A stretch of DNA of 64,000 bases from Acidobacteriota bacterium (GTDB lineage: Bacteria; Acidobacteriota; Blastocatellia; Pyrinomonadales; Pyrinomonadaceae): the NCBI GenBank assembly GCA_019242475.1, contig JAFAVK010000035.1, positions 1-64,000 of the forward strand, given 5' to 3'. The notes under the pieces are model-generated. The model searched no databases, was not told the DNA's origin, and saw only the letters and a program-made list of their open reading frames with translations. The position numbers and the translations under genes were made by a program. The stretch's first letter is position 1. Each line of letters begins with the position of its first letter. This document shows, piece after piece, positions 1 to 64,000 of this stretch.

Positions 1-1680
<1,680 letters not shown>

Positions 1681-1745
1681 CAGGCGGGCGTACGCGCCGT
1701 AAGTTCTGCGCGTCAAGCTTAAAATCCGGGCAGAGGTGTTGCGAC

Positions 1746-1949
1746 GTGAACGACAGGTCTTGCTGGAACTGCGGGCATTTGCAGGAGTACCACACCATCG
1801 CGGGCGGGTGCTCGTTCGCGCCGGGCGGCGAGGAGCGGTGCGACTGCCCGCGCTACGAGGACAGCGAGTACTACGGCGAGCAGCGCAAGCGCGACACGTA
1901 CACGCTCTCCGACCGTCGGCGTCTGAGCCTGCGGCGCGGGCCGCGCTGA
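1746..1949 (+). CDS. Small cysteine-rich protein, possible zinc binder
   Basis: A 67-residue protein of unknown function. Near the N-terminus it has a CWNCGH knuckle, followed by GGCSF and CDCPRYEDSEYYGE, so six cysteines lie in the first two thirds and a metal-binding fold is likely. The tail is basic. I chose the GTG at 1746, preceded by an AGAGG-like site, because an upstream ATG at 1677 would overlap the typA stop and add residues unlike the rest. It follows typA by 65 bases and may be read through from it. It converges with the small gene at 1962-2132. I recognise no named family. Confidence 0.6.
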   Translation: MNDRSCWNCGHLQEYHTIAGGCSFAPGGEERCDCPRYEDSEYYGEQRKRDTYTLSDRRRLSLRRGPR

Positions 1950-1961
1950 GGCGGGGCGGGG

Positions 1962-2132
1962 TCAGGCTTCTTCCGCGCGCCCTTCGTCCGCCGGCTCGTC
2001 CGCTTCATCCTCCGCGGGGCGGTAGGTCTCGTAGCCGGTGGCGTCGTCGTAGTAGTAGCGCCCGCGCCCGCGCCCGGGCTCGGGGCGCGACTCGTCACCC
2101 GGTTTTGTTGTATCATCCCGCCGCTCGTTCAC
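1962..2132 (-). CDS. Small acidic hypothetical protein
   Basis: A 56-residue frame starting with GTG at 2132. An AAGGGAG ribosome-binding site lies 9 bases upstream on the minus strand. The sequence is hydrophilic, with an Arg/Gly-rich stretch, then RYYYDDATGYETYRP and an acidic Glu/Ala/Asp tail. It has no signal peptide or membrane segment. Convergent with the cysteine-rich gene and divergent from the S9 peptidase gene, it sits where the flanking genes leave a gap. The site and codon choice favour a real gene, but I recognise no family, and the much longer minus-strand frame through this region is an antisense shadow. Confidence 0.45.
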   Translation of the reverse strand: MNERRDDTTKPGDESRPEPGRGRGRYYYDDATGYETYRPAEDEADEPADEGRAEEA

Positions 2133-2240
2133 CTTCAAAGTCTCCCTTAACTTTGCGTTGGCTTCACGTCTTGCACGGCCGGGTGGAGTATACCGCCCGC
2201 GGTAACGTCCCGCCCGCCCGCAGACTAAGAAGAGGACTGA

Positions 2241-4934
<2,694 letters not shown>

Positions 4935-4980
4935 TTGGGGGGAAGCACGGATGTGGCAACAGTTGCTTTACGGTAATAAA

Positions 4981-5014
4981 GCCCGCCGTCTGGGGTGAAG
5001 ATGGCGGGCCTTTT
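4981..5014 (+). terminator. Rho-independent terminator after S9 peptidase
   Basis: GCCCGCC (4981-4987) pairs perfectly with GGCGGGC (5003-5009) around a 15-base loop and is followed by TTTT. It ends the S9 peptidase transcript and marks the change from GC-rich chromosome to the AT-rich island. Confidence 0.8.
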
Positions 5015-5441
5015 CTACTTATTCTCTAGCATTATAAACATGATATTGTTCAGGATAGGATGCCTCTTTTAGCCTTTAATCTTGCTAATTTTTAAGAGTT
5101 TATAGGATGCCGTATTTCCCTGGCCGCGTCCCGTATTGTTATTTTAATCCGGGCTCCTTCGTGATAGCATCTAGCTGCTTTTCCTCAATCTAGCTGTGGA
5201 GTACCCACCATGACCAAGCTTCTCTCGCATCTTTACATTCTGCTAGTAGCCCTTTGTCCAGGTTGCTTGCCATTCCCCGCACTGATGTGGGGCAAGGAGC
5301 GCGGTGACGTTAGGATGGCGCGCGGACAAGCACATCAGATTACCCTAAGTCTCGGATCAATTGCTTAAGTCGCAGTTCTGCATGCTTCAATTAAACGTAA
5401 GTCGTCGTTGATAATTGGCTCACTAAAATAAGGATCTTGCC
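5015..5441. other. AT-rich leader of the island, mostly non-coding
   Basis: The base composition drops sharply right after the terminator. The stretch has a short direct repeat ATAGGATGCC (5055-5064 and 5102-5111) and one short open frame (5210-5368, listed separately). I see no tRNA, transposase or convincing long gene. It probably carries the promoter of the HSP90-like gene, but no clear -35/-10 pair with good spacing is visible. Confidence 0.5.
5210..5368 (+). CDS. Possible 52-residue peptide upstream of the HSP90-like gene
   Basis: An ATG at 5210 preceded by GGAG with an 8-base spacing opens a 52-codon frame. The N-terminus (MTKLLSHLYILLVALCPGC) is hydrophobic and could be a membrane or lipoprotein-type leader; the remainder is mildly basic. 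It lies 73 bases before the ATPase gene in the same direction and shares its AT-rich composition. It might be a small component of the system, a leader peptide, or chance. The function is unknown. Confidence 0.27.
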   Translation: MTKLLSHLYILLVALCPGCLPFPALMWGKERGDVRMARGQAHQITLSLGSIA

Positions 5442-8018
5442 ATGCCAGAGATGCAATTCGATTTCGATGGTCTAATCCAGCTATTAGCCCATCACCTCTA
5501 TAGTGAAAAGAAGGTTTTTATTCGTGAGTTGATTCAGAATGCTCATGATTCCATACAACGTCGTAGAGCTGTCGATGATAGTGGGTATGGTGGCCGTATT
5601 GATATAGACGCGAGACCTGCGGACCTCCAGATTATTTTCCGTGATAATGGGATCGGTATGAATCGCCATGATCTTGAGGAATACCTTTCCAGTATCGGCA
5701 AAAGCGGCACTCGTGAGGAAGCAGGAACGGTTAAAGGACTTATTGGACAGTTTGGCATAGGTTTCCTTTCGGCGTTTGTAGTTGCAGGCCGCGTCGAGGT
5801 TAGGACGAGAAAATTCAATGAGGAGCAAGGCTGGTTGTGGACTAATGAAGGAAGCAAGGATTATCAACTAGTCCCTTGTGATTTACCGGATCCGGGTACA
5901 TCCGTTACCGTTTTTTTGAAGGGTGAAGAGGAGAGGGGGGTAATTCGTGAGGATGAAGTTCGGAATGTGATAAGGCATTATGCCGATATGTTACTCGTTC
6001 CTATTCACTTTAACGGCAGTGGCGGTCCCGTGAACACGATGCATATGCCGTGGGAAAAGGACGGTCGTAGTGAGCAGGAATTACGCCTAGACTGTTTAAT
6101 CTATTTAGAGAAAACAATGCGTGACAGTGTACTTGAGGCGATCCCAGTACAGCTGTCGGGTCAAGTTAATGCCGGAGGGGTTCTCTATATTACTCGTACT
6201 CGCACGCTACAAATCCAGGCGCCGAGAACCGTACGCATTTTCCAAAACCGCATGTTCCTTTGCGAAAATGTTCCTGAGATACTACCCAAATGGGCTATTT
6301 TCGTTAATGGAGTAATAAATACCCCGGACCTTACGCCAACCGCCGCACGCGATAATTTTATTCGTGACGACGCAGCCAAAGCACTTTCTGAAGCATTGGG
6401 TAGTTTGGTGGTCAAACATCTAGAGCAACTGCATAAAAGTAACCCTAGTCGGTTCTCCGACATACTGCGCTATCACGACTTAGGCGTTAAAGCAGCTTGC
6501 TTTTACTACGATGAGTTCTTCGCTAAGTTTGCTCACCTACTTGAGTGGCGCACAAATAGCGGCGAGAGAGATGAGTTGACCGGTGAATTCAATCCTGTTT
6601 GGCGTACGCTGCCAGATGTCCTCCGCCGCCTTCCAAAAATTGATGGTGAGGTTCAAGCTCTTCCTTGTTTTACTACCTCTAACTCAGCCAACCAGTACTT
6701 TCAGATGGCTAACGCCGCTGGCAGTATTGTAGTTGACGCCAGTTTCCCGTTCGAAGATCAGCTTATAACTGAATATACCAAGCTTGAAGGTGTCAATGTT
6801 CGGTTAGTGCATGTGGACCGTGAAGATGATCCACATGTCTTCCAACATCTTGCCGGGGAGCGGGATACACACGTCAGCCGACTGGCTGAGTTTATGACCC
6901 AGGTTATCCGTCCCGGAGGTGTTACCAGGATAAAAGTGGAGGCACGCCGATTTGAACCGAGTGAGCTCGCAGCTGTGATTCGTTCAGGCGAACGCTCAAC
7001 TGCTCAGCGCAAGGCTGAGTCTATACTGAGTGATCCCAATACATCTAATGATTTACGAGAGATGGCACAAGAGATGGTTCGGTTGACTCGCGGGGCGTCG
7101 ATGAAACTTACCATTAACGCAAATAGCCCTCTTATACAGAGACTTGCATTACAGGATTTGGAGGATAAAGACGTTCTCAGTGTTATGTTAGGAGTCTACA
7201 ACAATGCCATTCTTTATAATCAAGAATTAATGACTCCAGAAAACGCCAGCATATTTCACAAACAATTTCAGGAATTGATGACTCGTAGCTTGGACTACAT
7301 TGAGGAGAAGGCGGAATTACAGAAAGAACGAGAGCGCTTAGCCCGAGAACGTGAACGAGCGAAACCAAAATTTGAGGATCAGCCCCGTCATCGAACCTTT
7401 TTCTTGATGACTCCATTTGATGAGGCTTACGGGTCATTAATAGATGCCCTTCGGACAGTTGTTGAAGACGAGTGGGGTTGTCAATTATTCGTAGCTAGTG
7501 ACCGCCAATATGAAGATCTCATCTTGGAAAATGTACGGCGACACATGGAGCAAGCAGACGCCTTTATTGCTGAGGTCACTACTGCAAATCCCAACGTTAT
7601 GTTTGAACTAGGAGCAGTGCGATTTGAGCAACGAGGTCGCCCTATAATACTTTTGCGATCAACTAACTCCGTCCCAACGCCCGCTCTGCCTGCCGACTTA
7701 CACGGATTAATTTATATTGATTATGGCAACATTAAAGACAGATCATTATCCGAATATTTACGAGAAGAAATGTATCGCAATCAGGCTCTAAAATCGTTAG
7801 TTGATAGCACTGATAAGGAACACTATATCTCGCTACGAGAACTAAGACGGCTTTCTGGTTTCAGTCATTGGCATGAGACGGTTTTCCAGCGTTTGACTGA
7901 GCGGTTCCATACAAAGGAAATGTGGAAGAAAACTACTGAGGCTGATTTACGGCCTCTTCTGGGTGAAGATGCAGATTTAGCAGATGCTTTTCTGAAACGG
8001 ATTCGCGAAAAAATATAG
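5442..8018 (+). CDS. HtpG/HSP90-like ATPase fused to a TIR-like/deoxyribosyltransferase-like domain
   Basis: An 858-residue two-part protein. Residues 1-160 are an intact GHKL ATPase of HSP90 type: RELIQNAHDSI with Glu29 and Asn33, DNGIGM (68-73), the lid SIGKSGT, GQFGIGF (102-108) and GTSVTVFLK. An HtpG-like middle segment follows to about residue 340 (PKWAIFVNGVINTPDLTPTA). The HSP90 dimerisation tail is replaced by a divergent region, a charged coiled coil near 620-648, and a domain at about 649-765 with MTPFDEAY, ADAFIAEVTTANPNVMFELG and PIILL. That is the signature of nucleoside-deoxyribosyltransferase/TIR-like folds, with Glu722 at the expected catalytic place. An AAGGA site lies 7 bases before the ATG. 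AT-rich codon use unlike its neighbours indicates transfer. Inference: chaperone-like sensor coupled to a nucleotide or NAD-consuming effector. Confidence 0.85.
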   Translation: MPEMQFDFDGLIQLLAHHLYSEKKVFIRELIQNAHDSIQRRRAVDDSGYGGRIDIDARPADLQIIFRDNGIGMNRHDLEEYLSSIGKSGTREEAGTVKGLIGQFGIGFLSAFVVAGRVEVRTRKFNEEQGWLWTNEGSKDYQLVPCDLPDPGTSVTVFLKGEEERGVIREDEVRNVIRHYADMLLVPIHFNGSGGPVNTMHMPWEKDGRSEQELRLDCLIYLEKTMRDSVLEAIPVQLSGQVNAGGVLYITRTRTLQIQAPRTVRIFQNRMFLCENVPEILPKWAIFVNGVINTPDLTPTAARDNFIRDDAAKALSEALGSLVVKHLEQLHKSNPSRFSDILRYHDLGVKAACFYYDEFFAKFAHLLEWRTNSGERDELTGEFNPVWRTLPDVLRRLPKIDGEVQALPCFTTSNSANQYFQMANAAGSIVVDASFPFEDQLITEYTKLEGVNVRLVHVDREDDPHVFQHLAGERDTHVSRLAEFMTQVIRPGGVTRIKVEARRFEPSELAAVIRSGERSTAQRKAESILSDPNTSNDLREMAQEMVRLTRGASMKLTINANSPLIQRLALQDLEDKDVLSVMLGVYNNAILYNQELMTPENASIFHKQFQELMTRSLDYIEEKAELQKERERLARERERAKPKFEDQPRHRTFFLMTPFDEAYGSLIDALRTVVEDEWGCQLFVASDRQYEDLILENVRRHMEQADAFIAEVTTANPNVMFELGAVRFEQRGRPIILLRSTNSVPTPALPADLHGLIYIDYGNIKDRSLSEYLREEMYRNQALKSLVDSTDKEHYISLRELRRLSGFSHWHETVFQRLTERFHTKEMWKKTTEADLRPLLGEDADLADAFLKRIREKI

Positions 8019-8038
8019 TTGAAGCGCTTCAGTTATCT

Positions 8039-9205
8039 ATGTCAAATAGGTATCAAGAAATCGCACGTGGCGCGAGTGATGCTTATAGCGGCCATAGATT
8101 TAAAGAATCTGCTTTGCTATACGAACAAGCTTATCGCCATGCGAAGCAATTCCAACTTCAGAAAGATGCATATAACGCTGGAGTCTGGTCAGCTATTTGC
8201 TGGGAATATTGTGGGAATTACATCAGAGCGCTAGACTTGCTGATGGAGTTAATGCAAACAGTTCCAGCAGATGTGAAGGTATCTGACCGTTACTTCTTGA
8301 AGAAACATTCGTTTTTAATATTATTTGCCTCCAATCCGGATTTAGTGAAACTTACGAGTCACTTAACCGTTCTGGAAACTTTTGTAGCCGAACACGCTGA
8401 TCTACCATTAGCAGATATCCCAAGTATCAGAGGGCAGATACTATCTGCGCAGGGCCGTTACGATGAAGCCTTAGAGCAGGCCGAGTTGGCATGGTCTAAG
8501 TATAATGGCTACGGTTATATAAAGTGCGGGTTTGCTGCCGAGGCGCTTGAGTACAATCTCAAACTGGGCAAGATTCCATCTGCCAAGCGTTGGTATGAGC
8601 TTATAGTTGCCAGAGAGCGGGAAGTACCTAGCAACAATATAGAAAGAAGAGAATGCCGTGTACTACAGCGTCAGGCTCTATTTTTATTTGCCCTATGGGA
8701 ACAAGATTACTCCGAAGCTTTGACGCAGGTTCAAGAACTTGAACAACAACTGGAAGGAACTCAAGCATTCGATTGGTGGAGCACTTATGCTGACTATAAG
8801 ATTCGCAGTTCACTATTGCAACAGAGTTATGGCGATCCATTACATTACCAGCATCCGGCACGTTCTCTACTAGTAAGCCGTTCACAAAGAAGCAAAGATG
8901 TACATTCTATTTATAATAGATATCGTTTGCTGATTGATTATCGCTTGGCAGCACTTCGCTTTGCTGTAGGTATCGAACCTATTGATGACTACTTTTATAC
9001 CCGGAAGCAAAGCTTGCCAGAAAAGCTTATAATCACAAGTCATTCGGCTCTTCAAGATCGAATATTCCATGTGCGTCGCGCTTGCGCAAGAGCGCTACGG
9101 CAGGCTGAATACCTGGATGGGTCTCTTGAATGCGAATGGCGGCAGGATGAGATTAAGGGACGTGTAGAGCGCCTAGAAGAGATAGTAACAACTGTTATGC
9201 GTTAA
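8039..9205 (+). CDS. TPR-like helical repeat protein, partner of the HSP90-like gene
   Basis: A 388-residue soluble protein made of paired helices. TPR-type signatures are visible as A..Y..H.FKESALLYEQAY near residue 10, GNYIRALDLLMEL near 60, AQGRYDEALEQAELA near 140 and DYSEALTQVQELEQQ near 225. There is no signal peptide and no recognised enzyme domain. It starts 20 bases after the ATPase stop, with a GAAGCGCTTC palindrome between the genes and no clear ribosome site, so translation may be coupled. It has the same AT-rich codon use as the upstream gene. TPR proteins are classic HSP90 partners, so a sensor, adaptor or inhibitor role is a reasonable inference. I recognise no family for it. 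Confidence 0.8.
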   Translation: MSNRYQEIARGASDAYSGHRFKESALLYEQAYRHAKQFQLQKDAYNAGVWSAICWEYCGNYIRALDLLMELMQTVPADVKVSDRYFLKKHSFLILFASNPDLVKLTSHLTVLETFVAEHADLPLADIPSIRGQILSAQGRYDEALEQAELAWSKYNGYGYIKCGFAAEALEYNLKLGKIPSAKRWYELIVAREREVPSNNIERRECRVLQRQALFLFALWEQDYSEALTQVQELEQQLEGTQAFDWWSTYADYKIRSSLLQQSYGDPLHYQHPARSLLVSRSQRSKDVHSIYNRYRLLIDYRLAALRFAVGIEPIDDYFYTRKQSLPEKLIITSHSALQDRIFHVRRACARALRQAEYLDGSLECEWRQDEIKGRVERLEEIVTTVMR

Positions 9206-9730
9206 AATCTGCAAGTCAGTGGGTGACTTGATAGCCGTGACCTCGATAGCAGCCAGCCGGAGTTTTGTAGATCGCCATAGTTCTATAGTGTATCTCTCAT
9301 TGCAAAAACTGTTACACCTTACGCCGTGTAGGTTTAATCACCACGCTTGCGGGCGACGCCTCCATATTCCGCCGTCCGCAAATCACTCTAGCACCTAGTC
9401 GTCATCAGATCTAACTCCGGTTGAACTGACACGGGCTTAGAGAAGCGACGACAAAAGGGCAAAAGATCGAGCGTGGTCTCGGTTATCTGCCTTGTGTCCT
9501 GTCTTTAATTGTGGCTTGCGTCCCAACTCCTAGCCAGCGTCTGTCGGCTCTTGAATGGCGCTCGCCGGTAGTAACGGCGGCGCGGGCGGTCCACACGGCA
9601 TCTAATCGGCCCGCACGGAGTAGACCAGCAGTAGAATCAGCAAGCAGTGCGTATAGTTTTACTCAGTTACATCTGAGTGCAAACTGCTATAGTTGACCTT
9701 ATCAATGGCCCGGCACCAGCGAGGATCAAG
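9206..9730. other. Right flank of the island, no gene seen
   Basis: About 520 bases of intermediate composition grading back to GC-rich sequence. A 61-codon frame at 9511-9696 has Ser/Ala-rich content and no ribosome site, so I do not call it. No tRNA, integrase remnant or clear terminal repeat is visible. Confidence 0.5.
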
Positions 9731-12700
9731 ATGAGAAACCGTCACCCGCACAACGTTTTCGTCCGCGTCGCCATGCTCGCCGCGCTCGCGCTCTCTTGCT
9801 GCGCCGCCGCTGCGGGGCAGAGTCAGAGTCCGATCAAGCCGGGCCGCGACCCGCAGCAGCCTTTGGACGAGGAGTACACGCGCAAGATTCGCGAGTACAC
9901 GACCCAACCTTATTTCCTCTCGCCGCTCGTCGATTACCTGCCGGCCTCGACCACGGTGCCGACGCCGAAGGCCGTGCTCGGCGACGTGGCGGGCGCGCCG
10001 GGGAAACTCCCCTACGCGGCGGACGTGTACAAGTACATGCGGATGCTTGAGAAGGCCAGCCCGCGCGTCAAGGTCTTCACCATCGGCACGAGCGAGGAGG
10101 GGCGCGAGATGATCGCCGTCGCGGTCGCCTCCGAAAAACTCCTCGCGCAGCTCGAAGAGAACCGCGCGCGCCTCGCGAAGCTCGCCGACCCGCGCACGAT
10201 TAATCTCGACGAGGCGGAGGCCGACCGCCTCGTCGCGCAGTCAACGCCGGTCTACTACATCACCGGCACCATCCACTCGCCGGAGACGGGCGCGCCGACC
10301 GCCCTGATGGAGCTGGCCTACCGCCTCGCGGTGGACGAGAGCCCGTACGTCAAAAACATCCGCGACAACCTCGTCACGCTCATCACGCCGGTCGTCGAGG
10401 TGGACGGGCGCGACCGCATGGTTGACGTTTACAAATGGCACCTCGCGCACCCCGGCGAGAACTACCCGCCGCTCGTCTACTGGGGCCACTACGTCGCGCA
10501 CGACAACAACCGCGACGCGATGGGGCTCACCCTGAACCTCTCGCGCAACGTCCTGAACGAGTACCTCAAAGAGCACGCGCAGGTCTTGCACGACCTGCAC
10601 GAGTCCGTGCCCTACCTCTACGACAACACCATCGGCGACGGGCCGTACAACGCGTGGCTCGACCCGATCCTCACCGACGAGTGGCAGATGATCGGCTGGA
10701 ACAACGTCTCGGAGATGACGAAGTTCGGGATGCCCGGCGTCTTCGCGCACGGCACGTTCGACACCTGGTCGCCAGGCTACCTGATGTTCCTCGCCGCCAC
10801 GCACAACGGCATCAGCCGCCTCTACGAGACCTTCGGCAACGGCGGCGCCGACACCGTCGAGCGCACGCTCTCGCCCTCCGAGTATTCGCGCACGTGGTAC
10901 CGGCAGAACCCGCCGCTGCCGCGCGTCATGTGGTCGCAGCGCAACAACAACAACTACGAGGAGACCGGGCTCCTTACTTCGCTCCAATATTTCGCCAACA
11001 ACGGCAAGCTCTTCCTCAAGAACTTTTATTTGAAGAGCAAGCGCTCGGTCGAGAAGCCGAAGAACGAAGGCCCCGCGGCCTACGTCTTCCCGGCCGACGA
11101 CCCGCGCCCCGGCGCGCAGGCCGAGCTGGTGCGCACGCTGCAATTGCAAGGCGTGGAAATCTCCCGCGCGACCGCGCCCATCACCGTCACCGTCAAATCG
11201 AAGAAGAAGCAGGGCGGGCAAGACGCGAAGCCGGGCGAGGGCGCGGCGCAGTCGTCGAACGCGAACACGAACGCGGGCGTGACCCCGCAGGCCGCGCAGC
11301 AGGCCCTGCCCGAGAGCGAGCGGCGCGAGGCGGGCGCGCAGAAGAACCCGAGGCCGGAGCCGCCCGCCTCGCAGGGGCAGAGCGCGCCGACCGAGACGCG
11401 CACGTTCCCCGCGGGCAGCTACGTCGTCCGCATGGATCAGCCGCACAGCCGCATCGCGGACGCCCTGCTCGACTATCAATATTGGAGCCCGCAAGACCCG
11501 CAGCAGCAGCCCTACGACGACACGGGCTGGACGTGGGGCGAGCTTTACAACACGCAGGTCGCGCGCGTCACGGACGTAAAAATTTTAGACGCGCCGCTTG
11601 AGCGCGTGGGCGGCCCCGTGCGCGCGCCGGGCGGCGTCACGGGCACGGGTCAGGTCTACCTCATCAACCACAACGCCGACACCGCGCTCATCACGTTGCG
11701 CTACCGCCTGAAGGGCGCGAACATCGAGGCGGCCGAAGAGCCTTTCGACGCGGCGGGGCAGAAGTTCAACCGCGGCTCCTTCATCATCCGCAACGTCTCG
11801 GCGGACGAGTTGAACCGCGCGGCGGCCGACTTGGGCCTGCGCGTCTACGCCGTCGCCGCGGCGCCGCAGTTGAAGACGCACCCGGTGCGCGCCGCGCGCA
11901 TCGCCTTCATGCACTCGTGGCTCTCGACGCAGAACGAGGGCTGGTGGCGGCTCGCCTTCGACAAGCTCGGCGTCCCCTACGACTACATCAGCACGCAGAC
12001 GGCGGCGCGCGACGCGAACCTCAACGCGAAGTACGACGTGATCGTCTTCGCCCCCGTCGGCCGCGACCCGAACTCGGTCGTCCAGGGGGTGCCGATGTGG
12101 GGCAATCCGATTCCGTGGAAGACGACGGAGCTGACGCCGAACCTCGGCAAGTTCGACGACTCGACCGACGACATGCGGCCCGGCCTCGGCGCGGCGGGGC
12201 TCAACAACCTGCGCGCCTTCACGCGGCGCGGCGGCGTGCTCATCACCGCGATGGACACCTCGGAGCTGGCCGCCGACTTCGGCCTCGCGCAGGGCGTCGC
12301 CGTCTCGCACCCGCAGCGCATGAAGCTGGTCGGGAGCATCCTGCGCTCGAAGCTCGTGGACACGTCGAGCCCCGTCGCCTACGGCTACGGCGAGTCTCTG
12401 TCGGTCTACGAGGACGAGGGCTACATCTTCAACCTGACGAACATGGCGGGCGGCCGCGGCGGCCGTCGCCCTTCCGAAGGGCGCGAGACCGGGCGCGGCA
12501 CGACCGAAGACCCGGACGTGGTGCAGGGCCGCCCGCCCGTCGAAGCCCCCGAGCCGCCGAAGGCGGAAGTCTGGGAGGCGCTGCCGCTCACGGACGAGCA
12601 GCGGCGCAACAACCCTTACGTCATCCCGCCGCAGGAGCGGCCGCGGGTCATCCTGCGCTACGGCGACGCGCGCGACCTGCTCGTCTCGGGTCTGCTCGAC

Positions 12701-12883
12701 GGCGGCGGCGAGATCGCGCAGCACGCGGCGGTCGTGGACGTGCCGACCGAGCGCGGCCACGTCCTCCTCTTCTCGATCAACCCGGTCTGGCGCGGCGAGA
12801 CGCAGGGCAGCTACTTCTTCGTCTTCAACGCCATCCTCAACTTCGACAACCTCAACGCCGGGCGCAAGCTCGACGAGAAGTGA
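9731..12883 (+). CDS. Secreted M14 family zinc carboxypeptidase, very long form
   Basis: Exported metallocarboxypeptidase expected to trim C-terminal residues from peptides. I start it at ATG 9731, which has an AGGA site just upstream and opens directly into a signal peptide (VRVAMLAALALSCCAAAAG). An in-frame ATG at 9677 would put 18 extra residues before the signal. The M14 zinc motif HSPET (His182, Glu185) lies in YYITGTIHSPETGAPT, followed by DNNRDAMGLTLNLSRN and further conserved parts. The last 600 residues include a Lys/Gln-rich linker near 490-560 and a C-terminal ThuA/glutamine-amidotransferase-like region. At 1050 residues it is far longer than a plain carboxypeptidase. dapB follows 9 bases later. 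Confidence 0.88.
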   Translation: MRNRHPHNVFVRVAMLAALALSCCAAAAGQSQSPIKPGRDPQQPLDEEYTRKIREYTTQPYFLSPLVDYLPASTTVPTPKAVLGDVAGAPGKLPYAADVYKYMRMLEKASPRVKVFTIGTSEEGREMIAVAVASEKLLAQLEENRARLAKLADPRTINLDEAEADRLVAQSTPVYYITGTIHSPETGAPTALMELAYRLAVDESPYVKNIRDNLVTLITPVVEVDGRDRMVDVYKWHLAHPGENYPPLVYWGHYVAHDNNRDAMGLTLNLSRNVLNEYLKEHAQVLHDLHESVPYLYDNTIGDGPYNAWLDPILTDEWQMIGWNNVSEMTKFGMPGVFAHGTFDTWSPGYLMFLAATHNGISRLYETFGNGGADTVERTLSPSEYSRTWYRQNPPLPRVMWSQRNNNNYEETGLLTSLQYFANNGKLFLKNFYLKSKRSVEKPKNEGPAAYVFPADDPRPGAQAELVRTLQLQGVEISRATAPITVTVKSKKKQGGQDAKPGEGAAQSSNANTNAGVTPQAAQQALPESERREAGAQKNPRPEPPASQGQSAPTETRTFPAGSYVVRMDQPHSRIADALLDYQYWSPQDPQQQPYDDTGWTWGELYNTQVARVTDVKILDAPLERVGGPVRAPGGVTGTGQVYLINHNADTALITLRYRLKGANIEAAEEPFDAAGQKFNRGSFIIRNVSADELNRAAADLGLRVYAVAAAPQLKTHPVRAARIAFMHSWLSTQNEGWWRLAFDKLGVPYDYISTQTAARDANLNAKYDVIVFAPVGRDPNSVVQGVPMWGNPIPWKTTELTPNLGKFDDSTDDMRPGLGAAGLNNLRAFTRRGGVLITAMDTSELAADFGLAQGVAVSHPQRMKLVGSILRSKLVDTSSPVAYGYGESLSVYEDEGYIFNLTNMAGGRGGRRPSEGRETGRGTTEDPDVVQGRPPVEAPEPPKAEVWEALPLTDEQRRNNPYVIPPQERPRVILRYGDARDLLVSGLLDGGGEIAQHAAVVDVPTERGHVLLFSINPVWRGETQGSYFFVFNAILNFDNLNAGRKLDEK

Positions 12884-12892
12884 GCGGCGTGT

Positions 12893-13690
12893 ATGACGAT
12901 TAAAGTGTGCGTCGCGGGGGCGACCGGGTGGGTGGGGAAGCCCCTGTGTCTGGCCGTGGCGGGGGCGGAGGATTTGAGCCTCGTCGGCGCAGTCTCACGC
13001 ACGTACGCGGGGCGGAGTTTGAGGGAGGCTGTCGGCGGCGAGGCGCCCGACGTGCTTGTCAGCGGGTCGGTCGGGGAGGCGCTAGAAACTCCGACGGACG
13101 TGCTGGTCGATTACACGAAGGCGGACGCGGTGAAGGGGAACGTGTTGGCGGCGATTGCAAAAGGCGTTCACGTCGTCATCGGTTCGTCGGGCCTGACGGA
13201 CGAAGACTTCGTCGAGATCGACAGGGCGGCGTCGGAGAAGAACGTCGGGGTGATCGCCGCGGGCAACTTCGCCGTCACGGCCGTGCTGCTCCAACGCTTC
13301 GCGTGCGAGGCGGCGAAGTATCTCTCTCAATGGGAGGTCGTCGATTACGCCTCGGACGCGAAGCAGGACGCGCCGAGCGGCACCGCGCGCGAGTTGGCCT
13401 TCCGCCTCTCGGAGGTCGGCAGGCCGGAGCCCACCGTCCCCGTCGAGGAGACGCTAGGCGAGCGCGCGGCCCGCGGCCTGACGCTGAACGGGACGCAGGT
13501 TCACTCGCTCCGCCTGCCCGGCTACGTCATCGCCGTCGAGGCGATCTTCGGCGCGCGCGACGAGCGTCTCACCCTCCGCCACGACGCCGGCAGCGGCGCC
13601 GAGCCATACATCCAGGGCACCCTCCTCGCGATTCGAAAAGTGACGAGCCGCGTCGGGCTCGTCCGCGGGCTGGACAAGATCATGGAGTAA
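12893..13690 (+). CDS. dapB: DapB-like 4-hydroxy-tetrahydrodipicolinate reductase, variant active site
   Basis: NAD(P)H-dependent reductase of the diaminopimelate/lysine pathway. The Rossmann motif GATGWVG (9-15), GSSGLTDED, AGNFAV and DAPSGTA (159-165) identify DapB. The Lys of the KxDAPSGT motif is kept (Lys157). The His-His pair that precedes it in characterised DapB proteins (E. coli His159/His160) is replaced by Ala153-Ser154, so the usual proton donor is absent. The length (265) is normal. The gene starts 9 bases after the carboxypeptidase stop. It may be a divergent functional DapB or a related reductase with another substrate. Confidence 0.82.
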   Translation: MTIKVCVAGATGWVGKPLCLAVAGAEDLSLVGAVSRTYAGRSLREAVGGEAPDVLVSGSVGEALETPTDVLVDYTKADAVKGNVLAAIAKGVHVVIGSSGLTDEDFVEIDRAASEKNVGVIAAGNFAVTAVLLQRFACEAAKYLSQWEVVDYASDAKQDAPSGTARELAFRLSEVGRPEPTVPVEETLGERAARGLTLNGTQVHSLRLPGYVIAVEAIFGARDERLTLRHDAGSGAEPYIQGTLLAIRKVTSRVGLVRGLDKIME

Positions 13691-13856
13691 CGCCCCGAAG
13701 CCCGCCGCCGCCCGCGCCGCCTGCTCTCAAGAGCGAAATTCAATTCCGGCAGTCGGCGCAGGTGGTGTAGTATGTGCCGGGCGTTGGGGGCAGTCCCGCC
13801 CGACTCTTCACGCACGAAGGCCCTCCGCGTCCGACCCTACTCTTGGAGAACTCCGC

Positions 13857-16832
13857 ATGCACAGAAAGACCTTCGCCGCCCTCTCTCTCTGCGCGGCCTT
13901 GCTCTACGGCGCTGCGCCCGCGCGCGCGCAGGATTGCGCGCCGCCGGCCATCGTCGCCAACGCGAAGTCGGACAACATGTTCACGCCCGAGCAGGAGATG
14001 ATCTTCGGCGAGCTGGCCGTCCAGAACATGGCCGGCGAGGTGCGCTTCATCCGCGACGAGAAGCTTACGGCCTACATCAACCAGATCGGCGAGCGCATCA
14101 TCAAGCACCTGCCGCCGACCGGCCTCAAGTTCCGCTTCTACCTCGTGGACATCCCCGACGCCAACGCCTTCAACCTCCCCGGCGGCCACGTCGCCGTCTC
14201 GCGCAAGCTCGTCGCCTTCGTCCACAACGAGGACGAGCTGGCCGGCGTCATCGCGCACGAGCTGGGCCACGCCGTCGTCCGCCACGCCGCGCTGGACATG
14301 TCCGAAGCGCTCCGCAAAGTCCTCAACGTGACCTCGCTCGGCGACCGCAAGGACGTGACCGAGAAGTACAACCTCCTCATCGAGCGCGCGCGCACACGCA
14401 AATACTCGCGCACCCGCGGCCACGAGAACGGGCAGCAGTTGGAGGCCGACCAGATCGGCGTCTACGCGCTGGTCGCCGCCGGCTACGACCCGAACGGGCT
14501 CGCCTCCTTCTTCGGGCGGCTCACCGAGAGCAAGGCGAGGGGCGGCTGGTTCTCCGAACTCTTCGGCAACGCGTCGCCCGAGCAGAAGCGCCTGTACGAG
14601 ATGGCGAAGGCCGCCGAGAAGATGCCGGCCCCCTGCCGCGAGCGCGCCGCCGCCCGCCCGACCGAGGAGTTTTTGAAGTGGCAGGCCGAGGTCGTCTCGT
14701 ACCGCGAGGCGGGGCGCAAGGAGGAGCTGCCCGGCCTCCTCTGGCGGCGCGACCTCGCGCCCAAGCTGCGCAGCGACGTGTCGCACCTCGCCTTCAGCCG
14801 CGACGGCAAGCTCCTGCTCGCGCAGGACGACTACTCCGTCAACGTCATCGCGCGCGAGCCGCAGCCGCACGTCCTCTTCCAGATTCCGGTCGAGGACGCC
14901 GACGACGCGACGTTCACGCCCGACGGCCGGTTCGTCGTCTTCACGACCGAGCGCCTGCGCTACGAGCGTTGGAGCGTCGCGGACGCCGCGCCGGTCGAGG
15001 TGCGCGAGATCGTGATGCGCGGCGACTGCTGGCAGCACGGGCTCTCGCCGGACGGGAACTACCTCGCGTGCGTGGACACCAGCGCGAACGCGTCCCTGCT
15101 CGACGTGAAGTCGGGGAAGAAGGTCTGGGAGAAGAAAGAGTTCTACAAGCTCGACCTCTTCGAGTACCTGATGTGGCTCGGCACGGCGGCGCAGCGCGCG
15201 GCGGGCGGCGGCGACGGCGGCGACGACTACGGGGCGGGCTTCTTCCGCATCGGCTTCTCGCCCGACGCGCGCTACGTGATGTTCAGCCGCTCGGAGTCCT
15301 TCCGCTTCAACATCAGTTGGGACGGGATGGGCGTCGCCGGGTCGAAGGACACGGCGGCGGCGGTCGATCTGACGACGCTCAAGCAGGTGGACGTGGGCGG
15401 CGACGTGAAGAGAATCTCCGCGCGCCCGTACGTCTTCCTCGACGCGGAGACGGTGCTCGGCATGCCCTCGGGCAAGGCCGCGGACTCGGGCACCTTCGCC
15501 TTCCCCTCGGGCAAGCGGCTCAGGAAGTTCGAGTTCAACGCCCTGGCCGTCCAGCGGACGGAGAACCCCGACCTCGTCATCATCAAGCCGATCTCGAACG
15601 CCAAGCTCGGCCTCTTCGACCTGAAGCACGAGGTTCTTCTCGGCGGCTTCGACAAGGAGGACGCGGCCGCCTACGGCAACCTCGTCGCCTACGAGGCGCT
15701 CAACGGCAACATCCTCCTGCGCGAGGCGAGCTACAACGAGGAAGGGAAGCGGCTCGACCTCAAGGACGTGGGCGCGGCCGAAATCCCCGTGAGCCTCATC
15801 CGCGGGCTCGCCGCCTCCGACGTGTCGGACGACTTCGGGTGGCTGATGCTCTCCTCGAAGACGCGCGGCGGGCTCTGGTCTTTGAAGACGGGCGAGCGCA
15901 AGGTCTACGTCCGCGGCTTCAAGGGCGCGGTGACGGCCAACGACGGCGGCGCGGTCGGCGACTTCCCGAAGCTCGGCGAGGTGCCGCACAGCCTCGTCCT
16001 GATGAACGGCGTGAACGGCAACGTCGGCGCCGTCCGCGAGCTGCCCGAGAAGGGCGCGCGCCAGTACGGCCGCTTCGTCCTCGTGCGCACGAGCCTCAAG
16101 GGGGAGCAGCCGAAGGAGAACTCGATAGGCGCGCTGGTGGGCGCGGCCCACGGCGAGAGCCAGGAGGACTTCGGGCTGCGCCGCGGGGTGCGCTTCGACC
16201 TCAAGGACATCATCCGCGACAAGGTCATCTGGACGCGCGACTTCCCGCAGGAGGCGCCCGAGTTCTCCTTCGACGCCTACAGCGGCCGCCTCATCTTCTA
16301 CTGGCGTCTGGGGAGCGAGGTGGGCAAGGCGAAGCTGAAGGAGTCGGCCGACCTGGCGGCGAAGGCCGACGCGCTCGGCAACAAGGCCGACGACTACCTC
16401 GTCGAGGTCGTGGACGCCTTCTCGCAGCAGACGGTGGGGACGATGCTGCTCGAGACGGGCAAGGGCTCTTTCGACGTGGGGCGGGGGCTGTCGGAGGGCG
16501 ACCGGCTCGTGCTGCACGACTCGGAGGGGCGCGTCCTCATCTACTCGCTCAAGACGGGCGAGCTGCGCCAACGCTTCTTCGGCGACACGGCGGCCGTCAA
16601 CCCGAAGCGCAGCCAAGTGGTGGTCGAGAACTTCCCCGGCGAGGTCTCGGTCTACGACCTCGACACGGGCGACCTCAAGGCGAACTTGCGCATCAACGGC
16701 TCGGCGGCCTTCGTCCGCTTCAACCTCGCGGGCGACCGCCTCTTCATCCTGAGCGACGCGCAGACGGCCTACGCCTTCGACCTCGACAAGCTCGCCGCCG
16801 CCTCCGCGCCGCCGGCGCAGGCCGCGAACTGA
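13857..16832 (+). CDS. Secreted M48 metalloprotease with beta-propeller-like C-terminus
   Basis: Zinc metallopeptidase of the M48 (BepA/Oma1/HtpX) class, probably periplasmic. Residues 1-25 are a signal peptide ending ARAQ. The protease domain covers about 40-230, with HELGH at 134-138 and the third-ligand helix in LEADQIGVYALVAAGYDP. The remaining 700 residues carry repeated SRDGKLLLAQ, SPDGNYLACVD and SPDARYVMFS blades typical of WD40-like propellers and may bind substrate or partners. Most M48 proteins end near 300-480 residues, so this is an unusual fusion. A shorter secreted gene follows 17 bases downstream. Confidence 0.88.
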   Translation: MHRKTFAALSLCAALLYGAAPARAQDCAPPAIVANAKSDNMFTPEQEMIFGELAVQNMAGEVRFIRDEKLTAYINQIGERIIKHLPPTGLKFRFYLVDIPDANAFNLPGGHVAVSRKLVAFVHNEDELAGVIAHELGHAVVRHAALDMSEALRKVLNVTSLGDRKDVTEKYNLLIERARTRKYSRTRGHENGQQLEADQIGVYALVAAGYDPNGLASFFGRLTESKARGGWFSELFGNASPEQKRLYEMAKAAEKMPAPCRERAAARPTEEFLKWQAEVVSYREAGRKEELPGLLWRRDLAPKLRSDVSHLAFSRDGKLLLAQDDYSVNVIAREPQPHVLFQIPVEDADDATFTPDGRFVVFTTERLRYERWSVADAAPVEVREIVMRGDCWQHGLSPDGNYLACVDTSANASLLDVKSGKKVWEKKEFYKLDLFEYLMWLGTAAQRAAGGGDGGDDYGAGFFRIGFSPDARYVMFSRSESFRFNISWDGMGVAGSKDTAAAVDLTTLKQVDVGGDVKRISARPYVFLDAETVLGMPSGKAADSGTFAFPSGKRLRKFEFNALAVQRTENPDLVIIKPISNAKLGLFDLKHEVLLGGFDKEDAAAYGNLVAYEALNGNILLREASYNEEGKRLDLKDVGAAEIPVSLIRGLAASDVSDDFGWLMLSSKTRGGLWSLKTGERKVYVRGFKGAVTANDGGAVGDFPKLGEVPHSLVLMNGVNGNVGAVRELPEKGARQYGRFVLVRTSLKGEQPKENSIGALVGAAHGESQEDFGLRRGVRFDLKDIIRDKVIWTRDFPQEAPEFSFDAYSGRLIFYWRLGSEVGKAKLKESADLAAKADALGNKADDYLVEVVDAFSQQTVGTMLLETGKGSFDVGRGLSEGDRLVLHDSEGRVLIYSLKTGELRQRFFGDTAAVNPKRSQVVVENFPGEVSVYDLDTGDLKANLRINGSAAFVRFNLAGDRLFILSDAQTAYAFDLDKLAAASAPPAQAAN

Positions 16833-16849
16833 AACGGAGGGGAATTAAC

Positions 16850-17398
16850 TTGAAGCGATTCGGCGTGGCAGCCGCGCTGCTCTCCCTGCTAATCGCCTGC
16901 GCGGCCGCGGGTCAGTCGGGCGCCGCGCCGCGGCAGGGGGCGCTCAAGGTGCGCGCGAAGGGGCGGCGCTCGGTCGTCGTCACGGAGCGCGGCCGCGCGC
17001 ACACGCTCGACCTGACCGGGCAGATCGACGCGATGCGCATCGAGAAGGTCTCGGCGCCCTTCGTGTCGCGCGCGGGCGGGTTCACATACCTCCTGCTCGA
17101 CGTGTGCGGGCTCTCGAAGGTGCCGCCGGACGACCGGCAGTGCGGCGCGGGGACGGAGTGCAACGTCGTCTGGCTCAAGCTCGACGCCGCCTGGCGCGTC
17201 CGCGGCGCGCAGAACCAGCGCTACGAGTCCTGCTGGTCGCCCGTCACCCTGGACGACGAGAAGAAGTTCGAGGGCCGCCGCCTCTCCTTCGCGGTCGATG
17301 ATTTTCGTGAAGATGTGCGGCGCGAAGTCACCTACGACGCCGACAACCCGGAGGCCGGTCTGACGGTCAAGCAGACGCCGCTGCCGAAGACTCCCTGA
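16850..17398 (+). CDS. Secreted hypothetical protein
   Basis: A 182-residue protein starting with TTG at 16850, supported by GGAGG 9 bases upstream. Residues 1-22 form a signal peptide with an LLIACAAAG end that could be a lipobox. The mature part has four cysteines (DVCGLSK, DRQCGAGTECNVVWLKLD, YESCWSP) likely to form disulphides in the periplasm. It sits between the M48 protease and an S9 peptidase, all in one direction with short gaps, so co-expression is likely. I recognise no family. Confidence 0.75.
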   Translation: MKRFGVAAALLSLLIACAAAGQSGAAPRQGALKVRAKGRRSVVVTERGRAHTLDLTGQIDAMRIEKVSAPFVSRAGGFTYLLLDVCGLSKVPPDDRQCGAGTECNVVWLKLDAAWRVRGAQNQRYESCWSPVTLDDEKKFEGRRLSFAVDDFREDVRREVTYDADNPEAGLTVKQTPLPKTP

Positions 17399-17422
17399 GA
17401 CTATTTGCCGGAAGGTGGAAGC

Positions 17423-19597
17423 ATGAAGACTCTTTTGCAGGGGGCGCTCGCCGCCTCCCTCTTGCTGTCGTGCGCGGCGCCGTCGCGCGCGCAAGCTCCG
17501 CAGAAGCAGCGCGGCGTCACGGCCGAGGACTACTACGCGTTCGAGTTCCTCTCCGACCCGCGCCTGTCGCCCGACGGCCGCTGGGTGGCCTACGTCGTGA
17601 CGACGGTTGACCAGAGGCAGAACCGCCGCCTCTCCCAAATCTGGCTCGCCGCGACCGACGGCACACGCCCGCCGCGCCAGTTCACGACGAGCCCGCAGTC
17701 CGCTTCCTCGCCGCGCTGGTCGCCCGACGGCCGCGCGCTCGCGTTCCTCTCCACGCGGCCCGCGCCCGACGCCGCGACGCCCGCACCGCAGCGGAGCGCG
17801 ACGCCCACGCCGACGCCTTCTCCTTCCCCTTCGCCGACGCCCATCAGCACGGAGATGCCGCAGGGCTTACCTTCGGCTTTGCAGACGGCGGCACCCGACG
17901 CGACGCCGCGCGCGCAGGTCTGGCTGCTCTCGCTCGACGGCGGCGAGGCGCGGCGCCTGACGAACTTGAAGAACGGCGTCAACACCTTCGACTGGTCGCC
18001 CGACGGCACGCGTCTGGTCTTGACGAGCCGCACCGGCCCGAGCGACGTGAAGGCCCCTTCGAGCGACGTGCGCCACTACAGGCACACCTCCTACAAGTTC
18101 AACGACACGGGCTGGTTCGACGACAAACGCAGCCACGTCTGGGTCGCGGACGTGCAGAGCGGCGCGGTCACGCAGCTCACCTTCGGCGAGGACTGGAACG
18201 ACACAGACCCGCAGTGGTCGCCCGACGGCAGCCGCATCGCCTTCGTCTCCGACCGCACGGGCAAAGCCTTCGACGAGAGCCGCAACACGGACGTCTTCGT
18301 CATCGACTCGGCCGGCAGCCCCATGCGAAAAATCTCCGACCACGAAGAGGCGGACAACAGCCCACGCTGGTCGCCCGACGGGAAGACCATCGCCTTCCTC
18401 GGCCGCATCCACGAGAACGACCACCCGAAAATCTACCTCGCGCCCGCGTCCGGCGGTCAGCCGTCGCGCAACCTTGCGCCCGAACTCGACCTCATCCCCT
18501 CGAACCTGACCTGGGCCGAAGCGGGGCGCGCGCTCTACTTCGAGACGGGCGTCAAGGGCGAGGCGCACCTCTTCCGCGTGGACGCGAAGGACGGAAAGCT
18601 CAGACAGGTGACGAAGGGCGCGCGCGCCGTCCACCTCTTTGACATCGACAACGCTTCGCGCCGGATGGTCTACGCCGCGAACGACTTCAAGCACCTCGAC
18701 GACCTCTACACGGCGGAACTCGACGGTTCGGGCGAGAAGAAGTTGACGAGCCTCAACGCGCGGCTCTGGGCGCAGCTCCAACTGGCCGACGTGGAGCGCA
18801 TGACCTACAAGGGCGCCGGAGGGTGGGACGTGGACGGCTTCCTCGTCAAGCCGGTCGGCTGGCAGGAGGGGAAGAAGTATCCGATGGTGCTCAGCATCCA
18901 CGGCGGCCCTGCGGGGCAGTACGGCGTGGACTGGTTCCACGAGTTCCAGGTCTACGCCGCGCGCGGCTGGGCCGTCTTCTACGCGAACCCGCGCGGCTCG
19001 ACCGGCTACGGGCAGAAGTTCGAGCGCGGCATCGAGGGCGAGTGGGGGCGCAACGACTACACCGACGTGATGAACGGCGTCGAGGAAGTCCTGCGCCGCA
19101 ACCCCTGGATCGACCGCGAGCGCCTCGGCGTGACGGGCGGCTCCTACGGCGGCTACCTCACCAACTGGATCGTCGGCCACACGGACATCTTCAAGGCGGC
19201 CGTCACGCTCCGCAGCGTCTCCGACTTCATCAGCGACGAGGGCACGCGCGACGGCGCCTACGGCCACCGGGACGACTTCGGCGGCGACCTCTTCGAGAAG
19301 TTCGACCAGTACTGGGAGCGCTCGCCTTTGAAGTACGCGAAGAACGTCAAGACGCCGATTCTCATCCTGCATTCGGACAACGACTACCGCGTCCCGTTGG
19401 AGCAGGGCGAGCAGTGGTTCCGCGCGCTCCGCCACTTCGGCGCCAACGCCGAGCTGGTCATCTTCCCCCGCGAGAACCACAACCTCACGCGCACGGGCGA
19501 GCCCAAACACCTGGTCGAGAGCCTCAACTGGCAGCTCTACTGGTTCGACCGTTACCTCGACGGCAAGACCAATGCCGTCCCGCCCGACGCGAGATAA
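17423..19597 (+). CDS. Secreted S9 family acylaminoacyl-peptidase-like serine peptidase
   Basis: Exported oligopeptidase, the second S9 enzyme in the window. The start at 17423 has GGAAGGTGG upstream and leads into a signal peptide (LLQGALAASLLLSCAAPSRAQ). Propeller blades follow at about 40-430 (repeated RWSPDG, SPDGRWVAYV and QWSPDGSRIAF). They are interrupted near 120-150 by a Pro/Thr/Ser-rich linker. The C-terminal hydrolase has HGGPAGQYG for the oxyanion region, GGSYGGY with nucleophile Ser574, an Asp in SDNDYRVP and a His in PRENHNL. The length (724) is normal. It differs from the gene at 2241 in blade content, so it is not a recent duplicate. Confidence 0.93.
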   Translation: MKTLLQGALAASLLLSCAAPSRAQAPQKQRGVTAEDYYAFEFLSDPRLSPDGRWVAYVVTTVDQRQNRRLSQIWLAATDGTRPPRQFTTSPQSASSPRWSPDGRALAFLSTRPAPDAATPAPQRSATPTPTPSPSPSPTPISTEMPQGLPSALQTAAPDATPRAQVWLLSLDGGEARRLTNLKNGVNTFDWSPDGTRLVLTSRTGPSDVKAPSSDVRHYRHTSYKFNDTGWFDDKRSHVWVADVQSGAVTQLTFGEDWNDTDPQWSPDGSRIAFVSDRTGKAFDESRNTDVFVIDSAGSPMRKISDHEEADNSPRWSPDGKTIAFLGRIHENDHPKIYLAPASGGQPSRNLAPELDLIPSNLTWAEAGRALYFETGVKGEAHLFRVDAKDGKLRQVTKGARAVHLFDIDNASRRMVYAANDFKHLDDLYTAELDGSGEKKLTSLNARLWAQLQLADVERMTYKGAGGWDVDGFLVKPVGWQEGKKYPMVLSIHGGPAGQYGVDWFHEFQVYAARGWAVFYANPRGSTGYGQKFERGIEGEWGRNDYTDVMNGVEEVLRRNPWIDRERLGVTGGSYGGYLTNWIVGHTDIFKAAVTLRSVSDFISDEGTRDGAYGHRDDFGGDLFEKFDQYWERSPLKYAKNVKTPILILHSDNDYRVPLEQGEQWFRALRHFGANAELVIFPRENHNLTRTGEPKHLVESLNWQLYWFDRYLDGKTNAVPPDAR

Positions 19598-19602
19598 AAA
19601 GT

Positions 19603-19745
19603 GCCGGGAGCGCGGGCATCCCTGCCCGCCAAAGCGTGCCAGAGCACGCTTAGCCGTGAGCCTCCATCTCTCGACGTTGAGGTGTAAAGTCTGACGGCCT
19701 TCGCGCTGGCGCGCTCATGGCGGGCAGGATGCCCGCGCTCCCGGC
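19603..19745. repeat. Inverted-repeat element with nested hairpins
   Basis: The left arm (19603-19630) and right arm (19719-19745) are reverse complements with one base difference over about 27 bp. An inner 7-bp hairpin lies at 19633-19650. It fills the gap between the S9 peptidase and thiE. The symmetric GC-rich arms look like a REP/MITE-type dispersed element and could also act as a transcription block. Confidence 0.7.
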
Positions 19746-19778
19746 GAGAAGGGGCGCATCCAATTTGAACACCGCTAT

Positions 19779-20411
19779 ATGATTTTCGAATTGCCAAAAC
19801 TCTACCCCATCACCGACCGGCGTCTGTCGGGGCTCACGCACGCGGAGCAGGTGGCGCGCCTGTGCGAGGGCGGGGCGCGGCTGGTGCAGTTGCGTGAGAA
19901 GCTGCTGCCGGCGCGCGCGTTCTGCGCGGAGGTGGCGGAGGCTTTGAAGGTGGCGCGCGCGTTCGGCGCGAGGTTGATTGTTAACGACCGTGCCGACGTG
20001 GCGATGTTGGTCGGCGCGGACGGCGTGCATCTGGGGCAGGACGACATGCCGCCAAGGGCGGCCCGCCTGGTTTTGGGCGGGGGGAAGGTCGTCGGGTTCT
20101 CGACGCACGGCGTCGAGCAGGCGGCGGCGGCCGCGTCGCTGCCGGTCGATTACGTCGCCATCGGGCCGGTCTTCGACACCTCTTCGAAGGAGAACCCCGA
20201 CCCGTCCGTCGGATTAGAAGGGGTCAGGCGCGTGCGCGAGGCGGTCGGACGGGCCGTCAAACTGGTCGCCATCGGCGGCGTCACGCCCGAGACCGCCCCC
20301 TCCGTCCTCGAAGCCGGCGCCGACTCGGTCGCCGTCATCGGCGCGCTCGTCGCCACGCCCGACCCGGCCGAAATCACACGCCGCACGCGCGTCTTCCTCG
20401 CCCACCTGTGA
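19779..20411 (+). CDS. thiE: Thiamine-phosphate synthase
   Basis: Joins hydroxymethylpyrimidine diphosphate and thiazole phosphate to give thiamine phosphate, in the cytosol. This is a 210-residue TIM barrel with the family landmarks in order: LYPITDRRL, VQLREK, LIVNDRADVAMLVGADGVHLG, the Gly/Ser/Thr/His motif (VGFSTH), YVAIGPVFDTSSK and AIGGVTPE. Other thiamine genes are not next to it. It stands alone between an inverted-repeat element and the palindromic array. No thi-box riboswitch is apparent upstream. Confidence 0.93.
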   Translation: MIFELPKLYPITDRRLSGLTHAEQVARLCEGGARLVQLREKLLPARAFCAEVAEALKVARAFGARLIVNDRADVAMLVGADGVHLGQDDMPPRAARLVLGGGKVVGFSTHGVEQAAAAASLPVDYVAIGPVFDTSSKENPDPSVGLEGVRRVREAVGRAVKLVAIGGVTPETAPSVLEAGADSVAVIGALVATPDPAEITRRTRVFLAHL

Positions 20412-20454
20412 CCCTCAAAGGCTCAGATTTCAGCAAAATTCCACCAAAAAGGTA

Positions 20455-20757
20455 GGAAATACCTTCTTTGAGGAGGAGTATTCCTCCTTCGGGAAGGAAC
20501 GTTCCTCCTTCGAGAAGGAGAATTTCTTCCGCGAGGAGGAACATTTCTCCTTCGGGAAGAAAAATTTCTCCTCGGAGGAGGAATTTTCCTCTTCGGAGGA
20601 GGAACGTTCCTCCTTTGGGAAGGAAAATTTCTCCTTCGGGAAGGAACGATCCTCCTCAAAGAAGGAATTTTCCTTCCCCGGGGAGGAAATTTCCTTCTTT
20701 GAGGAGGATCGTTCCTTCTCCGGGAAGGAAAATTCCTCCCCAAAGAAGGAAATTTGA
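20455..20757. repeat. Tandem array of 21-bp imperfectly palindromic units
   Basis: About fourteen degenerate copies of a 21-bp unit with the form CCTCCTTC-GGG-AAGGAA plus an AT-rich joint (AATTT, ACGTT). Each unit is near self-complementary, so either strand could form a row of small hairpins. Because 21 is seven codons, several frames stay open and encode RRNFPSR-like heptapeptides on both strands, which I take as a by-product. Three more degenerate units trail to about 20818. It lies 296 bases before pilT. Confidence 0.85.
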
Positions 20758-21053
20758 GGTTCTGAGGTGCAGATTTGTACCTCCGAGGAGGAAAGTTGAG
20801 GTTCCGAGGCCCAAAATCGGAGTTTCAAACGGCTGTCGCGGGGCTCGATTCAGGGCGTCCGGTTTACGGGAGGGGAAAGGCGGCGTCAAATAAGCCAACA
20901 GATATAAAGAGGTTAAGAAGTTTTAACTTGCTTTTACGATTCCGCCCTGACATTATAAAAAAGGTCGCCGGGGGCAGTGCCCCGTTCCCGGCTTCCGAAG
21001 CAAAGTCCAGCCCCCGTTCTTTACCGCCCGCCACACGGAGTCGCCATTCCCGC
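20758..21053. other. Leader between the palindromic array and pilT
   Basis: No gene seen. It contains the decayed end of the array, an AT-rich patch near 20895-20965 that may hold a promoter, and a short GC hairpin (GGGGCAGTGCCCC) at about 20972-20984. No -35/-10 pair is good enough to call. Confidence 0.4.
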
Positions 21054-22286
21054 ATGAAATATTTCGACCTGCCGCCCGTCATCGAGCAGATGCTCAAGGC
21101 CGCCGAAGCCATCAGCGACCTGAACTTCTCAGTCGGCCAGACGCCGCAGGTGGAGGTCAACGGCCAGCTGCGCCCCGTCCAGCCGTTGGGGTTGCAGAAG
21201 CTGACGCCCTACCAGACCGAACTAATCGCGATGACCCTGCTGCAAGGCAACCCGGACGCGGCGCAGAGGCTCGCGCACACGGGCTCGGCCGACCTCAGCT
21301 ACAGCCTCCCCTCGCGCACGCGCTTCCGCGTCAACGTCTTCCAGCAGCGCGGCACCTACTCCATCGTCATGCGCGTCATCCCGACCGAGATACCGACGCT
21401 CGAATCCCTCACCCTGCCGAAGCAGCTCGCCGACATCGCCGAGCTGCGCAACGGCATCGTGCTCGTGACGGGGCCGACCGGCTCGGGCAAGTCCACGACG
21501 CTCGCCGCCGTCATTGACCTCGTCAACCAGCAGCAGCACTACCACATCGTCACCATCGAAGACCCGATAGAATTCCTGCACACGCACAAGCGCTCGACCA
21601 TCAACCAGCGCGAGGTGGGCTCCGACGCGAAAGACTTCCCCTCGGCGCTGCGCGCCGCGCTCCGGCAGGCGCCGAAGGTCATCCTCATCGGAGAGATGCG
21701 CGACTACGAGACGACCGAGATCGCGCTCGAAGCCGCCGAGACGGGCCACCTCGTCCTCTCCACGCTCCACACCATCGACGCCTCGAAGACCGTTGACCGC
21801 ATCATCGGCCTCTACCCGAAGAACGAGGAGCAGGTCATCCGCACCCGCCTCGCGCAGACGTTCCGCTACATCGTCTCGCAGCGTTTGATCCCGCGCGCCG
21901 ACAGCGGCGGGCGCGTCGCGGCGGTCGAGGTCTTGAAGTCCACGCCGCGCACGCGCGAGTACGTCGCCGCGGGCGAGTCGGACGGCAAGTCCCTGCTCGA
22001 CGCGATGCGCGACGGCCGCCTCGACGGCATGCAGGACTTCGACACCGTCATCAAGGGGATGATCGAGGAGGGGACGATCACGCTCGAAGACGGCCTCTCG
22101 TTCGCCACGAACCCCAACAACCTCCAACTCGCGCTCAAGGGCATGTCGGCCACCGACGACTTCCGCCCGGCCGAGAGCACCCCCTTCACCGCGAAGCAGC
22201 GCACCGCCGCGCCCCCGCCGCGCGCCTTCCCCACCGCCCCCGCGCGCCCCGCGCCCGGCGGCTCCATGCTCGACATGATCGAATAA
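21054..22286 (+). CDS. pilT: PilT-like twitching-motility/retraction ATPase
   Basis: Hexameric ATPase that disassembles type IV pili at the inner membrane. The start at 21054 fits the family N-terminus. Upstream in-frame codons would run into non-coding repeat. Landmarks of the 410-residue protein are the N-terminal PAS-like domain, Walker A GPTGSGKST (140-148), the Asp box in TIEDPIEFLH, the atypical Walker B LIGEMRD (211-217) and the His box TGHLVLSTLHT (230-240). The tail after about 360 is longer than in E. coli or Neisseria PilT and Pro/Ala-rich. No other pilus genes are adjacent. It could be a PilU-type paralogue. Confidence 0.9.
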   Translation: MKYFDLPPVIEQMLKAAEAISDLNFSVGQTPQVEVNGQLRPVQPLGLQKLTPYQTELIAMTLLQGNPDAAQRLAHTGSADLSYSLPSRTRFRVNVFQQRGTYSIVMRVIPTEIPTLESLTLPKQLADIAELRNGIVLVTGPTGSGKSTTLAAVIDLVNQQQHYHIVTIEDPIEFLHTHKRSTINQREVGSDAKDFPSALRAALRQAPKVILIGEMRDYETTEIALEAAETGHLVLSTLHTIDASKTVDRIIGLYPKNEEQVIRTRLAQTFRYIVSQRLIPRADSGGRVAAVEVLKSTPRTREYVAAGESDGKSLLDAMRDGRLDGMQDFDTVIKGMIEEGTITLEDGLSFATNPNNLQLALKGMSATDDFRPAESTPFTAKQRTAAPPPRAFPTAPARPAPGGSMLDMIE

Positions 22287-22290
22287 ATCA

Positions 22291-22409
22291 AGTAGCCAGT
22301 CGTCAGTCGTCAGTAGACAGTAGGCTCCGCTTTACTGACGCTGACGATAACAACCGAACGGTTCGCAACGGCGAATGCTTTTCTACTGACTACTGTCTAC
22401 TGACTACCT
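22291..22409. repeat. Heptad-arm inverted repeat (CAGTAGA type)
   Basis: Arms at 22291-22323 and 22383-22409 are built from 7-bp CAGTAGA/CAGTCGT-like units. A 15-bp core (22309-22323 and 22390-22404) is perfectly complementary. The loop holds about 60 bases. The element lies between pilT and the zinc-ribbon gene. Confidence 0.75.
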
Positions 22410-22415
22410 AAGCCT

Positions 22416-23201
22416 ATGATCGTCACCTGTCCCAACTGCACCACGAAGCTCCAGCTTGACGGGGCCAAGGTTCCTTCGCGGCCGTTCAGCGTGCGCTGCC
22501 CGAAGTGCCAGCAGATCGTCAACGCGCAGCCGCCCGCGCCGGCCGCGCCGCAGCAGCGCGACGCGCTGGCGGCCGTCGGCGACGTGCCCCCTTCGGCGAA
22601 GCCCCAGCAGGAGACGGCCGCCGCCGCGCCCGCGCCCCTCGTCGGCGAAATGCAAGCCTCGCCCGAAGGACACGAGGACGTGCTGCGCCTGCTCGCTTCA
22701 CTGCTGCGGCGCGAGGCGGCGGGCGACGGCGGCGGCGTGCGCGCGGCGTCAGTCGCGGGCGGGCGCCGGCCCTGGGAGCGCAGGCGCGCGCTCATCTGCG
22801 CGGGCTCGGCCTTCGGCGGCGACGCGGCGCGCGCCCTGGGCCAGTCGGGCTACGACGTGTCGGTCGCGGCCGACGCCGCGCAGGCCGTCGAGCTGATGCG
22901 CGAGGATCAACTCGACGTGCTCGTGCTCGACCCGGAGTTCGACCCGCGCGCGCAGGGCTCGATGGCGGTGGGGCGCGAGGTCGCCACGCTGCGCAACTCG
23001 GAGCGCCGCCGCCTGGTCTTCGTGCTCCTGACGAACACGACGCGGACGGGCGACGCGCACGCGGCCTTCCTCGCCGGCGCGAACCTCATCGTCCAGATGA
23101 AGGAGGTCGCCGACCTCCCGCGCGTGCTGGAGAAAAACATCCGCGACCTCAACGAACTCTACCGCGACTTCAACCGCGCCCTCGGCCTCGCCGAGCTTTA
23201 A
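22416..23201 (+). CDS. MJ0042-type zinc ribbon fused to a receiver-like domain
   Basis: A 261-residue protein. Residues 1-37 form a small zinc ribbon with CPNC and CPKC pairs (MJ0042 family). A Pro/Ala-rich linker follows to about 115, then a response-regulator-like fold at about 125-245 (RRALICAGSAFGGDAARALGQ, DQLDVLVLDPEFD, RLVFVLLTNT). The acidic pair that normally opens a receiver is missing, so it may not be phosphorylated, although an Asp remains at the acceptor strand. It could sense through protein contact. It follows pilT, and a link to pilus or gliding regulation is possible but unproven. Confidence 0.7.
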   Translation: MIVTCPNCTTKLQLDGAKVPSRPFSVRCPKCQQIVNAQPPAPAAPQQRDALAAVGDVPPSAKPQQETAAAAPAPLVGEMQASPEGHEDVLRLLASLLRREAAGDGGGVRAASVAGGRRPWERRRALICAGSAFGGDAARALGQSGYDVSVAADAAQAVELMREDQLDVLVLDPEFDPRAQGSMAVGREVATLRNSERRRLVFVLLTNTTRTGDAHAAFLAGANLIVQMKEVADLPRVLEKNIRDLNELYRDFNRALGLAEL

Positions 23202-23299
23202 GAAGGCAAAAGGCAAACTTCAAAAGGCAAAAGGCAAAAGGGAAGGGGGACGGGAAGCAACGTGGCTCTCGTCCCCCTTCCCTTTTGCTTTTTGCCTTC
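23202..23299. repeat. Heptad-arm inverted repeat (GGCAAAA type)
   Basis: The left arm from 23202 consists of repeated GGCAAAA-like heptads and ends in GGGAAGGGGGA. The right arm (23272-23299) is its complement. The loop is about 22 bases. The gap separates the zinc-ribbon gene from the cation efflux gene. Confidence 0.7.
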
Positions 23300-23371
23300 C
23301 CGCGGGGCCGGCGTAATCTGCTAAGCTTACGGCTCCGGCGGGCGGGCGCCGGTGGATAAACGCTAAAGGTC

Positions 23372-24331
23372 ATGGCGTCGGAGAACGGACACCGGCACGC
23401 GCACGCGCACAGTCACGACGCGCTCTCTGAGCGCGGGCGGCGCCGGCTGCTGCTCGTTCTCTCTCTGACGGCCGGCTACATGGTGGCCGAGGTGGCGGGC
23501 GGCTGGTGGACGGGGAGCCTCGCGCTGCTGGCCGACGCCGGCCACATGCTCGCGGACGTGGCGGGGCTGGGACTGGCGCTGCTGGCCGCGAGGTTCGGGG
23601 CGCGGCCCGCGAGCCAGACGAAGACTTACGGCTACTACAGGCTCGAAATACTCGCCGCGTTCACGAACGGGGTGGCGCTCGCGGCCGTCTCGCTCTTCAT
23701 CCTGTACGACGCCTACCACCGCTGGCTCGCGCCGCCCCACATCGAGCGCGGCGGCGCGCTGACGGCCATCGCGGCGGGCGGCCTCGTCGTCAACCTGGCG
23801 TGTGCGTGGGTGCTGCACGGCGACCACGAGCGCGACCTGAACGTGCGCGGTGCGTGGCTGCACGTGCTCGGCGACGCGCTCGGGTCGGTGGGCGCCATCG
23901 CCGCCGGCGTGCTGGTGATTTTGAAGGGCTGGCACGCGGCCGACCCGCTCTTCAGCGCGCTCATCGCCGTGCTCGTCGTGTGGAGTTCGTGGAGCCTCAT
24001 CCGCGAGGCGACCAACGTGCTGTTGGAAGGGACGCCGGCGCACATCAACCTCGCGGCGGTCGAGGGCGCGATCCTGGAGACGGCCGGCGTCGAGGACGTG
24101 CACGACCTGCACGTCTGGACGATCACCTCGGGGCGCGAGGCGCTCTCGGCGCACGTCCGCCACGCGCCCGCCGCCGCGCCGGCCGAGCTGCTGCGCTCTT
24201 TGCGCGCCAAGCTCCACGAACAGTTCGGCGTAGACCACCTGACCATCCAGATGGAGACCGAGAACTTCGAGGACGAGGCGTTCCACTTCTGCACCTCCGG
24301 CACGGCCTGCTTCCGCTCGACGAAAGAGTAA
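23372..24331 (+). CDS. Cation diffusion facilitator family metal efflux transporter
   Basis: Inner-membrane proton antiporter exporting zinc, cobalt or related divalent ions. The N-terminus has a His-rich tract (GHRHAHAHSHD). Six membrane helices follow, with the paired metal-site motifs in DAGHMLAD (helix 2) and HVLGDALGS (helix 5) that mark CzcD/ZitB-type carriers. The cytosolic C-terminal ferredoxin-like domain covers about 220-319. The stop codon abuts the ATG of the next gene (TAAATG), and LarA, a nickel enzyme, comes third in the same run, so a metal-homeostasis operon is plausible. Confidence 0.93.
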   Translation: MASENGHRHAHAHSHDALSERGRRRLLLVLSLTAGYMVAEVAGGWWTGSLALLADAGHMLADVAGLGLALLAARFGARPASQTKTYGYYRLEILAAFTNGVALAAVSLFILYDAYHRWLAPPHIERGGALTAIAAGGLVVNLACAWVLHGDHERDLNVRGAWLHVLGDALGSVGAIAAGVLVILKGWHAADPLFSALIAVLVVWSSWSLIREATNVLLEGTPAHINLAAVEGAILETAGVEDVHDLHVWTITSGREALSAHVRHAPAAAPAELLRSLRAKLHEQFGVDHLTIQMETENFEDEAFHFCTSGTACFRSTKE

Positions 24332-24574
24332 ATGGAGATCAGTCTTCTCATCGTCCTCGACCTGCGCGAGCAGGCGGCCTTGCAGGCGGCGCTGATGACG
24401 CACGGCGCGCCGGACGCGCTCGTCACCCTGGCGCTGACGGGCGCGTGCCGCATCCAGTCGCTCGACGAGGCGCGCCAGCTCCGCCGCTGGCTCGCCGAGA
24501 CGCGCGCCTCCGGCAAGACCGACTTCGCCTCGCTCAACGTCATCGAGCGCGAGCTTGTCCGCTTCGGCGTCTAG
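24332..24574 (+). CDS. Small hypothetical protein between CDF and larA
   Basis: An 80-residue cytosolic protein starting directly after the efflux-gene stop and ending 3 bases before larA, so it is almost certainly co-translated. The sequence (MEISLLIVLDLREQAALQAALMTH...) looks like a compact alpha/beta fold with a conserved-looking DEARQLRRWLAETR helix. It has no cysteine cluster and no membrane segment. I recognise no family. Its position suggests an accessory role in the metal/LarA unit. Confidence 0.72.
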   Translation: MEISLLIVLDLREQAALQAALMTHGAPDALVTLALTGACRIQSLDEARQLRRWLAETRASGKTDFASLNVIERELVRFGV

Positions 24575-24577
24575 GGT

Positions 24578-25843
24578 ATGGCGAGTATTCAACTCGGTTA
24601 CGGCCGCGGCACGATCCCTTTCGAGTTCGAGGGCGGGCGCTTCGAGGTGCTCGAAGGGGAGGCGCGCGAGGAGCGGCCGCTGTCGGACGCGGAGGTCGGG
24701 GCGGCGATTGACGACCCCGTCGATTCGCAGCCGCTCGAAGAGATCATCAGCCCGGGCGAGAGCGTTCTGCTCGTCGTCTCGGACGCGACGCGCGCGACGG
24801 GGAGCGCGCAGGTCGTCAACCTGCTCGTGCGTCGCCTGATCGCGCTCGGCGTCGCGCCTTACGACCTGCGCGTCATCTTCGCCACGGGGATTCACCGGCC
24901 CGTCACGCGCGAGGAGAAGGCGGAGCTGCTCACGCCCTTCATCGTGCAGCGCGTCCGCACGCTCGCGCACGACCCTTCGGACGAATCACGGCACGTCTCC
25001 TTCGGCGTGACCGAGCGCGGCACGCCGGTCGAGCTGAACCGCGCGCTCTTCGAACATTCGCACGTCATCCTCACCGGCGCGGTCGGCTTCCACTACTTCG
25101 CCGGCTTCAACGGCGGGCGCAAGAGCGTCTGCCCCGGCCTCGCCTCGCGGCGCACGATTGAGGCGACGCACTTGCAGGCCCTCGATTTCGAAAAGGGCGG
25201 GAGGCGCGCGGGCGTCGGCACGGGACGCCTCGACGGCAACGCCGTCCACGAGGAGTGCGAGCGCATCGCGGCCGAGGCGGCGCCGTCGTTCCTCATCAAC
25301 ACCGTGACGGACGCGCGCGGCCGGGTCGTCCGCGTCTACGCCGGCGACTGGCGCGCCGCGCACCGGCTGGCCTGCGCCGAGTACTCCGACTCACACGCCG
25401 TCAGGATTAAAGAGAGGCGCCGGGTCGTCGTCGCCTCCGCCGGCGGCGCGCCCTTCGACCTCGACCTCATCCAGGCGCACAAGGCCCTTGAGATGGCTTC
25501 GTACGCGTGCGCCGAGGGCGGCCACGTCGTTCTCGTCGCCGAGTGCCCGGACGGCCTCGGCCGCGCGGACTTCCTCAAGTGGTTCGACTCCGGAGACTCG
25601 CGCGCGCTCGAAGCGCGCCTGCGCGAAGCCTACGAGGTCAACGGCCAGACCGCCTGGTCGCTGCTGACGAAGGCCGAGCAGTTCCGCGTCCAGCTCGTCT
25701 CGAACCTCCCCGACGAAGACGTGCGCCACATGCGCATGGAGCCCGCGCGCACGCCCGAAGAGGCGCTCGCGCGCATCGACCCGGACGAGCCCGGCTACGT
25801 GCTGCCGCGCGGCGCGGCCTTCATGCCGGTCGTCGAGGGCTGA
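24578..25843 (+). CDS. larA: LarA family nickel-pincer lactate racemase homologue
   Basis: Member of the LarA (DUF2088) superfamily, which racemises or epimerises 2-hydroxy acids using the nickel-pincer nucleotide cofactor. All four residues that matter in Lactobacillus LarA are present with an offset of two: His106 (GIHRP), His172 (FHYFAGF), Lys182 (GGRKS, the covalent attachment Lys) and His198 (EATH). The length (421) is normal. The cofactor genes larB, larC and larE are not in the window. The substrate need not be lactate. It is third in a tight run with a cation efflux gene. Confidence 0.9.
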   Translation: MASIQLGYGRGTIPFEFEGGRFEVLEGEAREERPLSDAEVGAAIDDPVDSQPLEEIISPGESVLLVVSDATRATGSAQVVNLLVRRLIALGVAPYDLRVIFATGIHRPVTREEKAELLTPFIVQRVRTLAHDPSDESRHVSFGVTERGTPVELNRALFEHSHVILTGAVGFHYFAGFNGGRKSVCPGLASRRTIEATHLQALDFEKGGRRAGVGTGRLDGNAVHEECERIAAEAAPSFLINTVTDARGRVVRVYAGDWRAAHRLACAEYSDSHAVRIKERRRVVVASAGGAPFDLDLIQAHKALEMASYACAEGGHVVLVAECPDGLGRADFLKWFDSGDSRALEARLREAYEVNGQTAWSLLTKAEQFRVQLVSNLPDEDVRHMRMEPARTPEEALARIDPDEPGYVLPRGAAFMPVVEG

Positions 25844-25851
25844 GAGCGCCG

Positions 25852-25880
25852 TTGCGCGCCGCGGGCGTTGGGGCTAGAGT
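25852..25880 (+). promoter_or_regulatory. Candidate sigma70-type promoter
   Basis: TTGCGC (25852-25857) and TAGAGT (25875-25880) are spaced by 17 bp, each matching consensus at four of six positions, 38 bases before the ATG of the secreted protein gene. Confidence 0.4.
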
Positions 25881-25918
25881 AACCGACCAGAAACAGCTTC
25901 GCTCAGGAGGGGACGGGT

Positions 25919-26605
25919 ATGAAGAGAATAGTCCGCGCGGCTCTCTGTCTGGCCCTGTCGGCGTGTGGCGCGGCGGCGGCGAGCGCGCAGCAGCAGACGG
26001 CGGCGACGACTTCGGACGTGAGGCCGAGCGAGCCGCACGTGCCGCTGGCGCAGGCGGCCGTCGCGTACGACGTGGCGGGGAACGAGGCGCTCGGCGGCCT
26101 CCTGCGCACGCAGGTTCTGGCGGGGACGCCCGAGGCGCCGGTGCGCAACACGCGGCTCGTGGTCGAGAACCGCAGCCCCGTCTTCTACAACTACGTGGCG
26201 GGCTGGGCGACCTTCTACGGCGCGGACGGCGTGCGCTGCGGCGAGGGGCTCTGGAAGCTCGAAGCCTTTGCGCCGCGCGAGCAGGTCGAGGTGGACACGC
26301 CGGGCCTGCGCCTGACCTGCACGCCCGCGACCTGGCGCATCGTGGCGACGACGCTCCTGACGCGCACGGGCGACGTGGCTAAGCCGCGCGAACAGACCGC
26401 CCCGCCGCCCGCCGAGCCGGGCACGCCCGCGGCCGACTCTTCCGCCAGCGCCGCCGCGCCGACGGCGGGCACGCCCGCGCCCGCCGCGGTGCCGCCGCTC
26501 GAAATCAACGTCAACGGCAAGACCATCCCGCTGCAACTCGGCAACCCGCTCGAAGTCGTCGTCGGCAAAGAGCGCGTCCGCATCGTCGTCCAGCAAGCAC
26601 CTTGA
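25919..26605 (+). CDS. Secreted hypothetical protein
   Basis: A 228-residue exported protein with a signal peptide (VRAALCLALSACGAAAASAQ). The middle part (LLRTQVLAGTPEAPVRNTRLVVENRSPVFYNYVAGW region) is a likely beta-sandwich, with two cysteines in GVRCGEG and RLTCTP. A Pro/Ala-rich linker near 155-195 precedes a short C-terminal strand block (PLEINVNGKTIPLQLG). An AGGAGGGG site lies before the ATG at 25919. The function is unknown. Confidence 0.75.
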   Translation: MKRIVRAALCLALSACGAAAASAQQQTAATTSDVRPSEPHVPLAQAAVAYDVAGNEALGGLLRTQVLAGTPEAPVRNTRLVVENRSPVFYNYVAGWATFYGADGVRCGEGLWKLEAFAPREQVEVDTPGLRLTCTPATWRIVATTLLTRTGDVAKPREQTAPPPAEPGTPAADSSASAAAPTAGTPAPAAVPPLEINVNGKTIPLQLGNPLEVVVGKERVRIVVQQAP

Positions 26606-26619
26606 GTTGAATAGGCGGG

Positions 26620-26708
26620 GGGAGTGGGAGAAGGGGTGACGGGGAGAGGAGGCAGTCATGTACCGTTCATGATATCTCCCCGTCACCCCGTCCCTTCGTC
26701 TCCCCATC
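26620..26708. repeat. Inverted repeat downstream of the secreted protein gene
   Basis: A 15-bp core GGGGTGACGGGGAGA (26633-26647) has a perfect complement at 26675-26689, and weaker pairing extends outwards. The units look roughly heptameric. It occupies the gap before the metallothionein gene and could serve as a terminator-like barrier. Confidence 0.6.
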
Positions 26709-26788
26709 TTGACTTCGGTGGCGTCTCGGGTCGAAACTTAGGGCCAAAGGTACCCCGACCACGAACAGTCGAAGACGAGGAGGTTAAG

Positions 26789-26944
26789 ATGGCGGACGAG
26801 AGGCCGAAGAACAAGTGCGCGCGCGAGACCTGCGGCTGCCCGGCGGCGGAGGGCAGTAAGTATTGCAGCGAGGCGTGCGAGGACGCGGCGAAGAACATCC
26901 ACTTCGAAATATCCTGTAGCTGCCATCATCCCGATTGCGGGTGA
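26789..26944 (+). CDS. Bacterial metallothionein (SmtA/BmtA-like)
   Basis: A 51-residue Cys-rich protein expected to bind zinc or cadmium in the cytosol. The pattern is KCARETCGC, YCSEAC, then ISCSCHHPDC: nine cysteines and two histidines in the order known for cyanobacterial SmtA and pseudomonad BmtA. The start at 26789 has GAGGAGG just upstream. A longer in-frame start at 26624 would translate the inverted repeat and is rejected. A metal-efflux/LarA cluster lies 1 kb upstream, which fits a local metal-handling theme. Confidence 0.85.
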   Translation: MADERPKNKCARETCGCPAAEGSKYCSEACEDAAKNIHFEISCSCHHPDCG

Positions 26945-27258
26945 AGGTTGACGACGCGAGTACCGGTGCGGAAGCCCGACCGTGAGGGAGGGCGTCCGTG
27001 TAACTTCTTAAGGCCGGAGGGTGAGAAGCAGCGTGCCTCTCATCCTCCGGCCTTTGGCGTTTGAACGGCCCCCTCCCTCACGGCCGGGCTGCGGACGCAA
27101 ACGCAATGTAACGGATTCGTAATCAAGCCGAAGATAACTCCGTCTAACCTCACACATCTCAAAGAGAGTACGCCCCGGTGCCGGGGCGGCCACTGCACGC
27201 GGAAGGCGTGGGGGACGATCCGGCCCGGGGCGTGCGCCACGCCTTAATTCCTCTCCAA
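26945..27258. repeat. Nested hairpin region, no gene
   Basis: Two concentric inverted repeats. The outer arms lie at 26974-26993 and 27069-27088 (CCGTGAGGGAGGG type). The inner arms, 27010-27030 and 27034-27054, are about 21 bp with one mismatch. The inner stem ends in CCTTTGG without a proper T-run. It closes the metallothionein transcript on one side and the trypsin-like gene on the other, and may stop transcription from both. Confidence 0.65.
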
Positions 27259-27996
27259 CTACCGCTTGAGGTGCGCGGCGTAGTCTTGCAGGAGCTTCTG
27301 GGCGTGCGTGCCGGGGCTGATGAGCGCGACCTTGCGCGCGTAGTCGTAGCCGCTGAAGACGCCGACCAGTTGCCCGCGCTCGTTGTAGACGGGGCTGCCG
27401 GAGAAGCCGTCGCGCCCCTCGATCTTGGCCGACCAGTACTCCCGGCCGCGGTAGGTGTACGGGCCTTTGAAGCCGCCGCGCTTGACGGCCCTGGTGCCGT
27501 TGGGCCGCGCGAAGACGAGGAGCTGCTCGTCCTGGCTGAGCGCGTCCTGGAAGGCGAGCGCGGCCGAGGGCTTCCTCGACCCGCAGACGCCGAGCAGCGC
27601 GAGGTCTGCGTCCGGGTCGATCTTGAGCACCTTGGCGACGCAGCCCTTGACCGACGCCTCGACTTCGAGCGGCTCGCTCGCGGAGAAGCCGAGCTGCCGC
27701 CGCTTGTCGGCGCTGAGCCCGCCCGAGACGACGTGGTAGGCCGTCATCACCAGCCCGTCGCCGACGACGAAGCCGGTCGCGAAGGCGTTCGGCCCGTTGT
27801 CGCCGAGGAGGTCGCCGACGACCTTCTCCAGAGAGTCGCGCTTCTTCTTCCTCACCCTCAGATCGAGGGAGACCGTGTAGCCGCCCTGCTTCAAGACGGA
27901 GGCCAGCGGGTCTTCGGCCGCCGCGCCCGCGGGGGCGAGCGCCGGGGCCGCAAAGACGAAGAGAACGAGGAGGCAGATTCCCCTTTTCATATTCAT
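27259..27996 (-). CDS. Secreted trypsin-like serine protease
   Basis: A 245-residue exported protease of the S1 chymotrypsin fold. A signal peptide (GICLLVLFVFAAPALAPAGAAA) opens the protein. The catalytic triad is visible as His in MTAYHVV, Asp in DADLALLGV and Ser in GRDGFSGSPVYN. There is no PDZ domain, unlike DegP/HtrA. It stands alone on the minus strand. The substrate is unknown. Confidence 0.85.
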   Translation of the reverse strand: MNMKRGICLLVLFVFAAPALAPAGAAAEDPLASVLKQGGYTVSLDLRVRKKKRDSLEKVVGDLLGDNGPNAFATGFVVGDGLVMTAYHVVSGGLSADKRRQLGFSASEPLEVEASVKGCVAKVLKIDPDADLALLGVCGSRKPSAALAFQDALSQDEQLLVFARPNGTRAVKRGGFKGPYTYRGREYWSAKIEGRDGFSGSPVYNERGQLVGVFSGYDYARKVALISPGTHAQKLLQDYAAHLKR

Positions 27997-28191
27997 CCTT
28001 CTTTATGTCTGAGAGCGAAAACGGTTGAGAGGTGATGCAAACGCCGCGAGGCCGCGCCGGCCTGTCGGGTTGAGGGCGGGCGGCTTCGGCGGGCTTTGGC
28101 TGGGAGCGCCCGCGGCCGACCCTTAATGGGCGTGCATTCTAAACACTTTCGGCCGGTCTGTGAAGACTAAAATTTGGACGAAAGACGAGGA

Positions 28192-28226
28192 GGCGGCCGC
28201 ACGGGCTTCGCGCGGCCGCCCCTTTT
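28192..28226 (+). terminator. Hairpin with T-run
   Basis: GGCGGCCGC (28192-28200) pairs with GCGGCCGCC (28212-28220) and is followed by CCTTTTTT. The T-run suits plus-strand transcripts, although both flanking genes are on the minus strand; it could also form on the opposite strand without a T-run. Confidence 0.45.
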
Positions 28227-28272
28227 TTAAGTCCGTTCCCGTGTGAGGCGTCTTCCCCTTGCACGCCGGGCC

Positions 28273-28959
28273 TTATTTTATCTCGACGAGCAGGACGTGC
28301 GCCCCCGTGTCGCCGATGACCGAGCCGTGCGTTTCCGACTTGTGCCAGGCCACGTCGCCGGCCTTCGCCACAGACTCGACGGGCTTGCCTTTGGGGAAGG
28401 TGAAGGTCGTCTTGCCCCCGTTGAAGTTGTAGGTGATGTAGTCGGGGTGCCAGTGCATCGCTATTTTGTCGCCGGGGCTCGCGGTGAAGTCGAGCACGCG
28501 GACGCGGTCGTTGTCGAGCAGCACCTTGAAGTGGGCCGGGTCAACTTTCACCGGGTCGTCCGGCTTCGCGGCTCCCGCGGTCGCGGCCTTCTTCGGCCCC
28601 TTCAGCTCGAAGAGCAGCGCGTGCATGTCCGAGACGACTTCCGAGGCGTGGCTCTCCGCGGGGCGCCACATCGCCTCGCCGGCCTTCAGGGCGGCGTCCG
28701 AGGTGGCGCCCTTCGCGTCGGTGAATCTGACGCTCCCGTCGGCGAGGTTGTAGACGACGTAGTCCGGGTGCTTGTGCATCGGGGCTTTCTGGCCCGCCTT
28801 GCCCGTCACTTCGAGCACCCTGACCCGCGGGGCATCCAGGCGCACCTTGTACACGTCGGGCGCGACCTTCGCGGGGTCTTGCGCCATCGCGGAGGCCGCG
28901 CAGAACGCCGACAGGACGAGCAGCACGGCACGAGTCGTCACACGAATCGAGCGCTTCAT
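28273..28959 (-). CDS. Secreted double-cupin protein
   Basis: A 228-residue protein with a signal peptide (TTRAVLLVLSAFCAASAMAQ) and two tandem cupin domains. Each has the metal-type motif: APMHKHPDYVVYNL and SHASEVV in the first, IAMHWHPDYITYNF and ETHGSVIGDTG in the second. A Pro/Lys linker (KGPKKAATAGAAKPDDP) joins them. The start at 28959 has AGGAGAA upstream. The His/Asp arrangement suggests a metal-binding periplasmic protein. No enzyme activity can be assigned. Confidence 0.82.
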   Translation of the reverse strand: MKRSIRVTTRAVLLVLSAFCAASAMAQDPAKVAPDVYKVRLDAPRVRVLEVTGKAGQKAPMHKHPDYVVYNLADGSVRFTDAKGATSDAALKAGEAMWRPAESHASEVVSDMHALLFELKGPKKAATAGAAKPDDPVKVDPAHFKVLLDNDRVRVLDFTASPGDKIAMHWHPDYITYNFNGGKTTFTFPKGKPVESVAKAGDVAWHKSETHGSVIGDTGAHVLLVEIK

Positions 28960-29117
28960 AGGGGGGATTCTCCTTTCGGCCTGAGCCGAGTCCGGTGGAT
29001 TTGGAAGCGTGCGTCGAAAACCGCACGGATGGGGCGAGGGCGGTCGCGTAACATCGAACCCGCCTTGTGTGCGGCGCACACTACCACAGCGCCCCCGGCG
29101 AGACAACGCGCGCCGTG

Positions 29118-29146
29118 TTGATGAGCCGCGGCGCGCACGTTAGTAT
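29118..29146 (+). promoter_or_regulatory. Candidate sigma70-type promoter for glcD
   Basis: TTGATG (29118-29123) and TAGTAT (29141-29146) have 17-bp spacing and lie 27 bases before the ATG. AAGGAGC follows at 29154. Confidence 0.45.
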
Positions 29147-29173
29147 TGTCGTGAAGGAGCAAAGCTTTATAGG

Positions 29174-30601
29174 ATGAGCCGGACGATTCACTTCGCAGAT
29201 AAAGGTGTGCGCGCGCGCACGAGTGCGTCCGAGCCGGAGGTTTTAGATCGGCTGCGTGAGATAGTCGGCGCGGAGAACGTGCTCGTTGACGAGGAGCGGG
29301 TCGAGCCTTACGCGGGCGACGCGTTGAAGGAGAAGTTTCCGCCGGAGGCGGTCGTGCTGCCTCAGAGCGCGGAGGAGGTGTCGGCGATTCTGCGGCTCGC
29401 CAACGAGCGGCGGTTCCCGGTGACGGCGCGCGGCGGCGGCGTCGGTTACACGGGCGGCGCGGTGCCGGTCGAGGGCGGCATCGTCGTCGGCACAGACCGC
29501 ATGAACCGCATCCGCGAGGTCTCGGTCGAAAACCTCTACGCCGTCACCGAGCCGGGCGTGACGACCTACGCGCTGCAACAGGCGGTCGAGGAGGTCGGCC
29601 TCTTCTACCCGCCCGACCCCGCCTCTTATAAGAACTCTTACATCGGCGGCAACGTCGCCGAGAACGCGGGCGGCATCCGCTCGGCCAAGTACGGCGTGAC
29701 GAAGCACTACGTGCTCGGCCTCGAAGTCGTGCTGCCCACGGGCGAGATCGTCCGCACGGGGGGCTTGACGAGCAAGAACGTCGTCGGCTTCGACCTGACC
29801 GGGTTGATCTGCGGCAGCGAAGGGATGCTCGGCATCATCACCGAGGCGACGCTCAAGCTTCTGCCGCTCCCCGAGACGACGCGCACCGTCCGCGCGACCT
29901 TCAAGACGATGACCGCGGCCTGCGCCTGCCCGCCGGCCTTCACGCGGGCGCGCGTCACGCCCGTCGCCATCGAGGTCTTAGACCGCAACGCCATCCGCGC
30001 CGTCGAGTCGGAGTTCGCCTTCGGCATCGACCCGGAGGCGGGCGCGCTGCTGCTCGTCTCCGTGGACGGCCCGCGCGAAGAGGTCGAGCGCGAAATCCGC
30101 CTGGTCGAAGAGGTGGTGAAGGGGCTGGGCGGCTACGACATCCTGCGTTCGGAGTCGCGCGAGGACGAGGACAAGTTGTGGGACGTGCGGCGCGCGCTCT
30201 CGCCGGCCATCAAGAAGTTCGGCACGCTCAAGTTCAACGAGGACGTGGTCGTCCCGCGCTCGCGCGTGCCCGAGCTGATCGAGCGCGTCGAGGCGATAGG
30301 GAAGAAGCACGACACGTTCGTCGTCAACTTCGGCCACCTCGGCGACGGCAACATCCACGTCAACTTCATGTGTGAGCGCTCCGACCCCGAGGCGGTCGCG
30401 CGCGCGCGCGCCGCCGTCGGCGAGACCTTCGCCGCCTCGGTCGAACTCGGCGGCACCATCAGCGGCGAGCACGGCATCGGCTACGTCAAAGCCCCCTACC
30501 TGAAGATGGCGCTCGGCGGCGAGACCATCGAGGCCATGCGCCGCATCAAGCGCGCCCTCGACCCCCAGGGCATTCTCAACCCCGGCAAAGTCTTCGTGTG
30601 A
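29174..30601 (+). CDS. glcD: FAD-linked oxidase, glycolate oxidase subunit GlcD-like
   Basis: Flavoprotein of the vanillyl-alcohol-oxidase fold, oxidising glycolate, D-lactate or a similar 2-hydroxy acid. The FAD-binding half has PVTARGGGVGYTGGAVPVEGG and EPGVTTYALQQA. The C-terminal half has HLGDGNIHVNF, SGEHGIGYVKAPYL and DPQGILNPGKVF. The length (475) is normal. The partners GlcE and GlcF are not adjacent, so it may work as a stand-alone D-lactate dehydrogenase type. The HD gene begins 4 bases later. Confidence 0.92.
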   Translation: MSRTIHFADKGVRARTSASEPEVLDRLREIVGAENVLVDEERVEPYAGDALKEKFPPEAVVLPQSAEEVSAILRLANERRFPVTARGGGVGYTGGAVPVEGGIVVGTDRMNRIREVSVENLYAVTEPGVTTYALQQAVEEVGLFYPPDPASYKNSYIGGNVAENAGGIRSAKYGVTKHYVLGLEVVLPTGEIVRTGGLTSKNVVGFDLTGLICGSEGMLGIITEATLKLLPLPETTRTVRATFKTMTAACACPPAFTRARVTPVAIEVLDRNAIRAVESEFAFGIDPEAGALLLVSVDGPREEVEREIRLVEEVVKGLGGYDILRSESREDEDKLWDVRRALSPAIKKFGTLKFNEDVVVPRSRVPELIERVEAIGKKHDTFVVNFGHLGDGNIHVNFMCERSDPEAVARARAAVGETFAASVELGGTISGEHGIGYVKAPYLKMALGGETIEAMRRIKRALDPQGILNPGKVFV

Positions 30602-30605
30602 ACGA

Positions 30606-31181
30606 ATGCTCTCCGTCCTTCTCGAACTACAGCGTTTGAAGCGGCTCGACCGGACGGGGTGGGTCTTGCGGGGCTTGCCGCCGGGGGCGGAGTCGGTGGC
30701 GGCGCACAGCTACGGGGTGGCTTTGACGGCGATGCTTTTGGCGGACGAGTGCGCGGCGCGCGGCGTCGAGGTGGACGTGGGGCGCGTGCTGCGCCTCGCG
30801 CTGCTGCACGACTTGCAGGAGACGCGGACGGGCGACATGCCGCGCACCGTCGCCGACTACTACGGCAGGGAGGCGCGCCGCGCGGCCGAGCGCGCCGCCT
30901 TCGACGACATCATGCGCGGCGCGGGCGCAGGCCACGCCGAGAGATACGCCGAATTGCACGAGGACTACGAGTCGCGCGCGAGCCTGGAGGCGCGGCTCGT
31001 CAAGGCGGCCGATGTCCTGGACTTGCTCGCGCAGGCGCTCGCCTTCGAGCGCGCCGGCTCGCGCGGCCTCGAAGAGTTCTGGGAGGGCGCCGCCGAACGC
31101 GACTTCCAGCTCGAAGGCGCGGCCCGCGAAGTCGTCGGGGAGACAATCGCGGCGCTCCTGCGCGCCCGGAAGGAAACGTAG
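30606..31181 (+). CDS. HD-domain hydrolase, YfbR-like
   Basis: A 191-residue metal-dependent phosphohydrolase of the HD superfamily. The sequence VAAHSYGVALTAMLLADE gives the first His and LALLHDLQETRTGDMP gives the HD dyad; a later ARLVKAADVLDLLAQAL supplies the last Asp. This layout resembles 5'-deoxynucleotidase YfbR and related enzymes. It is four bases downstream of glcD and 13 bases upstream of the PGPGW gene, so the three form an operon by spacing. Confidence 0.82.
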   Translation: MLSVLLELQRLKRLDRTGWVLRGLPPGAESVAAHSYGVALTAMLLADECAARGVEVDVGRVLRLALLHDLQETRTGDMPRTVADYYGREARRAAERAAFDDIMRGAGAGHAERYAELHEDYESRASLEARLVKAADVLDLLAQALAFERAGSRGLEEFWEGAAERDFQLEGAAREVVGETIAALLRARKET

Positions 31182-31194
31182 CGCCTACTCGCTT

Positions 31195-31638
31195 ATGATC
31201 GACTGGCTGACGAAGACGATTCACGGGTGGGAGTTTTCGTGGTGGCAGGTGCTCTTCGGGGCGGTGCTGTTCGTCGTCACCTTCGCCGTCAGCAGCGCCG
31301 CCGTCTCGTTCGTGCTGGTCAAGCTCCCCGCGAACTACTTCCACTCGTCGCACGAGCGCGAATTCCTCGTCCACCGCCACCCCGTCCTGCGCGCCGTCGG
31401 CATCGTAGCCAAGAACGTGCTCGGCTTCGTGCTGGTCATCCTCGGCGTCATCATGGCGGTGCCGGGCGTGCCGGGGCCGGGCGTGCTCTCGATCCTGCTC
31501 GGCATCATGCTGCTCGACTTCCCCGGCAAGCGCGGGCTCGAAACGCGCATCGTCAGCCGGCCCCGGGTCAACGGCGCCGTCAACGCGTTGCGCGCGCGCT
31601 TCGGCAAGCCGCCGCTGATGCTGGATGAACCGCAGTAG
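31195..31638 (+). CDS. PGPGW family transmembrane protein
   Basis: A 147-residue inner-membrane protein. One helix lies near residues 15-42 and a second hydrophobic stretch near 73-110 contains GVIMAVPGVPGPGVLSILLG, the hallmark of the small PGPGW family. The N-terminal part starts with an amphipathic WLTKTIHGWEFSWW segment. The function of the family is unknown. It is last in the glcD/HD run, and the heptad-arm repeat begins at its stop codon. Confidence 0.8.
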   Translation: MIDWLTKTIHGWEFSWWQVLFGAVLFVVTFAVSSAAVSFVLVKLPANYFHSSHEREFLVHRHPVLRAVGIVAKNVLGFVLVILGVIMAVPGVPGPGVLSILLGIMLLDFPGKRGLETRIVSRPRVNGAVNALRARFGKPPLMLDEPQ

Positions 31639-31753
31639 GCAGCAGGCAGACGGCAGTAGGCAGTCGCCCCGCGTGACGGGAGTTGAAAGTTTAAATCCAA
31701 GTTCTCGACGGCAGGGCGCTGAACTGCCTACTGCCGTCTGCCTACTGCCTACT
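31632..31753. repeat. Heptad-arm inverted repeat (GGCAGTA type)
   Basis: Arms at 31632-31664 and 31722-31753 consist of GGCAGTA/GGCAGAC heptads and pair with a single mismatch over about 31 bp. The 57-base loop is clearly homologous to the loop at 60148-60204. The left arm overlaps the last codons of the preceding gene. Confidence 0.8.
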
Positions 31754-31761
31754 CCCCTTCG

Positions 31762-31791
31762 TTGACAAGGCCGAAGGGCGTTTGTTAGCTT
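31762..31791 (+). promoter_or_regulatory. Candidate promoter for the lipoprotein/ABC module
   Basis: A perfect TTGACA (31762-31767) lies 18 bp before a weak TAGCTT (31786-31791), 66 bases before the lipoprotein ATG. Confidence 0.35.
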
Positions 31792-31856
31792 CCCTTGACT
31801 GATTTCGTGAATCTGGGCGGGGTGGGCGGGGCGCGCGCGTTCGACTTTTGCTTCCG

Positions 31857-32909
31857 ATGCACAGGCTGAAAAACTGGGGGGCTGTCCGGGCCGCGGCGGC
31901 CGTGGCCGTGCTGGCGGCGGCAGCGCTGCTCTCCGGGTGCGGACTCTTCAAGACGAAGACGCGGATCAGCGTGCCGCAGCCTCTGACGCCGCTCGTCGAG
32001 GCCGACATGCCCCAGATGTTCGAGGAGATCAACCGCCTCGGCGCGGTGAAGTCCCTCAACGGCCGGGTTGACATCCAGTTCCTCGATACGAGCTACGCCC
32101 CTTGCGGGCTCGCCGACAAGTACCGCACGGCCGACGGCAAGCTCGTCGTGCAGCGCCCCGGTCAGGTCTACCTGACCGTGCAGGTGCCCGTCATCGGCAC
32201 GAAGATCGCCGAGATGAGTTCGACGGGCGAGCGCTTCTGGGCCGCCGTCTACCAGGGCGACCTCAAGTACCGGCGCTTCGTCACCGGCTCGAACGCCGCC
32301 CGCTACGAGAAGCTCGACGCCGACGGCACCGGCCAGTCGCCCGACTGCAACATGAGCGGCAAGCGGCGCGAGGAGGCGATGCAGCGCGCGACCGTGAGCG
32401 CGCTCTCCAGCCTGCGCCCGCAGCATTTGACCGACGCCGTGCTCGTCCCCCCCGTCTCCTTCGAAGACACCAGACACGTCTACTCGCAGGCCGAGACCTT
32501 CGAGGAGGAGGCCGACCCGCGCCCCGGCGCGCCGAAGGGCGCGCGCGTCATGCGCGGCTACTACGTTCTGTCGGAGATGGAGCTGTTGACGCAGAACCGC
32601 GCGCGCGTCACGCGCCGCTTCTGGTTCGACCGCGTCGGGACGCTCAGGCTCGCGCGCGTGCAGATTTACGGCGAGCGCGGGCAGCTCATCACCGACGTGG
32701 TCTACAGCAACCCGCAGCCGTTCGGCGAGGAGGGGCGCCTGCGCCTGCCCGCGCAGATCGAGCTGACGCGGCCGCAGGATCACTACTCGATTCGCATCGC
32801 CTTTCAAGACCCCGGCGCGGTCAAAGTAGACCAGCCCTACGACCCCGAAATCTTCGTCCTGAAGAACAGCTCTAGCCTTCAGGAGGTAGACCTGGACGCG
32901 GCGGTGAAA
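31857..32909 (+). CDS. LolB-like outer-membrane lipoprotein
   Basis: A probable lipoprotein with a signal peptide ending in the lipobox LLSGC near residue 25. The mature part (DMPQMFEEINRLGAVKSLNGRV...) has the unclosed beta-barrel look of LolA/LolB/DUF4292 proteins. A reliable coding end is the frame's stop near 32918. I start it at ATG 31857 in preference to the in-frame TTG at 31848. The next genes are an FtsX-type permease and a LolD-like ATPase, so a role in lipoprotein transfer is inferred. Confidence 0.7.
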
Positions 32910-32912
32910 AAG

Positions 32913-33023
32913 CCGTGAACCGTGAGCCGTAAACCGTGACGAGATAAAAACCGTTCTTCTCTTGTCACGGTTTACGGCTCACGGTTCACGCTCCTGTCAC
33001 GGTTTACGGTTCACGGTTTACGC
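32913..33023. repeat. Heptad-arm inverted repeat (CCGTGAA type), with an extra arm
   Basis: Arm 32914-32940 (CCGTGAA/CCGTAAA heptads) is perfectly complementary over 27 bp to 32964-32990, around a 23-base loop. A third arm-like copy follows at 32996-33023. The loop is homologous, in the opposite orientation, to that of the element at 58669-58740. The left arm overlaps the preceding stop codon. Confidence 0.85.
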
Positions 33024-33025
33024 GG

Positions 33026-34126
33026 ATGGAGAGTCTCGTCACAGCCAACGTGCGGCAGCGGCCGGTGCGCGCCTTAGTGAGCGCGGCGGGCGTGGCGCTG
33101 GGCGTGTGCCTGGTGATGCTCTTCACTGGGCTGGCGCGCGGGCTGTCGAACGACCTGGAGCGGCGCTCGCAGAACCTGAAGGCCGAGATCGTCTTTACGC
33201 GCGACGCGGGCTCGACGCAGTTGATGTCGAACGCCGCCAACCTGTCGGTGAAGTACGCCGAGGAGCTTCTGAAGGTGGACGGGGTGGCGATGGCCGTGCC
33301 CGACATCCGCTACGTCTCGCAGGGCGGGAAGGGCTTCGGGTTCGAGCAGGTCGAGGGCGTGGACTGGAACCAGTTCGCCGCGATGAACGGGATGAGCCTC
33401 GTCGCGGGCCGCGGGCCGCAGGGTCTCGACGAGGTCGTCATCGACGAGGCCAAGTCGCGCAACAACAACCTCTCGGTCGGGAGCGAGCTGAAGCTCTTCG
33501 GCAACCAGACCTACAAGGTCGTGGGCATCTACACGCCCGAGGCCGGGCCGCGCGTCAAGATGTCCCTGGCCGCGATGCAGGACGCGCTCCAGGCGCCGAA
33601 CAAGTGCACCTGGGTCTACGTCAAGCTCAGAGACCCCGCGCGCGCCGTCGAGGTGGCGCGCCGGATTGACGAGGCCCTGCCGGGCAACAAGATTCAGCTC
33701 ACGCGCGACATCATCACCAACATCGAGAAGAGCATCCCGTACCTCGGCGTCTTCCTGCGCACGCTCGTCGGGCTCTCGGCGCTGGTGAGCGGGCTGGTGG
33801 TGATGCTGGCGATGTACACGACCATCACGGAGCGGACGCGCGAGATCGGCATCCTGAAGGCGCTCGGCGCGTCGCGCGGCTTCATCGTCGGCGAGATCGT
33901 GAAGGAGGCCGTGTTCATCAGCGTCATCGGCGTCGTCGCCGGCTTCGCGGTCTCGTTCCTGGCCGGCTACCTGATCCAGCACGCCTACGCCCTGCCGTTC
34001 GAGTACAGTTGGCTGTGGGGGCTGACGGCCGCGCTCATCGGCCTGTTCGGCGGGGCGCTCGGCGCTCTCTACCCGGCCGTCCGCGCCGCGAATCTGGACG
34101 CCGTGAGCGCGTTGGCATACGAATGA
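33026..34126 (+). CDS. ABC transporter permease, FtsX/MacB/LolC type
   Basis: A 366-residue inner-membrane permease. There is one N-terminal helix (ALVSAAGVALGVCLVMLFTGLA), a large periplasmic MacB-type domain at about 45-230, and three C-terminal helices in the FtsX domain (GVFLRTLVGLSALVSGLVVML, EAVFISVIGVVAGFAVSFL, GLTAALIGLFGGALGALYP). The TITERTREIGILKALGASR loop is the ATPase-coupling motif. It lies between the lipoprotein gene and its ATPase gene. With a single permease it would act as a homodimer. Confidence 0.9.
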   Translation: MESLVTANVRQRPVRALVSAAGVALGVCLVMLFTGLARGLSNDLERRSQNLKAEIVFTRDAGSTQLMSNAANLSVKYAEELLKVDGVAMAVPDIRYVSQGGKGFGFEQVEGVDWNQFAAMNGMSLVAGRGPQGLDEVVIDEAKSRNNNLSVGSELKLFGNQTYKVVGIYTPEAGPRVKMSLAAMQDALQAPNKCTWVYVKLRDPARAVEVARRIDEALPGNKIQLTRDIITNIEKSIPYLGVFLRTLVGLSALVSGLVVMLAMYTTITERTREIGILKALGASRGFIVGEIVKEAVFISVIGVVAGFAVSFLAGYLIQHAYALPFEYSWLWGLTAALIGLFGGALGALYPAVRAANLDAVSALAYE

Positions 34127-34188
34127 TGAATGATGAATAAAAGGCAAGTTGGTTTTTATTCATCATTCATCACTCATCATTCATCACT
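34121..34188. repeat. Heptad-arm inverted repeat (TGATGAA type)
   Basis: Left arm 34121-34142 (TGATGAA units, including the permease stop) pairs with right arm 34153-34188, which has more heptads. The short loop AAGGCAAGTTGGT matches the loop of the element at 52259-52332. Confidence 0.75.
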
Positions 34189-34196
34189 TAACTGAG

Positions 34197-34901
34197 ATGA
34201 GAACGATTCTACAGGCGGAAAATCTGACGAAGGTCTACCGGGTCGGGAGTGTGGACGTGCCCGCGCTGCGGGGCGTGTCGCTCGACGTGGAGGAGGGCGA
34301 GTACCTCGCCATCATGGGGCCTTCCGGGTGCGGCAAGTCCACGATGCTGCACCTGCTCGGCGGGCTCCTGACGCCGACGACCGGCCGCATCCTTATCGAC
34401 GGCGAAGACCTCACGGCCGCGACGGACGCCAAGCGCACCGACATCCGCCGCCGCAAGATCGGCTTCGTCTTCCAGCGCTTCAACCTCTTCCCGACGCTCA
34501 CGGCCGAGGGGAATTTGAAGCTGGCCGAGGGCATCCACGGCGGGAGCGACGGCAAGAAGGGGGGCGACCCCGAGCGCCGCCGCGAAGTCCTCCGCCTGCT
34601 CCAGCTCGAAGACAAGATGCACCACAAGCCGCTCGAACTCTCGGGCGGCGAGCAGCAGCGCGTCGCCCTCGCGCGCGCCGTCGTCAACCGCCCCGCCATC
34701 ATCCTCGCCGACGAGCCGACGGGGAACCTCGACACGGAGAACTCCGCCATCGTCCTGAACATGTTCCAGGAGATGAACTACCGCTTCAACCAGACCATCA
34801 TCATGATCACCCACAACCCGGAGGCGGCCGCCATGTGCCGCCGCATCATACAGATGCGCGACGGCCAGATCGTTGCCCCCGGGCCGCGTGTACAGATATA
34901 A
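34197..34901 (+). CDS. ABC transporter ATP-binding protein, LolD/MacB type
   Basis: A 234-residue cytosolic ATPase that powers the adjacent permease. Walker A is GPSGCGKST, the Q-loop [13 protein letters not shown], the signature [14 protein letters not shown], Walker [12 protein letters not shown] and the H-loop MITHNPE. I start it at ATG 34197 ([16 protein letters not shown]). The in-frame codon at 34149 would translate the repeat arm. Subfamily motifs place it with the lipoprotein/macrolide exporters. Confidence 0.92.
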
Positions 34902-34926
34902 TCCAGAAGGCGGGTGGCCGTCGTAG

Positions 34927-34960
34927 AGTGATAAGAGGATCGCAATCTTTTCTTATCACT
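34927..34960. terminator. Small hairpin after the ATPase gene
   Basis: AGTGATAAGA (34927-34936) is the exact complement of TCTTATCACT (34951-34960) around a 14-base loop. No T-run follows, so terminator function is weak. Confidence 0.4.
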
Positions 34961-34995
34961 TGTGTCCTCGGCGGTTGTCACCTGTCTTATTTTTT

Positions 34996-35346
34996 ATGCT
35001 GCTGAACGTCTTTAAAAAAGTCATCTTCTGGTCTTACCCGCGGACGGCGTGGCAGTACGACGTGCTCTGCGTCGCCATCCTCGCCTTCGTATTTCTTACG
35101 CCTAAAGGGTGGTTCGAGTGGGGCGAACTCGCCTGCGCGCCGGCGCATCAAAGTGCCCTCGGAGCGGCACAAAAGCTGCTTATTCGGACGGCGGGGGCGG
35201 CCTCGACCTCCCAGCCCGACGCTCACGAGATCGAGCGCTGCGCGCGCAAAATCACGGGCGAGCCCGATTTGCGCGTCAAGGGCTGGCGGGAACAGAGGAC
35301 GACCGACGGTCGGACGGTCGCTTTTGAGGTTGACATAGAGCGCTAA
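34996..35346 (+). CDS. Small membrane-anchored hypothetical protein
   Basis: A 116-residue protein with one membrane helix at about 20-38 (YDVLCVAILAFVFLTPKGW) preceded by basic residues. The soluble tail (EIERCARKITGEPDLRVKGWR...) is likely an alpha/beta unit. It lies between the ABC module and the LolA-like gene. No family is recognised; a minor role in envelope lipid or lipoprotein handling is only a positional guess. Confidence 0.65.
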   Translation: MLLNVFKKVIFWSYPRTAWQYDVLCVAILAFVFLTPKGWFEWGELACAPAHQSALGAAQKLLIRTAGAASTSQPDAHEIERCARKITGEPDLRVKGWREQRTTDGRTVAFEVDIER

Positions 35347-35357
35347 TTCCCTATACT
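35330..35357 (+). promoter_or_regulatory. Strong sigma70-type promoter for the LolA-like gene
   Basis: A perfect TTGACA (35330-35335) and TATACT (35352-35357, five of six) have 16-bp spacing, 55 bases upstream of the ATG. The -35 box lies inside the end of the preceding gene. It is the best promoter match in the window. Confidence 0.75.
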
Positions 35358-35412
35358 TACCCGGTTTCTTTGACCGGCAGAGGAGTCTCCCCGAATGTTT
35401 GAAGGAGTTCGC

Positions 35413-36120
35413 ATGAAGAAGATGTTCGCGCCGGCCCTCGCCGCGTTGATGCTTTTGGCCTCGCTCTCTGTGGCCCCGCCCCGCGCGCAGGCGCAGGGGC
35501 CGGGCCTCGTCAGCTCCATCCTTAACAAGATGGATCGCAACCGCCGCTCGCTCGCCTCGCTGCGCGCCAACATTTACATGGAGAAGTACAACGCGCAGCT
35601 CCGCGACACCGACAAGTACTCGGGCGACATGGCCTACATCGCCGCCAAGGGTCGCGACGCCAACGTCCGCGTTGACTGGGCGAAGCCGGCGCAGGAGTTC
35701 CTAGCCGTCTCGGGCGGCCAGTACACGCTCTACCGCCCGCGCCTGAACCAGGCCTACCAAGGCTCGGCGAAGAACGCTAAGGGGAAGGGCGCGGCGGGCA
35801 ACGTGCTCAGCATGGCGTTCAACATGTCGGGCGCGCAGGCCCGGAACCAGTTCAACGTCGAGCTGGTCGGCGAGGGCGAACTCTACAAGGGCAGCCCGCA
35901 CGTCTGGTGGTTGAAGTTCACCCCGCGCGGCGGCAACCAGGGCTTCCAGTTCGCCGAGGTCTGGGTGGCCGACGACGGCATGCCCATCCAGTCCCGCGTC
36001 ACCGAGAAGAACGGCGACGCGACGACCGTGCGCCTGACCAACATCCAGCGCAACGCCCGCGTCTCCCCGAGCGACATCAACATCGAGCTGCCCGCCGGCA
36101 CGAAGATCGTCAAGGGCTAA
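35413..36120 (+). CDS. LolA-like outer-membrane lipoprotein-sorting protein
   Basis: A 235-residue periplasmic protein. A signal peptide (MKKMFAPALAALMLLASLSVAPPRAQAQ) starts at ATG 35413, chosen over an in-frame ATG six codons earlier. The body (SLRANIYMEKYNAQLRDTDKYSGDMAYI, WWLKFTPRGGNQGFQFAEVWVADDGMPIQSRV) has the strand pattern of LolA family carriers that ferry lipoproteins across the periplasm. It has its own strong promoter and terminator. Confidence 0.8.
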   Translation: MKKMFAPALAALMLLASLSVAPPRAQAQGPGLVSSILNKMDRNRRSLASLRANIYMEKYNAQLRDTDKYSGDMAYIAAKGRDANVRVDWAKPAQEFLAVSGGQYTLYRPRLNQAYQGSAKNAKGKGAAGNVLSMAFNMSGAQARNQFNVELVGEGELYKGSPHVWWLKFTPRGGNQGFQFAEVWVADDGMPIQSRVTEKNGDATTVRLTNIQRNARVSPSDINIELPAGTKIVKG

Positions 36121-36143
36121 GGCCCGCGGGTTTTGAAAGTCTG

Positions 36144-36194
36144 AAAGGCGAAGGGTTCTGCCCGCCGTGAGTGGTCAGAGCCCTTCGCCTTTTT
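36144..36194 (+). terminator. Rho-independent terminator after the LolA-like gene
   Basis: AAAGGCGAAGGGTTCTG (36144-36160) pairs with CAGAGCCCTTCGCCTTT (36176-36192) with one bulge; TTTT follows within the right arm end. Confidence 0.85.
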
Positions 36195-36347
36195 GTAGAC
36201 GGCCGCGCCCGCGTCGCGTCGGCCGCGCGCCGTGGCGCTTGCCTTGGGCACCCGCCTTTCGGTATTGTCTAGCGGTCATTTCCCTGAAGGAGTGCCCGCG
36301 CCAGCCGTGACACCTACGGCGCGGGCGAGCAAGACGAAACAGCCTTG

Positions 36348-37367
36348 ATGAAGCGAAGCACGTTTCTAAAGTTGAAGCTGCGCGAGGCGAGGTTTATCAC
36401 CCGCGCGCTGATGCGCACCGACCACCCCGTCCTGGCGCACATCATTCCCATGCGCCGCTGCAACCTCGCCTGCACCTATTGCAACGAGTTCGACAAGACC
36501 TCCGACCCGGTGCCCCTCGACGCGATGAAGAGCCGGCTGGACGCGCTCGCGCGCCTCGGCACGTCGGTCATCACCATCTCGGGCGGCGAGCCCTTAATGC
36601 ACCCCGAGCTGGACGAGATTATCCGCCACATCCGCCGCCGCGGCATGATCGCCGGGCTCATCTCCAACGGCTACTACATGACGCCCGAGCGCATCCGGCG
36701 CCTGAACGAGGCCGGGCTCGAATACCTCCAAATCTCCATCGACAACGTCGAGCCCGACGAGGTCTCGAAGAAGAGTCTCAAGAACCTCGACAAGAAACTC
36801 CAGAACCTCGCCGGGCACGCCGACTTCCACGTCAACATCAACTCGGTCATCGGCGGCGGCATCAAGAACCCGGAGGACGCGCTCCAGATCGCGCGCCGCG
36901 CGCAGGAGCTTGGCTTCTCGACGACGGTCGGCGTCATCCACGACGGGCACGGCCTCCTCAAGCCTCTGGCCGAGCGCGAGCGCAAGGTCTACGACGAGTT
37001 GAAGCGCGTCTCGAAGTCGGAGTACGCGCGCCTCGGCTGGTTCCAGGACAACCTCGCGGCGGGCAAGGAGAACAAGTGGCGGTGCCGTTCGGGCGCGCGC
37101 TACCTCTACGTCTGCGAGGACGGCCTCGTCCACTACTGCTCGCAGCAGCGCGGCACGCCCGGCGTCCCCGTCGAGCAGTACACGAAGGCCGACGTCGTGC
37201 GCGAGTACAACACGGAGAAGTGGTGCGCGCCGCTCTGCACCGTGGCCTGCGCGCACAAGGTGGCTATCCTCGACAACTGGCGCGACCCGCAGCAGGGAGA
37301 AGGCCAGGCCGAGGTCGCGCCCCAGCGCCTCCGCGACGCCATCGTCCGCACCCTCCGCGCCGGGTAG
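36348..37367 (+). CDS. Radical SAM protein with SPASM-like C-terminus
   Basis: A 339-residue iron-sulphur enzyme. The radical SAM triad is Cys38, Cys42 and Cys45 (CNLACTYC); [13 protein letters not shown] binds SAM. The C-terminal part has extra cysteines ([32 protein letters not shown]), which suggests auxiliary clusters of SPASM type. I use ATG 36348; the TTG immediately before it is in frame. The layout resembles HpnH and other small-molecule or peptide-modifying enzymes. No substrate peptide gene is next to it. Confidence 0.88.
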
Positions 37368-37390
37368 GGGAACAGTAACGCGAGCCGCAG

Positions 37391-37444
37391 CGAGCGGGTC
37401 AGTCTTACGCGGAAGGTCTTCGACGCGTGAGGCTGACCCGCTCG
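37391..37444. terminator. Inverted repeat between the radical SAM and secreted genes
   Basis: CGAGCGGGTCAG (37391-37402) is exactly complementary to CTGACCCGCTCG (37433-37444). There is no T-run, so it may be a weak or factor-dependent terminator. Confidence 0.5.
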
Positions 37445-37470
37445 CCGTTCTGGCCGAAGAGGTCGCAGAG

Positions 37471-38175
37471 ATGAGAACGACGCTGCTCTTCATCCTCGCC
37501 GCCGCCGCCCTCGCCGTGCCCCGCGGCGCGGGCGCGCAGACAACGCCGACGAAGGAGATGACCGACGCGGAGCGCGCGCTCGTCGCCGGCTCGCGCGAGG
37601 CGATCATCGAGACGGGCATCAGCCCTGCCTTCTTCGACGGGCACTTCCGCGTCGCGCGCGTCGTAGACCGGCCGGGCGACCGCCGCGTCGTGTGGCTCCT
37701 CTCGGTGGGCGGCTACGAGGCAAGCGTCAACGACTCGGTCGGCTTCTACACCGAAGGCGCGCGCCGCGTGGACACGCACTCGGTCGCGGCCACGCTCTCC
37801 TCGACCTCGGACATCACGCGCACCATCACGCGCCGCCGCGCCGAAGCCCTCATGCGCCGCTGCATCGGGCGCTTCAGCGACCCGCAGGTTGAGTACCGCG
37901 CGCACGTCGCGGGCGGGCGCGCGGCGCTCCTGCTCACGGCACACGCGCCCGCCCCGAGACGGCGTCAGGCGCGCGTGCGCGGGGGGCGCGAAGAGCGCGG
38001 GCGTGCGCGGTCGGACGGCGCGCAGTCGTCCGACGAGGTCGGGGCGGAGGACGAGGGGGGCGAAGGCCCGTTCGTCGTGCTCGGCGCCGTAGACCTCGTG
38101 ACGGGCGAGTGCACGGTCGGCTACGGGCAGGCCGGGCCGCTCCCGCCGGCGCGCCCCTTCAGGCGTCAAAGATAA
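37471..38175 (+). CDS. Secreted hypothetical protein
   Basis: A 234-residue exported protein with a clear signal peptide (LLFILAAAALAVPRGAGAQ). The first 150 mature residues look folded (VGGYEASVNDSVGFYTEG, ITRRRAEALMRRCIGRFSDP). Residues about 165-205 are a very basic then acidic low-complexity stretch, followed by a final FVVLGAVDLVTGECTVGYG. Two cysteines could pair. No family is recognised. Confidence 0.7.
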   Translation: MRTTLLFILAAAALAVPRGAGAQTTPTKEMTDAERALVAGSREAIIETGISPAFFDGHFRVARVVDRPGDRRVVWLLSVGGYEASVNDSVGFYTEGARRVDTHSVAATLSSTSDITRTITRRRAEALMRRCIGRFSDPQVEYRAHVAGGRAALLLTAHAPAPRRRQARVRGGREERGRARSDGAQSSDEVGAEDEGGEGPFVVLGAVDLVTGECTVGYGQAGPLPPARPFRRQR

Positions 38176-38180
38176 AGAGG

Positions 38181-38209
38181 TTGCCGGGCACTTCACCTTC
38201 GTCTATCAT
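38181..38209 (+). promoter_or_regulatory. Candidate promoter for the lamin-tail protein
   Basis: TTGCCG (38181-38186) and TATCAT (38204-38209, five of six) have 17-bp spacing and lie 60 bases before the ATG. Confidence 0.5.
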
Positions 38210-38269
38210 TTTCCCGCGACTGTCCCCCGCAGGAAACAGTTCGACCTTCGATTAAAAACCCCGCCGCCC

Positions 38270-41200
38270 ATGGGAAGTAAAAATTTCAAGGCCGCGCCCG
38301 CGCGCGGACGGCGCGACACCAGTCGGAGGTCGTTGACTTTGCTCGGCCTCCTCGCGCTTCTGCCGGCGCTGGCTTCGACGGCACTCTTCCACGCCTCACG
38401 CGCCCGCGCTCAGGTGCGACCTCAGGCCGTCAAGCTGAAGCCGCAGGCGCCCGTGCGGCCAATCGAGTCCGACGAAGTTACGACTGAGCCCGTGAACACA
38501 CGGCCCGTCACGATAAAGAAGTTGAGGCCGCGGGCGCCCGTGCAGACGAAGCCGCAAGCGCCCGTCTTGACGGACGCGCCGCCCGCGGTCACCACCACGC
38601 GCATCCAGCCCGTCTCCGTGACGAAGGTCAACTTCAAGCAGCTCGCCGACCTGGCGAAGCGCGCGCGCCTCTCTCCGCAGGCGGCGGCGGGGCGCACGGC
38701 CCCGATCCCCGGAAGCATCATCGACACGCCCCCGGGCCTGCACCCCGACGCGGCGGGCGGCCCCGCGCCGACTTCCTCGCAGGACGACGCGGGCGGGCCG
38801 CTCGTCGCGTCGCCTTCACCGTCGCAAAGTTTCCTCGCGCAGGAGGACGGGCCGAAGCTCGACGGCCCTTCGGCCGGGTTCTCGTTCATCCCGCCCGACA
38901 CGAACGGCGCGGTGGGGCTCGACCGCGTCTTTACGAACACCAACTCGAACTTCCGCGTCCACGACAAGGCGACGGGCGCGCCGCTCTCGACCGTCTCGTC
39001 CGACACGTTCTGGGCCTCGTCGGGCGGGGGCGGCTTCTTCGACCCGCAGATTCAGTTCGACCCTTACAGCCAGCGCTGGATTCTCGCCATCGTCTCCAAC
39101 GCGCAGACGGCCAACTCGTCGATCAGCGTCGCCGTCTCGCAGACCTCCGACCCGGCCGGCGGCTACAACGTCTTCCGCTTCGTCGTCGGCTGCGCGAGCG
39201 GCGAGACGGGCTGCGCCTCGGGCGGCGAATGGGCCGACTACCCGATGCTCGGCTTCAACAAGAACTGGATCGCCGTCGGGGTGAACATGTTCAACTTCGC
39301 GGCGAACGTGAACAATAACGACAAGGTGCTCGTGCTCGACTACCCTTCGGCGCGCGCGGGCGCGGCCGTCGCCACCATCGTCAGCGGCACCGGCATCGGC
39401 TTCTGCGACTACCCGGTCACGACCTACTCCGCGACGGAGGAGACGCTCTACCTCATCAAGCACGGGTCGAGCGGCGACGCGACCTACAGGGTCTCGACCA
39501 TCACGGGCACGCCCGCCGCCCCGTCGTTAACCGTCCCCGACACGTTTCAGACGCGCCCCGGCGGCGGCTGGGCGCAGCCGGGCGGCGACTTCCTCCCGCA
39601 GCAGTGCGTCCCCGGGGTCGGCGCCCCGACGCAGGTCTGCCCGGCCTCCCCCCGCGCCATCGACGTGAGTGACTCGCAGGTGCGCTCAAGCCCCGCCTTC
39701 CGCAACGGCAAGATTTATTACGCGCAGACCGTCGGGCTGCCGGCCGGCGGGATGACTCACACGGCCGCGCAGTGGACAGTCTTGGACGCCGCGACCGGCA
39801 ACTTCCTCGACGGCGGCCGCGTCGAGGACGCCGCCGCCACGGTCACGAACGGCGGCAGGCACTACGCCTACCCCTCGCTCTCCGTCAACAAGAACGGCGA
39901 CGTGTTGATGGGCTTCTCCGAGTTCGAGTCGGACGACTACGCCGACGCGGGCTACAGCTTCCGGCTGGGGACGGACGCGCCCGGCACGATGCGCGACCCG
40001 GTCATCTACAAGGAGGGCGAGGACTACTACGAGAAGACTTTCGGCGCGGCGCGCAACCGCTGGGGCGACTACAGCCACACCGTCATCGACCCCTTCAACG
40101 ACCGCGACCTGTGGACGGTTCAGGAGTACGCGGGGACGCGCGTGGGCGTGACGGGGACGGGCTCGAACGAATCGCGCTGGGGAACCTGGTGGGCGAAGGT
40201 GACGGCGCCGGCCGTGGCGGGCGACCTGCTCATCTCAGAGTTCCGCCTGTTCGGCCCCAACGGCCCGGCGCCGGCCGTGCCGGGCGGCCCGGCCCCCGAG
40301 CCGAACGAGGACGAGTTCGTCGAGCTTTACAACAACAACGACACGCCGCTCACCGTCGCCGCGGCGGACGGCTCGGCCGGCTACTCTGTGGCGGCCTCGG
40401 ACGGCGTCATCCGCTGCACGATTCCGAACGGCACCGTCATCCCCGCGCGCGGGCACTTCCTCTGCGCCAACTCCGACGGCTACAGCCTCGGCGGCTCTCC
40501 GGCCGGGGCGGGCACGACCGCGACGCCCGACGCCACCTACACCGACAACATCCGGAACAACTCCGGCATCGCCCTCTTCAACACGGCGAACACGGCCAAC
40601 TACTCGGCGACGACGCGGCTCGACGCGGCCGGCCCGACGAGCGAGGCGAACGCGCTCTACAAAGAAGGCTCGGGCTACGCGCCGCTGACGCAGTACCTCA
40701 TCGACTACAGCCTCTACCGCGACACGTGCGGCAAGGGCGGCTCGGTCACGGCGCTCGGCGCCTGCCCGACCGGCGGCCTCCCGCGGGACACGGACGACAA
40801 CGCGACCGACTTCCTTTTCGTTGACACGAACGCCACGCCGGCCGGCGCCGGGCAGAGGCTCGGCGCGCCGGGGCCGGAGAACCTTTCGAGCCCCGTCCAG
40901 CGCAACGGCCAAGTCGCGGTCGGCAACCTCGACCCCGCGGTCGGCACCTCCAGCCCGCCCAACCGCGTCCGCACCTTCGCGGAGGACGGGGCGAACAACT
41001 CGACCTTCGGCACGCTCCTGATTCGCAGGACGATCACGAACAACACGGGGGCGCCCGTCACGCGGCTGCGCTTCCGCGTGGTTGACCAGACGACCTACCC
41101 GGCGCCCCCCGGCTCCGCCGACCTGCGCGCGCGCACGTCGGGCGCGACGCCTATCGTCGTGACGATCACGGGGACGAACCCGGCCTGCACGGGCCGGGCG

Positions 41201-41398
41201 TGCACGGTGCAGCAGACGACGCTGGAAACGCCGCCCGCGCAGCCGAACGGCGGCGGCCTCAACGCGACGCTCTCGGCCGGCTCGGTGACGCTGGCGAACC
41301 CCGTCCCCGCCGGCGGCCAGATCAACGTCCAGTTCCTGCTCGGCATCCAGCAGACGGGCACGTTCAAGTTCTTCTTCAACGTGGAGGCGCTGCCGTAG
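38270..41398 (+). CDS. Large secreted protein with lamin-tail domain
   Basis: A 1042-residue exported protein. A signal segment lies at about 24-48 (LLGLLALLPALASTALF, ending RARAQ). A Pro/Lys-rich low-complexity region runs to about 210, then a beta-rich domain at about 215-640 (FIPPDTNGAVGLDRVFTNTN, FDPYSQRWILAIVSN). A lamin-tail domain follows at about 650-770 (LLISEFRLFGPNG, EDEFVELYNNNDTPL, TVIPARGHFLC). The last part is an adhesion-like beta-sandwich. Such proteins are usually surface or matrix components. The gene end overlaps the convergent EamA gene by 23 bases. Confidence 0.82.
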   Translation: MGSKNFKAAPARGRRDTSRRSLTLLGLLALLPALASTALFHASRARAQVRPQAVKLKPQAPVRPIESDEVTTEPVNTRPVTIKKLRPRAPVQTKPQAPVLTDAPPAVTTTRIQPVSVTKVNFKQLADLAKRARLSPQAAAGRTAPIPGSIIDTPPGLHPDAAGGPAPTSSQDDAGGPLVASPSPSQSFLAQEDGPKLDGPSAGFSFIPPDTNGAVGLDRVFTNTNSNFRVHDKATGAPLSTVSSDTFWASSGGGGFFDPQIQFDPYSQRWILAIVSNAQTANSSISVAVSQTSDPAGGYNVFRFVVGCASGETGCASGGEWADYPMLGFNKNWIAVGVNMFNFAANVNNNDKVLVLDYPSARAGAAVATIVSGTGIGFCDYPVTTYSATEETLYLIKHGSSGDATYRVSTITGTPAAPSLTVPDTFQTRPGGGWAQPGGDFLPQQCVPGVGAPTQVCPASPRAIDVSDSQVRSSPAFRNGKIYYAQTVGLPAGGMTHTAAQWTVLDAATGNFLDGGRVEDAAATVTNGGRHYAYPSLSVNKNGDVLMGFSEFESDDYADAGYSFRLGTDAPGTMRDPVIYKEGEDYYEKTFGAARNRWGDYSHTVIDPFNDRDLWTVQEYAGTRVGVTGTGSNESRWGTWWAKVTAPAVAGDLLISEFRLFGPNGPAPAVPGGPAPEPNEDEFVELYNNNDTPLTVAAADGSAGYSVAASDGVIRCTIPNGTVIPARGHFLCANSDGYSLGGSPAGAGTTATPDATYTDNIRNNSGIALFNTANTANYSATTRLDAAGPTSEANALYKEGSGYAPLTQYLIDYSLYRDTCGKGGSVTALGACPTGGLPRDTDDNATDFLFVDTNATPAGAGQRLGAPGPENLSSPVQRNGQVAVGNLDPAVGTSSPPNRVRTFAEDGANNSTFGTLLIRRTITNNTGAPVTRLRFRVVDQTTYPAPPGSADLRARTSGATPIVVTITGTNPACTGRACTVQQTTLETPPAQPNGGGLNATLSAGSVTLANPVPAGGQINVQFLLGIQQTGTFKFFFNVEALP

Positions 41399-42305
41399 CC
41401 TCGGGCGCGAGGGATTCGGCGGCGACCGGGGAGGCTTTCGGCGCGCGGCGCAACACGACGAGCGCGACGCCGGACATGATGACGGCGCCGCCCGCCAACG
41501 TCCTCCACGAAAGCTCCTCGTGGAGCGCGACGACCCCGAGCAGCACGGCCGCCAGCGGGGTGACGAGCGCGATCAGCATCGTCTTCGTCACGTCCACGTG
41601 TCGCACCAGCCAGTAGAAGAGCAGGAACGCCGCCACCGACCCGACCAGCGTCAGGTAGAGCAGGCACACGACCGCGAGCGGCGTCCAGCGCAGGTTGAGC
41701 GGGCTCCCTTCCAGCACGAGCGCCGCCGACGCGAGCGCCAGAAAGCCGCACGCCATCTGCCCCGCCGACAGCACCGACGCGTCCAGCTTCGCCGCCTTCG
41801 CCTTCACCAGCACGTTCGCCCACGACACGAAGACCGCGCCCGCCACCACGGCCGCGCTCCCCCACAAGGCCATCGAGCCCTCGGAGCCCAACTGGTGCGA
41901 GAAGATGACGCCGACGCCGACGACGCCGAGCAGCGCGCCCGAAAGCTTGCGCGCGTTCAGGCGCTCGCCCGGCAGGTACGGGTGGGCCAGAAGCATCCCG
42001 AAGACGGGGATGGTCGCCTGCAAGAGCGCCGCCAGCCCCGAGGAGATGTGCTGCTCGCCCCAGAAGAGCAGGCCGTAGTTGAGCCCGAAGGCCAGCACGC
42101 CCGTCTGCGCGAGCAGCAGCCACTCGCGCCCGCGCGGCAGGCGCGCGCGCCGCGCGGCGACGACGCACGAAAGGATGGCGGTGGCTAACAGGAAACGCGC
42201 GGCGGCGAAACTCAGCGGAGGGAGGTCGCGCAGGCCGAGCTTGATGAACATCCAGGTCGAGCCCCAGATGCAGCACAGCAGCAGGAAGACGACGCGCACC
42301 TTCAT
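41376..42305 (-). CDS. EamA family drug/metabolite transporter
   Basis: A 309-residue inner-membrane transporter of the DMT superfamily with ten predicted helices in two EamA repeats. The first repeat begins VVFLLLCCIWGSTWMFIKLGL, and the second has AVVAGAVFVSWANVLVKAKA and TPLAAVLLGVVALHEELSW. The start at 42305 was chosen over an upstream in-frame Met because the helix begins directly after it. The substrate may be an amino acid or other metabolite. Its stop lies within the lamin-tail gene. Confidence 0.9.
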   Translation of the reverse strand: MKVRVVFLLLCCIWGSTWMFIKLGLRDLPPLSFAAARFLLATAILSCVVAARRARLPRGREWLLLAQTGVLAFGLNYGLLFWGEQHISSGLAALLQATIPVFGMLLAHPYLPGERLNARKLSGALLGVVGVGVIFSHQLGSEGSMALWGSAAVVAGAVFVSWANVLVKAKAAKLDASVLSAGQMACGFLALASAALVLEGSPLNLRWTPLAVVCLLYLTLVGSVAAFLLFYWLVRHVDVTKTMLIALVTPLAAVLLGVVALHEELSWRTLAGGAVIMSGVALVVLRRAPKASPVAAESLAPEATAAPPR

Positions 42306-42346
42306 CTGAATTTCTATACGTGAATCGGCGGTGAAAGGCAAAGGGG

Positions 42347-42445
42347 AGCAGCAGCCAGTAGAAAAACAGATGCGGCGCGTCTCAGCCTTCAGACCGAACG
42401 CGCCGCATTATCTTTCTACTGCCTACTGGCTACTGCCTACTGCCT
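42347..42445. repeat. Heptad-arm inverted repeat around a 10-bp hairpin
   Basis: The short left arm (42352-42364) and long right arm (42413-42445) share the GGCAGTA heptad but differ in copy number. The loop contains a perfect hairpin, TGCGGCGCGT (42371-42380) with ACGCGCCGCA (42398-42407). It lies between divergent/convergent gene ends. Confidence 0.65.
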
Positions 42446-42450
42446 CCGCC

Positions 42451-42846
42451 CTACTGTGCTCCGTCTTCGCGGTAGAGGCCGACGACGTTGCCGGTGGTGG
42501 TCGGGGCGGCGTGCGGCTGGATGCGGTAGCGCTTGATCTTGGCGTTGAGGGTGGTGACCTTGAGGTTGAGCATGCGCGCGGCGCGGCGCTGGTGGCCGCC
42601 CGTGCGCATCAGCGCCCAGCGGATGAGGTCGGTCTCGAAGCGGCGCACCTCTTCGGAGAAGTCAACGCTCGGCTTCGCTTCGAGCGAGCCGCTGCCCTTG
42701 ATCGAATCGACCTCCTGGAGGAGCGCGAGCGCCAACTCCCTGAGCGTCTTGAGTCGGAGGGCCGCGCCCTGTTCGGGCGGCGTCGCGGCGGCGGGCTCCG
42801 GCTGGTCGGCCGACCGGTTGAACGCGTAGTGTCTCTGTTCCAACAT
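42451..42846 (-). CDS. Fis-type helix-turn-helix protein
   Basis: A 131-residue DNA-binding protein. The C-terminal third (WALMRTGGHQRRAARMLNLK...) is the Fis-family HTH found at the end of NtrC-type activators, here without an AAA+ or receiver domain. The middle has a helical LKTLRELALALLQEVD stretch likely to dimerise. I use ATG 42846 with GGGAG upstream; a longer frame to 42957 adds unlike sequence. It lies downstream of the LytT/LytS genes on the same strand. Confidence 0.75.
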   Translation of the reverse strand: MLEQRHYAFNRSADQPEPAAATPPEQGAALRLKTLRELALALLQEVDSIKGSGSLEAKPSVDFSEEVRRFETDLIRWALMRTGGHQRRAARMLNLKVTTLNAKIKRYRIQPHAAPTTTGNVVGLYREDGAQ

Positions 42847-43065
42847 AACTCGGTACAACTCCCTTCGGGTAAGGTCGGGCAAGTGTCGGGACTTGAGCCC
42901 GTGCTCGGCGCCCGCGGCGCCAACGGAGCAGGCCGCCGCTCGGGGCCGCCGTGTCAAGGGGGATTCTAAAGAGCGCCGAGTCGCGGGCGAAGGCTTTTGT
43001 GATGAACTGGACGCGCCGTGTGATGAAGCGGCCGGCCCAGGCGCGCGCGTCCGTTTCCGACCACG

Positions 43066-43851
43066 TCACAAACTGTTGCCGAGCGCCGCCTGGAGCTTCT
43101 CGCGGTAGCTGCGCGAGAGAGTCAACTGCGTCCCGTCGTTGAGGATGACGTGGTACTCGCCGTGCGACCACGGCTGAAGCTCTTTAATGCGGTTGATGTT
43201 CGCAATCGCCGAGCGGTGGATGCGCACGAAGTCCTTCGGGTCGAGCTGTGCCTCTAAGGAGGAGATGGTCTCGCGCAAGAGGTACGCCTTCTTGCCCGTG
43301 TGGATCGAGACGTAGTTGCCCTCGGCCTCGATCCAATCGATCTCTTCGGTGTTGAGGAAGAAGACGCGCCCGCCGGTCTTCACCACCAGCCGCTCGCTGT
43401 AGCGCGTCTGCCCGCGCATCTGCTCCAGGAGCGCGATGATCCGCTCGTCCAGGGCGCCGCCGTTGTCGCGCCTGATCTGCCGCTTGGCCCGCTCCATCGC
43501 GGCGCGGAAGCGGTCGCGGTCGAAGGGCTTCAGGAGGTAGTCGAGCGCGTGGAACTCGAAGGCGCGGACGGCGTAGTGGTCGTAGGCCGTGATGAAGATG
43601 ACGGGGGGCAGCCACTCGTCCTTCAGGGCTTCGAGGACGGCGAAGCCGCCGACCTCGGGCATCTGCACGTCGAGCAGCAGGAGGTCGGGCCTGAGCGTCT
43701 GGACGGCCTCGATGGCCTCGGCGCCGTTCGTGCATTCGCCGACGACGCGCAGGTCTGGGTCGTCGGCCGCCATGCCGCGAATCTTCTCCCGCGCGAGCGG
43801 CTCGTCGTCCACGACGAGCACGCGGATGGGCGCCTGTGCGGCTTCCGTCAT
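43066..43851 (-). CDS. LytTR-type response regulator
   Basis: A 261-residue transcription factor. The receiver domain (1-125) has the acidic pair Asp15-Asp16, phosphoacceptor Asp61 (LLLLDVQMPEV) and Lys108 (YLLKPFD). The LytTR DNA-binding domain covers about 155-255 (VVKTGGRVFFLNTEEIDWIEAEGNYV, FVRIHRSAIANINRI). The cognate sensor gene lies just upstream at 44059-45225, separated by a repeat-bearing gap. Such pairs often control envelope or virulence-type genes; the targets are unknown. Confidence 0.93.
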   Translation of the reverse strand: MTEAAQAPIRVLVVDDEPLAREKIRGMAADDPDLRVVGECTNGAEAIEAVQTLRPDLLLLDVQMPEVGGFAVLEALKDEWLPPVIFITAYDHYAVRAFEFHALDYLLKPFDRDRFRAAMERAKRQIRRDNGGALDERIIALLEQMRGQTRYSERLVVKTGGRVFFLNTEEIDWIEAEGNYVSIHTGKKAYLLRETISSLEAQLDPKDFVRIHRSAIANINRIKELQPWSHGEYHVILNDGTQLTLSRSYREKLQAALGNSL

Positions 43852-43857
43852 AGGTTT

Positions 43858-43965
43858 TCGTGAATAGTGAATCGTGCACCGTGAACGGCCGCCGGGGAGT
43901 CGGCAGTAAGGCGCGGGCCGTGGAAAAGCGGGGCGGCCTGCGACCTACGATTCACGATTTACGAA
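43858..43965. repeat. Degenerate heptad-arm inverted repeat
   Basis: Units of AGTGAAT/CGTGCAC/CGTGAAC at about 43858-43885 pair imperfectly with CTACGATTCACGATTTACG (43945-43963). It is weaker than the other elements but similar to the CCGTGAA type. Confidence 0.45.
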
Positions 43966-44058
43966 AAGAAAACACCGCGCTGAACCTGTTTGTGGCAAAA
44001 AGCGCCTTCGGGTTTCAGAAAAGTGTACGCGGGGACGTGTGGCGGGTTCCAGAAATTG

Positions 44059-45225
44059 TCAGGCGGGCGCGCCCTTCGCGGCGGGTATCTCCATCGTCAC
44101 GAGGAGTCCGCCTTCGGGCGCGTTCTCAAGCTCGAAGCGGTGCGCGGCGCCGTAGAGCTGTTCGAGTCGCGCGCGCGTATTCGAGAGCCCGAGACCCTCC
44201 CTCAACCCGTCGTCCGGCCTTGTGATGGCCGCAAGCCCCGGCCCGTTGTCCCTGACCCGTATACGCAGCGACCCGTTCTCGCGTTTCGCGGAAATCTCCA
44301 CGCGGCCGGGGCCGCGCGTCTGGGCGATGCCGTGGCGCAGGGCGTTCTCGACGATGGGTTGGAGGATGAGGTTGGGGACGGGCGCGTCGAGCGCGGCGGG
44401 CTCGACCTCGACGCTCGTCGTCAGTCGATCCTGGAAGCGCACGCGCTCGATCTCCAGGTAGCAGGTCAGGAACTCAAGCTCCTTCTGGAGCGAGACCTCA
44501 AGCGCGCCGGAGTTCTCGAGCGTGAGCCGGAGGAAGTCGCCCAGGCGGGCGATCATGCGGTCGGCCGCGTCAGGGTCGCGGTGCAGGAGGGCGGAGATGG
44601 AGTGGAGCGTGTTGAAGAGGAAGTGCGGCTGGAGCTGCATCTTCAGGGCTTCGAGCTGCGCCTGCGTGAGCTGCGTCTGGAGGCGCGAGGCGCGCAGCTC
44701 GCCCTCGCGGTAGCGCCGGTAGTAGCGGAAGACCTGGTTCAAAAGCAGCAGCAGGCCGTAGATGCCGTAGTTCTCCGACGAATTGTAAATAATCCATTGG
44801 AGCGTCGTCGCCGGCCCGTAGTGCTTGTCGGGGCCGCTGACGAGGAGGAAGAAGTAGATGATCTGGAAGAGGCCCGAGATGACGACGACGAAGGCCGTGG
44901 CGAAGAGGAGGTGGAGCGGGACGCTGCGCCGCCAGAGGCGCCCCTCGACGGGGAAGCGGTCGGCGAGCCACAGGACGAGCACCGTGCCCAGAGCCCACAG
45001 GTACGGGTAGATGAACTGCTGTGAGGCGGCCTCGCGCCACGTCAGGGGCTTCTCGCTCAGCAGGCGCGTGTAGTAGAGCTGCCCGCTGAAGAAGAGGGCG
45101 AGCACCGTCCAGCCGGCGAAGATGATCGCCAGGCGCGTCAGGCGCCCGCGCCACACGCGCGCGCCGCCGCCGGCCTCGAAGCCCGCGGGGAGCGTGACGC
45201 CTTCGAGTGTCTCCGCTTCGGTCAA
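44059..45225 (-). CDS. LytS-type sensor histidine kinase
   Basis: A 388-residue membrane sensor kinase. Four helices lie at about 30-170 (LAIIFAGWTVLALFFSGQLYY, PYLWALGTVLVLWLA, LLFATAFVVVISGLFQIIYFFLL, IYGLLLLLNQVF). The His_kinase domain carries the phospho-site His201 in LQPHFLFNTLHSI. The ATPase part has ILQPIVENALRHG and VRDNGPGL with GLGLSNTRARL. It pairs with the LytTR regulator gene downstream. No ligand domain is recognisable in the membrane part. Confidence 0.92.
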   Translation of the reverse strand: MTEAETLEGVTLPAGFEAGGGARVWRGRLTRLAIIFAGWTVLALFFSGQLYYTRLLSEKPLTWREAASQQFIYPYLWALGTVLVLWLADRFPVEGRLWRRSVPLHLLFATAFVVVISGLFQIIYFFLLVSGPDKHYGPATTLQWIIYNSSENYGIYGLLLLLNQVFRYYRRYREGELRASRLQTQLTQAQLEALKMQLQPHFLFNTLHSISALLHRDPDAADRMIARLGDFLRLTLENSGALEVSLQKELEFLTCYLEIERVRFQDRLTTSVEVEPAALDAPVPNLILQPIVENALRHGIAQTRGPGRVEISAKRENGSLRIRVRDNGPGLAAITRPDDGLREGLGLSNTRARLEQLYGAAHRFELENAPEGGLLVTMEIPAAKGAPA

Positions 45226-45433
45226 AACTTCAGCCTTCCTTTTTGAGCAGACCCGAGCCCGCGTCGTCCCTCCCGGGGGCGCTCTCGCGGTGCGGGATGT
45301 CGGGTTGACGCTTTCGGCGCGGGGTCGCGCGGTCGGGCGCAGAGGGCGAGAATAAGGGCCGTCGCCGCGCCTGTGAAGCGTTGTGTGACAAACCGGACTC
45401 CGGCCGTGACGAACGGGCGCGGGCCGCGGCGGC

Positions 45434-46219
45434 CTACCCGGGCGCGACGGCGGACGCGGTCTCGGCGGCGACGACGTTCGTCAGCGTGCCGATGCGCGGG
45501 CTGTAGACGGAGAGCACGTCGCCCGGCTCGCAGTAGTATCTGCCCTCCGTCACCAGGCCGGTGCCGAGCATCAGCACGGTGCCGGGGCGGAGGAAGTCGT
45601 CGTCTCCGACGGCGATGCGTTTGGACGGCGGGGGGCGGTCGCCGTAGCCGCGGCGGCAGGCGACGATCATCCCGGGGATGGCAGCGGGCGGGTAGACGCT
45701 CCGCGAAGTGCTGTAGGCGCGGTCGTAGACGACCCGCCCCCCGCGCGACACGCGGAGCCCGACGGTGAGGTCTGACAGGTCGCCGACCTCCTCCGGCGTC
45801 AGGAACCGCGGGCCGAGGCTCCCACTGCCGCGCCATGCTTTCCCGAGGTAGGTGCCGTCGCTCTGCTCGGTGCGGCCGCGCACTTCGAGGCTCACGGCCG
45901 TCAGGTCGTTGGCGAGGGTCACGGCGAGCACCTCGTGGCGCTCGCCGAGCAGGACGGCGAGTTCGGGCTCGGGCCAGTGGCGCGCCAGGCCGCCGGCCGC
46001 GGGGTCTGTGCGCAGCCGCACCGCGCGGCCGTGGCCGACGAGCGAGCGCGCGTCGCCCTTGAAGAAGTAGCTGAAGTCGCCGTGCTGCGAGCTGTGGTGG
46101 CCGGCGGTGTCGCGCGTGAGGTGGCGGCGGACGGCGAGGCTCGTGCGGAAGGCGTGCGCGACGCCGATGACCTGAAGAATCTCCCCGAACTCGCCCGCCT
46201 CCACCCCGACCTTATTCAT
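45434..46219 (-). CDS. Fumarylacetoacetate-hydrolase family protein
   Basis: A 261-residue enzyme of the FAH superfamily, which cleaves or isomerises acyl-pyruvate-type keto acids using a divalent metal. Family features are DFSYFFKGDARSLVG, the metal-site HWPEPELAVLLG, TLANDLTAVSLEVRG and GTVLMLGTGLV. The start overlaps the SIS gene stop by 8 bases, so the two are translationally coupled. It is the last gene of a three-gene run with a sugar isomerase and an aminotransferase. The substrate is unknown. Confidence 0.82.
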   Translation of the reverse strand: MNKVGVEAGEFGEILQVIGVAHAFRTSLAVRRHLTRDTAGHHSSQHGDFSYFFKGDARSLVGHGRAVRLRTDPAAGGLARHWPEPELAVLLGERHEVLAVTLANDLTAVSLEVRGRTEQSDGTYLGKAWRGSGSLGPRFLTPEEVGDLSDLTVGLRVSRGGRVVYDRAYSTSRSVYPPAAIPGMIVACRRGYGDRPPPSKRIAVGDDDFLRPGTVLMLGTGLVTEGRYYCEPGDVLSVYSPRIGTLTNVVAAETASAVAPG

Positions 46220-47444
46220 TGAGTAGCCTCCGCTGGGCGAGGTCGTGCTCGATTAGGAAGCGCGCCGCGGCGGAGTCCGAACCCTCCCCGCGGCCGAGCA
46301 GCATCAAGCGGATCAGGCGCCCGAGGATGTGGCCGAACACCTGCGCGACGCCGGCCTGCGCCTGCGGCTCGCGCAGCCCCGTCGTGCAGGCTTTGACGTT
46401 CGCGTACTCGCGCGCGCGCCCCTCGCCCGCCGCCACGACGAGCGCCGGCACGCCCTCGGCGTGCAGCCGGCCGACGACCTCCAGGAGCGCCGGCGAGTCG
46501 AGGCTCATCGAGTAGAAGAGCGCCACGCCGTCGCCGCCCACGTCGCCGGCGCCGGTGAGGTGTGACAGGTAGCGCCCGTGCCGGTCGTTGGAGATGCCCG
46601 AGAAGTCGCAGGCCGTCGGCGAAGACCTGATGAGCCTGCGCGGCGGGGACTCGACCTGGTAGACGCTGTCCCAGTAGAGGTTGTGCGCCGTGTGCTCGGC
46701 GCACGCGCTGAGCGCCGGGTCGTCGAAGCCGGACACGAGGACGAAGCGGCCCCGGCGGAAGGCTTTGACGGCGGCGGCGGCGGCGGCCGAGATGAAGTCC
46801 GCGGGGATGGCCCGCAGGGCGCGCGCGAGCCCCTCGGCGTGCGCGGCGACCGACGCGGCCCAGTCGCCCCGGCGGCCCTCGGGGGCGGGCCGTTCGAGCA
46901 GGTGCGCGAGCGACTGGATGATGTCTTCGGAGATCTGCTGATCCTCGAAGGGGGCGCTGAAGCAGCGGCCGGGCGGGACGACGCCGGACAGCCTCCCGCG
47001 GCCGGAGCCGACGAGCGCGACGGTCGGGAGCGAGTGGCGCGTGGCGTAGGAGGCCGCCTCGCAGAGGTTGTCGGAGTCGCCGCTCCCGCTGATGAGCACG
47101 AGCAGGTCGCGCGCGTCGGCGCCCTCCGCTTCGAGCACGCCCGCGAAGGAGATGCCGGGGTCGCCCCCCGCCCCGAGGCAGTTGACGAGGTGCACGTCCA
47201 CGCCCGTCCTGACCCGCAGCACGGCGCCGCGCGCCGCCGCGTGGCGCTGAAGCGCGAACTCGATGCACTTGCCGATGGCGTGGCTGCCGCCGTTGCCGAA
47301 GATGTAGACGGTGCTGCGCGCGCGCGCCGGGGCGCCCTGCAGCTCGCGGCACAGCTCGCGCCCGTGGCGGCCGAGGAACGCGCGCACGCCCGCCGCGTAG
47401 CGGCCGGCGTAGTCGTCGCGGAACTCTTCTATCGCGTCGCGCAT
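46212..47444 (-). CDS. Protein with two SIS sugar-isomerase domains
   Basis: A 410-residue protein with two phosphosugar-binding folds. The N-terminal one (about 30-195) resembles GmhA: VYIFGNGGSHAIGKCIEFAL, LGAGGDPGISFAGVLEAEG, LVLISGSGDSDNLCEAA. The C-terminal one (about 215-370) is more divergent (RRGRFVLVSGFDDPALSACAEHTAHN, FYSMSLDSPALLEVVGRL). Phosphoheptose isomerases normally have one SIS domain per chain, so the second may bind a ligand, as in GlmS. It is middle gene of the run; 7 bases separate it from the aminotransferase. Confidence 0.82.
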   Translation of the reverse strand: MRDAIEEFRDDYAGRYAAGVRAFLGRHGRELCRELQGAPARARSTVYIFGNGGSHAIGKCIEFALQRHAAARGAVLRVRTGVDVHLVNCLGAGGDPGISFAGVLEAEGADARDLLVLISGSGDSDNLCEAASYATRHSLPTVALVGSGRGRLSGVVPPGRCFSAPFEDQQISEDIIQSLAHLLERPAPEGRRGDWAASVAAHAEGLARALRAIPADFISAAAAAAVKAFRRGRFVLVSGFDDPALSACAEHTAHNLYWDSVYQVESPPRRLIRSSPTACDFSGISNDRHGRYLSHLTGAGDVGGDGVALFYSMSLDSPALLEVVGRLHAEGVPALVVAAGEGRAREYANVKACTTGLREPQAQAGVAQVFGHILGRLIRLMLLGRGEGSDSAAARFLIEHDLAQRRLLNE

Positions 47445-47451
47445 CTTGCCC

Positions 47452-48576
47452 CTAGTGCCACCCCTCGATGGCTTCGATCATCCTCTCCATGAACGGGGGC
47501 GGGCCGCCCGTGTGAATCCTGACCGTCCTCTCGTCGGGGACGGGCAGCTCGTGGCCCGGCATGACGAAGACGCCCCGCTCCAGCATGCGCGCGTGGAACT
47601 CGCGCGAGGAGACGCGCGGGGGGAGCGTCAGGACGGCGTAGTTGCTCTTGAAGTCCGAGCAGGAGTAGTCGTCGCGCCGGTTGAGAAACGCCCTCATCAT
47701 GTCGCGGTTCTGCCGGATGTGGGCGAGGATGGTCTCGCCGGGCCTCAGCTCGCCGCCGGTCGCGAGGACGTAGGTCGCCCGGAGCAGCGCCTCCAGCCCG
47801 AGGCCGAAGGGCACGTAGCGGTCAACCTCGGCCGCGTGCGCGCGGTTGGAGAAGAGGCTGAAGCCGATGCGCAGGTGCGACATGCCGAAGTACTTCGAGA
47901 AGGAGTGGAAGACGGCGACCCGCTTGTGCGGGTAGCGCGCGATGATCTCCCGGGTGCTGATCTCGGGGTCGATGTTGGCGCAGGTGCGGTCTATCGCCAC
48001 GTCGAGCTCTTCGGGGACGCTGTCGAGGATTTGGAGCAGTTGGCCGTCGGGGATGGGCAGTCCCGTCGGGTTGTTCGGCGTGACGAGGAAAAGGCAGCTC
48101 GGCGACCCGCTGCGCAGCGCCGCGAGCAGACCTTCGAGCGGGTATTCGTAGCCCGGCCCGAGCGGCACGCCGAGGAGGCTCATGCGGAGAGCCTCCACCT
48201 TGTGATAGTACCTGAAGTAAGTCGGCGTCGCCACCAGAAATCCCCGGCGGCGGTCGGTCAGCTCCAGCCGTTGGACGTGCGCGAGGAAGGTGTCGATGCA
48301 CCCGTTGCAGCTGAAGTTCGGCTGCGCCTGGACGGGCTCGACGCCGTAGACCCTGGCTATCGTCCGGCGCAGGCGCGTGCCGCCGCCGATGACCTCTGGG
48401 TACAGCTCGCCGCGCTTCATGTCGGTGAAGCCGTCCTCGTCGCGCAGGCCGAGGAGGCGGTCGGTGACGGCCTCGGGGGTGGGGAAGAGGGCGAGCATCT
48501 CCTCGAGCTTCTCCGGCGAGAGGTCGTCGTCGAAGCCCTTCTCGTACATCCCGGCCTCGGTCTGCTTTATGCCCAT
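47452..48576 (-). CDS. Class I/II PLP-dependent aminotransferase
   Basis: A 374-residue fold-type I PLP enzyme related to HisC/aspartate aminotransferases. Key residues are Asn169 (PNNPTG), Asp196 (VAIDRT), the PLP-binding Lys228 (HSFSKYFGMSHLRIGF) and the nearby Arg236. The usual DEAY after the Asp is replaced by DRTCAN. It heads the downstream trio with SIS and FAH proteins, 120 bases after the TIR-protein gene. The trio may act on an amino-sugar or keto-acid substrate; that is inference. Confidence 0.85.
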   Translation of the reverse strand: MGIKQTEAGMYEKGFDDDLSPEKLEEMLALFPTPEAVTDRLLGLRDEDGFTDMKRGELYPEVIGGGTRLRRTIARVYGVEPVQAQPNFSCNGCIDTFLAHVQRLELTDRRRGFLVATPTYFRYYHKVEALRMSLLGVPLGPGYEYPLEGLLAALRSGSPSCLFLVTPNNPTGLPIPDGQLLQILDSVPEELDVAIDRTCANIDPEISTREIIARYPHKRVAVFHSFSKYFGMSHLRIGFSLFSNRAHAAEVDRYVPFGLGLEALLRATYVLATGGELRPGETILAHIRQNRDMMRAFLNRRDDYSCSDFKSNYAVLTLPPRVSSREFHARMLERGVFVMPGHELPVPDERTVRIHTGGPPPFMERMIEAIEGWH

Positions 48577-48696
48577 GGCGCGGAACCTCCGCGGAGTGTC
48601 CGCGGCGCGCCGCGGGCACGGATGCTGCTTAGGGTGCTGACGGTAGTGGTAGCTTTTACCGCTTTTTGCGCCGCCCGTCCAGCACTGGCGGGGAGA

Positions 48697-51540
48697 TCAG
48701 GGTGACCCCTTTGACGCCCGCGCGCGCGCGGGGCGTTGCACTTTTTTCAGCCCCCGCTCCTCCAGCGCCGTCTCGATAGACCAGAGCAGGCTGCTCCATC
48801 CCTGCTCGTTCCATCCGTCGCCGACGAAGAGTTTCACCGAGGTGAGCATGGAGAGCGCCCGCGGGGGCTTGCAGTCGTCGAGGCGCACCGGGAGGATGAA
48901 GATGCCGCCGAGCGGGACGTTCTTCTCGGCGTCGAGCGCCAGCCGCAGCTCCCTCTGGACGGGCCCGTTCTTGACGACCGACTTCTTGGAGAGACAGCTC
49001 ATGAAGATGTGCGAAGTCCGGATGGCCTCCTCGATCCTGTCCCGCCAGTTGCCGCCCACCGGCAGCTTGTCCCTGTCCAGCCAGGCGTCGTACCCGGCCG
49101 CCTTGAGCCGCCGTGCGATCTTGACGACCTTGGCCCTGTCCTCCGACGCGTGGCTGAGGAAGATGACGGGTGTAGGCTCGTCCGTCCCGCCCTTCGCCCC
49201 GGACGGGCGCGTCACGCGCGGCGGCATCGGCAGCGCCGCGGAGCCGCCGGCGAGGCGCGCGGCCACGGCCTCCCTGATGGTATCGTTGAGGCTCTCCAGC
49301 GCATCGTCGTCGTTCGGCTTCTCCGCCCCTTCGCCCTCGGGTTGATACTTGACGAACGGGAAGACCTTGTCGAGCGAGTCCCCGCCGAACAGATCGACCT
49401 TGACGCTGAGGAACTCAAGCAGCTTGTAGAAGTAGGAGAAGATGGGGCGGAAGTATGCGTAGAGCGCATCCTCGATGGCGCGCCGCACTTCGAGGAGGTC
49501 GTCGGCTCTGACCCCGGCGGTCGCCGGCGGCGCGTCGTCGTTGGCCGCCCCCTCCCCGGCGTCCGGCGCGTCGTCGGCCGCCGGGGAGGGCCGCGCCTCG
49601 GGCCGGCCGAGCCACGCGCGCAGGTTGGCGATCAGCTCCCCGTAGTCCTCCTTCTCGGCCGAGAGCAGGCTCTCGCCGTACTGCTCAAGGTAGTCGAGGA
49701 CGGACGAAGCGTACTCCGTCAGCAGGTACGGCATCTGGTAGCGCTTGAAGTCGGCGAGCTGGGGGTCTTTCCACGCGCCGGGCACCTCGAAGAGGATGTC
49801 CCTCTCCTTCGTCACGTCGAAGGAGTCGCGGTAGAGGTACGCCTCGAACGTCTGCTCGGAGAGGTCGGCGCGGTCTGTGAGGAAGTTATAGATCATGCCG
49901 TCGGTGTAGAGGAAGTCGAGCTTCTTGAGGGCGTCGTGCGCGTCGGCGAGGAGTATCTTACTGTCGTCCTTGATGCCGAGCGCGTCCTGAAGCATCTGCG
50001 GGAGCCGGCGGCTGAAGATCGTGAAAACGTCGCTGCCCTCCTTGTGCTCGGGCGTCCCCTTGTCTTTGCTCTTGGGCACCAGCCGGCGCTGGGTGAAGTC
50101 CTCCAGGGCCGAGACGGTCGTGACGAAGATGTTCACGCGCCCCTTGAGCGTGCGCCGCGCCGCCGGCAGCCACGACGGCGCCTTGGCCGGGTCGGGCTCG
50201 TCGTGGGCGTTGACGACCGGGGCCATCGCCGAGAGGTTGTAGTGGCAGTAGTCGCAGTAGTAGTGCATGATCCTCTTGAACGCGCGGAACTCGTCGGCGG
50301 CGAGTTCGCTCTTGTCGTTGAGGACGTAGACGCGGTTGAGGCTCTTGCGCGAGCCCTCCTTGAGGACGCCGTTCAGGCTCGTCCTCAGCCAGCGGCGGTA
50401 GAGCGGCTCGGCCTCGTGGATTTTGATGGTGGCCTTGACCGAGGTCGTGTCTACGGCGTGGATGGCCGAAGACTTCTCGAAGGTGCTGATGGCCCGCTCC
50501 AGCCGGATCATGTCGGCCGTGACGACGCTCCGGTTGATCCGGTCAACGATGCCCCGGGCCGGCAGGCCGCGATCCGCGCCGAGCTTGGTGAATCGCTCGC
50601 TGTTGGCGAAGGCCCGGTACATGGCGACGGCCGCGCGCTTGAAGTGTCCCTCGCTTCCCGCGCCGCCTTCGTCGCGGCCGTCCCGCGCGTTGCTCCACGG
50701 GTCGCTGTACACGGCGACGCCCCGCGGGTCCTTGCCGACCTTCTCCCACGCCGCCTCGAAGAGGCCCACGAGGGGGGCCACGTCTTCGGTCGCCGCCTCG
50801 GCCGCGGCGCGGGTCTCGAACCACCTCGCCGTGCAACGGCCGTGGTAGGGGAGGTCGAAGGGGTTCGCGTCTTCGAGCATGTCGCGGAGCTGGTAGAAGT
50901 TGTGGACGCCGTCCGGCCTCCGGGCCGGGGCCGGCTGGAAGTCGATGAGGAGCGTGTCGGAGATGTCGCCCGGCCACGGCGTCGATTTGCGGAACGACTC
51001 GTGGAAGAGGAGTCCGACCCTGATGCCGATGGCCGCCTGCTCGTTGATGGCGCTGATGGCCGACTGCGTGAGGAAGGCGAAGTCGTCCATCCTCCGGAAG
51101 GCGAAGATGCGGGAGACCTCCGACTTCATCCCGGCGAACCCGCCGAGCAGGAGGATGATGTTTTGCAGCTCCAGGTAGAGGCGCGCCTTCTCGCTCTGCC
51201 AGTAGGCGAGCGTCTTGTCCTCGCCCTTCGGCAGCCGGTTGATGGCGTAGACCTTCAACTCGCCGCCCGCGCGCCGGAAGCGGTGGAGGTAGTGGGCCAT
51301 GGCGAGGATCGCCTCGTCGAGGTGGGTGACGAACTTGAAGGGGAAGCCGTAGGTGTGGATGGGGGGCTCTTTGTCGATGAACTCCCTGACCCCGAGGTTG
51401 ATGAGGCGGTTCGCCAGCTTTTTCGGCGGGAACCGCCCCTTGACGATCCTGGCCTGGATGGCGTCGAGCAACTGGGCGAAGTCGAGCGGGGCGTCGGGCG
51501 GCGCCCCCTCCTGCTCCGGGCTGGGGTTCTGTTCGCTCAC
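48697..51540 (-). CDS. Large protein with a C-terminal TIR domain
   Basis: A 947-residue protein starting with GTG at 51540; the frame's earlier start codon is TTG at 51576 and lacks a better site. The C-terminal TIR domain covers about 790-930: VIFLSHASEDRAKVVKIARRL, GYDAWLDRDKLPVGGNW, SHIFMSCLSKKSV and VQRELRLALD with the presumed catalytic Glu864. Bacterial TIR domains of this sort usually hydrolyse NAD or make NAD-derived signals. The other 780 residues match no family I know; they are helical and include YYCDYC with two cysteines near 430 and an acidic linker near 650-680. An antiphage or stress-effector role is inferred. Confidence 0.82.
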   Translation of the reverse strand: MSEQNPSPEQEGAPPDAPLDFAQLLDAIQARIVKGRFPPKKLANRLINLGVREFIDKEPPIHTYGFPFKFVTHLDEAILAMAHYLHRFRRAGGELKVYAINRLPKGEDKTLAYWQSEKARLYLELQNIILLLGGFAGMKSEVSRIFAFRRMDDFAFLTQSAISAINEQAAIGIRVGLLFHESFRKSTPWPGDISDTLLIDFQPAPARRPDGVHNFYQLRDMLEDANPFDLPYHGRCTARWFETRAAAEAATEDVAPLVGLFEAAWEKVGKDPRGVAVYSDPWSNARDGRDEGGAGSEGHFKRAAVAMYRAFANSERFTKLGADRGLPARGIVDRINRSVVTADMIRLERAISTFEKSSAIHAVDTTSVKATIKIHEAEPLYRRWLRTSLNGVLKEGSRKSLNRVYVLNDKSELAADEFRAFKRIMHYYCDYCHYNLSAMAPVVNAHDEPDPAKAPSWLPAARRTLKGRVNIFVTTVSALEDFTQRRLVPKSKDKGTPEHKEGSDVFTIFSRRLPQMLQDALGIKDDSKILLADAHDALKKLDFLYTDGMIYNFLTDRADLSEQTFEAYLYRDSFDVTKERDILFEVPGAWKDPQLADFKRYQMPYLLTEYASSVLDYLEQYGESLLSAEKEDYGELIANLRAWLGRPEARPSPAADDAPDAGEGAANDDAPPATAGVRADDLLEVRRAIEDALYAYFRPIFSYFYKLLEFLSVKVDLFGGDSLDKVFPFVKYQPEGEGAEKPNDDDALESLNDTIREAVAARLAGGSAALPMPPRVTRPSGAKGGTDEPTPVIFLSHASEDRAKVVKIARRLKAAGYDAWLDRDKLPVGGNWRDRIEEAIRTSHIFMSCLSKKSVVKNGPVQRELRLALDAEKNVPLGGIFILPVRLDDCKPPRALSMLTSVKLFVGDGWNEQGWSSLLWSIETALEERGLKKVQRPARARASKGSP

Positions 51541-51766
51541 TGGAATATCTCTCTCCTCGTCGGTGTGGCGATACAAGGGGACAGCTCTATGCGGCCGGGA
51601 TGAGCGCCTGTCGCGCCGGAGGCGCGGCCCCCTCTCGGGGAAACACCACGGCGGACGCTACTCAGTCCGGGGTGGCACTGGTTATGCTGTTAATGCGTGA
51701 GGGCGCTCGGCCGTCGCCCGCGTTTATACGCCCGCGACATTTGACTGTCAATGGAGGAGAGTCGCC

Positions 51767-52261
51767 GTGGGGGGGAGTGCAAAATTCGTCGTGCAGGAGC
51801 ACCACGCGAGCCGCCTGCACTGGGATTTTCGTTTGGAGATCGAGGGGACGCTGAAGTCCTGGGCGGTGCCGAAGGGGCCTTCGCTCGACCCCGCGGCGAG
51901 GCGTTTGGCCGTCGAGGTGCCCGACCACGCGCTCTCGTACATGACGTTCGAGGGCGTGCTGCCCGAGGGCACCTACGGCGCGGGGCGCGTCTACCGCTGG
52001 GACATCGGCGCCTTCCTCCCCGACGGCGACCCGGCCGCGGGCTGGCGCGCGGGCGCGCTGCGCTTCCGCCTCGAAGGCGCGCGGCTCGGCGGCGCGTGGC
52101 ACCTCTTCAGGATGAAGGGGCGCGAGGAGGGCGGCCGCCCGCTCTGGCTCCTCCAGAAACTGCCCGACGAGTTCGCCGCCCCCGGCCACGAGGCCGAGAC
52201 CGTCGGCGAGCGCGACAGGCCGAAGAAGGCCGCGAAGCAGAGAGCGAAGAAGAAGAAGTGA
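51767..52261 (+). CDS. Stand-alone LigD-type 3'-phosphoesterase domain protein
   Basis: A 164-residue DNA 3'-end processing protein corresponding to the PE module of LigD. It has [41 protein letters not shown] and a closing HLFRMKG..LWLLQKL strand set. A Lys-rich tail ([13 protein letters not shown]) may bind DNA. It starts with GTG 51767 after GGAGGAGAG. A second PE domain sits in the protein at 55490. It presumably trims ribonucleotides and 3' phosphates at DNA breaks. Confidence 0.9.
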
Positions 52262-52332
52262 TGAGTGATGGATGATGAATGATGAATAGGAAGCAAGCCG
52301 TTCTTAATGCATCATTCATCATCCATCACTGA
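52259..52332. repeat. Heptad-arm inverted repeat (TGATGAA type)
   Basis: Left arm 52259-52288 and right arm 52307-52332 are built from TGATGAA/TGATGGA heptads with good complementarity. The loop (GGAAGCAAGCCGTTCTTA) is homologous to that of 34143-34152. The arms overlap both flanking stop codons. Confidence 0.8.
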
Positions 52333-52793
52333 ATCCTTTCGACGCCGAGCTTGCGGGCGAGGCCGTCGCCGCCCCAGCCCATGACCACGTCGTGGTTCCA
52401 CTTGAAGACGGGCCGGGCGAGGGGCGCGAGCAGGTTCATCCAGGGCTTCGTCGTCACGACGTTCCAGTCGTATTGGACGCGCGTCACGTCGCCCTCCTGC
52501 GTGAAGCGCCAGAGCCCTCTGCCGGTCAGCTCGCCGACGGCCTCGCCCTCGATGAGCGAGAGCGGCTCGACGCGCGTCAGGCGCATGTGGAAGGCGAGGC
52601 GGTAAGGGAGCTTGCTCCGCCAGGTGTAGAGGTGGAGCGTGCCGATGCCCCCGCCGTCGCCCTCTTCGACGCGCTCGACGCGCTCGACGCCGCGCCACCA
52701 CGCGGGCCACTTCTCCGACTGGTAGATCGAGTCCCACACGGGCTCGAGCGGCGAGCGGAAACGCCACAAGGTCACGAAGCTATAGTCTGCCAT
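52326..52793 (-). CDS. SRPBCC (START-like) family protein
   Basis: A 155-residue helix-grip protein that could bind a lipid or polyketide-like ligand. Family features are the opening YSFVTLWRFRSPLEPVWDSI, SEKWPAWWRGVERVE, and the C-terminal helix NLLAPLARPVFKWNHDVVMGWGGDGLARKLG. It has no signal peptide. It lies between two DNA-repair-type genes on the other strand, and no functional link is apparent. Confidence 0.8.
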   Translation of the reverse strand: MADYSFVTLWRFRSPLEPVWDSIYQSEKWPAWWRGVERVERVEEGDGGGIGTLHLYTWRSKLPYRLAFHMRLTRVEPLSLIEGEAVGELTGRGLWRFTQEGDVTRVQYDWNVVTTKPWMNLLAPLARPVFKWNHDVVMGWGGDGLARKLGVERIQ

Positions 52794-52882
52794 GATGCGT
52801 CCACCGTCCCGGGGAGTGTCTCAGCTCACCATTCTAATACGCGCACACGCGCGGCGTCGGTTTTGACGAGAGGGCAGGGAAG

Positions 52883-53605
52883 TTGAGTCCCGACAGGCGG
52901 CGGCACAGGGGCGCGCACCCGGAGGACGCGCGGCTGTTCGAGGCGGCGCGGCTCGGGGCACTGCGCGTCGCGGTGTCCGAGCTGTCCTGGTTGTTGAGCC
53001 GCGGCTATCAGGCGAAGTCCGCGCTGAAGCTGGTGGGCGACCGGCACAACCTTCGGGAGCGGCAGCGCCTCGCCGTCGCGCGCGCGGCGTGCCCCGACGG
53101 GAGTCGTGAGGGCCGGCGCGCGCGCCGCGTAGACGCGGGCGGGGTCGAAGGCGAGGGGCTGGTCGTTGACGGCTTCAACCTCGTCATCCTGCTCGAGGCG
53201 GCGCTGTCGGGCGGCGTGCTCGTCCTGGGGCGGGACGGGTGCGTGCGCGACCTCTCGTCCGTCCACGGCTCTTACCGCGCGGTCGAAGAGACGGAGCGCG
53301 CCATCCTGCTCGCGGGCGAGGCGCTTGAGCTGCTTCAGCCTTCCACGGTGCTGTGGCTGCTCGACAGCCCCGTCTCGAACAGCGGCCGCCTCGCCGCGCG
53401 CGTGCGCGAGGTGGCGTCCGCGCGCGGCTGGCCGTGGGAGGTGCGCGTCGAGTTCAACCCCGACCGCGAGATCGTCAAGTCAGACCGCGTCGCCGTCACC
53501 TCCGACTCCAACGTCCTCGACGGCGTCAAGCGGTGGCTCAACCTCGGGCGGATGATTGTCGAGAAGTATGTGGAGGGGGCGTGGGTGATTGACCTTTCAA
53601 AGTAA
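52883..53605 (+). CDS. DUF434/DUF5616 domain protein
   Basis: A 240-residue cytosolic protein with the two-domain layout of a conserved uncharacterised family. The N-terminal DUF434 has RGAHPEDARLFEAARL and SWLLSRGYQAKSALKLVGDRHNLRERQRLA; the C-terminal DUF5616 has GLVVDGFNLVILLEAAL, VHGSYR and LWLLDSPVSNSGRLA. The Asp-rich strands look like a metal-dependent nuclease/PIN-like core, which is inference. The start is TTG 52883 after an AGGGA site. Confidence 0.8.
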   Translation: MSPDRRRHRGAHPEDARLFEAARLGALRVAVSELSWLLSRGYQAKSALKLVGDRHNLRERQRLAVARAACPDGSREGRRARRVDAGGVEGEGLVVDGFNLVILLEAALSGGVLVLGRDGCVRDLSSVHGSYRAVEETERAILLAGEALELLQPSTVLWLLDSPVSNSGRLAARVREVASARGWPWEVRVEFNPDREIVKSDRVAVTSDSNVLDGVKRWLNLGRMIVEKYVEGAWVIDLSK

Positions 53606-53619
53606 GAGTCCGGTCGGGC

Positions 53620-55254
53620 TTACGGGTGCATCTGTTTATAAAGTCTTTTCAGTCTCGTCAAATCATCCGCCTCGCGGGTGCTCTTGTCGGTGCGGACGCG
53701 CTTGAAGCGCGGGATGCGCAGGGCGTAGCCGGCGCGGTAGCGGGCGGTCTGCTGGATGTCCTGAAAGTCAACCTCGATGACGACCTCGGGCTCGATCTCC
53801 ACGTCGCGGCCGCGGGCCGAGATGATCTTCGGTTCGAGCCGCGCGGTCAGCTCACGCAGCGCCTCTTCGGAGAAGCCGGTGCCGACCTTGCCGACGGTCT
53901 TGAACTCCGCGCGGTCGCGCACGGCGACGATGAGGCTCGACAGTAATCCCTTCCGACGGCCCGAGCCCCAGATGCCGCCCGTGATGACCACGTCCAAAGT
54001 CTCGAAGGCGGGCTTGAGCTTCATCCAGTTCTCGGCGCGGCGCCCCGGCACGTAGACCGCGTCGGGGTCTTTCGCCATCAAGCCCTCGTGCCCCTCTTCG
54101 ATGGCGCGGCGGAAGAAGGCGGCCTGCTCTTCGATTGAGTCCGTCACGACCGCTTCGGTCATCTTCACGCGTTCGGTCGGGCGGAAGAGCTTCGACAGGC
54201 GCGCGCGGCGCTCCGACTGCGGAACGTTCATCAAATCTTCGCCCTCGTGGTAGACCATCTCGAAGAGGTGCAGGACGAGCGGAATCTCGCGCGCCTTCTC
54301 TTCAATCCCGTGGACGCGGCCGAGGCGCATGAGCACGGCCTGGAACGGCTGCTTCTCCTTGAGCGCCGGGTCGAAGGCGACGGCCTCGCCTTCGAGCACG
54401 GCGTCGCCGCCCTTCCAGGCTTTAGCCAGTGCGGACACCACGTCGGGCATCGCCGCCGTGTCGTCGTTGAGGCGGCGCGAGTAGGTGCGTATCTCGGGCG
54501 GCCTGCCCTTCTTCAAATGTATCTGCAAGCGCGCGCCGTCGTACTTCACCTCGAAGAGTATCTTCTTGCCTTTGAGCTTCTCGAATATCTCCTCCGGGTT
54601 GTCCACCTTCTGCGCGTTCATGAACTGGTAGGGGCGGAAGAGCGTGAGCCCTGCGCGCGCGAGTGCCTTCGAGCCTTTACGCGCCTGCGCGGCCGTGTGG
54701 CCGATGTCGTTCGTCATCGCGTAGAGGTGTTCGACCGCGGCGGCGTCCACGTCGAAGGCCGCGGCCAGCGCGCGCGCGATGGCGCCAAGGCCAGCGCCGA
54801 TGCGCATCTGGTTGAGCACCATGCGCGTGAAGTATTTCGCGCCGAGCGCCGTGGTGTTGCGGAAGACGTGCTCGACTAAAGACTCACGACTCTCGTCCTT
54901 CTCGACCGCGCGGTTGACCCTCCGCCAGAGCTTGTCCACCTCCAAAGTGTCTGCGCCGCGGACGTGCGCGGCGACGACCTCGCTCATGTCGCCGGTGCGT
55001 TTGACCTCTTCGTCCACGTCGGCGGGTTCGAGGTCGAAGAGGCGCGCGAGGACGTTGCGCACGGTGCCGGGGCCGACGCCGAGACGGTCGGAGAGCTGAG
55101 GGTCTACGACCTCGCTCAGGGTGAAGTGCGCGGCCGCCGAGAGCGTGCGCGGGTCTGCGCCGCGGAAGAGTTCCGCGAGCGCACGCACGCGCGCGGGGTC
55201 TGCGCCCGCGCGGCTGATGCGCTCGTAGGTGTTGGCGAGTTCCGAGAACTTCAA
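53620..55254 (-). CDS. ATP-dependent DNA ligase, archaeal/LigB type
   Basis: A 544-residue ATP-dependent ligase. The N-terminal DNA-binding domain begins LKFSELANTYERIS (TTG start 55254). The adenylation domain has the nucleotidyl-accepting Lys237 in EVKYDGAR, followed by EIRTYSRRLND, EGEAVAFDP, EGHEGLMAKDPDAVY and WMKLKP. The OB domain closes the protein (LEVVIEVDFQDIQ-type motif). It resembles archaeal DNA ligase and actinobacterial LigB. It is convergent with DUF434 and divergent from the PE-Pol gene, whose missing ligase activity it could supply. Confidence 0.92.
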   Translation of the reverse strand: MKFSELANTYERISRAGADPARVRALAELFRGADPRTLSAAAHFTLSEVVDPQLSDRLGVGPGTVRNVLARLFDLEPADVDEEVKRTGDMSEVVAAHVRGADTLEVDKLWRRVNRAVEKDESRESLVEHVFRNTTALGAKYFTRMVLNQMRIGAGLGAIARALAAAFDVDAAAVEHLYAMTNDIGHTAAQARKGSKALARAGLTLFRPYQFMNAQKVDNPEEIFEKLKGKKILFEVKYDGARLQIHLKKGRPPEIRTYSRRLNDDTAAMPDVVSALAKAWKGGDAVLEGEAVAFDPALKEKQPFQAVLMRLGRVHGIEEKAREIPLVLHLFEMVYHEGEDLMNVPQSERRARLSKLFRPTERVKMTEAVVTDSIEEQAAFFRRAIEEGHEGLMAKDPDAVYVPGRRAENWMKLKPAFETLDVVITGGIWGSGRRKGLLSSLIVAVRDRAEFKTVGKVGTGFSEEALRELTARLEPKIISARGRDVEIEPEVVIEVDFQDIQQTARYRAGYALRIPRFKRVRTDKSTREADDLTRLKRLYKQMHP

Positions 55255-55489
55255 GTCTGTCTGCCGCCGGACATACGTTTGTCTGAGAAGAACTTCGGCG
55301 TTTGAGCATGCAAGTTGCAAGCCTCTTAAAGCGACACTGGTTCCATCGCGGCGTGTGCGGGCGGGAGTCTGCAAAACTGCGCGGGGTTCGGGCGTGCGGC
55401 CCGCGCGCGTTCGGGGACGCACGCGGCGCGGGGCTGAACGGGACGCGTACACAGGTGTACCGAACAGGCGGCGAAGGGGTTGGGTGCTG

Positions 55490-57109
55490 ATGGGGCTTGA
55501 GACCTACCGCAAGATGCGCGACTTCCGGCGGACGCCGGAGCCGAAGGGCACCGTGTCGAAGTCGAACCGCCGCCGCTTCGTCGTGCAGGAGCACCACGCG
55601 TCGAAGCTCCACTTCGACTTCCGCCTGGAAGTCGGCGGCGTCCTGAAGTCGTGGTCGGTGCCGCGCGGGCCTTCGCTCGACCCTTCGGAGAAGCGTCTGG
55701 CCGTCGAGACGGAAGACCACCCGGTCGAGTACCTGAAGTTCGAAGGGCTCATCCCCGAGGGCGAGTACGGCGCGGGCGAGCACATGCGTTGGGACGGCGG
55801 CACGTACGAGGTTTTGGGCGAAGGCACGGCGGCTGAGCAACTGGAAGTGGGCCGCCTCGACTTCGCTCTCGACGGCGAGAAGCTGAAAGGCGCCTTCACG
55901 CTCTTGAAGATGAAGCGGCGCGAGGGCGAGTGGCTGCTCTTCAAACGGACGGACGAGTTCGCCGAAGAAGGCTGGGAGTTGCGCCTGCGCAAGCCTGTAG
56001 ACGGGCAGGAGACGATCAGGGGGAAGGCAAAAGGCAGAGGGCAAAAGGCAAAAGGCAAAATTGCAGAGGGCGGTGGGCACGTCAGGAAGTTCGACCCGGC
56101 GGCGAAGGGCGGGAAGGTCGTGCCGGTGTCGCGCGCGTTGCAGGGGAAGACGCTCGAAGGGGACTTGAACGTGAAGGTGGGGCGCGAGGTCGTGCCGCTC
56201 ACGCACCTTGAGCGCGTCTACTGGTCGGGCGAGGGTTACACGAAGGGCGACCTGGTGCGCTACTACTACGAGGTCGCGGACTACATCCTGCCCTACCTGA
56301 AAGACCGGCCGCTCATCATGAAGAGATACCCGAGCGGGATCGAAGGGCCGTTCTTCCACCAGCACGACGTGAACGAGGCGCCGTCGTTCGTCCGCACCGT
56401 GCCTCTGGAAGTCGAGGACGGCGGCGGGCACGAGGTTGATTACATCGTCGGCGACAACCTGGCGACGCTTGTTTACATGGCGAACCTCGGCGCCATCGAG
56501 CGCCACCCGTGGCACTCGCGCGTGAGCGACCTCGAACACCCCGACTGGTTCGTCTTCGACCTCGACCCCGGCGAGGGCGTCGCGTTCGAGACCATCTGCG
56601 ACGTGGCCGTCACGACGCGCGAAGTGCTCGCACGCATCGGGCTCGACTCTTACCCGAAGACCTCCGGCTCGCGCGGCATACACGTCTACGTGCCCGTCGA
56701 GCCCGTCTACGAGTACGGGCAGATCGCGGAGCTGGCCGAGCAGTTGGCGACGGTCGTGGCGCGCGAACAGTCGGCGGCGGCGACGGTCGAGCGTTCGAAG
56801 CGCAAGCGCGGGGCGCGGATGATCTACGTTGACCACATGCAGAATGCGCGGGGCAAGTCGGTGGCGGCGCCCTACTCGGTGCGGCCGAAGCCGGGCGCGA
56901 CCGTCTCGGCGCCGCTCGAATGGAAGGAGGTCGAGCGCGGGAAGGTCAAGACCGCGGACTTCCACATCAGGAACATGCTCAAGCGCGTCGAGCGCAAGGG
57001 CGACCTCTTCGAGCCCGTGCTGAAGAAGCGCCAGCGGCTCGAAGGCGTCTTCGAGCGGGCGCGGGAGATGTTCAAAGAGGGTTCGAAGAAGAGGGCGCAG
57101 CGCGCCTGA
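55490..57109 (+). CDS. LigD-like phosphoesterase-polymerase protein without ligase domain
   Basis: A 539-residue end-joining protein with two of the three LigD modules. The 3'-phosphoesterase module covers about 20-170 ([37 protein letters not shown]). The primase-polymerase module covers about 230-520 (LTHLERVYW, YLKDRPLIMKRYPSGI, WFVFDLDPGEG with the catalytic Asp pair, SGSRGIHVYVP). The linker at about 178-196 is translated from a GGCAAAA heptad repeat. There is no adenylation domain; the ATP ligase gene next door may fill in. No Ku gene is visible. Confidence 0.92.
   Translation: MGLETYRKMRDFRRTPEPKGTVSKSNRRRFVVQEHHASKLHFDFRLEVGGVLKSWSVPRGPSLDPSEKRLAVETEDHPVEYLKFEGLIPEGEYGAGEHMRWDGGTYEVLGEGTAAEQLEVGRLDFALDGEKLKGAFTLLKMKRREGEWLLFKRTDEFAEEGWELRLRKPVDGQETIRGKAKGRGQKAKGKIAEGGGHVRKFDPAAKGGKVVPVSRALQGKTLEGDLNVKVGREVVPLTHLERVYWSGEGYTKGDLVRYYYEVADYILPYLKDRPLIMKRYPSGIEGPFFHQHDVNEAPSFVRTVPLEVEDGGGHEVDYIVGDNLATLVYMANLGAIERHPWHSRVSDLEHPDWFVFDLDPGEGVAFETICDVAVTTREVLARIGLDSYPKTSGSRGIHVYVPVEPVYEYGQIAELAEQLATVVAREQSAAATVERSKRKRGARMIYVDHMQNARGKSVAAPYSVRPKPGATVSAPLEWKEVERGKVKTADFHIRNMLKRVERKGDLFEPVLKKRQRLEGVFERAREMFKEGSKKRAQRA
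56029..56070 (+). repeat. GGCAAAA heptad repeat inside the PE-Pol gene
   Basis: About five GGCAAAA/GGCAGAG units encode a Lys/Gly-rich linker (RGKAKGRGQKAKGK). The same heptad forms the arms of the element at 23202-23299. The tract keeps the frame. Confidence 0.75.
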
Positions 57110-57140
57110 GAAGCAGAAAGAAAAAGGGGGTGACTTAAGG

Positions 57141-57329
57141 ATGGCAGGAAAGGGTGACCGCGAGCTGATCGACACGGGCACGGACAAGCGTTACGTGCGG
57201 CGCGACGAGAAGGGGCAGTTCAAGGAGTCGGACGACGTGGGGCGCTCGCTCTCGCAGGATGTGAAGAAGCACGCCAAGACGGAGGTCAAGTCGGGGCAGG
57301 GCGACCGCGGCGACCAGAAGAAGAAGTAG
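57141..57329 (+). CDS. Small conserved hydrophilic hypothetical protein
   Basis: A 62-residue highly charged protein (GDRELIDTGTDKRYVRRDEKGQFKE...DDVGRSLSQD) of a type common beside stress genes, with a Lys-rich end. An AGGGGGTGACTTAAGG site precedes the ATG. It has no membrane segment or known domain. It follows the PE-Pol gene by 31 bases and could be co-transcribed. Confidence 0.8.
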   Translation: MAGKGDRELIDTGTDKRYVRRDEKGQFKESDDVGRSLSQDVKKHAKTEVKSGQGDRGDQKKK

Positions 57330-57342
57330 CGGCCCGGGCGGG

Positions 57343-57406
57343 GGAGACGCGGAGTCCCGAACACTTTGAAATTTCAAATTTCAAATCGCCAGGACTCCGC
57401 GTCTCC
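57343..57406. repeat. 15-bp inverted repeat around AAATTTC heptads
   Basis: GGAGACGCGGAGTCC (57343-57357) has a perfect complement at 57392-57406. The 34-base loop contains AAATTTC units of 7 bp. It can fold into a strong hairpin downstream of the small gene. Confidence 0.75.
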
Positions 57407-57573
57407 GCCGCGAACGGCAATTACGGAGCAGGAACCTTGAACGTCAAATAGACTTGAAAGGCAAGGGGCGGGGCTCATCCTTTGACGCATTCATCGAAAT
57501 CTGCTCCCCGTGCCCACGCACCTCACGCCTGAAGGATTCTGTTTGACGGACGAAGTTGAGAAGGAGGTTGACG

Positions 57574-58662
57574 ATGTCTTCAAGATACGGCGGACGCGGC
57601 TACGGGCGCTACGGCGACCCGGAGGAAGACCGCACTGACGAGAGGTTCTACGAGCGCGACGCGGAGAGGGGTTACGGCGCGCAGGGCGCGCGCCCCGAGC
57701 GCGGCTCCGAGTACGGCGGCCTGCGCCGCGGCGGCTACGCGGGCGGGCGCGGGGGCTTCGAGCGCGAGTACGGGCAGGGGCGCGAGCGCGACGCGCGCGA
57801 CCTCGGCCCGCGCTACGGCACGCGCGAGCAGGGCGGGGGCGACTACGGCTCGCGCTACGGGCGCGAGGTCTTCGAGCGCGGCGGCTACGCGGGCTCTCCG
57901 CGCAGGCACGAAGGCGAAGAGTACGGGCGCGCGCGCGGGCGCGACTACGAGCGCCGCGCCGAGCGCGCCTACAGGCACGACGCCGCCGCGGACGAGGTGC
58001 GCGACTACGACACCGACTACGGCCGCACGACGAGCCGCTTCTACGGCCGTAGCGGCTACGAGTACGGGCGCGAAGACTATGAAGACGACAGACGGCGCGA
58101 GGCCCGGGGCCGCGACGAAGACCGCGGGCATGACGGCGGCAATTGGCTCGACCGCGCCGCGGATCAGGTGCGCTCCTGGTTCGGCGGCGAAGAAGACGAC
58201 CGCGAGCGCGGCCGTCACGAAGAGCAGCGCCGCGCCTACGTCCGCGGCGAGGGCAAGTTCCGCGGGCGCGGGCCGAAGAACTACCGGCGCTCCGACGACC
58301 GCCTGCGCGAAGAGGTCTGCGACCGCCTGACCGACAACGAGTGGCTCGACGCCTCGGACGTGGAGGTCAACGTCGTCGTGGGCGAGGTCATCCTGACGGG
58401 GGCGGTGGATAGCCGCTACGCCAAGCGGCTCGCCGAGAACATCGCCGAGTCGGTCTCGGGCGTCTCGAACGTGCAGAACAACCTGCGCGTGCTGAGCTAC
58501 CAGACCAACGCAGAGGCGCCGCTCGCCGGCATGGACACCCCGCTGCCCACGGCGACCACGGCGACCCTCCCCGCGGCCGACATCACGGCCACCAGCACGA
58601 CCGACGAGACCGACGTGAACGACCTCGGCCGCCCGTCGTCGCGGGCCGCGGGGCAGAGCTGA
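57574..58662 (+). CDS. RYG-rich protein with C-terminal BON domain
   Basis: A 362-residue protein. Residues 1-235 are a low-complexity region of Arg, Gly, Tyr, Asp and Glu (RYGGRGYGRYG, EREYGQGRERD), with two short YGRTTSRFYGRSG motifs. Residues about 243-310 form a BON domain (LREEVCDRLTDNEWLDASDVEVNVVVGEV), which usually binds membranes or phospholipid. The tail is Thr/Ala-rich. An AAGGAGG site lies 6 bases upstream of ATG 57574. Proteins with SWFGGEED plus BON are common in stress gene clusters; the RYG part is unusually long here. Confidence 0.85.
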   Translation: MSSRYGGRGYGRYGDPEEDRTDERFYERDAERGYGAQGARPERGSEYGGLRRGGYAGGRGGFEREYGQGRERDARDLGPRYGTREQGGGDYGSRYGREVFERGGYAGSPRRHEGEEYGRARGRDYERRAERAYRHDAAADEVRDYDTDYGRTTSRFYGRSGYEYGREDYEDDRRREARGRDEDRGHDGGNWLDRAADQVRSWFGGEEDDRERGRHEEQRRAYVRGEGKFRGRGPKNYRRSDDRLREEVCDRLTDNEWLDASDVEVNVVVGEVILTGAVDSRYAKRLAENIAESVSGVSNVQNNLRVLSYQTNAEAPLAGMDTPLPTATTATLPAADITATSTTDETDVNDLGRPSSRAAGQS

Positions 58663-58668
58663 ACTGAG

Positions 58669-58740
58669 CGTGAACCGTGAACCGTAAACCGTGACAAGTA
58701 AGAGCGGCATTTTATCTCGTCACGGTTTACGGTTCACGGC
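58669..58740. repeat. Heptad-arm inverted repeat (CCGTGAA type)
   Basis: Arm 58669-58695 pairs with 58719-58740 over 21-22 bp. The 23-base loop reads, in reverse complement, like the loop at 32941-32963, so the two are copies in opposite orientation. Confidence 0.85.
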
Positions 58741-58760
58741 TTTTCCTTCAGAGGTTCGTT

Positions 58761-60113
58761 ATGGCGGAGGCAAAAGCTGCGCGGGTGGCGGCGGAGGTGG
58801 TGCGCGGGGCGGCGCGCGTGTTGGAGGGCGCGGGCGGCGATTACGACCTGCTCTTGCGGCGGGTCGGCGGGTCGAGGTTCGTGCTGCTGGGCGAGGCTTC
58901 GCACGGGACGCACGAGTTCTACAGGGAGCGCGCCGAGGTCACGAAGCGGCTCATCGCGGAGAAGGGTTTTACGGCCGTCGCGGTCGAGGCCGACTGGCCG
59001 GACGCGTACCGCGTCAACCGCTACGTGCGCGGCGAGTCCGAAGACGAGGACGCGCGCGCGGCGCTCGACGGCTTCAAGCGCTTCCCCGTGTGGATGTGGC
59101 GCAACACGGTCGTCGTCGAGTTCGTCGAGTGGCTGCGCGCCTACAACGAAGCCCTGCCCCGGGGCGCTTCGAAGGTCGGCTTCTACGGGCTCGACCTCTA
59201 CAGCCTCTACGCGTCCATCGAGGCCGTGCTCGTCTACCTCGACAGGGTTGACCCGGAGGCCGCGCGCCGCGCGCGTCATCGTTATTCCTGCTTCGAGCAT
59301 TTCGGCGAGGACACGACCTCGTACGGGTACGCCGCCGCCTACGGCGCGGCCGAGTCGTGCGAGCCGGCCGTCGTCGAGCAGTTGGTGGAACTCAGGCGCC
59401 GCGCCTCGGAGCTAGCCAACCGCGACGGGCGCGTCGCGCGCGACGAGTTCTTCTACGCCGAGCAGAACGCGCGGCTCGTCAAGAACGCGGAGGAGTACTA
59501 CCGCTCGATGTTCGGCGGCCGCGTCAACACCTGGAACATGCGCGACCGGCACATGGCCGAGACGCTGCACGCCCTGTTCGCGCACCTGAGCGCCGAAGGG
59601 GAGGAGGCGAAGGTCGCCGTGTGGGAGCACAACTCGCACCTCGGCGACGCGCGCGCCACCGAGATGGGGCAGGGCGGCGAGTGGAACGTCGGGCAGCTCG
59701 TGCGCGAACGTTACCAGCGCGACGCCTTCCTCGTCGGGTTCACGACGCACCGCGGCGCCGTCACCGCCTCGAGCGACTGGGACGAGCCCGGCCGGCGCAA
59801 GCGCGTGCGCCCCGCGCTCGAAGGCAGCTACGAGGCGCTCTTTCACGAGGCGGGCGTCGAGAGGTTCATGATTGATTTGCGCGAGGAGGGCTCGGCGCGC
59901 GAGCTGCTGCGCCTGCCCAGGTTGGAGCGCGCCATCGGCGTCATCTACCGGCCCGAGACCGAGCGCCTCAGCCACTACTTCCACGCGCAGCTCGCCGAGC
60001 AGTTCGACGCCGTCCTTCACTTCGACGAGACGACGGCCGTCGAGCCGCTGGAGCCGGGCGCACAATGGCGCGCGGGCGAAGAGCCGCCCGAGACGTATCC
60101 GACAGGAATGTAG
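58761..60113 (+). CDS. Erythromycin-esterase family protein
   Basis: A 450-residue protein of the erythromycin esterase/EreA-like superfamily, whose members hydrolyse ester bonds; most chromosomal ones have no proven substrate. Family landmarks are LLGEASHGTHEFYRERAEVTKRL, AVEADWPDAYRVNRYV, NTWNMRDRHMAETL and AVWEHNSHLGDARAT. It is longer than some because of a C-terminal HFDETTAVEPLEPGA extension. It starts just after a heptad-arm element and is followed by another. Confidence 0.9.
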   Translation: MAEAKAARVAAEVVRGAARVLEGAGGDYDLLLRRVGGSRFVLLGEASHGTHEFYRERAEVTKRLIAEKGFTAVAVEADWPDAYRVNRYVRGESEDEDARAALDGFKRFPVWMWRNTVVVEFVEWLRAYNEALPRGASKVGFYGLDLYSLYASIEAVLVYLDRVDPEAARRARHRYSCFEHFGEDTTSYGYAAAYGAAESCEPAVVEQLVELRRRASELANRDGRVARDEFFYAEQNARLVKNAEEYYRSMFGGRVNTWNMRDRHMAETLHALFAHLSAEGEEAKVAVWEHNSHLGDARATEMGQGGEWNVGQLVRERYQRDAFLVGFTTHRGAVTASSDWDEPGRRKRVRPALEGSYEALFHEAGVERFMIDLREEGSARELLRLPRLERAIGVIYRPETERLSHYFHAQLAEQFDAVLHFDETTAVEPLEPGAQWRAGEEPPETYPTGM

Positions 60114-60115
60114 AA

Positions 60116-60231
60116 CAGTAGGCAGATGGCAGTAGGCTGTATGCAGTGCGCTCCGCGTTAAGGAAGTTGAGAGATTAAATCAGAGTTCACGACGGCGGGG
60201 CTTTCAACTGCCTACTGCCATCTGCCTACTG
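60116..60231. repeat. Heptad-arm inverted repeat (GGCAGTA type)
   Basis: A 22-bp core (60116-60137 and 60210-60231) is perfectly complementary. The loop shares an AAGTTGAGAGATTAAAT-like segment with the element at 31632. The element starts at the stop codon of the esterase gene. Confidence 0.85.
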
Positions 60232-60255
60232 AAAAAAACAAGGGGAAACACTTTC

Positions 60256-60615
60256 ATGCCCGACTTGAACATACGCATCCGCGCGGGGAGCGACGAGACG
60301 AAGACGCAGCAGATTTTCAACCAGATCGCCAGCGCCATCCTCGCGGGGAAGTTCACGCGCGGCGACGCGCTCACGTCCGAGCGCGCGCTGGCCGAGCAGC
60401 TCGGCGTCAGCCGCAACATCGTGCGCAACGCCTACCGCCGCCTCGAAGAGCACGGCCTCATCGAGACCTTCAGCACCTCGGGGCGGCGCGTGCGCGGCGC
60501 GAAGAAGAGCCGCACGGCCGCGGGGCAGGCCGGCGTCGCCAGCCGCGACCGCCGCGCGTTGCCAACCCCGCCCGCGCCCTCGAAGAAGGGGCCGGGCAAA
60601 CAGAGGCGCGGCTGA
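60256..60615 (+). CDS. GntR-type regulator with only the DNA-binding domain
   Basis: A 119-residue winged-helix protein (QIASAILAGKFTRGDALTSERALAEQLGVSRNIVRNAYRRLEEHGLI). This is a GntR HTH (YtrA-like size) with no ligand domain; the tail after residue 80 is basic and low-complexity. A small basic gene follows with an 18-base gap. It may regulate its neighbours; no operator is recognisable. Confidence 0.85.
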   Translation: MPDLNIRIRAGSDETKTQQIFNQIASAILAGKFTRGDALTSERALAEQLGVSRNIVRNAYRRLEEHGLIETFSTSGRRVRGAKKSRTAAGQAGVASRDRRALPTPPAPSKKGPGKQRRG

Positions 60616-60633
60616 GACGAATCGGAGGAGAAG

Positions 60634-60831
60634 ATGCCGGAGCGAAAAGAGTTGGCCGGCCGCGACGACGAGCGGCAGGCGCGCGGCCGCAAAGGCCCCT
60701 CGACCCAGGCGCGCAGCGAGAGGAAGCGGCGCCCCGCCGGCAAAGGCGGCTCGAACGCCTCCCGCGCCCTCCCCAAAGTCGGCAAGCGCGACCCCGCGCG
60801 CGGCGACACCTCGGGCGACGGGCTGCATTAG
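60634..60831 (+). CDS. Small basic hypothetical protein
   Basis: A 65-residue Arg/Lys/Gly-rich protein (ERKELAGRDDERQARGRKG...) probably disordered and able to bind nucleic acid. A strong GGAGGAGAAG site precedes the ATG. It is in operon position with the GntR gene. No family is recognised. Confidence 0.6.
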   Translation: MPERKELAGRDDERQARGRKGPSTQARSERKRRPAGKGGSNASRALPKVGKRDPARGDTSGDGLH

Positions 60832-60833
60832 GT

Positions 60834-60948
60834 CAGTAGGCAGTAGGCAGATGGCAGTAGGCAGTTCAGAGCCTTAAAGACGAAGCCTTGAGTTGACCCT
60901 TCAATGTTCTCAACGCGGGGCGGCTGCCTACTGCCTACTGCCTACTGC
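60834..60948. repeat. Heptad-arm inverted repeat (GGCAGTA type)
   Basis: Left arm 60834-60866 and right arm 60922-60948 consist of GGCAGTA heptads. The loop ends in ACGCGGGGCGGC and resembles that of the element 700 bases upstream. The right arm enters the end of the convergent DedA-like gene, giving it a GKAVGSRQ tail. Confidence 0.8.
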
Positions 60949-61587
60949 TTTGCCCCTTCCAGACCAGAACATCCTGTAAATCGTGACGGCGCTCCCCAGG
61001 ACGGCGGCGAGCGTGAGCGCGTAGACGACGTAGTTGAAGGCGTCGGAGTTCATGAAGTCGAGGAAGCGGCGGCCGAAGTAGAGGATGAGCAGCGCCTCGG
61101 CGGCGAAGCGGAGGGAGCGGCCGGCGAAGACCGCGGCCAGCATCCGCGCGCGGTCGCACTGGAGCGCCGAGGCCGTCATCATCGTGAAGCGGAACGGGAA
61201 CGGCGGCGGCAGGGCCGCGGCGACGAAGACGACCCAGCCCGTGTTCCGCTCGACCTTGCCCTTCAACTTCCCGAAACGCTTCTGGCCCACCAGCCGCTCG
61301 ACCCCGCCCGCGCCCACGCGCCGCATGACGAGGTCGAGCAGGAAGACGCCCGCCACCGTCCCGGCCGCCCCCATCAGCGCGTAGACGACCCACATCCAGC
61401 GCGGGGCGCCGCCCCCGCCGTGGATGAGCGCGAAGAGCAGCAGCTCGTTCGCCAGCGGCACGTAGAAGAAGGACGAGTCGCACGCTTCGAGCAGGAAGGG
61501 GCCGAACAGCCCGAGCCCCATGAAGAACTCAATGAGCGAGCGCGCCCACGACGAAGCCGCGAGGAGAAGTGTCAGCGGTCTCTGCAC
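60928..61587 (-). CDS. DedA/VTT-domain (SNARE-associated) membrane protein
   Basis: A 219-residue inner-membrane protein of the YqaA/DedA type. Four or five helices are visible, with the family's FLLEACDSSFFYVPLANELLLFALIHG re-entrant part, MGAAGTVAGVFLLDLVMRRVGAGG and GWVVFVAAALPPPFPFRFTMMTASAL. These proteins move lipid carriers or support membrane homeostasis. Its C-terminus is encoded by the repeat arm, so the repeat appears to have altered the gene end. Confidence 0.85.
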   Translation of the reverse strand: MQRPLTLLLAASSWARSLIEFFMGLGLFGPFLLEACDSSFFYVPLANELLLFALIHGGGGAPRWMWVVYALMGAAGTVAGVFLLDLVMRRVGAGGVERLVGQKRFGKLKGKVERNTGWVVFVAAALPPPFPFRFTMMTASALQCDRARMLAAVFAGRSLRFAAEALLILYFGRRFLDFMNSDAFNYVVYALTLAAVLGSAVTIYRMFWSGRGKAVGSRQ

Positions 61588-61676
61588 GCGCGCGATGCTA
61601 GACGAACTCTTTCCGCTCTTTGCGGATTCTTTGTGCGCTTTGCGTTACGGGTCTGAGGATTTGAAATTTGAAATTG

Positions 61677-62363
61677 TTAGGGACTCGGCGGCTGTTCGAT
61701 GATTTCCACGTCGTCATCGGTGGCGACGACTGCGAGGTGGGCCATGTTGACGAAGAGGCCGCTCTCGACGACGCCCGCGAGCAGTTTCAACTCGCGCCCC
61801 ATCCGCGCCGGGTCTCGGATCGCGCCGCAGCGGCAGTCGAGGATGTAGTTGCCGTTGTCTGTGACGAAGGGCTCGCCGTTCGCGTTACGTCTAAGCACCG
61901 ATTCGACCTGCGTCACGTCTGAAACTCTGCGCGCCGTCAGCTCCCAGCCGAATTGCACCACCTCGACCGGCAGGGGGAAGCGGCCGAGCACCTCGACCTT
62001 CTTCGAACTGTCGGCGATGACGACGAAGCGGCGCGCCGCCGCGGCCACGAGCTTCTCGCGGAGCAGCGCGCCGCCGCCGCCCTTGATGAGTGCGAGGCCC
62101 GGCCCGATCTCGTCCGCGCCGTCGATGGCGATGTCCAGCTCCCCCGCCTCGGCGAGCGTGACGAGCGGAATCCCTAAAGACCGCGCCTGCTCCTCCGTCC
62201 GCCGCGAGGTCGGCACGCAGCGCACGCGCAGACCCTCCACGCGCACGCGCTCGCCCAGGCGCTCGACCAGCCACCACGCCGTGCTGCCGGTGCCGAGCCC
62301 CACGCGCATCCCTTCCTCGACGAATTCGGCCGCCCTCAAACCCGCCCTCTGCTTTGCGTCCAC
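61677..62363 (-). CDS. rpiA: Ribose-5-phosphate isomerase A
   Basis: Interconverts ribose 5-phosphate and ribulose 5-phosphate in the pentose phosphate pathway. Landmarks of this 228-residue cytosolic enzyme are GLGTGSTAWWLVERLG, DIAIDGADEIGPGLALIKGGGGALLREKLVA (catalytic Asp/Glu/Lys region) and DNGNYILDC. I choose GTG 62363, with GGAGGGCGAAAG upstream, because a longer frame to 62462 adds non-family sequence. It is divergent from the phospholipase-D-like gene. Confidence 0.93.
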   Translation of the reverse strand: MDAKQRAGLRAAEFVEEGMRVGLGTGSTAWWLVERLGERVRVEGLRVRCVPTSRRTEEQARSLGIPLVTLAEAGELDIAIDGADEIGPGLALIKGGGGALLREKLVAAAARRFVVIADSSKKVEVLGRFPLPVEVVQFGWELTARRVSDVTQVESVLRRNANGEPFVTDNGNYILDCRCGAIRDPARMGRELKLLAGVVESGLFVNMAHLAVVATDDDVEIIEQPPSP

Positions 62364-62483
62364 CCTCTTTCGCCCTCCCGCGCCGATTCGCGCTATTATG
62401 TTGCCCTCTCCCGAGCCTCGCAACAGATTTGTTTGCTCGCGGACACAGTTGTCCAAAGGCATGGCGGCTAAGATGTGCGTTTG

Positions 62484-64000
62484 ATGACGACCGAGGTCTA
62501 CCAGCCCGGGCAGTTGGAGCGCGAGCGCCGCGACGCCGGCGTGGACACGGCGGAGTTACAGCCCGTGCGCCGCGTCGTCGATAAGGCGTACGCGCGCGCG
62601 ACGGGGTCGCAACTCATCCCCGGCAACGGCGTGCGGCTCCTCATCGACGCCAAAGAGAACTACCCCGCCTGGCTCGAAGCCATCAAGAGCGCGCGCCGCA
62701 CGATCCACTTCGAGAGCTTCATCATCCACGAGGACGACGTGGGGCGCGAGTTCGCCGAGGCCCTTTCGGCGAAGGCGCACGAGGGCGTGAAGGTGCGCGT
62801 CGTTTACGACTGGATGGGCGCCGTCGGCAAGACCTCGCGGAAGTTCTGGCGCAACCTCCGAGATGCGGGCGTCGAGGTCAGGGGCTTCAACCCGCCGCGC
62901 TTCGACGAGCCCTTCGGCTGGTTCAACCGCGACCACCGCAAGATGATCTCGGTTGACGGCCGGGTCGGCTTCGTCATGGGGCTCTGCGTGGGGCAGGACT
63001 GGCTGGGCAGGCCCGAGAAGAACCAAGACCCGTGGCGCGACACCGGCGTCGAAATCAAGGGGCCGGCCGTCGCCGAGATGGACGCGGCCTTCGCGCGCGT
63101 GTGGGAGACGGCGTGCGGCGAGCAGATTCCCGCGGAGCACCTGCCCGCGCCCGACTCCATCGAGCAGGGCGGCGAAGTGGCCGTCCGCGTCATCGCCACC
63201 GAGCCGAACACGGTCGGGCTCTACCGGCTGGAGCAGCTCGTCGCGGCGGGCGCGCGCGAGTACCTCTGGCTGACGGACGCCTACTTCGTAGGGACGACGA
63301 TGTACGTGCAGGCTTTGCGCGCGGCGGCGCAGGACGGCGTGGACGTGCGCCTGCTCGTGCCGAGCGCGAGCGACATCCCGGTCGTCTCCGCGCTCTCGCG
63401 CGCCAACTACCGTGCGCTCTTGGAAGCGGGCGTGCGCGTCTTCGAGTGGAACGGGCCGATGATCCACGCGAAGACCTCGGTGGTTGACGGCAAGTGGGCG
63501 CGCGTCGGCTCGACGAACCTGAACGTCGCCAGTTGGATGGGCAACTGGGAGCTGGACGTGACGATTGAGGACGCGGGCTTCGCGAAGCAGATGCAGGAGA
63601 TGTACTGCCGCGACCTCGAGAACGCGACCGAGATCGTCATCAGCGAGCGCCGGCGCGTGAAGCCGCTCGGCCCGCCGCGGCCGCGGCGCAGGCAGCGCAC
63701 GAGCCGGAAGGGGAGCACCAGCCGCGCCGCCGCGGGCTTCATCGGCGTGGGCAGCGCCGTGGGCGCGGCCATCACGAACCGCCGCGTGCTCGGCCCGGCC
63801 GAGGGGCGCCTGATGGCGATGGCCGGCGGAATCCTGCTCGGGCTCTCGATCATCGCCGTCAAGTGGCCGCGGGCGATCACGTACCCGCTGGCCTTCGTCG
63901 GCACGTGGGTCGCGCTCGCGCTCTTCATACGCGCCTACAAGCTCCACCAGGGCGTGAGCGTCGCCAAGGAGAAGGAGCGCGGCGACCCGCCCCCGCCGCC
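62484..64000 (+). CDS. Phospholipase D/cardiolipin synthase-like protein, 3' end cut
   Basis: The frame opens at ATG 62484 and runs off the window. It has two HKD motifs: the first reads [12 protein letters not shown] and the second [21 protein letters not shown], as in cardiolipin synthases and related PLD-fold phosphatidyltransferases. No N-terminal membrane helices are present, unlike classic Cls. Two helices lie instead after the catalytic core ([18 protein letters not shown] and [16 protein letters not shown]), preceded by an Arg-rich stretch. It shares a 120-base divergent upstream region with rpiA. Confidence 0.88.

Follow-up and report, generated by a model that had tools for sequence, protein, structure and literature searches.

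A tandem array of 21-bp near-palindromic units between thiE and pilT in a Pyrinomonadaceae genome, a putative 3'-end element recently amplified in one species

The DNA analyzed here, a stretch of 64,000 nucleotides that we call the window, belongs to an uncultured bacterium that places within Pyrinomonadaceae (Acidobacteriota) by its pilT relatives, and carries a tandem repeat array in the spacer between thiE and pilT (Table 1). The initial annotation had described around fourteen units of 21 bp here, and this was correct: TRF reported period 21 at 20480-20739 (12.4 copies, 70% matches, score 173) and listed periods of 42, 63 and 84 bp as higher orders, of which those of 63 and 84 bp reach 20470-20755, and the spacing is exactly 21 bp across 13 register copies. 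The edges of the array are degenerate units, which lengthen the register beyond the core. The period is 21, not 7, and the units are contiguous, with no unique spacers between them, so that the array is not CRISPR-like, as had been stated. Rfam matched no family in the window, and a phage or plasmid origin of the array was rejected because neither collection gave a match to it.

Table 1. Positions of the genes, repeats and predicted signals discussed in the text
Feature	Position	Strand	Basis or remark
thiE (thiamine-phosphate synthase)	19779..20411	+	ORF; Pfam TMP-TENI, E=5e-58; its 3' end precedes the array
Full 21-bp register with degenerate edge units	20435..20829 (approx.)	.	Sequence; TRF 20470-20755 and 20747-20809; edge units of other arrays
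Core array, ~14 head-to-tail 21-bp units	20455..20757	.	TRF; spacing, pattern and dyad tests
Putative pilT promoter TTGCTT-N17-CATTAT	20928..20956	+	Read from the sequence; 71% alignment block with L208
pilT (type IV pilus retraction-type ATPase)	21054..22286	+	Pfam T2SSE, E=9e-48
Heptamer hairpin (AGTAGTC)n...(CTACTGA)n, directly behind pilT	22291..22407	.	Example of the genome's other 3'-end element
Heptamer hairpin	31632..31753
Heptamer hairpin	60825..60948

A unit of the window array consists of AANNTT, a 7-nt half-site (CCTTCTC, CCTCCTC and similar), one N and the inverted half-site, and this layout gives two dyads per unit, 10.5 bp apart. The half-site beside AANNTT is degenerate and can be written as (C/G/T)(C)NN(C/T)T(C/T). 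On its best dyad axis the array is 0.64 complementary versus 0.24 off the axis, which is significant after column shuffling, and the folding z-scores against shuffles are -11.6 on the plus strand and -11.0 on the minus strand; the earlier proposals of almost self-complementary units and of a chain of hairpins were thus both borne out. The pattern (AANNTT-N15)x3 matches the window 3 times, and 100 shuffles gave 0 matches. The left edge of the register (20435-20459) holds CCAAAAAGG, which resembles the edge units of several other arrays of this AANNTT type; five of these (L027, L108, L109, L103 and L113) close with a unit that has CCTTTTTGG/CCAAAAAGG and could be a boundary module. A fixed array-end module with a CCTTTTTGG-like unit was not established, because the genome pattern search gave 12 matches versus 6 for the reversed control.

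Arrays of this kind recur throughout the genome to which the window belongs (G000). About ten related arrays were found by BLASTN on other contigs, the pattern (AANNTT-N15)x3 has 159 matches versus 11 for the reversed control, and among non-coding repeats those of period 21 cover the most bases (TRF, 0.8 Mb sampled). The 0.8-Mb sample and targeted loci together provided 44 period-21 arrays, 39 of which are palindromic at p<=0.01 in the column-shuffle test; the other five comprise three coding-type repeats and two arrays with lower scores, in one of which (L114) a register shift can be seen by eye. Two long contigs, covered over most of their length, contain 6 clear arrays in 388 kb, which extrapolates to ~95 arrays per 6.1-Mb genome; the figure is rough, as one of these contigs was already known to contain an array. 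At least eight unit families can be distinguished, without evident similarity in sequence among them (for example TTCCTTCTCGGAGAAGGAANN, TTCCGGTTCGGAACCGGAANN, TTGTGAGGGCTGACAAGTCAC, ATCTGCGTTAACGCAACTACC, GTGGGAATGCCATTCCCACGC and CTATGTAGACTCACATAGAGG), and several of them are found at two or more loci. Despite this diversity all families have the unit length, the dyad symmetry and the array size in common, and array length is confined to ~150-380 bp. The arrays of G000 are intergenic, bounded in size, diverse in sequence with a constant architecture, and tied to gene 3' ends.

Concerning this last point, the arrays that were placed comprise 14 in convergent, 21 in tandem and 3 in divergent spacers, a distribution that departs from expectation by spacer length (p=0.0005) and by spacer number (p=0.006); genes were called with a simple codon-usage script, so that single placements may err. 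The ratio of convergent to tandem placements agrees with a per-3'-end rule (p=0.48). Between tandem genes the array stands closer to the upstream stop codon than to the downstream gene (~152 bp), and the median distance to the stop codon is 81 bp over all 3' ends. The three arrays between divergent genes are L026:3031-3238, L171:3917-4261 and L176:4011-4377, the second depending on a weak 127-aa ORF call.

Long inverted-repeat hairpins have a similar distribution. They were found in 15/42 convergent (36%), 29/175 tandem (17%) and 1/41 divergent (2%) spacers of G000, with 0 in shuffled sequence, and are commoner in a congener (G003), with 13/28 (46%), 36/121 (30%) and 4/41 (10%), respectively. 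At three of four orthologous sites where G000 has an array, at least one congener has a long hairpin; no comparable hairpin stands beside the G000 array at L088 and L111, and at the other such sites a hairpin is also present. The arrays thus fill the positional niche that long hairpins with inverted-repeat arms fill, both in G000 and in its congeners. Heptamer arrays of G000, like those in the window, nearly always pair into such hairpins: in ~0.95 Mb we have found 58 inverted neighbor pairs and 0 direct ones. Families of these heptamer hairpins include AATGATG, AGTAGGC, CCGTGAA and AAGGCAA, and heptamer hairpins are depleted between divergent genes (p=0.001). Behind genes of congeners there are near-perfect hairpins, with arms of ~30-35 bp that far exceed ordinary intrinsic terminators (e.g., L272:1855-1985, L278:1340-1490 and L284:1800-1900).

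The amplification of the 21-bp arrays is recent and largely species-specific. The congeners G001-G003 have no 21-bp array at four further array loci, where flanks are mostly 84-93% identical; G003 has no period-21 array longer than 100 bp in 0.58 Mb, and smaller random samples of G001 (0.14 Mb) and G002 (0.17 Mb) contain no clearly palindromic one. One targeted locus of G001 carries one related palindromic array.

The arrays are best read as BIME-like elements of fold-back or phased-dyad type, situated at the 3' ends of genes, that have recently been amplified in a single species. We assign a probability of about 0.45 to the view that the window array is one of ~95 arrays so amplified and is a putative fold-back 3'-end element, which probably closes off thiE in front of it instead of controlling pilT. 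Behind thiE it would be a bulky structure that folds back where the transcription unit ends, and it may act there as a transcription barrier, or as a boundary of mRNA 3'-end or topological kind, comparable to the suspected action of REP/BIME, keeping thiE transcription off the pilT promoter. Adjacent units share deviations, with an excess of direct similarity at lags of one to three units, as is expected from slippage or unequal exchange. From this within-array similarity and that between loci, we infer that an array starts from a seed at a new 3' end, and that slippage or unequal exchange, one to three units at a time, then extends and homogenizes it.

REP/BIME elements are clusters of short palindromic units in intergenic regions, for the most part downstream of coding regions, where the neighboring ORFs are unidirectional or convergent; they are suspected to take part in termination, in mRNA stability and in supercoiling (PMC3733652). 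The present arrays share their position downstream of ORFs, between convergent or unidirectional genes, and in 39 of the 44 sampled cases the short imperfect palindromic unit. They differ in being contiguous head-to-tail 21-mers, whereas BIMEs are alternating-orientation dimers with linkers; unit sequence differs completely between families, and the consensus units of the window family, by inspection, have no GTAG/CGTC tag. A search for the RAYT/TnpA_REP transposase (Y1_Tnp, PF01797) gave 0 matches in G000, an assembly that is 91% complete, and the control matched in five known genomes; a RAYT/REP origin was rejected on this basis. Because RAYT is missing, the units are contiguous and the window family has no such tag, we do not regard the array as a BIME proper, and the best reading is a 3'-end element that may work like a BIME without being one.

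Several observations do not sit easily with a fold-back element. In tandem arrays the sense RNA is more stable than the antisense in 11 of 22, i.e., evenly, and selection on the RNA strand was therefore rejected. Perfect 7-nt arm matches are rarer than after within-array shuffling (41 versus 62 on one axis and 56 versus 70 on the other), unlike a hairpin selected for maximal stability; dyads with four or more mismatches are also rarer and those with 1-2 mismatches commoner, and there is no deficit of perfect matches between arms that lie one to four units apart. This depletion of both perfect and poor local dyads means that the dyads are kept near-perfect, not perfect. It is the narrowing of the mismatch distribution that is informative; plain compensatory covariation inside units was rejected, its mean effect being tiny. 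Terminator-like matches (a G+C-rich hairpin followed by a T-run) exceed expectation, 8 versus 1.9, an excess that the periodic AANNTT may itself create. Furthermore, the 3'-end bias alone could be tolerance, with promoters being spared, and array and hairpin coexist at some sites. We lean towards action at the DNA level in view of the strand symmetry and the avoidance of perfect dyads, and towards a transcription boundary in view of the position and the replacement of hairpins; the candidate modes of action are RNA fold-back, a cruciform, and a helically phased site for a protein or topoisomerase.

The tolerance of a selfish repeat at 3' ends is a serious rival. The array would then be a neutral or selfish quasi-palindromic minisatellite that arises by seeding, slippage and hairpin-templated repair and survives where it is harmless, behind genes, with no cellular function. 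We regard this as rather unlikely, while the species-specific burst seen against the congeners, the local homogenization of units, the absence of the RAYT transposase and the sparing of divergent spacers, which tolerance predicts, all speak for it. By itself it explains neither why apparently unrelated families have 21 bp, dyad symmetry and bounded size in common nor the avoidance of perfect as well as poor local dyads; the enrichment of convergent spacers, as the per-3'-end rule predicts, also counts against it.

Protein binding by the array is possible. A dimeric DNA-binding or nucleoid protein (or gyrase) could occupy one dyad per two helical turns and build a filament or topological boundary at 3' ends; this agrees with a unit of 21 bp, which as 2 x 10.5 bp makes two helical turns, with the exact spacing over more than 10 units, with the two dyads per unit, and with the degenerate half-site adjoining AANNTT, the strand symmetry and the preference for 1-2 mismatches over perfect dyads. 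We consider it unlikely all the same, because at least eight apparently unrelated half-site families would need several proteins or one that reads shape. Similarly doubtful is a broader proposal, in which the repeat class is defined by architecture and not by sequence: deliberately imperfect 21-bp palindromes with two dyads, in ~10-16 units, would have been rebuilt with different half-sites at the 3' ends of ~100 genes in one species, in place of the long hairpins that serve congeners as boundaries, and would be maintained because selection acts on the geometry of the DNA (two helical turns), by way of a protein that reads shape or of a topological mechanism.

Cis-regulation of pilT by the array, as considered in the initial annotation, is very improbable. 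The array does lie upstream of pilT in the same orientation, but the relatives examined, 30 in all, have the same thiE-pilT order and no array in the spacer, which has a median of ~145 bp there and measures 642 bp in the window. Homologues of pilT in Pyrinomonadaceae are 66-85% identical, and the relative with the 85% identical pilT (L208) retains a block starting GTTAAAAGTTTAACTTGC and is missing the array. Between the array and pilT, 97-126 bp upstream of the ATG, we have found a promoter-like block with a TTGC(T/G)T-like -35, N17 and a -10-like hexamer, which was read from the sequences and falls below the threshold of a generic scan. Similar hexamers with equal spacing recur in a like place in five array-free relatives (L208, L194, L199, L191 and L197), so that pilT appears to have a conserved promoter-like block of its own beyond the array. 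Sister arrays, in addition, lie behind the 3' ends of many unrelated genes, and on these comparative grounds control of pilT is not supported. A heptad-repeat protein can practically be discounted and was rejected: both strands are indeed open, as had been noted, in frames of 106-141 aa, but several open frames follow from 21 = 3x7, sister arrays differ in which frame stays open, and no Pfam family matched the ORFs of the array, so that no conserved repeat protein was seen.

Other known repeats resemble the arrays in part. STRRs are heptameric intergenic tandem repeats of cyanobacteria, with a few families across a genome. Heptameric direct repeats such as TAACTGA in Beggiatoaceae and cyanobacteria are likewise intergenic short tandem repeats in a few families across the genome (PMC4679880). 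The present arrays are also intergenic short tandem repeats with families spread over the genome, and differ in their period of 21, not 7, and their near-palindromic units; the true heptamer arrays of G000 are paired into hairpins. Intrinsic (Rho-independent) terminators are similar in lying just behind stop codons and in strong fold-back potential, but the arrays are 150-380 bp of repeats as against one hairpin, strand-symmetric and without a dedicated U-tract. Plasmid iterons are tandem direct repeats of about two helical turns, a likeness in arrangement and unit length; the arrays differ in occupying ~95 chromosomal loci, in their many sequence families and in being near-palindromic.

If arrays and long hairpins are interchangeable at 3' ends, this genus would offer a natural experiment on the construction and replacement of gene boundaries in bacteria, and also a case in which extragenic palindromes spread without RAYT, the transposase that is normally invoked. 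The geometry of 21 bp and two dyads, constant over apparently unrelated sequences, makes the selected trait, be it RNA hairpin, cruciform or helical phasing, directly testable.

A family-wide spread of palindromic arrays was rejected, because the 21-bp arrays of other Pyrinomonadaceae are seldom palindromic. The AANNTT pattern has no match in the isolate Pyrinomonas methylaliphatogenes K22, and its matches in other Pyrinomonadaceae include 7-bp repeats (AAAGTTC). The 21-bp arrays of other genera are ~140-240 bp long and mostly non-palindromic (L116-L121 in G026, L124-L130 in G087, L163/L164 in G025, and L212:5132-5333), and TTCAAATGANNGNATCGGA-like units are common to L164 and L212, across genomes.
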